NCBI GenBank assembly: GCA_009746045.1
Contig: RPFO01000500.1
Location: 60,001 to 124,000, forward strand
Direction: 5' to 3'
DNA: 64,000 nucleotides
DNA from: Mesostigma viride
Lineage: Eukaryota; Streptophyta; Mesostigmatophyceae; Mesostigmatales; Mesostigmataceae
The notes under the pieces were generated by a model. The model was not told the DNA's origin. It worked only from the letters and a program-made list of their open reading frames with translations, and ran no database searches. The stretch's first letter is position 1. The number at the start of each line of letters is the position of its first letter. Both the position numbers and the translations under genes were made by a program. This document shows positions 1-64,000 of this stretch, piece by piece.

Positions 1-321
1 CCATGCATGCGCGCGTGTGGGGGGGAGGGGTGGGTGGGGTGGGGTGGGTGGGGGCTGGGCGGGTGGGGTGGGGGTGGGGGAAGGGGGGGGGGGGGGGGGA
101 GTGGGTGCTAGCACGTGCATGCATGGGTGGCTGGCTGGCTGGCTGGAATGCATGTGTGTGTGTGGGGGGGTGGGGGGGTGGGGGGGGTGGGGGGGGGGGT
201 GGGGGGAGGGGGCAATGGCCATTGGCGAAATTGGTATCTCGAGGCAGCGCTCTCCATGGGCCGTGGATGCCTGCTCGGCTGGTAAGGGGGAAGATTTTGA
301 CGTGGACCCCGCCCAACGCCA

Positions 322-356
<35 letters not shown>

Positions 357-375
357 ACACACACACACACACTCA
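1..375. repeat. G-rich low-complexity tract followed by (CA)n microsatellite
   Basis: The first 210 bases are almost entirely G with scattered T, A and C. A (CA)n run interrupted by one TA occupies about 325-372. Every open frame here is a product of base composition. No coding signal is visible. Confidence 0.9.
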
Positions 376-564
376 CATGCTGAACACGGTGTGATGGCTC
401 AAACCAAGCACACGTTGCAGCTGTACCATTGCTTTCGAGTGGTGGGAGACGTGGCGCTCTTCCGTTCTTTTGACATTCCCATTTCCTGGGCCACTATCGT
501 CACCGTCTTCCCACATCGTGCGTGTTGCGGCCGATTCTTGTTTGCTGTGACCGGGGGGCGACAG

Positions 565-3500
565 ATGCGGGCAATCAGGCGCAAGCTCCCGAAGCAATTC
601 GAGGAGCCGCCCGCGTCCGCCGTCAACCACTTGGACGAGATCCCACGTCGGGCGGAGCGGGTAGGTGGGGCGACAAGATCACGAGGGGGGCGGGTGAGAT
701 CAGTCGCCGCGATGGACTGGTCAGGAGGATGTGGCGCGTCCCCTCACAATGCAGGTAGACCACACGCATGTCGGCGCGCTGACTGTGGTAGCCACTGGCA
801 GCACTCGGTATAGGACAGCGGCGAACGACTAGTGCGACGTAAGCGCCCGCCCCGTCGCTCATCACAATAGGAGCGGAGCGTTCCGAAGCATTAGCACTGC
901 GTGCTACGGCACCCTCCAATGGTCGAGTCCGGCTGGCAAGCAGGACTGCTGGGTTGGGGTGACGCAGTGGCGGGGGTCCACGTGAGAGGCACCCCACGCG
1001 CCGATATTGCACACACGATCCGTTATGGTATGCAAACAGGCCGGTTGGGAATAACGTCACACGGTGTGTCGTGGTTTTGCTGGTGGTGGACCCTATCGCC
1101 AGCGCGGACAGGGTTCCCCATAGCCGGCTTTCTCGTCGCACACCTGGTCACTCATGATTGCGGGGGTGCGTGCCCGGCTGGTTCTGTGTAATGGTGTGAG
1201 TCGGGGTTGTGTGCCTTGCCACACGTCCGGCCTTTCTCTTGGCTGACCCCCTTGCATGCAATCCTGTTGCACGGTGTCGTGCTTCGGAGTGCCATCCCAT
1301 GCAGGTGCACAAGCGCAAGGCAACCTTGCCTGACTACTGGTGGCACGTGGAGTACGTGGCCGGCACCAGTGCACTCCCCGCCGACGAGAAGGCGACCGGA
1401 CTCCTGAGGACAAGGGAATTGCTGCGGACGCAGATGACAGAGGACGGCGACCCGGAAGATGACCAGCAGAAGTCCGCGGTAGGTCGCTTGCAGCCGCCGA
1501 ACGCTCGCATGGGAAGGATGTCGTCCCTGCCCGTTGTGTTGTCTGCGTCGCAGTACACTCGCCTTTCCATCTCCCCCCCCCCCCCCCCCCCCACCCACAC
1601 ACACACACACACACACATGCGCACCACCCATCCCGCCCAACGCCTGATTGCCACCTCACAGTGACCCGCGCGCCCTGATGCCCGGAGAGTTCTTGCTCAA
1701 CTCACGTGTTTGTCTTCTTTGCATGTAATGGCCCACGGTGCAGGTGAAGAGCCTGCAGGCCAGAATAAAAACTCGACTTGAGTTGGCGCGCAAGGCGGAA
1801 AAGACCGAGGCGGAGCGCTCGGCTGGTGGCCACCCCGTGCAGGTGGGACTCCGAGCAAATGCACGCTTGTGGGAATGCAGGATGATGGGTGGTGGGTGTG
1901 GGATGTTGGGTGTGCTGCCCGTCATGTCCTGGTTCGGTTGCGCGTGGGCGGCGCACACACACGTTTCCCCTCGCTAATGCAGCCCCCATTCTGGCACACC
2001 CCCGTCCCACCCACCCCACCCACCGCGTCGTACCGCGGCTTCTTATGCCCAACCGGCGCAGCCACCAGGCGGGGTGTGCAAAGAAACCCCGCGTGCGTCG
2101 GGTGGACGCAGCGAAGCCGCACAGCGGGTACGTTGCCAGTCCGTACGTTTGTTTTGGTTGTTTTCGCGTCGTTCTTTTCGAACCTGCACGTTTGCTCGCC
2201 CGCCGGCCATATAATGCACCAGCGAGGACTACCCGCCGCACAGCGGCATAGGGAGGGAGGGAGGGAATAAAGGAAGGAAGGACGGAAGGAAGGAGGGAGG
2301 GAGGGAAGAGAGGAAGGAAGGAAGGAAGGAAGGGAGGAGGGAGGGAGGGAAGGAGGGAGGGCGGGAGGGAGGGAGGGAGGGAGGGAGGGAGGGAGGGAGG
2401 GAGGAGGGAGGGAGGGAGGGAGGGAGGGAGGGAGGGAGGGAGGGAGGGAGGGAGGGAGGGAGGGAGGGAGGAGGGAGGGAGGGAGGGAGGGAGGGATGGA
2501 GGGAGGGAGGGAGGGAGGGAGGGAGGGAGGGAGGGAGGGAGGGAGGGAGGGAGGGAGGGAGGGAGGGAGGGAGGGAGGGAGGGAGGGAGAGAGGGAGGGA
2601 GGGAGGGAGGGATGGAGGGAGGGAGGAGGGAGGGAGGGAGGGGGGGGGGGAGGGAGGGCGGGAGGGAGGGAGACAAGGAAGAGAGAGAGGGAGAGAGAGA
2701 GCGGAGCGCCTGACGGAAGGACGGCGGGGCGGGATGTCAGACCACTACCCTCACAAACATGTCCCCCTATCACTGCCCTCACAAACACGTCCCCCGTTCG
2801 CGTGACATGTCCCCTCTGATGCGGCCTTGTGACGGACAGGCTGCGCGTTCAGTCAGCAAACCGCATGTGAAGCGTACTACGGAGTGGGCCGCAGGCACCG
2901 GTCCCGACGAAGCGCACCATGCTACCGAGAACGACCAGTGGACCGCAGGCACCGGACCCGACGAAGCGCACCGTGCTGCCGAGAACGACCTCGGCCCGGC
3001 CCCCAAACGGGCGACGCCGGTACGTGACACGTGCACCCGTGGGTGGTGGATGGCCCGCGCTGGTGTGGACGCTGGCATGCGCACGGGCATGCACGTGCTG
3101 TGGCATGTCCGGGTGTGGTCAATGGCATGCACGCACGGGCGTGGAGACTGGCCGGCGTGGACGTGGTGGTTGATGGTTGGCGAGGGCGTGGTCGAGGGCC
3201 CGCGTGGGCGTGGTGGTGGATGGCATGGGAGGGCATGGGGTAGGGCCGGCGCGGGCGTGGCTGTGGGCATGCGAGGGCCCGGAGCTTGCTTGCATTCATG
3301 GGCGCGGTGGTTGGTAGCAGTGGTGCCGGTGGGTGGCATGCGTTGGCATGGTGGCCGATGGCACGCATGGACGCGCGGGTTGATGGCACGCGGGGATGTG
3401 GTTGCTGGCATGCGCGGGCGCGGAGGCTGGCGGCAGTGGTGCCGGTGGACGGCATGCGTGGGTGTTGTGGTGGATGGCATCCGCGGGGGCCGTGGGTGGC

Positions 3501-5949
3501 ATCCGCGCATGCCTCACGTGGCATGCAGTGGTGTGTTGGTTGCTGGCGCGCGTGCATGTGGTGGTGGGTGGCCTGCGTGGGCACGGTGGCTGATGACAGT
3601 GGGGTGTTTGCAGGTAGGCGCGTGTGTGGCGGGGGACGGCGTGCGCGGGTGTGTTGGTGGTGGGTTGCCTCGTGGGGCGCCCAAGCGTAGTGGGCGGGGG
3701 CGCGTGGTTGTGGGAGGCGCGCCGTCGTCACTCACCCACACTCTGTTCTCGGACGTCGCTGTGATGTCGTAAAACATTGTGTGCAGAACGGGACGCGCTC
3801 ACCTGGCGAGCCAAGCGAGAAGCACGCCGCGCCGGCCATGGTGGACGTGGTGAGCAACAGGTGCCAACACCCGGGCGGGTGCACCAAGCGACCCGCCTTT
3901 GCGGAGCGTGACGCCAAGAAGGGCCGGTTCTGCAAGGTGCACGCCGCGCAGGACATGGTGGACGTGGTGAGCAACAAGTGCGAACACGATAGCGGGTGCA
4001 CCAAGCGACCCGCCTTTGCGGAGCGTGACGCCAAGAAGGGCCGGTTCTGCAAGGCGCACGCCGCGCCGGATATGGTGGACGTGGTGAGCAACAAGTGCGA
4101 ACACGATAGCGGGTGCACCAAGCGACCCGCCTTTGCGGAGCGTGACGCCAAGAAGGGCCGGTTCTGCAAGGCGCACGCCGCGCAGGACATGGTGGACGTG
4201 GTGAGCAACAAGTGCGAACACGATAGCGGGTGCACCAAGCGACCCGCCTTTGCGGAGCGTGACGCCAGGAAGGGCCGGTTCTGCAAGGCGCACGCCGCGC
4301 CGGATATGGTGGACGTGGTGAGCAACAAGTGCGAACACGATAGCGGGTGCACCAAGCGACCCGCCTTTGCGGAGCGTGACGCCAAGAAGGGCCGGTTCTG
4401 CAAGGCGCACGCCGCGCAGGACATGGTGAACGTGGTGAGCAACGAGTGCGAACACGATAGCGGGTGCACCAAGCAACCCTCGTTTGCGGAGCGTGGCGCC
4501 AAGAAGCCCCGGTTCTGCAGCGAGCACATCGAGGATGGCATGGTGGACGTGGTGCATCCCAGGTGCCAACACCCGGGCGGGTGCAACAAGCGACCCGCCT
4601 TTGCGGCGCGCGGCGCCGAGAAGGGCCGGTTCTGCAAGGCGCACGCCGCGCCGGCCATGGTGGACGTGGTGAGCAACAAGTGCGAACACGATAGCGGGTG
4701 CACCAAGCGACCCGCCTTTGCGGAGCGTGACGCCAAGAAGGGCCGGTTCTGCAAGGTGCACGCCGCGCCGGACATGGTGAACGTGGTGAGCAACAAGTGC
4801 GAACACGATAGCGGGTGCACCAAGCGACCCGCCTTTGCGGAGCGTGACGCCAAGAAGGGCCGGTTCTGCAAGGCGCACGCCGCGCCGGACATGGTGGACG
4901 TGGTGAGCAACAAGTGCGAACACGACAGCGGGTGCACCAAGCAACCCTCGTTTGCGGAGCGCGGCGCCAAGAAGCCCCGGTTCTGCAGCGAGCACATCGA
5001 GGATGGCATGGTGGACGTGGTGCATCCCAGGTGCCAACACCCGGGCGGGTGTGAGGCGTTTGCGCGGTGGGGCGACGTGGGTGAAAGCGCCGTCCACTGC
5101 GCGGAGCACAAGACCGATTCCGCCGTCCCTGAGCCGCGACAACGGTGCAAGGCGGAGGCATGCCAGGCCGTGGGCACGTACGCGGGCCCGGATCATGGCG
5201 AGCGCTTCTGCGACGCCCACGCAGAGGCGGGCCACCAGCGGCTGGCGGGCGTGTGCGACGACTGTGGTCTACACTGGGAGTGGAGATCGGGGGTGCCCGT
5301 GGTCCTCACCCCAGCAGAGGGCAAGATCGCGGGCCAGCGACGGCCCCTTCGCAACCGCTGCGTGTACTGCGACCCCGTCGTGTTCAACAATCATCGACAC
5401 CGCGAGGAGTGGAAGGTGGCCGCTGCCCTACAGAAGGTGCGCATCGCCCGGTGGACGCTGGTGCACGACCGGCGGATCAACGGCGGCGAGTGCGTGGCGA
5501 GCCGGCCGGATTTCATCATATACACGGATGGTGCCCACGTCGTCATCGTCGAGGTCGACGAGCACCAGCACCGCTCGTACGACCAGTACTGCGAGCTCGT
5601 GCGGCTGTTCAACCTCGGACAGTCGTGCGAGGGGCTGCCGCTGCTGGTCATCAGATACAACCCCCACTCGTACCGCAGCTCCGGGGGGGAACTCGTCCAC
5701 GGGGGGACCGATGCCAGCGACGAGCAGCGACAGGCCGTGCTGCTGTCGTACGTGACGGCGCTGCTGGACAACGCATACAACCCCCACGAGCGCAAACCGC
5801 AAGCGCACTGCCGAGCAGTGAAGCTTTTCTACGATGGATGGGATGACGACGCCATGACCGTGCCCACCGACAAGGGGCCCCACTGGCTGGACATCCAGCT
5901 AGTCGACAAGCCCTACGAGATCGCCTGCCTGGCGACGGCCGAGCCGTAG
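565..5949 (+). CDS. EsV-1-7 repeat protein with C-terminal PD-(D/E)XK-like nuclease domain
   Basis: Proposed exons are 565-660, 1305-1478, 1744-1842, 2062-2127, 2840-3019 and 3787-5949. All five joins are phase 0 with GTAGGT, GTGGG or GTACGT donors and CAG acceptors, giving about 925 aa. The first 230 residues are basic and charged, contain a twice-repeated GTGPDEAH motif, and match no family I know. From about residue 231 come ten 39-residue units C-x5-C-x16-C-x2-H-x12 and two degenerate ones. This is the EsV-1-7 pattern of the brown-alga IMM protein and virus EsV-1, with one extra residue between the first two cysteines. A CDDC/CVYC pair (about 695-733) looks like a zinc ribbon. The last 200 residues hold RPDF (about 778), EVDEHQH (about 794), a following CE...R and an IRYNPHSY strand, as in nuclease-like domains of giant viruses and protists. 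The ATG at 565 follows CAG, so it could be internal to a longer exon. The large last exon has no intron, unlike its neighbours. Confidence 0.68.
1571..1618. repeat. poly(C) run and (CA)n in an intron
   Basis: A homopolymeric C stretch of about 20 bases is followed directly by a (CA)n run. It lies in the intron between proposed exons 1305-1478 and 1744-1842. Length errors are likely here. Confidence 0.85.
2251..2700. repeat. (GGGA)n polypurine microsatellite, about 450 bp
   Basis: Nearly uninterrupted GGGA units with a few GGAA, GGGC and GGAT variants, ending in GAGAGA. It lies in the intron between exons 2062-2127 and 2840-3019. The strand is all purine, so it could form triplex DNA. The long Pro/Ser (minus) and Gly/Arg/Glu (plus) frames across it are artefacts. 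Confidence 0.95.
3020..3786 (+). other. Intron with degenerate GTGG/GGCATGC minisatellite
   Basis: The 767-bp intron before the EsV-1-7 exon is built of imperfect units rich in GTGGTGG and GGCATGC, with no clean period. It starts GTACGT and ends TGTGCAG. Frames through it give Trp/Gly-rich or Pro/His/Ala-rich translations of no coding character. Confidence 0.6.
3862..5031 (+). repeat. 117-bp coding tandem repeat encoding ten EsV-1-7 units
   Basis: Ten in-frame 117-bp units, each 39 codons, nearly identical at DNA level including silent positions. Units 1 and 7 begin CQHPGGC; the other eight begin CEHDSGC. Units 6 and 10 share a distinctive second half (PRFCSEHIEDGMVDVVHPR), so the array reads as a 6-unit block followed by a 4-unit block. 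Two diverged units (about 5032-5250) end the series. This pattern fits recent unit and block duplication or gene conversion. Confidence 0.92.
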
Positions 5950-6034
5950 CTGGCGCGTCGCGCATGTTGTGTTGGTCTGTCGCACGCTCGTGGATGTAGA
6001 CCGACCGGTTTGGTTGTGCTGAACACCGGCCTCT

Positions 6035-6039
6035 TGTAA
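6035..6039 (+). promoter_or_regulatory. Probable poly(A) signal TGTAA
   Basis: TGTAA lies about 85 bases after the stop codon of the EsV-1-7 gene. TGTAA is the usual polyadenylation motif in volvocalean green algae. A pentamer is common by chance, so only the position supports it. Confidence 0.5.
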
Positions 6040-9000
6040 ACCACACATGTGCCGAGATGGCTGTCCTGATGCCTGCGAAAACGCCTGAATGGAGGACGCT
6101 GGGACCGTATATTTAACCCCTAAATGGGCAGAAATACTGCCGATGCATCGGCTTTAACTTCACAATTTTGCAAACCAGATGCCATCCAACCCACCCATAT
6201 CCAATGGCTGTCCTTGGGGGCCAAGCATGTCCATGAGTTGCCCTTCGGGTTGGTATATCATAACCTTACAAATCTGCAGGGTAGGCCATAGAAAACTACC
6301 TCCAAAGTTAGGGGGGTCGAGACGCGCGTTTTCATTTTTGGTAGAATGTGCATTTTGAATTATGTTGTAAGAGCTAGGCACCTACCACTTCAGGGATGAT
6401 AAACAATTGGTTGCTGAACAGTTTGAGCCATTGGGGTCATCATTTGGGTGGGTATACCAGCAGTTACACCCAGTACAGCCCATAGGGGTACCGTTGGTAA
6501 AGCAACCAAGGGGGTAGGGTGGGCATACTACCTACTATACCTACTAATATGGCCCCCAACCATGCCACACACACATTTCCCTTCCACAATGATGGGGAAA
6601 CATAACTGCATCATCACACTGCCCTTACATGGCACCTATGTGCAGGTGCCACCTTGTCCATGCACGTAGTAACGTGGTACGGATACCCTACGCAAGGCAT
6701 GCATTCTAGGAGGCAGCCACCAACAAACTAGTGATTTTAAGCCTATTTCAGCTTGCCCTAGCAAGGATACTAGGCCTAAGCTGCTATAGCTTGCCAGGTG
6801 ATGGCCAGCACACCTGGTGGCACATGCTGACAATGGGAAGCGTCTACTCACCGGTTACATGCTTGATGATGCCACAGAGACCAGCCAACTGCCTCACACT
6901 CATGCAATATGTGTGTGGGAAATGTATAACAAACATATATGGAGGTATTCAAACCCATACAGCCTCTAAAACTTATCACCATCACACTGTGGCAGGTCAA
7001 CTGACTGAAGGAAGCATCTAAGAAGGGTGTTTTAGAAAGGGGCCAGGCCAGGGTCAAGAAAGAGCATGAATAATGCAAAAAGAATGTGCTACACAAGCTA
7101 GAACGTATATATAAACGTAAAACATCGATAGGAAAACGATGCTTAAGCTTTAACTGGCATGAATGGCGTTACCTTGGCCCAGGCGGTGGCCGCAAAATGG
7201 CGCATTTCGGCACACCAAAGTTGTGCAGCATGGTCGCTGGATTCGGCGATTTCTGGCCACCCTTGCACGTTTACGACTACTATGTATCATAATAAGTACA
7301 AAGAAACCAATATATGCTTTAAAATACGCCGGAAAGTTATTGCTGTCAACGTTTCTATCGTCCGGCCTGATCGCAGTTTTTTCCAGCAAGAACGCTGCCG
7401 ACACCTATCAAATGGCATTCCCGCGAACCAAAAATTGGCCTGTATTATCTTTAGGACGTATAAAATCAATTTCCTGAGTTTGGTCAGAAAATTCTAACGA
7501 AAACGTAAATGCCGTGCGTGGGCGCAAGCCGCCATGGCCAGGTCGTCGTTTTCCGGAATGCACGTTGTAAGTACTGTCGTTTCTGAGGGTGCCCATTGCC
7601 GTCGGGTGTTGACGAGCGCCAGAGCGGGGGGGCGCTGCCAGAAGAAGGCATGCACGGTCTCGAGGGGACGGCGTCGCGCTGCGTACTTAAAGGCAGGGAA
7701 AGGCACCGACGCAGGCCTTCTCGATGACCGTGAACATCGCGTGTTGAACAAATTTTGTTCGGTGTGCAAGTGTCAGCCGTGTCACCAATGGACACCGCGA
7801 GATACGCCTGCTCGTTCTACATTCCGGCTGAGCAAAGCCCGCCCGGTCCTAGATTCCATAAATGCCCCCGCTACCGTTCGTGGAATCTGGTCCAGGGTCG
7901 TCGGTTGGCGCGCGGGGAGCCGTGCAGTACTGTAAAGATTCTCTGCTGCCCATGCGCGGGAAACCCCTGCCCCCCTCTGTGTGTGTGCGTGGTTTTGCGA
8001 GGCAACCACTTGTGCCCTTCGGTAGCAGCGTTCATGGGTGTCCGCGAGTGCGCGAGAAAAAATGTGCTTGTGCAAGCACGCGTGGGCGCGGCGCTTCTCC
8101 CAAACGACGCAAACAGATATGTACTCAGACAGGACTCAGAACTCGGAAAGTCAGAACCAGGCTGGCCTTGCCAAGGGTGCTGCTGCCGACCTGAAACTAA
8201 CCAAGTTTTGACCCTGCATGGCCCTGCTACTGCAAGACCCCCGCGCCGCGCCACTGTAAAGGCTGGTGCTGGCGCGTGGGTGCAGTGCAGCAGATGCAGA
8301 TGCTTTACTGTCACTTGTGTGGGTGGTTCCGCTTTCGCGATCGATTTATTTTTCAGGCGCCAAAAATTTAAAGTTCGTACCATCCGAGACTACTGTACTG
8401 TACCGTCCGACCACCGGCGCGGGAATAACAACTCAACCGTGCATAAGTGGTGCACATTGCGCGGCCCCCTAGCGAGGCTGGCATAGCGGTGTGGTTTCAG
8501 GCAACACTTGTCAAACAGCGTAATGAAGAAAAAGTGCGTCAACTTATATATCATCGTCTTCAGAGTTGTACGTTTTGCATCGTCGATCAACCTTTTGATG
8601 ACCATCGGCATGGGGGTCCAAAATGAAAATTTCGTCGCGGGGAATAAATCAGAATGCGCATGCACGCTAGCGGCGGCGATTGTCAGGTTTGATGGGCTTC
8701 AATTAGCTTCACGGGTGCTTTTACATTGTTTTTAATGAAGCCTTTAAAAAATTGCTGGGTTTTGGTAAGATTTCTGCCACTATCGGTACAGCACTCTCCA
8801 GGCTGCGAGATGCGTGCGCGTCTTATTATCCATGGCCTTTCTTGCGCCGTTGGGCCAAAGACAATTCCGGTAATTGTACGATCGTATGCTCAGCGTCACC
8901 CTATAAATGCTCTCTTCTTTCAAAGGTTATTTACGTAGAACATTTGCCTTTTTCCCGGGCAGTTACCGCCAGATCGCTTGCCATTCTGTGCTGCGTATCG

Positions 9001-10424
9001 CCATATTCGTGGCAGCTTCATTGATTTCATTTACGTGGGATGACTGGGACCGTGGGACGTGACAAACCGCGAGTCATGCCATGTCAGCAAGTTTTCGGGC
9101 ATTTGCTGCATGGTTCCTTTGAGGGAATTCGCTTGAAAGAACGCAATTTTGTGGGAGCAATTCGACGCAGCGTTCCTTGGCAGCGGCTTCGCCGGGCCAG
9201 AGGCCTACACGTTGAAGGCGAATTCTCAGCAACCCATTGTGCTGGAATTGTTATATTGGTTGTTATGCAGGATACACTGCATGGGTGCCGCTGCATTGAG
9301 GTAGGGATTGCCATGGTTTTGTTGGAACTTCTCCCACGGAGTTATGGGAGAGCCTTACCATAATTATGCTAATAAGGCAAGGTAACCATGGCGAAAAGCC
9401 CTGGCACACAACATCTAAGATGAGTGTGCTTCTTCCATGGACTGTTTGCTGCCCAATTAGTTGGGCATTGTGGATAGGGCTTTTGAGGGTGTCTTTGGAT
9501 TGAACTGCTTCATTTTTATATGCTGCTCAAATTGCAAGACCTGGCGTATGCTTTAGATTATTTGGCTAGGCATGTATAGCTATCAGCCTTGTTGTTGCCT
9601 ACCATATACGATAGTATATGGAAATATAATGAAACATTTGTAGTTGTGCCCCCACTGTCCTAGGGGATATGCCCCTACAGTGGCGTCTTTTGTCCATTTT
9701 TGCGTAATGCCCAAACAAAAGGGGTATATACCCCCCCGTCTGTGGGTGGGATGGAACCCCCACATCCTAAAACGTACATGTCATAATCATCCCCTGGGTA
9801 GCCCCAGGCCAGCTTTGCATGTCATTCTATGTTATGAGTTAGGGGGTTCTGGCATTGGACCCTCACTGCTTGGGATGTCAATCGTGGCGATGTTAGCATT
9901 TCCGTGCCAAGATGGATGCAGCCCTGGTGCAGGCTAGGGCCGGCTCCTGCTGTAGTGCCCAGCCAGCTGCCAAATGGTACGTCCAAAGCAGGTAAGGCCC
10001 CGAGATTTTTCGAATTTGAATGAACTGGAGAATCTGGCCGGGGTCCAAAATTCGCATGTACAGATAGTGAGACAGGAAAAGTTGTCTTACTAAATATACT
10101 GCAGTTGTCTCTTTGATACTGCAGTATGTGCCACACGGCCGGCACCACGTCAGCACAACGTCTGTGGTATCATGACTCACAGGTGTCAATATGTACATCG
10201 GACTAGCTGCATGGTACTGTATTGATTTGGCCCAGTGCCCACCATGCAGGGCTCACCTTGTTGGCATCAGTTTGTTATTCATTGAAAATAATGATTGAAG
10301 ACATCGTCAACAAGCGGGCCCGTGGGGGACAAAGCCGCAGAGCGGTAACCCTAGTTATGGTGCTTGCGCCACCTCTCATTGAGTCGGGGGCACATCGGTT
10401 CTACCAAAGACACTATCGGCCTAA
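6040..10424. other. Long intergenic region, no gene supported
   Basis: Base composition drops to near-balanced AT/GC. The frames present are short (under about 240 codons) and show no domains, no splice-linked series and no codon bias like that of the neighbouring exons. A small inverted sequence, CCATATAC...GTATATGG, lies near 9602-9621. A short or very divergent gene cannot be excluded. Confidence 0.55.
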
Positions 10425-12787
10425 ATGCCTCCCAAGAAGAAAGGCCCCGTAACCAATCCCTTAGAGGATGGGCCCTTCGACATCCTGATTGCCGAGGAAA
10501 TCCTCTCGTGCTCCAAGGAATGGACCGTACCAGACGCTGAGGTGGCCGCGACGTGCACCCTGCGCGCGATTCGCGCGAGTGCAGTTGCCGTGCAAGTCGC
10601 TCAAACGCCGTCATTCCTGTCCACCATATGCCAGACGGCGTCCAACGCGGCGGAGCCAAAACTACAGGTTCTCTCGCTCCGTCTCATCACCTCCCTGGCC
10701 ACCGTGCCCAGGGCCCGTGACGCGCTACTCGCGTGGTGGCCCAAGGACCAGGCGCGGTTTATCTTCGCGCGCGCTGCCGACCTCGCGGGTGGAGGGCCGG
10801 CCGCTCATTTCCATCCTCTCCAACGCGCTCTCCCAGAAAATGGCGCCCATCACCGAGACCTCCCTGCAGGCGCTCGTCCTCCTCGCCCAATCACGCCAAT
10901 CGGCCGCACTTCATGCCTACTCCAAGTGCCTGAACGCGGTCGTTCGCGTCCTGGGCGACCGCGGACACGCTGACGCGGCGCCGCCCTACGTCCGGGCCAC
11001 GGCGTGCCGCCTCCTGGCCGCCCTCGCCCGCGTGTCCACCTGCAGATCCGGTCTCCTCGATTGTGGCGTCCTCTCCCAGCTGCTCCTCTGCCTGGCTGAG
11101 GAACCCCGGCGGCCAGAATTAGATGGCTCCGAGGCTCCCCCACCGAGCGAGAAGGAACTCTCTGGCCTCCACTTGCTCCACGAACACGCCCTGCGGGCCA
11201 TCACGGCGCTCGTCTCAGGGTCCCTGGCCACCAAGGCTTCCCTGATCCGCCGCCTCCGCTCCGACAACTCATCGATTCTCACCAGGATCTTAAGCCTGGC
11301 GTCCACGTCTCCGTCGGCGCAGGTCCAGTCGGCCGCGCTGGAGGTGCTGGCGAGCGTCACGGGCGCGTGCGCGACCGCGGGCGTTCACCTGGCGCGGTAC
11401 GGCGCGCTCGCGGTCGCGCAGCGCTGCCTCCCGTCACCATGGTCCCCAGACGACCCTGCCAAGGTCGCCGCGGCCGCCGCCGCCGCCGCCCAGGGGGCTG
11501 CCGCGGCAGCCGCTGCTGCCGCCGAGGAAGCGCTCCTGTCTCCGACGAAACGAGAAGGGAGCGCGGCGGCGAAGTCCCGCTCGGGGACCAAGCCCGGCAC
11601 TGCTGAAGAGAAGAACCGTGGCGGAGGAAAGGATAAGCCCGGGGCCAAGGGGGCCGCCGCAGCAGCAGAGGTTACATCACCAAAGCCGGAGCCTCCCAAG
11701 CCGAGGCCCATGTTCAAGGTGGTCGTGGAAGGGGGCGGTGAAGGGATGACCGGTAACGAGGGTGGCGGCATGGGGGGGGGTTCATGCAGGGGGGGCCGAG
11801 GGCGGTACTGATCAGGGGATCCACAAGGGTAGTAAGGACCTCCCCGGTGGCGACGGTGGTGGTAACCGCGTGGTGGTCCAGATCCCGCTGCCCTTGGGCC
11901 CCTCTGAGGACGTGAGGGTCCAGGCGGCAGCATTACGGATGGTCGCGAGGGCCGCCACGCTTGCCGAGGTGCGGCAAGCGATGGGCCTGCCTGGGGTCGC
12001 CAAGGCCAAGGGCGGGATGGCGACTGATGGGGTGGACGGGGTCTATGATACGGATGGAAGTGCGATGGCAGCAGAGGGAGATGGGGCTGTCTCTGCAGAG
12101 GGGACAGCGAGGGGTGGAGGGTCGGCGGCACGTGGGTCAACGGCAGGGGGCGGGGGCGGGGGCGGGGGCGGGGGCGGGGCCTCTCGCGGTGAGCAAGGGG
12201 GGCCCGGCGTCTCGTCTAAGTATTCGGGTGACCCGAATGAGTGGGGGTTCAGTGGCGGGGTCGATCGTGGGGGGGACGCGGTGCAGGGCGCCGGCAGCGG
12301 GCCGGAGGGCCCCCTCTCTGGAGAGGGTGCGGTGGGAATGGGTTGCAGCAGCGGCAATGGCTGGGTGCCCCCCACATGGATGGACGTGTTGGCTCATCTG
12401 TTGTACCCGCCGCATGTGCCGAGTGAGAAGGCAAGGCAAGAGGAGGAAGCCAGGGCGGCCGCCGTTGCAGCTGCCGCGGCAGCGGCGGCCGCAGAGGCAG
12501 AGGCAGCAGCGGCAGCAGCCGCCGCCGCCGCAAAGAAAAAGGGTGGCAAGCCGACCACGCCGAGCATCCCCAAGCGAGGGGACAAGAAAGGGGAGGCGCC
12601 GCCCCCCGAGGAGCCCCCCAAGCCACCTGTGCCGGCACGCGACCCGAACGAACCCTTGCGGGCCGAAGAGGTGCTGCTTCCTGCCGTGACGGTCGGGGGT
12701 GTTGTTGGCGTTGTTGTTGTTGTGTCCCACGCCGCAGTCAGCAGCGGTCGGGGGTGTACCTTGCTTGGTATCCTGTACGGTCTGTAG
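10425..12787 (+). CDS. ARM/HEAT-repeat-like Ala/Lys-rich protein with two apparent frameshifts
   Basis: The start MPPKKKGPVTNP at 10425 opens a frame that is convincing to about 10790. Coding then continues one frame over (roughly 10800-11770), and in the third frame from about 11785 to the stop at 12785-12787. No intron fits either shift. The second coincides with a run of ten G, so indel errors or real decay are likely. The first half is made of amphipathic helices with LLxLA- and VRATACRLLAALA-type patterns typical of armadillo/HEAT repeats. The second half has Ala runs, a Gly run coded by GGGGGC repeats, and Lys/Pro-rich segments. It might be an ARMC3-like ciliary protein, but the C-terminal domain of that family was not seen, so this is a weak guess. 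The true 3' end is uncertain because the last 35 residues look non-coding. Confidence 0.55.
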
Positions 12788-14729
12788 GCCGCCCAGGCCG
12801 GCACGGCAATAACGGCTAGAAAATGGGCAGAGATCAGTGTGGGGGCGGCCTGATGAGTCACGACACAATTCATCATGGCCACTCGCTCGCCAAACGCCAT
12901 GCGCCATGTCGGCTGCTTGCATCGGTCGCCGTGCCACCATCGGCCGTGGGGTGAAACTTGGAAATTATCTCTTAAATATCCGCCGCACGTGAGATGAATG
13001 TCGGTAGCGTTCGCCGAAAACGGTAATACTTGGGATGGACATGTACTTTCCACTGAGTAGTAATATATTAATTGATCCCGAAGAGGTAGGCAGCACCGGT
13101 CCACGTCGCAGTTCGCAGTCCCAAGCTTGAACTGGACTTAGCCCACGTACGTACGGCCAGCACTCAAAGTCCTAATACATAACGACTATTATGATTCGTT
13201 TAATATTATGTATGTCCCTCGGCATTGAGTTTCGGTATGGTCTTGGGAAGAGCCTCGATAAATGAAAGAGTGAACGTGCCAGCAATCATGTTGTGAATTG
13301 CCGCGCGCCCTATACCATGCCCAATCCACGGCACGTCAAATTGTTCGCACTTCGTAACCGTGCATACCTATGTCTTACGATCGCGAGTTCGTGACACTCG
13401 AGGTGGAGTAAGCAAGCAACACCCTGGGTGTTCTGAAATCCGGAGCCGGGCTGAGAAAAAGCTAGGCTCATGAAACGCTTTTTTAATTAACTTCAGACTT
13501 ACTGACATCCCCAAGGCGTGCGGATCAGTTCATGATAATGGGAGCCGGCACTAAGCGGCCAGACTTGACGTAAATATATATAGCCGCAGTAAACAAATAA
13601 TGCCGACAGATCTTTGGTGCTGTGTGGCCGCGGGTCATCACGCTCTCGCGTGTCGCGTGGTACTCACTTGACTTCTCGTATTATGGTTGTTTGTGTATCA
13701 AGTAACGTCACTGCGTGTTTGCAACTTGCCCGTGAAACTCTACGGCGGAGCCAATTTTCGGAAGAACATCACCCTTATGCTTGCCCATTCGGGACCATTA
13801 AATTCGGTGGATGGATGGTTGTATGGATTGACGGATTTTATCCCCTATTCCTATGTATTTTCTCACGTGTACGGCCTTATAACACGTGTACGGCCAATTC
13901 TGGCGAATCTAACGGTTCTTCCGAAAATTGGCTCCGCCTGATCAATCTGAGTGCGTATCCTCAAACTTTTGCCACCTTTTGGCAGGCTATCCACCGCACT
14001 AGGCTGACTGCCGGGACACCGCATACCATATGCAGGTGGCATGCATTTTGCTGGTATCGGCAGCCATGGGGCGCCATTGTTTGTGAAAAGTTGCCATAAC
14101 ATAATCTAGATCTTCAACGCGACACTTTTCTTCAACCAGATCTTCGTCTCTTTGAAACAGTCTCCCGATGCAGCTTTGTGACTCATGGATCCTGCCATGC
14201 CCGTGCACATGACAGGTTGCATTCAGAGTATGTAATCGACGGTTCACCATGCATGTAGATGCACCTTGCTACTGCCCCCCGGTACGTGGCCCTATAGGCC
14301 TGAGTCAGCCAACTCAATTTCATGGTCTGACTAGCATACAATAAAATTGTATGTGCCTAGATGTTGTCAGGGCTAAATGCAGGTAGCTAGAACTGAGTCA
14401 CTTAGCTTCAAATTTTAATTCCAACATTCAAGTTCAAGTCTTACCCGATCCTGGAAATACTTTAGCTACAGCTTGCACAGTCTGACATGAATCCATGGAA
14501 CAAGCAACAAATTAAGGTGCTCACAGAGTTGTATCCCCATGAAAAAATAAATAGAGAAGTTGGATATGATAATACAGCAAGTTACGAACTGAGAGCCCCA
14601 TATCTGTGACAGATAAGACATGGCCAGTGGCCGTGTACCAGTGTACAATTAGGCCGAATTGTCCAATGGCCCACTCAGCCCAATGTGACATCAGGACTAC
14701 CACAGAAAAACTCGAACTTGCTGGCCACG
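12788..14729. other. Intergenic region, no gene supported
   Basis: AT-richer sequence with only short uninformative frames. It holds the 24-bp inverted repeat listed separately and a repeated CACGTGTACGGCC motif at about 13864-13895. No splice-linked coding series was found on either strand. Confidence 0.5.
13744..13938. repeat. 24-bp perfect inverted repeat with 147-bp spacer
   Basis: GGCGGAGCCAATTTTCGGAA plus GAAC at 13744-13767 is the exact reverse complement of 13915-13938. The arms could be the ends of a short non-autonomous element or a hairpin. No clear target-site duplication flanks them. Confidence 0.75.
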
Positions 14730-17700
14730 TCACTCGCGAACATAAACAGCCAGAGCTTGCCGCCACGTTTCCGCGATGTGTGCATCCGGCAGCCGAGCTG
14801 TACCTCCACTGTACCCCCTCTGCTTGACACCCCCATCCCTTGGAAGGCTTGCCAGCCCATATTGCCAGCCATCGCCCCTTTCCGCGGCAAAGCCATACAT
14901 CCCCTCCACACTGCCCTGCCCACGCCATGTGGCAGCATCATTTGGCACAACGTTCTCCATGCGTGGCCGCTGGTCAGTCACACCAACCATCTGTGGCTCT
15001 ACACCCGCCACGCTGCTTGGCGGCACCGTGGCCACTGGCGCGGAGACCCACCCCCCTGAGAATGTGGCGTACGCGTACGCCAGCGCGTCCTCCCCTTGCC
15101 GCACCTCGGAGAGGGCCACATACCCGCGGTGCTCCTGCCCCCATGCTCGCGGCTCTGGTGCCCACACGTTCATCGGCACAGGTGTGGACCATGCGACGGA
15201 GGGGGCCGCAGGAGCCATGGGCTGAGGTGGGACGGCTTGGCCCCACGGTGGCCCGCGTGCCGGCACACCATCCCTTGCTACGCGTGTGGCCTGCCCCGCT
15301 GCCAGAGGTGGCTCGCTTCCACCAGCATGCCTCCCGGATGGACCTGTTGCCCTGGACTGCGCCGCAGAAGGGTGCGCAGTATATGGCATAGCTGTAGGCA
15401 TGTCCATGGCTTGTGATGGTGCCGTGCCTGGGCCACCACCACCAGGGGGGACCATCCAATTCTGCCACATTGGTACAGTTGGTTCCACAACTGTTTCTGT
15501 GCCAGCGTTAGGCCGCCCTCCTTGGGGGCGGTACTTGCTTGGTGGGCCATGGTCGGCCCACACTTCCCCACTCTCCATCGGGCCACCATGCTGCTCCCTC
15601 TCGCTCACTGCCCATTGCCTCGCCGTGGCTTGTGTGGCCACGCTAGAGTCACGCGTCAAGTGCCCCACGTACGGCGCCGCATCATCACGGTTGCGGCCAC
15701 CCTCACCGCCACGCGGTGGGCCGCCATTACTAACTGCAGAGCGCCGTGCGCTGGGCGTACCCGTGCTACCCGTCACGCCGCGCGAGCCCTGGGGGCCCTG
15801 CACATTCGCTGCAGCAGGTTGCCCAGCTGAGGCAGAAGGCGGGCAGATCCTGCTTGGTGCGTCACTGGCAGACACCTGCAGGTAGTGTCCAGGGCACAGG
15901 ATTTGGTTTGGCATGTCAGACAGGCATGACAGGTCACTATTAGGCAGGAGCTGGGTAGCTATCCCCGTGGCAATTGCATGGAAATATGTGTAACACCCAG
16001 GCCGTGTGGGAGAAGAGGAATGCAACATGCCACACAATCAACGCAGGCAAATGCAGGTGGGTGGGAACAGCACCACGTGGCAGTTTCTGAAGCCACCATC
16101 GCTATCTTCATATCAGGGGTGCACACCGCTAAAAGCTAGCCTGGTATTAGCAGGACAATGTTCGCGCTGTTGCATGCGCGTCCTGCCCACTGATCCCTCT
16201 GTGCCTTCCTTTCCTCGTCCGGCATATGAGCGGCAGTTCCGGCAAGCGCACAAACGGGGTGAGAGAGGCACCCACCACGGAATGCAATTTGTAACCTACC
16301 ACTAGGCCACGGTCACGAAAGGGTGCCACTGAGAATGCTCCAGAGACAGGCTCCCGTGCGTCTAACCGGCCACCTCCCATCAGCCGCCTGCTCCCATCCC
16401 CTCACCTGATGAGGAGCTGCGCTTCTGCCACCTGTCACCACTTGGGCACGCATGGGAGCATCGAGGAAACCGGTCACCGGAACCCCCGGCACCACTGATG
16501 GCACCACGCGGCCCGTGGACAGGCCCAGCATGGCCTCGGTGCCGGCTGAAGAAGGCGCCGCCTGGGCATGCGGACCCCCACCAAAGTAGCTACCGGTGCC
16601 AGGCGTCAGCGGATGCCCACGGTCCGGTGGGTGGGAGCGAGCGGGCGCCGAGTCATCGCGGCCATGAAGTGGAGGCGGCTGGCGTGCCTGCCACGGCGCG
16701 GGTGTGCGGTGCTGCGTCGGGTGGCGGGCCACACGCGCCACCGCGTCATCCAACTCGCTGTGGATGGCCGACACGACTGTGGCGATGCGACATGCAGTGG
16801 GGACAGGCAGGGGGCAGGGCCGGGTGGATGTGAGCAGGCCGGTGGCCAACAAGCATGAGCGAACATGCGTGAGCTGGGAAAGAGAAAAGCAGGCTTGTGC
16901 AGAAGACACGCCCAGAGCACCGGTGGGGGTGGACTACTTGTACATTTGCAAGGATGAGCACGTCACCTGCGGCACGTGACGTTGCCATGTGTATGACCTT
17001 GAAGAATTCTTGTCGTACACAAAGCATGGCTGACCAGCGAAAATGTAACATCGCCGGCAGTTGCCAAACCAGCAACCCAACGGTACACAAGTGCGTCGCT
17101 ATCCGGCTTTAATACACTGCTAGCAGCGAGAACCCAGAAAGATCCTGCCCCGTTTTGCTTAAATAGGTGGAAAGCGCATTGCATGGAAGGATGGAGGTAG
17201 ACGCCATACACGAGCATATGGGGCAAGCATGGTCGATAACCTTTCAGGGTTTAGTTAGCGATAGCATGCCTCCCATAGACAATTCTGACGACAATAGTGA
17301 GTGGTGAATTAGGGTCCTGCAATACCACACCAACTCAAGTTGCCAGCAGCAACGGCTGAGAGTATCAACCTTCCATCGGCCATGCCCTTCACAAAGAACA
17401 CAAGGGGCAGCAAAGAGTAATAGCTGGCAGCACATTTTCCTGGTGATTTTGGGGAAAAAGCCATGGTGACAAGGAACGGCCGCACAAGGCAGCACACTTC
17501 AGGCCCTAACTCCCGGCAAGCACCCTTGTACTAGTTATGGCAACAAACCTATTTCAATTTCGTAAGAAATTTCCAGCCACCACCAGCAAACAAGCCGGAA
17601 GCGTGCTGCACCCTGCCAGGCGACCACGAGATGACCCACCTTCGGACAAGCGCAGGTCGGCCGCCAGGTCAGGCGCCTGCCGTCCATGCTTCGGTTGTTG

Positions 17701-20700
17701 GTGCCAGCTGTCACTGAACTGAGACGCCCTCCAGGCATCCTCGTCATCGCTCGCGACATCAAACCTGGCATGTGATGGCGAAGGGTGGCTTGCGGATGTG
17801 GAAGCGGCGTATGGGGTCGCAGGCCCAGCAGAAAACTGGGAGCGAGAGCCAGCATTACCATCATAATAGCTTGCGTTATCCCTCCCTCCAGGGTCCTTGA
17901 ATTCCTTCGCATACCGCTGCGTAGCCGCGCCAGATATTTGCTCTTTCCCGCTGCTTTCCTCGGACAATCCCTTGCTGTGAGAAGCATGCATGCCCTTCTC
18001 CCGCCACACCGTCCCAGTGCTACCACCTGCCCCGGACACGGCGTGGCGACTGACAGCAGTGCTTGCAGTCTCCAACATATTGCTGATGTCAGCCAGCGCA
18101 CCAGCTGGCTGGGCCATAGGCCTAGACTGGTGTAGGGCTGTCTCGCTTGCATGGAGTCCCCGCAGATCTCTGGGTGAGGACAGGCCTGCGATGGCGGCGA
18201 CTTGGCAGGTGTCGCATGCGTCGGTCCCTTGCTCCACCTGGCCTATTCCCGCTCTGTTACTGGCCGCTGCAACACCTTCAGAGGCAGCGCCGGGAGACAA
18301 GGGCAAGCTCGGATGGCCAGCGGTGTCTGGGGAGCTCCCGACCCCCACCTTAGACGCAGTTACGCCTGCAAGCCTGTCCATAGTCGGGCGCCGCACACCC
18401 TCTGGAGCTCTCCAATCGTTGTCCTTAGCTTCAGGGTCGTCACTTGACGCAATGGTTGCATCCTCTCGGCCGCCACCCACCGCCCCTGTGATTGCTTGTC
18501 CTCTGAGACTGCTGCTTGGATGCTCGTACTGCGTGCCGTCAGCAGCAGAGCCCGTGGCATGATACTCGGGGGCACCACCTCGTGCAAGTGGTGGAGTGAC
18601 GGCTGCCGGCACGTCCCGCTTGTAGCGGTCACGGTGTGCAGGGGCCAGAGGGGCGGAGCGTGCGGCCTCTTGCAGCTGGGCCGCCATGCTGTCAGGCGGA
18701 AAGCCACGAAGGGGTAGACGGGGGGAGAGGGGATGGCAGACAAGGACCCGGCAGAGGCAGGGTGAGGGGAACGGGGGTGATGTAGAGACAGAAGAGTGTT
18801 TACGGGCATCTTGTCATGGCATGATCAAGTTGGAGACACAATGGCAGGTCGGCAGTGCTGCATGTCTGGCGAGAGAGCATGGAGAGAGGAAGAAAGGATT
18901 TCTGGACAGCACCATGATTGGCGGCAGGTGCGCCAGGAGCAGGAGTAGGCATACAGGGTTGCGGTATGGCATACACACATTGCACTGACGTGCAACTTAT
19001 CCATGACTCAGTAATGCTGACAGTACCACTGGCTAAGCTTAGCAAGCCCGACATCATCGGCAGCAGGCATGCAGCACAGGTTTGCATCATGCAGCAACAG
19101 CAGCTTTTTCACTCCCCACGTGTGACAGGAGAGTTGTCCGCACCGTTTCCTTTCGGCCTCTGCTTCCCGCAGCGATGCCGTGACGGACGCAAGCTGATCT
19201 CGCAGTGCAGCCTCCTTTGCGGCGCTCTCCTGCTGCCATCTGTCACGGCTGGCATGCAGCGATGCCACCTCCTGCCGCGCCTCTGCCAGCATCCGTGCCT
19301 GCTCTTCCGCAGCCATGTCCTTGTCCGTGACGGTTGCCATGGTGGATGTGGCAGGCGGGAGCATGCGCTCGCGCTCCCCCTTGGCGTTCAAGGTCCGTTG
19401 CAGCTCCTGAGGTGGGGTCATCCCCACGAGGAGAGGGGGCACACACAGGAGAAAGGAACAAACGCAGGACAAAGCACCAGGCATGCCTGTGAGTATGCCC
19501 GCAGCAAAACAGCCAATGAGGTGGTCCCATAGACCATGCACTGGGATAGCATTTAGCACATGGATACCTCCGCACACAACCCGGGCATCCCTTGCGCTGG
19601 ATAGCAGGCTGCTGGCAATATGACGAAGGCATGTCCACGCCGGCATGCGTGGAATGGATCATCTATATCCTGCCACCCAGCTTCATGATGATGTAAGAAC
19701 ACAGCACAGGATGCGTCCGGACCATTTCCACAGGAGACTTGGTCACCCCCGCTAGACGATCGACAAACGGCACGTGGCAGATCGCTATGCCTCAAAGCGG
19801 GCGCAATGCTCACCGTGATGCGCTCTTGCAGCTGCTTCACGGCCGCCTTATGCTCCTCCGTGTCACGCCGTCGGCTCGCCTGTTCCTGGTCCAGCAGCGG
19901 GCGCAGGCTGGCCGCCTCCTCCTTGGCCCTGCTTCCCCAAGCACAGCAAGCCAGCCACGCATTTGCATGGTGCGTATCAGCTTGTGTCCAACGTACAGCC
20001 GAGTGGCTCCCAAGCGCATACGGAGAAATGAATCGGGTCGTGATCTGGTCGTGAGCATTCATGAGCATTCAGAAGCAATACAAATAGGGGACAGCCAAAC
20101 AGAGACAAGAATGCTTCAAGGAAGTAGTGTTTTTATTAGGTGTGTTTCGCATCCAGGGGAAGGCCCCTAAGGTTCTGAGCGGACAACTGGGTACTGAGCG
20201 ATAGTGGGCTAGAGGAACAACGAGGACTACACCTTGGTTAAGCCTGACAAGCACGGAGCGATGTCCCAGCCTCAAGCCGCCTAAATTATCCGTAGCAGGC
20301 AGCCAGCAAGGAGATAAGCCCTCCCAGTGCCTACTCCCGGCAGATGTGCGGGGTCGACCCACCTGCGCGCTTCTGCTTGCGCGCGCACAAGCCCCTCCTG
20401 CAGCTCACGTTCGCGCTCGCCCTGGTCCTTGGCGCGCGTGTCCGCCAGCACAAGGCGCGCCAAGAGGGACTCGACCTGCTCTTGCAGCGCTGCGCAGCGC
20501 GCCTCCTCGTCGCCCGCCAGGTGGCGTGCCGATAGCAGCTCCTGCATAAGCGCAACGCACAGTAGTGAAACCGTCCCAGAGAAGCAACCCACAACCGAAC
20601 CGGACTTCTGTAAGCAGAAAAGGATGACATGACCAAGTCAGTGGAGGCAAAGACAGCACACGCCTGCTTGGACACCCAGAGCACCCTGGATGGCTAGCCA

Positions 20701-23700
20701 ACAGTGACCGTAGTACGCACCAACAAAGTTTTACCAGCATTTTCCACGACTTCTATGCTGATGGAGCCACCTTTGTGCCTGAAAGAAACCGCATACCCGC
20801 ACACACTAAGACGAGGGCGGCGCGCACTCACCCTCGCCTGCTCCCTCGCCTCCTCCTCCGCCTTGTCCCGCCCCTTGGCTACCTGCAACCGCAGCACCCG
20901 CTCCTGCTCCAGCGCCGCCTCCAGCGCGTCCACCCGCCCCTGCGCGTCCCACGCCCGCTCCTCCGCCCCCCGCTGGTCGGCCCTTGCCGCCTCTACTTGC
21001 GCACGCAACGCCTCGCGCTCCCCCCGGCAGGCGTCCAGCGCCTCCTCGGCCGCATCCAGCCGCAACCGCAGCCGCTGCGCCTCGGCCGCCACCTGCTCGC
21101 GCGCACGCTCGAGCTCCCCCTCGTGTGTGCGCGCCCTCGCCCGGTCCTCCTCCTGCTCCCACTTGGCCTCTCGCTCGCGCGCCAACAGCGCGTCGCGCTC
21201 CCCTTCTAGTGCGGCCACGCGCGCCTTCTCCCGCCCCACCTCTGCCTCGTGCCGCCGCTGCAGCTCTACCTCCCTATCGCGGTGGCTCTTCCGCAGCGAT
21301 TCTAGCGCACGCTCCAGCTGGGCCTGCCGCTTGGCCTCCTTCTCCCTCTCCTCCACCTCCCGCACCCTGTCCCTCTCCTTCTCCTTCTCCCTCTCTGCGT
21401 CGCGCTCCTGCGCCCACGCCCGTTCCCTCTCCCGGTAGCGCGCCTCCGCCTCTTGCCGCCCGCGCTCCCGCTCCCTCTCTCGCTCGTGCTCCATCTGACG
21501 CTCCCACTCCTCCCTCTCCCTCTTCTCCCGCTCCTGTTTCTGCTGCTCTCGTTCGTCACGCTCCCGTTGCTGCTGCTCTCGTTCGTCACGCTCCCGTTGC
21601 TGCTGCTCCCGTTCGTCACGCTCCCGTTGCTGCTGCTCCCGTTTGTCAAGCTCCCGTTGCTGCTGCTCCCGTTCCCGTTGCTGCTCTGCCTTGCGCTCCC
21701 GAGCTTCCTCTTCACCCACCTCCCCAATGTCTGCCTCGACATGCCTGGTTTGACCCCCTGGCAATCCCTGCCCATCAGAACGTTCCCTCGTCCTCCTGTT
21801 GCCGCTGCTGTTGCCATCACCAGGGGCAGCTCGGCTCTTCCAAGGGTGGCTCACCGCGACCTCTCCGGGAGTGAGCTTGTCCTCGTCCTCCATGTCATCC
21901 ACCAGCTCCCCCCAAATACCCCTGCCCGTCCCTTTCTCGGCTGAAAACTCCTGCAACAAGCCCTTTGCCAGCCGTGCGGCAGCAGCACCACCATCTGTCG
22001 GGGTGATGCCTACATCAGCAGCCACCGCCATCACAGCGGCCCCAGCCACGGCGTCATTCCTCCCATGGTGGCGTTCACCACGGTTGCCTTGGTCACTTTG
22101 ATGCCCTAAGGATCCCTGTGCTGCGACAACATGGGTAGACGATTCCACTCGCTGCACGGCTGCCCGCACATGCGTGTCATCGATGACCGACTGCGCTCTG
22201 GCATCATGGGCAGACGCCTCCGCTGATATCTCGGATGCAGAATCGCCCTTGTGAAGACTGGCTGCGGCCGTGTCATCCACCAATCCCGGCCCAACTTCTG
22301 CCAACGCCACGCCAGCGCGCTTACTGCTGGCCTCACGACTAGCCCTCAGTTCGCGCGCTCCCAGGAACATCTCCTCCAGCTGGCGCAACGTGATGCGGTC
22401 CGCCAGCATTACCTCGCCCACCTCCTCACCGCTGCCTGCCGTGGTGTCTCCCTGGCCACCGCCTGCCTTCCTCTGCAGCAGCTGTGGCATGGTCATGGCC
22501 ATTGCCAGCGCCGTGCGCACGTCCAGGGACGACAACGTGGGCACCGCGCGGCGGAAGAGCACTGCCAGCTGGCGATGGTCCAGGTACCTGCACGCATGGG
22601 TGGCAGGGGGCAGCACACAGAAACAGGTCGTTGGAGTGGAGGAAAATAGACTGGGTCCGCAGTTGTATGTAGGCGTGAGGGTGTGTGGCAGTGCTTGGTC
22701 ATGCTACAGAAAGCAGAGGTCATTGTCGGATTTAGCACCTCCCCCCTCTCCCCTTCCCCCTCAGCCCTGTCCAAATTTTCCATATTTTGCGAACGGATAC
22801 TTATCTGCCAATACGAGGTGTAAGGCTGTGGGGCCAAAAGTGCGACGTAGCCGGCACATGGCAAGCAGTTGCAAGGATTCTGTGCATGTCCCCACCCGTT
22901 GTGTTTGTCAGGCGCCTAGATGAGATGAATGAGGTTACAGCAAACAGCACTACCCTGCAAGCTGCAGTTTCCAAGGGCGCACAAGTAGTAGCTTGGGACC
23001 ATGCAACACTACTCCACAAGTCCCTGAGCGACTGCTACTTCTCCAGCAGCTCGCCGAGCGGGCTAGAAACTCTCTGATGGAAGTCTCATTGGTGAAGGTG
23101 GCAGGCGCCAGCACATACCCACGCCCCGCGCTGTCCACGGAGTAGAAGATGGGGCGGATGCCAGACGGCCGCCCGCGGAAGTGAAGCGCCAGCACCTGCA
23201 GCGGGGACGTGGAGGATGACGACTCCTCCGACCCTCGGGCCTGGGCACCCTTTGGGGTGGACCCCGGTCGCGGTCGCCAGTAGTCAGCGCCGGCGCGCAT
23301 CCATGCAGCTTTGCCTTCTTTGACTGCCTTGAGGAATTCCTTGTAGGACACCTGGGCACACCCACGATGGCCGGGAAGGGGCAGATGGATGAACGGAAGG
23401 AAAAATGGTCAGGCCGCCAGACAGGTAGATTGATTCGCAAATGGAAAGTAACCTTTATGTTAATGGATGAACTAGAAATTACAAGAAATGTATCCATGCA
23501 CCTCCCAAGTTTGCTGTCAAGGCCCTTGAATGCATGTTAGCAGAGAGGCAGCAGCGACCGCAAAGGCAGCAGCAAACATGGCCCTATTCAATTGATAGTG
23601 TGTCCTCACAAGCCCCTCATGTCATCGTGCCTGCTGCACAAAAGGGGGGGTGGGGCGTACTCTTGTTGATAGGCCGGCGGGACAGGCACTGATGCATGAC

Positions 23701-26700
23701 TCGGGCAACTCAGCCATGCTCGCCGAACAGAGAGAAGATGGCTCCCCGAAACCAACACTCCTTGATCCTACCGCGTGTGCCTCCTGTGTAAGCGCAGGAC
23801 CCCGGCCATGCCGTGCTTGTTTCTTGACCCCCTGATCTTTGTATCCTGCAATTCAGAACGTGCCTGACAGCACCCACATCTGCCCCCGGCCGCACGCGAG
23901 CCCTTCCTCTTGCACTCCCCAGCCTAGGGGAATGTCACTAATGATTATCTTCAATAGAACCTGCTTGGATGATCTTCAATAGAACCTGGGTGGCAGGAAC
24001 AGCACCCAGCGCAGGTGCCGCACTCATCAGAGGAACCCTGTCCATCGTTTTTAGCCACCACAGCGGCGGCATGTTCATATTCCATGGCAGTGTCACTACA
24101 TTTGGCCTGTCGCAGGTGCAGGCCTACTGCCTAGCATCAACAAGCTAATGGCACGAGTCCTCAGGTTGTGGGTTGGGTGCCAAGCAGGTCAACTTCCCCG
24201 ACAAAGTCAATTGTGATTAGTCAAGGTTTGCATGCAGAAAGCACAACACAAGGGGCCCTTGGTACAGCCAGGAGGTCGACGTCTTCATGTTGACTGCATT
24301 GTGCCCACGCACCTTGCCGTCCCCATCCACGTCCACCATCAGCTGGAAGAAACGGAGCTGCAGGGGAGTCACCTGTGATGGAGCACGCGAATGGCAAGGA
24401 CGACAAATCCAGGGTGCCACCCGGCGGCAGCAGAGAAATCAAGGTTGACGTTACTAGGAAGATTCCAACCTGTGCAGCGACAAAAAAACAGCATCTTTGA
24501 AAAGCACGATAGGAAAACACCTCTTACATACCTAGTCTATATGTCCATAGTTGGAAATCCCCACAGCACAGAGACCGTGCCTGGAACATGACTCAAAGCC
24601 GCGCTGCCTGGCATGCTGGTACCCGAGCAGGAATCACCCTCCCATATTGTTCATTGCTACTCCAACGTCAAACGGTTTAGCCTTGCCAGTCTCTGGCCCT
24701 ACAACGCTGCTCCCGCCGGTCCAGCCACGCGGTGCCTTCTCTACCCAGCAAACTGCTCTGCATGCACGCCCCTGCTTTCGCAACCTGTCACTCACGTCGG
24801 GTGCTACGTGCTTCATGAGCTGATACAGCTCGGCCACGCTCAGCCGCCCGCTGCTGTCGCGGTCCCACTGCCGGAACAGTTCCAGGGGCCGCACGCGCTG
24901 GCTGCTCAGCCAGGTGTCCACACGCGTGAGAAACGCCACCGCCGACGCCACCTACCACACATGGTTTGGGATGCAGAACACATGCAGGAGCCGAATGTCA
25001 GCATCCGCGCATGGGGGGGCGGTTGATGGATGAGTGACGGCTAGATGTGGGGACCGGATCAAACTTGGATGACCGACTGGCTGTGACAATACACGCGGTC
25101 AGGACTGCCAAGTCAATCGAGCGTCTCGGCACTTAAAAAGTAGGGGCAGAAGCCCTCATTAGAAACAGTGAGAATTCACCCCAAAGTGCTTGGGTTTAGC
25201 TGCCTACACCACGCCAAGTCCTTGTCCTCGGCGAGGTCATGCATAAGCAAGAACAGCCACCGCTACACCAATGACTATGTCCGATCACGCCACATCCGCG
25301 GGGTAGAACCAGGGTGTTTTCCTCACGGTGCCTGCAACAGGAGACCGGCCAGCCTGCCAACTCACCAATGCCTCTGCGTCCTCATTTCGTGGCTGCATCG
25401 CAGGCACGCCCCCAGATTCGGCTGCCGCTGCCTCCAAATGTGGCGCTCTCTCCTCCAGCACAGGGGACAGGGGCGCCCGCGCGTGGGGCCCGCCTGGTGG
25501 CCGGGGACAAGGGTGGGGTGGACAAATGAACGTCACGGATCTCAGCTATGCTATACGGTGGCCCTTCGTAGCAAGGAACAACAGGGCGTACCACACGAGC
25601 CTGTAATGCTGGCAAGCTAGGTGTGAATGCACATTTTCGCAGCACCGATGGCATCTACGAGCGAGAGCCACAGCAGAGATACATGGAATGCCATGCAGCA
25701 TGCAGCAGGGAGCATGCCCCAGTGGGGAGCATGCTAGTCTAAGGGCACACAAGCCGCACGTCCAGCCCGTGGGGGCAATGCAGTGACACCATCCACGGGC
25801 CCAGGTGTGGACAGGCACAGGCATGCTACCATGCCCTCATGAGCATGGGGATGAGGGTAAAACTCCATGACATGGCATGGGAACACTGCTCAACCCGATG
25901 GCCTCGACGATGCTGGTGCAACGCTTGGCCTCTGCCATCAGCAGTATCGTGTGACTATCTCAAGACACTGAAGACAGGGCGTAACAGGCATTTTGGGCCC
26001 CCCAATGCAAGAGACGACCAAGTAGGGTCCATCTGAGGGTAACACAGGTGGGCATAAACGCACACAACTGTGGGACGATAGCGTCGACAAAAAAGGCGAA
26101 GGAGAAGAGCCGCCAAGTAGGTAAAGGAGCAGCGGGCCAGCCTCAACTAGGACTAGGGAACAGTAATCGGCACCCATCCCCACAGCAACGTACCTTGCCT
26201 GCTCCCCTGCTTGCCCTCGCCCGCCCTGGTCCGCACCAAGTGCCCCCGCACACGCGCCTGAAGCACACGCGCGGCGGCATCCCTGCGCGCTACATCATCA
26301 TGGGAAACCGATCGGGGCGCCATCGCCTCCACCCCATGGGGGGACAGGGCGCCCTCTTGGCCGGCATGCCGCCCGCTGGCACTCCCCCGCAGGCTGTTAC
26401 TGCTGGCGGCGCTGAGCCGTTCCAGCTCGGCCAAGTAGTCGTCGTCCGGTTCCAATGCGCCCGCGGACCGCGCGACGCCAAACCCAAACTCCCGCGCCAG
26501 CAGCGCCGCGGACGGCACACCGGGTGCCACACCTCCTGCGCTTGCGGCCGGCACCGGTGCGGTCGACCGGCCCACGCCCGGTGCCTGGCGGTCGCTGCCT
26601 CGGGAAGCCACCGCCGCTGCCATGGCCGCCTGCCCCGCGTGGGACACCTGGACGGGCACCGGCATCTCCGCACTGGGGTCTCTTGTCGTGTTGCTGCCTG

Positions 26701-29700
26701 GTTGCTGGCCGCCGTCACCCGCCCCCGCATCCCGCCGCCGCGCCGCCGCCCTCTGCTCCCGCAGCTGCTCGAGTCTCCGCACGCTTAGCAGCGAGGGGGG
26801 TTGACCGCTGGCACCTGCCACCAGGCCCTGCCCACTGGTGCCTCGCTCATCATGGGGTGACGTTGGCGCGGCTGGGGCATGCCTGCTTGCCTCGTAGTGC
26901 CCCACCGGCACGTGCGCCTGGTCATCATCATCTACACCCTCATCCCCTCCCCCCTCGGCCCTGCGACTGTCCTCTCCCCACCCCCAGAAACCCCCCTCCG
27001 GCACCCCACCAGCAGCGTCGCCCCCTTGTGCTGCGCTTTCACCCAGCGGGAACAGCCCTTCCTGCCGTGGCCGCGGCGCGGTGGCTGCTATCCGCCGGAC
27101 AGCCTCCTCCTCCTTCTGGTGCCGCTCGCGTGCCACCCCTTGCACCGCCGCCAGCACGCGACTAGCGTCGATCGCATACACAGGGGGGGTGGGCGCGGCA
27201 CCGGCCGCTGATGGCGCTACCGAGGGGAACGGGCCACGATCGCGCACGCCCTTGGCTGAAAAACCGCGTGCACGTGCCGCGATGCCCCGCGCGTCGCCCT
27301 GAGGACGCCCCAAATCGTAGTCCCCAATGTCGCTCTCATCCCCGTCCCCTTGCGCGCGGTGGCCAGACGCATCACCGTGCACCTCATCTTCACTGTCACT
27401 GCCATCCGCCACGTGGGAAGGGCGCCCGGCCGCAGGCTGCAGCGCCTGCTGCACGCGGTGGAGGTACTCGGCCGACACACGACCTGGCGGATGCACAGGG
27501 TGTGGGTAGCCATGCAATGGGGTGAACGTAAGGGTATAGCCTGCTGTCTGTTGCACCAAATACCCAGAGAAGAAATAATCACTGCAGCTATCGCAAGTTG
27601 AATCACTAGCCCTAAAACCAGTCACCGCTATAGAGGAAGCCACTCCAGGGCCGGAGAAGCCCTAAACCCTAAACACTGCCAATCGGCCTGAGTGCACTTC
27701 GCATGCAGCACGCCGCGAATCCCGCCAAACTCTCTTGCGAGCAGCAAATCCTGCCTGACAGCATACCAGTCCGCCAGGCATGCTGCCTGGATGACAGCGG
27801 CCCATGTTCCACGGGATGTTTCTCGCCATCACTCACCTTGCTCGTCGGTTTCAATATTCCTCAGCGCCTTGTGCACCAACGGGCTCGCGCGCGCCAAGTC
27901 CAGAAGAGCCTTGCGCAACATGCTGGGGGGGGGCTGGGCCCCGCTGTCGGATGGAGCCCCCCCCTCTTGCGATCCCCCCCCATGCCTTGGGGTGACATCC
28001 CCATCCCCATCCCCACCTCCATCCCCGCCACCGCCATCCTCGCCCGCATCTGCATCCACGTCCCCCGCAACCTCCCCGGACAAGTCCCCACTCGCGTCGT
28101 GGTCCTCCGTCTCCGCATCCGTGCCGGGGGAGTTGCGATACCGCGGCCGCGGCTGGCCGGCCGGCCCCAGTGCCCGCAAGCCACCCTGTGGTTGGCAGCC
28201 ATGAAAGCAGTCGAGGGTGGTGCAGGTGCACCGATCATAGTACCGGGCTGAAGGATATGTCAGCAGAATGAATGACCATTGCCTGTGAAAGGCTGAAGCA
28301 CACCAGAGCTGGGCGGTCATCATCAATTTAGTTGTCTTCCATGACTGCCTCAAGCATACCATCCGGCTGAAGGACTGTATTTGTTGACAACAGGGATCAG
28401 GGACAGGGCACTGACCTAAACCCAGAGAAACTGTCGCGATCTCATCATTGCATCCCGGCATCAACTCCCTCACGTACCTTGAACAGCAGCTGGCCGCGTA
28501 GGTCCCCTGGTGACCCTGGCAGGCCATCCTCCACCACGGCGCTCCTGTCCACCACCGCATGGGCTCCTGCCTGTGTTGGCTCATCCGCGTCCAGCCCCAG
28601 CAGTTGCCGCAACCGGTCTCGTTCAGCCTGCAAACTCTGGAGACGGCCGTGCGCCGCCCCTTGCTCCTCCTTGCCAGCAGCTGGCGTGCGGGCAGCCATC
28701 GCTGCAGACGCGGTTGCTGACGCAGCGGCAGCTGGGGGGCCCTGGACCATGCCAGCATGGCCACCCATGTCTGCTGGGCCAGGGCCCCTCCCGCTGACCG
28801 CTTGCGCGCTTGACCACCACTGGTTTGGGCCCTCTACCACCCCACAGGAGCAGCGTGTGTTGCAAGAGCCACCACAAATGGGATAAGGAGCTGTTGAAGT
28901 CCATGGAACGCTACCCAACGCCTTTTGTTCATGCAACAAGCGATGGGTGTGAGCGGAGCTAGCCCAGACGCCGCCTAGCATGACCAACAGGAGGGGCCTA
29001 AAACCGCACCAGAGCGCGCTCCCTCTTATATCCCAGCGCGGCACCCGGCGCCAGCCAAAGTGGAAATTGGCCAAGTGCGCTCCGCGTGCAAACGGGCTGC
29101 GCCGGATTGAAAACGGCTCCTTTGGGAGTGTGCTACGATCTACGTTGCTTGTATGACACGTGGCACTTTTAGTCAGTGAGTCAGGCAGGCAATCTTAGTA
29201 GCAGCCTACAGGGGTGACAACTGACAAGTCAGTCCGCCAGTCCGCTTATTCCCACGCCGGTCATGACTAGAAAGAGTGGTGACATCCAGCCACGGCCGCG
29301 GTTCACAATACACCACCGGCGGCATGGCCGGGCCCGTGGTCCAACAATGCGGCAGGTACCGCAACCGGCACCTAAAGCAGCTGGCCCCTACGTTGTGGCT
29401 GGATAGTACCACCTGAACTATTACTGCCAGAACACCGTACTACAGCATTTCGCCACTTGCAGACACTACCCTGAAACAAACCCAACCCATCCACGTGGCA
29501 ACTGTTGGTTCACTCCTCCACTCTGCAAAATCAAACGCCAGACCAAGCTAGCGGGATCACCAGAGCACACTCCCCTCCCTAGAACCAGGTGCCGGACCGG
29601 CAGGAAGAGTGCACTCCTGAAGCATTTCCTTGGCGCCGCTCTCAAACATTTCGACCGGAGCGCGCTCCGTCGGCAAAACTCTGGCGCCGGATCCATTTTT

Positions 29701-30463
29701 ACCGGTTTGCTAGCGAGCTCAACGTCCCAAGGTGCTGCGCCAGATCAGTGACGGAGTGTGCTGTTTTGCCTGGATGTCCCCCCTCCTTGCCCAACATGAC
29801 ATGCTTATGTGACCCAGCCAACCAACCCTGCCACACCAGCCTGCTGCAGCAGGCCCGTTCTAGAGGTCGGAGGGGTTCCCCACTCAACACGTATGAAAAG
29901 GGACGCAAGTCCCCTCCATCTTCACCTCGCCAGCTTAGGCCTGCGATGTCGACATGTTTAGAGGTTCTGGGTTAGGGGGGGGGGGGGAATGTTTCACTAG
30001 GTCTACGTCCGGGTAGTGGGGGTGTTAAGCCCCACCACCACACACACATCCGCAAAACGGGCATGATGCATGGCATGCATCTAATACTCGGCATCCAATA
30101 CCTTGCATCTATTATATGGCATGTACTACTTGGCATGCGTCGCCACCCACCTGTCTCCTGTAGGGCCCGCTCTTCCGCGGGCAGCGGCGGCGCCTCTCGG
30201 AACCGCTGAATCTGTCGCGCTATCATGCCCGACGGTCGCTTTGGCACGACCACACCAGTCGACGACCCGGCAACAGCGACGGATGATCCGGCGATGGCCA
30301 GCGGGGACGTGGGGGTGGCCCCTTGCGCCTGCTGTCCTGCTAGCACACGTGCACCACTGGCCTTGCTAGGAGCCTCGTTGCGTGCGGATGAGGGCTTGAG
30401 CGCGGCGGCGAAGGGAAGCGGTTCGGGTGCTGGTGCAAGGGGAATGGCTCGCCCGACGCCTTG
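14730..30463 (-). CDS. Giant IQ / EF-hand / coiled-coil protein (multi-exon)
   Basis: Exons in transcript order: 30463-30151 (first, uncertain), 28793-28478, 28185-27837, 27483-26194, 25493-25366, 24951-24796, 24372-24313, 23351-22954 (3' edge uncertain), 22587-20832, 20541-20363, 19928-19814, 19406-19144, 18688-17640, 16776-16406, 15875-14730. From 28185 onward every join agrees in phase with standard splice sites, giving about 2,500 aa plus the 5' part. An IQ motif (AARVLQARVRGHLVRTRA) lies near 26223-26276. EF-hand 1 has loop DRDSSGRLSVAE (24951-24796). EF-hand 2 has loop DVDGDGKVSYKE, split by an intron after the Lys. A weak EF-like VDSAGRGYV follows. Exon 22587-20832 carries a long Glu/Arg/Gln coiled coil that continues through the next three exons. 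The last three exons are Pro/Gly/Ala/Ser-rich and look disordered. No family is recognised; a Ca2+/calmodulin-linked scaffold of flagellum or centrosome is inference. The start codon is not identified. Confidence 0.68.
21541..21690 (-). repeat. 30-bp coding tandem repeat in the coiled coil
   Basis: About five copies of a 30-bp unit encode REQQQRERDE-type decapeptides in the coiled-coil exon of the minus-strand gene. Copies differ at few positions (ERDE against ELDK), so the expansion looks recent. Confidence 0.85.
27660..27673. repeat. Two telomere-type CCCTAAA units
   Basis: CCCTAAACCCTAAA lies in an intron of the minus-strand gene, with a single CCCTAAAA about 50 bases before it. It equals two units of the plant/algal telomere repeat and is probably a chance or interstitial match. 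Confidence 0.5.
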
Positions 30464-31650
30464 CTGGCAGAGGAAGCATCATTCACAAACACGGCCGTAC
30501 AGAAAATGGGAGCAGCAGGTGAACACCCGGCGACCTTCCATTGCAAAAGAGACCACCGGTCCGCTCTGTCTCCTACAGCCTCGCACATCCTTGCAAGTCG
30601 CACCAAGAGGCACCCTAGCTCCCCGCCATCAAACCGCCTCATGTTGACTGCATGAGACCCAGCCATCCACCCATGCCTTTCACCGTTTCGCTTGAACTGC
30701 TTGCTGAGGTTCGGTTGGGTTGGTCTTGGTATGCTTATTGTGGTAGTATGCCCAATGCGAAAAACTAGGATTCACAAGAAGGCAGTAATGAGCGTGGGGA
30801 ATTCCGCTGGTGGTGCCGACGCTTGTGTCCTATGTGGCTTTCAAGAACATGGGCTTAAGGTGCCCATCCCACAGCAGCATTTAAGGCATGGAAATGCAGG
30901 CCTGCCAGATCATCGCAAGTGCGTCCATTCCATTCACACGCTGTGTCCACATTGTATCCCTTATGGTATCACACCTCCCGTAAGGTATGGTAAACTGACA
31001 TCACACCACAAAAAACACAATATATCAATACAGTCAACCGAGGGTTGGGACATGGAAACTACGATGTCCTGCGCCCTTTCCACAAAGGCACGCATCGCCA
31101 TTCAAAAGGCAGGCATCTCGCAACGGGCAAACCAGGGAAGGGATGAAGAGCAGGGCAGGGATGGCTTACAATGGATAGCCCCATTCTCCCATCGCTGCCA
31201 GGGTGTGTCTCTGTGATCTTTGTTTCCACGACGACCTCCTTCTTCTTCTTCCTGTGTGCCAAGTGGCAGGAAAGGTTGACATGCGCGGCATAAAGTTCAA
31301 GTCTTTTTTCAAGGCTGTGGGGTATGAGACAGGTACACCTGTGCATGTGTGTTTCAGTGGTTGACACGTAAGGACAGGGTCACTTGACCGACAAAGGATA
31401 GACAGGATGGAGAAGAGGGCTAGTTCGCCGTGCTTTGACATCTTCGTCCTGTTCAAGAACAAGGCAAGTCTGTCAATGGTTGGGCAACAGGAGAAGCGCC
31501 CTGGGCGATAAGGACTGCTGTGCAAGCCATTTGAATTTCCTATCTTTTACTCTTTCCCTGTGTCGCTCGTTTCCTCTTTTGTGCCCGCGTGGCGTGCTCC
31601 CCTCCCCCATCCTCCCCAGTCTCCTCTGTTTCCCAGTGTCCTTCCTCTAA
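30464..31650. other. Upstream region of the minus-strand gene; first exon not located
   Basis: No convincing exon chain was found. A Lys-rich minus-strand stretch at about 31170-31255 (RKKKKEVVVETK...) is preceded by CACACAG and followed by a GTAAGC donor, so it could be an additional 5' exon. Its phase and function cannot be settled. Confidence 0.3.
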
Positions 31651-31854
31651 TAATTCTGCTGTGTGTCTACCTGTGGTGTGTCCAGTTCAAACATGAGCTT
31701 GCTAGCAGCCGTGCAGAGGCTGAAATGCACAAGAAAACACACGAAGAAAGAGGGAGAAGTGGAGGGGTGGGGACAAAGGGGAGGAGATACACACACGCAT
31801 GCACACGCGCACACACACACAGAGAAAGAGACAGACAGAGGGAGAGGGGGGGGG

Positions 31855-32187
<333 letters not shown>

Positions 32188-32286
32188 TACCCATCAAACA
32201 ACCCGGACAGACTCCCGAGCAGAAATCACACTATTCACACAACTCGCATGGAGCATGGTGATGCAGCGAGCACTCTATCTAGCAGG

Positions 32287-32375
32287 CAATATACAGAGCT
32301 GTTGAACGGCTGCCTAGGCCATGCTGCCAGCCAATATACAGAGCTGTTGAACGGCTGCCTAGGTCATGCTGCCAG
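32287..32375. repeat. 45-bp direct repeat, two copies
   Basis: Two adjacent copies begin CAATATACAGAGCTGTTGAA and differ at one position (GGCCATG against GGTCATG). Non-coding. Confidence 0.85.
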
Positions 32376-32399
32376 CATACCCACCGGGACAAGATGCCG

Positions 32400-34016
32400 C
32401 GCACTGAGGCCGGCAGCAGCCGCCGCGTCCGGCTCTTCTCAGCAGGATCATCCCCAGCCATGCTCTAAAGAAAACAAGCTCGAGAAGCCAGGTTTGAACG
32501 GGAAATAGGCAGAGTGCGGGGAAATTAAAGTGGAGTGAAAGTAAACAGCAAGAGCGGTAAGCGATGGCCATTCTCTGCGAGCCCACCTTCAGCAGGCGCA
32601 GAGAGTTGAATTGAATATGGCAGGTGGCAGTCTCTATCAAGGCCTTTTGCCGTCTTGAAAAGTGACGTGGTTTCGATTGAATGCTGTCTCAATTTGCGAC
32701 TGGTTCCAAAGCGTATTCTTCTCGAAAACCTTTTAAAATAACTTCTACTGATAAGAACGGTAGTTTTCGAAAAAGTGCTAACCCTGTTGCTACGTTATAT
32801 TGCCGGCAAGTACGCAGCAAAGATATACGGTTTTACAATAATATATCCAGGCGTTAGGCGAGCCCACCGTATCGGATATGTTTTCCTTACACCTCATCCT
32901 GCTAACTTTTGGTGTGAAGTGCCCGCTGTGATACCCCCCCGGCTCTTTCTCCCACCCCACCCCGAAGCTTGCGTTTTTCAGTCTGATAAATTATAAAGCT
33001 AATATCCTCCCTAAGCCAGATGAAAGATTGAAAGTCGAATCAAAGACGTTGACATAGTGTCATTCATACAAAGCCAATGATTTAGTGACATTAATATAAA
33101 AAACTTGATTGCAGCTGCTCTGCGTAAATTTGCCAGCCCCCTAGGTAACTGACGGTGGCGCGTCTATTCGTGTTATGCAGACAAGCATGAATATTTATAT
33201 TTTACACTTGAGGGCTACTGATGTTATAAGACACGTGCCTATCATCTCGAGGAAGACGGGGTAGCTAATGGCGGTCAGTTTGCCACATCGAAGTCCGCCA
33301 GATTCGAAAATCAAGGATAGAAGGTAGAGTGTGGTAATCACGTACCGACAATATGACGAAGGATGTAGACCCGCCTAGCCTAGCATGCAATCACGACTGC
33401 GTAGGATTTCTCTACTCGCCTCCTATTCAAAAGACCTTCGCAGGTGTCTGAAATCTATCGTGGACAATATTCATCCATAACCCATCGTGGAGGCCCGGTG
33501 TCAATTGTGATTATCGTCGTCAAGGTAATCCATTAGATAGGCCGATCCACAATTACAACAAAAGCACAAAGCGTTGCAGGAATAATTCTTGAATACTTTA
33601 GAAAGGTGGTCTGCGACGCTATTACTGCACCAAATTTCAATTCGCATAGCTAATCCTATATCGCTGTAGAAACTGTATCTCAAATGCAAACGCTCGCGTA
33701 CAAACGCTCCACATTCAAATATTCGAGTCGTTATCCCTGGCCACTGGCCAGAGCTTTTTATTCTTTCATCGCAGCTTTGAGTTTGCTAGTCGCCAATACC
33801 CTGCATCATGCGGCTCTAGAGCCTGCTACAGTACACCCGCCACGCGGCAGGCAAAGATCACTTTCCACGCCATCCATCACCGACCGGCGACCTGTGGGGA
33901 TTTTGGCGCGAGATCGGAGGTTTTCAATCGCGAGAAAGGCGACGTCCCGATTTTCCTGCATAGTCCTCCGTGTACATGTGGGGTATATGTTGAGGAAGAG
34001 GCAAAGTTATAAAGGT
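32400..34016. other. Intergenic AT-rich region upstream of the mannanase gene
   Basis: Composition shifts to AT-rich with short frames only. No coding, RNA or repeat feature could be supported. It presumably carries the promoter of the gene starting at 34126. Confidence 0.5.
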
Positions 34017-34024
34017 TATAAATA
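34017..34024 (+). promoter_or_regulatory. TATA box (TATAAATA)
   Basis: A consensus TATAAATA lies 109 bases upstream of the proposed ATG at 34126. That leaves room for a transcription start near 34050 and a 5' UTR of about 75 bases. Confidence 0.5.
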
Positions 34025-34125
34025 TGTGTGTTGACGACATGCAGCCGTTGTACAATCTTTCAATGTGTCTTTAGAAAAGCAGCTTTGCTTATTTTCTTGC
34101 CGGAATCCCTTTTCTATAAGGCATA

Positions 34126-51891
<17,766 letters not shown>

Positions 51892-52340
51892 CCTTGTGAA
51901 CTGCAAAGTCTCTCTTCCAGCCAGACACCATCAACAAGCCAGTCAGTAATCTACTACGCAGAAGGAGAACAAGCAATCAACAACCATGAGACAAACAGGA
52001 GGTTATGGCTCGTACAATGTTTGCAATTCGGTACATTTGATGCTCTGCCCGAGATCCTGAGGATTGCTTGTTTTAGCTCATGAGCATGCTTGACACCTAT
52101 ACTATGTTTTTCTCGTCTACTTTTCTGCCCCATATTATTGCTAGCTTTTCTATGAAATTGAAGTAGCGACTTATGAGCAGCAGCTAATATGTGGCACCCT
52201 AAGTTGGGTGTGAGCACATACATACTGTACATGTATAATAGGGGGCCGGATGCTTCACTTTTTAACGTACGCGGACCGTATGGCAAGTCATGAATTTATG
52301 ACTTATATATGATTGATCATGCATGCCTGTACTTATACGC

Positions 52341-52345
52341 TGTAA
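52341..52345 (+). promoter_or_regulatory. Possible poly(A) signal TGTAA of the mannanase gene
   Basis: TGTAA followed by a T run lies about 450 bases after the stop codon. Long 3' UTRs are normal in chlorophycean genes, but the pentamer alone is weak evidence. Confidence 0.3.
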
Positions 52346-53089
52346 TTTTTTTGGACATGCACTATAGCCTTGCATTTTGAATAATAACAATTTTGATAAG
52401 AATATTTTTCACATTTGCACATGCAGAAATAGATTTGGGACATTATAGTTGATAATGCCATCAAGGTACATGTTCGATCATTGGGGGAATACTAATTAAT
52501 TATAACTACGTGCAGACAGCAGGTCTGCATGCATGGGGGGACACGGATTGCATATTTGTCTATAGTGCTTCTTCTTTACATCGACCCTTGTATATATGGG
52601 GCACAATGAGAAGGAGGCAGAGACTTGGTCGTCTTCCCTCATGCTCGAATTAAGGCGAGACGTCCCGCAGCCACCACACTGCAGGCAGCGCTGCAATTTC
52701 ATTATTATTGATCACTCGACTACCTACAGCACTAGCTAGAAAAGATCGAATGCGAGCACTGCATCTACTGCATGCGTAGTGAGTAAGTAAGTTAGTGTGT
52801 ATCATGCGCATGGGCGTGCCACGGAGTACTCTCGGCTATTATGCTAATCTCGATCATTAACCCATTAGAAACAATCATTACTATATGTACACGAAAGTTA
52901 CAAATATCGTCTGCATCATATGCCCAAGCCATATAGTCACTAGAGGGGGATATATAATCCTCATCTGAATTCTGAGCTTTCCTCAACAACAAGTTACGGT
53001 AATGGCACTTATGGCAGACGAGGCGGTAGTGTAGCGGCTATCTTCAGGGGCAATTATAACCTCCACCTGCGGACTTCTACCCTGCATTC

Positions 53090-53530
53090 TACCAATGGGC
53101 CGAGGGGCCCGTGGCCCGAGAAAACAGGAGCAATGCTTCCGGCACAGGAAGGTGTTTATCGCAGACGGCAGCCCATTTCTCCTTGTCTATATCATGCGGG
53201 CGCGGAGTACCTGGATAATCCCAGGACCCCTGCATCCTGATCAAGCAATTGTGTCTCATAATAGGTCCGGGTCGCTCCCCGTACGTGGCGCGCCGGGGCG
53301 CGCGCAAGTTTGCCATGGTGGCGGGTTGCGATGGGACAAGGGGACCCTGCCATATAGGAGGAGACCTGTGCCTACCTGGTTGGCCTGCAGTCCTACTAAG
53401 CCCGCCCGTAGGGCCCACATCACGGTATTCACCTGGTCTGTGCGGGCAAGATGGCCGGCAAAGAGGAGGCGCGGCGGTGTCGGATGACCAGTATGGGAGC
53501 TCGCAGTAGAGCTTGGCCCAGGTGTGGCGC
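53090..53530 (-). mobile_element. Second LINE 3'-end fragment
   Basis: The minus strand reads LLFAGHLARTDQVNT, matching the LVGHLARTNQ stretch of the larger fragment at 53598-55186, then degenerates with frame changes. It is probably a second truncated copy of the same non-LTR family. Confidence 0.55.
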
Positions 53531-53540
53531 TTTTAATCAC

Positions 53541-53592
53541 ATTAATTAATTAATTAATTAATTAATTAATTAATTAATTAATTAATTAATTA
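53541..53592. repeat. (TTAA)n microsatellite
   Basis: A 52-base run of ATTA units separates the two LINE fragments. It may derive from the 3' tail repeat of one of them. Confidence 0.95.
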
Positions 53593-53597
53593 GACTC

Positions 53598-55186
53598 GTG
53601 CTCCCGTTGGGGAGTTGCGGAATCCCCGATGGATGGATGGATGGGTGCAAACAGTCCTACCACCGGTCTAATCTATCTACAACAGCTATCTACAACATCA
53701 ATCTAATCTATCATGAACATCAACGCTACCCTATAGTAGGGGACCTGTCTGGCGTGCTTCCCGTATGTTTGCACACGCGCCGGCGCTTCCCCACGGAAGG
53801 GGGCTCGTTGTCGACTATATGACCTGGGCCCACTTGCATGGCCTTGTCCATCATCTTTTTCCAAATCACGGAGAGGCCTAGGCCCCCCATGTCCTCTACT
53901 AGCTGTTCTTTGAAGGTGCGGGCCTTGCGGCGTCTAGCATCACGGGGCCCGGCCCACGTAATTAAGGAGGTGCCGGCCAGGCTGAGCTGCATGGGCACAG
54001 TCCCGCGGGGGGGCCACGTGAGGTGTCTATCTATACCTGGTTGGTGCGAGCTAAGTGCCCTACTAGCTGCGGGCGCCGCTGCTTAATGGTGCTGGTGATA
54101 TATGGCATGCCGAGACTACAGGTCCTCGTTGCGAACATGAGCAGCGTATCCAACTCTGAAAATGGATCGCAGCATATGCATGTTGGTGACCGCACCGTCC
54201 AGCTTTCCGGCCAGGTCGGCTGTCATGAGGGTCCACGTCTCGGCCCCATGCATACGTAAGAACAGGAAGGACGAGGACCTTAAACAGGTCCTGTTTCTCG
54301 ATCTTGCCCAGGGGCTTGCGCCACAGGGCCGGCCCGGTATTGGCGTAACGCGTGCCAGGCGAGGGAGATGCGGTGGTCCACATCAGCCTCGCAGCTGGGG
54401 AGGAGGCTGCCCAGCAGCTTGACACGGTCCCGGTACAGGACTCGAGAGCCGTCAAGGAGAAAGAGGGCGGGCGGTGGGTGAGTGAGCCCAATCGCCAGGG
54501 GCTCGGTCTTCTTGCTGACCTCAAGCCCCACTGCGCGGGCCTCGATAGCTAGGCAGTCAAGCCACGTCTGCACGTGCCCAGTGTCCTCGAAGAGGGTGGT
54601 GTCGTCTGCATAATAGATGATGTCCGCCAGCCGAATCTCCGTGTCCGCCCCGCCATGCCAGAAACGGTTGTCAACCTGCACCCCTGGTTCCCTACCCACG
54701 ATGCGGGCAAACCGCTTGCGCGCCTGAATCATTACGTACTCGACCACAATAATGAACAGGTAGGGCGACAGCGCGCAGCCCTGCCACACACCCTTCTGTA
54801 AAGGGCATGGTGGCGTGGTCCCGTAGGAAGTGCGCACCGAATTAGTGGTTGACCCTTCATACAGGTTGCGGATGACAGCAAAAGGGTCGGGGGATCCGGA
54901 TCGAACGTACAGAGCGACTGATGTCCCATAGCGCAGGCCAGAAAACCGAATGCATGGAAGGCTTTGATGAAGACAGATAAAGTCCACCAGCACAAGGTGC
55001 AGAGGGGATCGACTCACCAGGCTGATCGAGGCGTTGCAATTCTTCCACAAGGTGGCGAGTAGCGAAGAGCGCCTTTACTGTGTTGCGACCTGAACGGAAG
55101 CCGTGCTGAGTCTCATGCACTGAGGTGGGCGTCCAGGGCCGTGCGCAGTCTGCGGTTCAGGAGGAGCCGCATGAGAAGCTTAATTG
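53598..55186 (-). mobile_element. Degenerate non-LTR retrotransposon (LINE) reverse transcriptase fragment
   Basis: Read on the minus strand from 55186: LLNRRLRTALDAHLS, HGFRSGRNTVKALFATRHLV, KGVWQGCALSPYLFIIV, YADDTTLFED (catalytic YADD at 54601-54612), KVLVLPVLTY, then after a frame slip GAETWTLM, and finally RPQLVGHLARTNQ. These are reverse-transcriptase motifs in the right order for LINE ORF2. Frameshifts near 55105, 54980 and 54225 show it is dead. No endonuclease domain is present, so the 5' end is missing. Confidence 0.85.
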
Positions 55187-57710
55187 AGTGGCGATGGTCG
55201 GCGCCGCAAACTTCAACCTCTTCTACGACAAGCCACGCGCGCCACCACAGGGATGTGGGGACACAGGTGTGAGGCCTTGCAGGACGCATTCTGTACATGC
55301 CCGATGTGGGGCCGTGATGGAGACATCTGCCCTCGATCATGAAGCATAGGCAAGGCCGGGTGGATGGGTGCAGTTCACCTGGGCATTAACCTGATCATTG
55401 ACGTGGGCATGGGCCCAGATGGGCTTGGCAGGGGTCCCTTGCACATGAGGCCACCGCTTTAATTGCCCGACATCATGCAATGTGCGGCAGTCAGTGGGAA
55501 GTAAACGCCATACTAGAAGAAACTCAGGAGGAGGGATCACGGACCGTGTTGTTTGGAGGAGCACGTGTAAGGATGCTAAGTGCTTGTGACTGTGCTGAAG
55601 GGTTGTGTGCGCCGCCATATGGCACGCTGTGGTGCATATTGCATGTTGCCCTATGACATTACTACATGTCAGATGACGCCTGAAGGGTGGCATTTGAGGT
55701 CCTGTACCACCTCAAATCGGACTGTGGGTGTGGGTGTGGGTGTGTTGCAAGAATTGAATGGCATGTGTCCGCAACGGCCTCAGGGAACCCGGCTCATGGC
55801 TGCTCGGGTTACGCTCCTGGTGCCCCTCATGGCAATTCACTATATTTGCTTCCTGTGTTTGCTTCCATTTATCATTGCCGCCATCCACCGCGCAAAACCA
55901 CAGGGGCCTGCCTCTTGTACCAGAGCTACGCCTCGTCCGCCCCGGTGGTCCCCGCTCCCTCGCCTTCCCGCGGCCAAGTGGCTGCTTCGTCTCTTCCACC
56001 GCTGCGCTGCACTCAGGTGAGGGAACACGCGGCACCCGCCATGATGATGTGTATATACAAGTAATAATACATGCATGTGCATCATGGATATGGGGGCCAT
56101 CGACTTGATGACACACTATGCAGGTATGCGTGGCACCACCAAGTTAATTATACAGGTATGTGTGGCGCCATCAAGTTAATTGTACAGGTATGTGTGGCGC
56201 CATCAAGTTAATTATACAGGTATGTGTGGCGCCATCAAGTTAATTATACAGGTATGTGTGGCGCCATCAAGTTAATTATACAGGTATGTGTGGCGCCATC
56301 AAGTTAATTATACAGGTATGTGTGGCGCCATCAAGTTAATTATACAGGTATGTGTGGCGCCATCATTAATTATACAAGTATGTGTGGCGCCATCAAGTTG
56401 ACCATACAAAAACATGCATGCATGGCGCTGTCAAGTTGACTATAACAACCTGCATGGACGGCGCCACGCAGCAAGTTGATACTTATATCCAAGCATGTGC
56501 ATGGCGCCATCCGCAACCAAAGCATCCTCTTCAGCAGAAACTAGAGGCAAGAGGGCTGCTGCACCTCCATTATGGCCAACCATGGTGTGGATGCATATGG
56601 GCAGACTGGCCATGGGATTAAGTATCAAACTTGGGGTAGCCCGTGGCCTGTCAAGCGTATGCCAGCTTTAACGACACCTAGCTGCATGTGCTCGAGCCTC
56701 GCCGCTCGCAGTCCTGCTTCCCCACACAATTGATCAGCCTTTGTTCACTATAAACGCCGGCGGCCGGCATCATTGATGAACAGCAAGGATCACCCCTCTC
56801 TGACATTGTGACCTGGCTTAGTAGCTAGCACGACCACGTAGTTGCTTCATCATGCTGCATGACAGTTCTGGTATAATTAACCTTTAATGGTTTCAACCGT
56901 TCCTTCCCCCTTAGTAGCTGTGCCCCTATACCCCTTCGAACAACCCTCCGCTCTTCACACACCCCATCATGCTAATGGTGGCTTGTGCATGTGGACATGA
57001 GGGCATGTGTGCATATGTGTGTGTCTACTTAATTGCCCTCGATCCCCGAACGAATGCTCCAATCGTCTCTGTTACGTGTGGCTGGCCACACATGATGGGT
57101 GCTTGCCCCTTTAATCTGCTCGTATGCGGCCGCGCCCGGCACATCTGGCAGGGTGGCTCCTCCTGCCGCCCGCACTGCCCGTGGCCACGTTTAACCTGGC
57201 CCTGTGGAAGAAAGACCTGGCGACCAATATGTGGGCGAGGCAGATCCTCCTGACTACCTCATCAGGCAATACCACGCTCGTCCCCACCGTGCAGGTACTG
57301 CATCATTGCCAGGCATCATGTTGGTGGCTTATGATCGTGCGCATCCAAAATGCAATTGGTTTGAACACGAGCATGCAGCCATTGAGCGCGTTCAAGTATT
57401 ATGTACTATGACGAATTCAAGGGTTAGAGTCGGCCAAATCTACTGCATGATCTCCTAGAAAGACTGTGCTGAACTCCAGGTGCCGCTGTCTTCATTTCAA
57501 TGCAAACTCTGCTGGCAACTTCTGTAACTCATGCAACAAAGACCAATATCAACTGCATGAGTCGTTTTCGTCTGCCTCATTGCTGTCACTCATCTCGTCT
57601 CGGTGCAGGATCCTGGGAGCTACTCCTGGAGGGTGTATGCTGCACAGGGACAATCTCGGTTCGCCCTCTACATTCAGCTCCCAAGCGGATCCAAGCTTAC
57701 TGGATGCTAG
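55187..57710 (+). pseudogene. Block B copy of mannanase modules 2 (partial) and 3
   Basis: Homology starts inside exon c2 (GTGGCGATGGTC, equal to 49365 in block A), so the first part of that exon is replaced by LINE sequence. Exon a3 (about 55904-56016) lacks one A (GCCCCGG against GACCCCGG), which destroys the module frame. Exons b3 (57152-57294) and c3 (57609-57710, with stop) are intact. No start codon, signal peptide or catalytic domain is attached. It is a duplicate of gene-end exons, not a gene. Confidence 0.8.
56121..56408 (+). repeat. 32-bp minisatellite (block B copy)
   Basis: Same unit and copy order as at 50301-50590, with AG missing in one unit (CATCATTAAT). Degenerate units follow. 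Confidence 0.92.
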
Positions 57711-58500
57711 CCTTGTGAACTGCAAAGTCTCTCTTCCAGCCAGACACCATCAACAAGCCAGTCAGTAATCTACTACGCAGAAGGAGAACAAGCAATCAAC
57801 AACCATGAGACAAACAGGAGGTTATGGCTCGTACAATGTTTGCAATTCGGTACATTTGATGCTCTGCCCGAGATCCTGAGGATTGCTTGTTTTAGCTCAT
57901 GAGCATGCTTGACACCTATACTATGTTTTTCTCGTCTACTTTTCTGCCCCATATTATTGCTAGCTTTTCTATGAAATTGAAGTAGCGACTTATGAGCAGC
58001 AGCTAATATGTGGCCCCTAAGTTGGGTGTGAGCACATACATACTGTACATGTATAATAGGGGGCCGGATGCTTCACTTTTTAACGTACGCGGACCGTATG
58101 GCAAGTCATGAATTTATGACTTATATATGATTGATCATGCATGCCTGTACTTATACGCTGTAATTTTTTGGACATGCACTATAGCCTTGCATTTTGAAAT
58201 AAACAATTTTGATAAGAATATTTTTCACATTTGCACATGCAGAAATAGATTTGGGACATTATAGTTGATAATGCCATCAAGGTACATGTTCGATCATTGG
58301 GGGGAATACTAATTAATTATAACTACGTGCAGACAGCAGGTCTGCATGCATGGGGGACACGGATTGCATATTTGTCTATAGTGCTTCTTCTTTACATCGA
58401 CCCTTGTATATATGGGGCACAATGAGAAGGAGGCAGAGACTTGGTCGTCTTCCCTCATGCTCGAATTAAGGCGAGACGTCCCGCAGCCACCACACTGCAG

Positions 58501-58531
58501 GCACACACACACACACACACACAACAACACA

Positions 58532-58570
<39 letters not shown>
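58501..58570. repeat. (CA)n tract at the B/C junction
   Basis: An interrupted CA run joins the end of block B to the start of block C. The left edge of block A is also next to a CA tract, so the junction lies in shared simple sequence. Confidence 0.92.
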
Positions 58571-58571
<1 letters not shown>

Positions 58572-58898
58572 CACCGGTTCGTAATGCCTGCAGGCGACTG
58601 CGTGCTCTACCAGCAGTTTGTCTCCGCCGGGTCCTCCACCCCCTCGGCAGTGTTTGACTACGTCACAACGCTCGCCGGCAGCCATCAGCACACCGGTGCG
58701 TCGAGCGTGTATGGGATCTCTGGCCTTGTGGGTGCAAGTAAGCATGCATTCATGTGTGCATGTGTGTGGGCGGTGGGCGCATGAGCATGGGTGTGGGCAT
58801 GGGTAGGCACATGGGGTGTGCGTGAGTGGGCTATGGGGGGAAAGCTCCTGCCTGTCCTGTACCACGCAACATGCCGGTTTTTGCTCCCACTCTTGTTT

Positions 58899-59380
58899 GT
58901 AGGGTTTTCAAATTTGACGGTACCCAAATTTGGTCAACCGGTACCGGTACCCCAAGTTCTCATGGGCGCCCGGTACCGGTACCCGCTGGAAAGCCCAAGC
59001 GCAGAGAACTGCCCAAGTCAGCCGGCGGAGAGCGGTTACAAATGCCAGAATGATGAATCATGCCAGGAAATGCAGCAGCTTTTGCTTTGTGGCTACTAGA
59101 CTACAAGCCAAGAAAATTTACTTGAGCATAGTAAGTGGCGACTCGGGCGACTCGTCACTCGGCACTCAGTCACTGTCAAGACGGTCAATCTCCGCCTGCA
59201 GGGCCAGCTGGGCTGGGTACCGATCCCGGGTACTGGGTGTGACCGGATATCCAATTGATGGCCCACCCGGTACCGGTACCCAGTCTTCGATGCCCGACCC
59301 GGTACCGGTGTCGTTACTAACGATACCGGGTACCGGTACCGGTTTTTTCCGGTAGTACCGGGTACCGTCCCGAACCCTAC
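58899..59380. mobile_element. Block C copy of the 482-bp GGTACC-rich TIR element
   Basis: Same ends and flanking TTGTTT as at 47271-47752. It was carried along by the segmental duplication and was not inserted independently. Confidence 0.75.
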
Positions 59381-59899
59381 TTGTTTGATCACTTGTTGCG
59401 TTTGCTAGCAGTCGGATGCACTATGGTCCCTTGGTTGCGGTTGATAGCAGTGATGCACTTTGATGGGTCCACTTGCGAGTGATGATGAACACACGCAGCC
59501 ACCTGCGTAGCGTACCTGGGTGCCCAAGAAAACAAACCTGTGATGCCCATGGCTGGGACGGCCGCTAGGCGACATGGATGCAAGTTCACCATAGGAAGTA
59601 GGCATCACGCAGGTGCCGGTTGGGATCCCGTCATATTCAGTCGGTACAGTAAACGCAGTACGTCCAAATAGTATCCTGAGTAAAACACCGTCGAGTACTT
59701 AATTAACGCAAGAATCGACGGCGGCTCCTCCTTGTCGCACCGTGACGCCCGTGGGGCGACCTGACCCATCCATCAAGGACTAAACGGGCCAATGAGGGAA
59801 CCAAATGCGGTCCACCACAAATCGAGTCACCAGCCAGCTATATTACTTGAGCTCGAGAAGGCCAGTGGAATCTCTCGCAACAACCGTGCTGCTTCTGGT

Positions 59900-60167
59900 C
59901 AGCGCTTCGTTTAGGCTTTTTTCCACAGGCGGCGCCGCGCCGGCAACAATTTCAAATGGACGGTGGCCGGTTGCTACTGCTATAAATTTGTTGACATAAG
60001 TAGTTACTGAGCTTCTATTCTATGTAATAGTTACTACAGTATTTGCCGCACCGGCCCTGGTAGGGCCACCCGTCTGGCCGGAGCCGCGCCGGGCACTTCA
60101 TTCCACAGCCGGATCCGTCCAGATGGGGCAGCCGGATCCAACGGATCCGGCTGTAAACGAAGCACTG
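59900..60167. mobile_element. Block C copy of the hAT-like miniature element
   Basis: Same inverted ends and flanking TTCTGGT as at 48272-48539, copied with the segment. Confidence 0.7.
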
Positions 60168-61928
60168 GTTCTGGTATCAAGCTCTTCTCCCATCATACAA
60201 AGTGCCCACTACTATAAGGGCATCACAGGTCCTATGTTCCATCGATGTCGATTTTGACTGGCATGCGTGGGTGCGCGCTCGTGTGCGGCGGTGCAGCCTG
60301 GATAGCGCTTCCCGCCGCCAGGCAATCGGCCACCCTGTCAGCATCACTGCTGCGATCGAGCGATGCGGGCTGGCTGAAGCAAGTCGACGCGGTGGCGACA
60401 TCTGGCAGCACCGCCATCATCCGCAGTAACCAGGTGGGGCGCCGATGACACTCGTTTGCAGCATGCAGTGGTGACGTAGCACCATAGTCTGTAAGGCAGA
60501 GGGTGGATCCATCGGCTGTGCTGACTGAATGCCACGACATGACCACGCATGTGAATTATAGGCAGCTTCAAGTGCGTACCTCGTAGTCTTTGTTACGAAC
60601 TTGCCTCAGTCTCTCATCGAACAGTTTCCCACCTGCATTGCGTCCTCCATGATCGGTTGTTGCCGCAACAAAACCGCCGTGCTCGTTGTGTTGGCTGGTT
60701 CCACATGCTTGTTGTCAATGCGTGATTCGGAACTCCCCATTTACCTCATGCATTTCCCCTTCTTTTCCCCCATGGAACCTCATGGGCAAGGAGGCACCCG
60801 AATGCATCCGACACGAATGCATGCCACTCGCTGGCACACACGCAGCTGGCAGGGCCACCGAAGGGGGCTGCTTTCTTGCGTCATGCACCGGATGCATGGC
60901 CCCACCCACCCACCCACCCACAAACCACGTGCATGTACCCGTGTTATGCGACTGTCCGTGCAGACCGTGTCCGGCTTCTTCCGCTGGACCATAGTGGCGA
61001 TGGTCGGCGCCGCAAACTTCAACCTCTTCTACGACAAGCCACGCGCGCCACCACAGGGATGTGGGGACACAGGTGTGAGGCCTTGCAGGACGCATTCTGT
61101 ACATGCCCGATGTGGGGCCGTGATGGAGACATCTGCCCTCGATCATGAAGCATAGGCAAGGCCGGGTGGATGGGTGCAGTTCACCTGGGCATTAACCTGA
61201 TCATTGACGTGGGCATGGGCCCAGATGGGCTTGGCAGGGGTCCCTTGCACATGAGGCCACCGCTTTAATTGCCCGACATCATGCAATGTGCGGCAGTCAG
61301 TGGGAAGTAAACGCCATACTAGAAGAAACTCAGGAGGAGGGATCACGGACCGTGTTGTTTGGAGGAGCACGTGTAAGGATGCTAAGTGCTTGTGACTGTG
61401 CTGAAGGGTTGTGTGCGCCGCCATATGGCACGCTGTGGTGCATATTGCATGTTGCCCTATGACATTACTACATGTCAGATGACGCCTGAAGGGTGGCATT
61501 TGAGGTCCTGTACCACCTCAAATCGGACTGTGGGTGTGGGTGTGGGTGTGTTGCAAGAATTGAATGGCATGTGTCCGCAACGGCCTCAGGGAACCCGGCT
61601 CATGGCTGCTCGGGTTACGCTCCTGGTGCCCCTCATGGCAATTCACTATATTTGCTTCCTGTGTTTGCTTCCATTTATCATTGCCGCCATCCCACCGCGC
61701 AAAACCACAGGGGCCTGCCTCTTGTACCAGAGCTACGCCTCGTCCGACCCCGGTGGTCCCCGCTCCCTCGCCTTCCCGCGGCCAAGTGGCTGCTTCGTCT
61801 CTTCCACCGCTGCGCTGCACTCAGGTGAGGGAACACGCGGCACCCGCCATGATGATGTGTATATACAAGTAATAATACATGCATGTGCATCATGGATATG
61901 GGGGCCATCGACTTGATGACACACTATG

Positions 61929-62218
61929 CAGGTATGCGTGGCACCACCAAGTTAATTATACAGGTATGTGTGGCGCCATCAAGTTAATTGTACAGGTATG
62001 TGTGGCGCCATCAAGTTAATTATACAGGTATGTGTGGCGCCATCAAGTTAATTATACAGGTATGTGTGGCGCCATCAAGTTAATTATACAGGTATGTGTG
62101 GCGCCATCAAGTTAATTATACAGGTATGTGTGGCGCCATCAAGTTAATTATACAGGTATGTGTGGCGCCATCAAGTTAATTATACAAGTATGTGTGGCGC
62201 CATCAAGTTGACCATACA
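61929..62218 (+). repeat. 32-bp minisatellite (block C copy)
   Basis: Same array as 50301-50590, with the same copy number and variants. Confidence 0.92.
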
Positions 62219-64000
62219 AAAACATGCATGCATGGCGCTGTCAAGTTGACTATAACAACCTGCATGGACGGCGCCACGCAGCAAGTTGATACTTATATCC
62301 AAGCATGTGCATGGCGCCATCCGCAACCAAAGCATCCTCTTCAGCAGAAACTAGAGGCAAGAGGGCTGCTGCACCTCCATTATGGCCAACCATGGTGTGG
62401 ATGCATATGGGCAGACTGGCCATGGGATTAAGTATCAAACTTGGGGTAGCCCGTGGCCTGTCAAGCGTATGCCAGCTTTAACGACACCTAGCTGCATGTG
62501 CTCGAGCCTCGCCGCTCGCAGTCCTGCTTCCCCACACAATTGATCAGCCTTTGTTCACTATAAACGCCGGCGGCCGGCATCATTGATGAACAGCAAGGAT
62601 CACCCCTCTCTGACATTGTGACCTGGCTTAGTAGCTAGCACGACCACGTAGTTGCTTCATCATGCTGCATGACAGTTCTGGTATAATTAACCTTTAATGG
62701 TTTCACCGTTCCTTCCCCCTTAGTAGCTGTGCCCCTATACCCCTTCGAACAACCCTCCGCTCTTCACACACCCCATCATGCTAATGGTGGCTTGTGCATG
62801 TGGACATGAGGGCATGTGTGCATATGTGTGTGTCTACTTAATTGCCCTCGATCCCCGAACGAATGCTCCAATCGTCTCTGTTACGTGTGGCTGGCCACAC
62901 ATGATGGGTGCTTGCCCCTTTAATCTGCTCGTATGCGGCCGCGCCCGGCACATCTGGCAGGGTGGCTCCTCCTGCCGCCCGCACTGCCCGTGGCCACGTT
63001 TAACCTGGCCCTGTGGAAGAAAGACCTGGCGACCAATATGTGGGCGAGGCAGATCCTCCTGACTACCTCATCAGGCAATACCACGCTCGTCCCCACCGTG
63101 CAGGTACTGCATCATTGCCAGGCATCATGTTGGTGGCTTATGATCGTGCGCATCCAAAATGCAATTGGTTTGAACACGAGCATGCAGCCATTGAGCGCGT
63201 TCAAGTATTATGTACTATGACGAATTCAAGGGTTAGAGTCGGCCAAATCTACTGCATGATCTCCTAGAAAGACTGTGCTGAACTCCAGGTGCCGCTGTCT
63301 TCATTTCAATGCAAACTCTGCTGGCAACTTCTGTAACTCATGCAACAAAGACCAATATCAACTGCATGAGTCGTTTTCGTCTGCCTCATTGCTGTCACTC
63401 ATCTCGTCTCGGTGCAGGATCCTGGGAGCTACTCCTGGAGGGTGTATGCTGCACAGGGACAATCTCGGTTCGCCCTCTACATTCAGCTCCCAAGCGGATC
63501 CAAGCTTACTGGATGCTAGCCTTGTGAACTGCAAAGTCTCTCTTCCAGCCAGACACCATCAACAAGCCAGTCAGTAATCTACTACGCAGAAGGAGAACAA
63601 GCAATCAACAACCATGAGACAAACAGGAGGTTATGGCTCGTACAATGTTTGCAATTCGGTACATTTGATGCTCTGCCCGAGATCCTGAGGATTGCTTGTT
63701 TTAGCTCATGAGCATGCTTGACACCTATACTATGTTTTTCTCGTCTACTTTTCTGCCCCATATTATTGCTAGCTTTTCTATGAAATTGAAGTAGCGACTT
63801 ATGAGCAGCAGCTAATATGTGGCACCCTAAGTTGGGTGTGAGCACATACATACTGTACATGTATAATAGGGGGCCGGATGCTTCACTTTTTAACGTACGC
63901 GGACCGTATGGCAAGTCATGAATTTATGACTTATATATGATTGATCATGCATGCCTGTACTTATACGCTGTAATTTTTTTGGACATGCACTATAGCCTTG

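Follow-up and report, generated by a model that had tools for sequence, protein, structure and literature searches.

We consider it probable that the gene described here, which lies on the forward strand of the 64,000-nucleotide stretch of Mesostigma viride DNA that was analyzed (the window), is a member of a recently amplified nuclear family of this alga, a single-celled and early-branching streptophyte, working as a natural zinc-finger nuclease. Its EsV-1-7 units would be zinc-binding modules that jointly choose a DNA target, its C-terminal Vsr/EDxHD-type domain would nick or cut the chosen target, and copies would spread by repair of the breaks that the protein itself makes. Coordinates are those of the window unless a contig or locus is named.

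An EsV-1-7 array joined to a nuclease-like domain

The array occupies 3862..5220 and begins with ten strict C-x5-C-x16-C-x2-H units, which start at 3862, 3979, 4096, 4213, 4330, 4447, 4564, 4681, 4798 and 4915 with a 117-bp period, followed by two degenerate units, C-x5-C-x15-C-x2-H at 5032 and C-x4-C-x15-C-x2-H at 5146. A preliminary description, made from the sequence alone, had counted twelve units of one type; twelve are present, but only ten are strict. Its assignment of the repeats to EsV-1-7 is borne out by a Pfam profile search, in which EsV_1_7_cys (PF19114) matched 11 stretches of the array with an E-value of 9.6e-139 and a score of 451.3 bits, far above the gathering threshold of 25 bits used as the cut-off for membership. 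The tandem run of ten strict and two degenerate units places the array in the same family. The probability that any one given frame of 722 codons is open by chance is about 2e-8 (66% GC). The predicted structure of the array (pLDDT 91.5, pTM 0.58) gave no match to solved structures at E ≤ 1e-3, and the weak matches (E 3.9 and worse) include PHD-type histone readers.

Downstream of the array, CDDC (5254) and CVYC (5359) delimit a probable zinc-binding lead-in (5254..5370) to the C-terminal domain (5374..5946). Among 90 aligned sequences, at least 90% keep both cysteines of CVYC, whereas CDDC is conserved less. An AlphaFold model of the domain (pLDDT 76.7, pTM 0.74) shares the core fold of the Vsr/EDxHD branch of the PD-(D/E)XK superfamily, and its structural match to I-Bth0305I covers 5398-5769. 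The model and fold comparison thus support the predicted nuclease fold, closest to the Vsr/EDxHD types, in agreement with the preliminary description, every claimed motif of which (CDDC, CVYC, RPDF, EVDEHQH, CE...R and IRYNPHSY) was found. Within the domain these are RPDF at 5503, EVDEHQH at 5551, CELVR at 5590 and IRYNPHSY at 5650 (RYNPHSY at 5653). The P, E, D, E and H of RPD...ExDExxH are invariant among the 90 sequences; numbered in the domain, Glu-109, Asp-111, Glu-112 and His-115 are invariant, and Asp-95, the aspartate of RPD, occurs in at least 90% of them. These five are the probable equivalents of the Vsr catalytic residues. The NERD profile (PF08378) reached 18.0 bits, below its gathering threshold of 22.1, and sequence searches of the PDB yielded no significant match (best E 0.087 in one and 0.12 in another, no match in a third).

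The gene model of the window copy

From the sequence, a plausible gene of six exons and 982 amino acids can be assembled, with 3787..5949 as exon 6. Array and nuclease domain do lie together in one exon, as the preliminary description had it, but five further exons are probably present upstream. Exon 1 (394..660) encodes an N-terminal region starting MAQTKHT and has a GT donor in the seven copies aligned there. Exon 2 (1305..1478, HKRKATLPDYWWHVEYVAG...) draws on the spliced models P0121 and P0123, in which upstream spliced exons are visible, on the gene model and on copy alignments. Exon 3 (1744..1842, KSLQARIKTRLELARKAEKTEAERSAGGHPVQ) also keeps the frame with a start at 1750, and exon 4 (2062..2127), the splice dinucleotides of which are kept in the aligned copies, has an in-frame alternative at 2069-2131. 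Exon 5 (2840..3019) ends at a GTACGT donor at 3020, the GT being present in all 14 aligned copies, and exon 6 carries the array, the nuclease domain and the stop codon.

The six GT-AG exons join in one frame of 982 codons, and three near variants at exons 3 and 4 stay in frame. All splice dinucleotides covered by the copy alignments are GT or AG (14 of 14 copies). Of the 20 fetched copies, 19 have the predicted acceptor GTGCAG just before 3787, and the remaining one (L027) is truncated there; position 3787, where the preliminary description began the frame, lies directly 3' of this acceptor. P0121 (Mesvir1/21882) is 100% identical in protein sequence over window 394-663, and the window tail is 94% identical to gene model jgi/Mesvir1/21294 (P0001). 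Against the model, P0121 stops short of exon 6, frame-changing indels occur in exon 1 of three of the six copies aligned across it, and exon 5 is only partly aligned in the 14 copies, its first part, with the predicted acceptor, in none. Exon 1 is found as a single open piece in eight places genome-wide. In the N-terminal region (394-3019) no Pfam match fell below E 0.3, and the five relatives of the ORF at 1209-1661 are each labelled Mesvir1.

A dispersed multicopy family

The most important property of the gene, invisible to the preliminary description, is its multicopy state. A six-frame search of the M. viride genome (440 Mb, 2243 contigs; 64 of 139 candidates scored) gave at least 98 matches, with tail matches on at least 38 contigs. 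A search with the N-terminal exons yielded 91 exon matches, spread over 25 contigs. A tail match is present on 23 of these contigs but not on the other two, C1624 and C1480, and on C1106 one weak N-terminal match lies far from any tail match. Twenty copies, the window copy included, were fetched with their flanks, and four more in part. Exon 6 is open in 12 of the 20 and broken or truncated in the other eight, in a set chosen via protein, from which copies lacking an ORF would escape detection.

The copies share non-coding as well as coding DNA. The largest span in common with another copy (L020) is 397..7959, up to 7.6 kb, and similarity to four other copies extends to window 2-65 through simple repeats. 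Beyond the stop codon, identity in the non-coding DNA is mostly 90-99% until each copy ends, a level much like that of the coding core. Among 18 readable copies there are 15 different 3' ends; one is common to L010 and L017, another to L013, L023 and L025. In most compared pairs similarity stops at or within window 2-7959 and the flanks are unrelated. Flanking DNA beyond the unit is shared by L010/L017, by L012/L028 and, over 81 bp, by L023/L025, so some copies were made by larger duplication. Haplotigs may be present among the small contigs, since L010 and L012 have 98.8% identity across 6.9 kb.

At the ends that could be defined, the 11 copies tested showed neither target-site duplications nor terminal repeats, the longest common string being 6 bp at unequal offsets; as both ends vary, the true termini may be missing from this comparison, and three of the left ends are assembly gaps with N runs. 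None of the ten ORFs of the unit had a Pfam match to a transposase or reverse transcriptase (none better than E 0.3). A LINE, with one fixed and one variable end, was ruled out since both ends are variable. Dispersal together with matching non-coding DNA, the ragged ends and the lack of any transposase signature lead us to favor spread by break repair; the mobility of the family, and the dependence of its copying on the nuclease, are what we infer from this pattern.

Three other features of these loci were recorded. By eye, the left end of L019 and the right end of L027 have the same flank, TGTTACGTCGCGTAAC, in opposite orientation, which is probably the terminus of another transposon or repeat. 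Diverged EsV-nuclease matches occur in convergent, tail-to-tail pairs at C336:265921-268042, at three places on C69 and at C1170:511-2632, about 120-570 bp apart, with one member of each pair containing two in-frame TAA codons. L040 (C2022:6452000-6456500, minus strand) has an EsV-1-7 array of nine units by pattern, with His/Gly-rich sequence and no nuclease behind it, and could be an IMM-type EsV-1-7 gene.

Two modes of evolution within one protein

The nuclease core has a pN/pS of 0.62 (pS 0.034; 20 copies, 474 bases), whereas the array units give 1.74 within copies (bootstrap over copies 1.43-2.13), 1.23 between copies (a random 70 of 143 units) and 1.53 in the window array by itself. Under the mutation spectrum seen in the non-coding 3' DNA, neutral evolution would yield 0.93 in the core and 0.90 in the units. 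Unit statistics cover strict 39-residue units only, 143 from 19 of the 20 copies; because these were selected by C1, H3, C7, C24 and H27, the constancy of those residues is uninformative. Change clusters at unit positions 5, 8, 10, 21, 25, 26, 28-31 and 37-39, and G6, F13 and A18 are constant across 111 distinct units. Likeness between units is 93.9% within copies versus 85.7% between copies, indicating that arrays are homogenized and rebuilt. Nineteen copies have between 2 and 13 strict units each, and the truncated L027 has none.

In a second subfamily, described below, pN/pS is 0.47 and 0.45 for two arrays and 0.12 for the tail, which suggests that the excess change is not general to EsV arrays; the units there are old (pS about 0.53), making the comparison with the window family only a rough one. 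Recognition arrays under pressure to change their targets are familiar from PRDM9 and the KRAB zinc fingers. The excess in the window family fits the pattern expected of a recognition array pressed to switch targets, whatever its ligand may be.

Relatives, a second subfamily and the viral question

When eight tails were combined into a profile, a search with it brought up 228 proteins, the best 120 of which were considered further. Among these 120, an EVDExQH-type motif is present in 111 and, by a loose pattern, at least one EsV-like unit in 76. In the environmental protein P0092, the same nuclease tail stands behind eight WRKY19-type zinc fingers (PF24906). The fusion is therefore recurrent rather than specific to this locus, and its finger part can be swapped.

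Trees were built with homologues drawn from the same 120, mostly environmental proteins, the first with 111 and the window, the second with 106, the window and three further Mesostigma rows (L038, L039 and L041), six long-branch rows being left out of the second. The window family has a long stem (1.52) and no well-supported sister. The preliminary description had raised a domesticated viral gene as one possible origin; the window copy may be one, but with this stem the tree speaks neither for nor against it, and the gene model contains five introns. Nor do the trees bear out the vertical descent within green algae that it named as the alternative, since Chlorella vulgaris P0070, the sole named green homologue among the matches listed, falls in a third group (100/100).

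L039 (C833:5510-7270) and L041 (C777:491660-493456) form a second subfamily, each a single open frame of 8-9 units with a tail closer to the environmental type. They join P0017 and P0053 (98/86), and from this placement apart from the window family it seems that at least two lineages were received or kept. An intronless SET-domain ORF (L042:2018-3301, where L042 is C777:485000-490999; E 1.4e-10) ends about 3.4 kb upstream of the L041 frame, and between the two lies an ORF (L042:4060-5028) with C-terminal wording similar, by eye, to that of the SET-domain ORF. This neighborhood, with both ORFs within about 5 kb upstream, is a possible viral insert, judged from its gene content.

Fold homologues of the tail were found among viral proteins in BFVD, in line with the nuclease domains of giant viruses cited in the preliminary description; the first 26 matches have 17-32% identity over 132-236 columns with E-values of 9e-12 to 4e-5. 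Three scans of viral contigs with three queries found no relatives, and tblastn found none in phage records. Given the BFVD homologues, the result for viral contigs is best read as a limit of the collection or the patterns, not as absence from viruses. For prokaryotes, one scan of the genome_contigs collection with one peptide pattern yielded 124 stretches, only one of them a confirmed match. It lies on a MAG contig of 4 kb, the other ORFs of which look low-complexity, and we take it to be probable contamination.

Discussion

Several known systems share part of this architecture. The EsV-1-7 domain is patchily distributed across eukaryotes and viruses (PMC7457493), and the function of the family, which is expanded in brown algae and present in giant viruses, is called unknown or uncharacterized (PMC12477816, PMC7457493). 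The window gene has PF19114 repeats in common with IMM of Ectocarpus and the EsV-1 virus; it differs in their fusion to a nuclease, which the available portion of PMC7457493 does not mention, and the parts of the EsV-1-7 literature that were searched yielded no description of such a fusion. The nearest described arrangement is the Mariner transposase TcMar-2_Ec32 of Ectocarpus, in which an N-terminal EsV-1-7 domain accompanies the DNA-cutting enzyme of a mobile element (PMC12477816); TcMar-2_Ec32 is a Mariner-Tc1 transposon, whereas the enzyme part of the window family is of PD-(D/E)XK type, and the search for TIRs found none. Giant-virus "Endonuclease" and zinc-finger proteins (Pithovirus, Cedratvirus, Faunusvirus, Marseillevirus-like, HaV01 and AaV, some matches being nameless) have a nuclease domain similar in prediction, on which the comparison was made; the window gene differs from them in its introns and many close genomic copies. 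The EDxHD homing endonuclease I-Bth0305I and the Vsr mismatch-repair nickase have 11-14% sequence identity to the tail and, to our knowledge, no EsV array. Engineered zinc-finger nucleases, which are artificial combinations of C2H2 fingers and FokI, resemble the window protein in joining a finger array to a PD-(D/E)XK-superfamily cutter.

The proposal in the preliminary description that the repeats recognize and the tail cuts agrees with the amino-acid excess in the array, and it stands as an inference from that pattern. On balance we lean toward a selfish, homing-like or break-repair-driven element. A fuller version, to which we give a rather low probability, is a self-amplifying eukaryotic zinc-finger nuclease in which the array retargets by unit shuffling and diversifying selection and the protein's own cuts drive copying by break repair, with no part played by a transposase, a reverse transcriptase or terminal repeats.

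We rank the selfish reading as a whole above a role in host defense against DNA viruses or transposons, which is unlikely but is the strongest of the alternatives. An expanded defense or regulatory family would be spread by segmental duplication while its arrays diversified in pursuit of these invaders, as in the arms races of KRAB zinc-finger and NLR genes. It accounts as well as the selfish reading does for array change (pN/pS 1.74 in units against 0.62 in the core), and the introns of the gene model and the flanks shared beyond the unit by L010/L017, L012/L028 and L023/L025 are in keeping with it, as are the abundant segmental duplications reported in the available text of the Mesostigma genome paper (PMC6947507). 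The pattern of most compared pairs, which are alike only within window 2-7959 and have unrelated flanks, speaks against it.

Less probable still are integrated giant-virus remnants, by which the gene arrived in a viral insert, was copied and gained introns, what is left today being for the most part cargo in decay. The viral fold homologues of the tail, the single-exon second subfamily with its nearby SET-domain ORF and the eight broken or truncated copies would suit such an origin, but five introns interrupt the gene model of the window copy, core pN/pS lies under the neutral expectation with exon 6 open in 12 of 20 copies, and the window family does not stand beside the second subfamily in the tree. 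Equally improbable is a chromatin or signaling scaffold that keeps the fold, has lost catalysis and binds protein through its EsV-1-7 units, as IMM might, for which the array model's want of a significant solved match, the PHD-type readers among its weak ones and the developmental role of IMM given in the accessible part of PMC7457493 can be cited, and against which stands the conservation of the RPD...ExDExxH residues.

What is new here is the plausible six-exon gene, the dispersed multicopy family, the contrast in rate between core and array and the second, single-exon subfamily. If the array reads DNA by a code, EsV-1-7 would join TALE and C2H2 arrays as a new modular repeat for DNA recognition, one that nature has already paired with a nuclease, and the EsV-1-7 domain family would gain a function. 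In the alga itself, a nuclease gene of a family shared with giant viruses would be amplifying in the nuclear genome.
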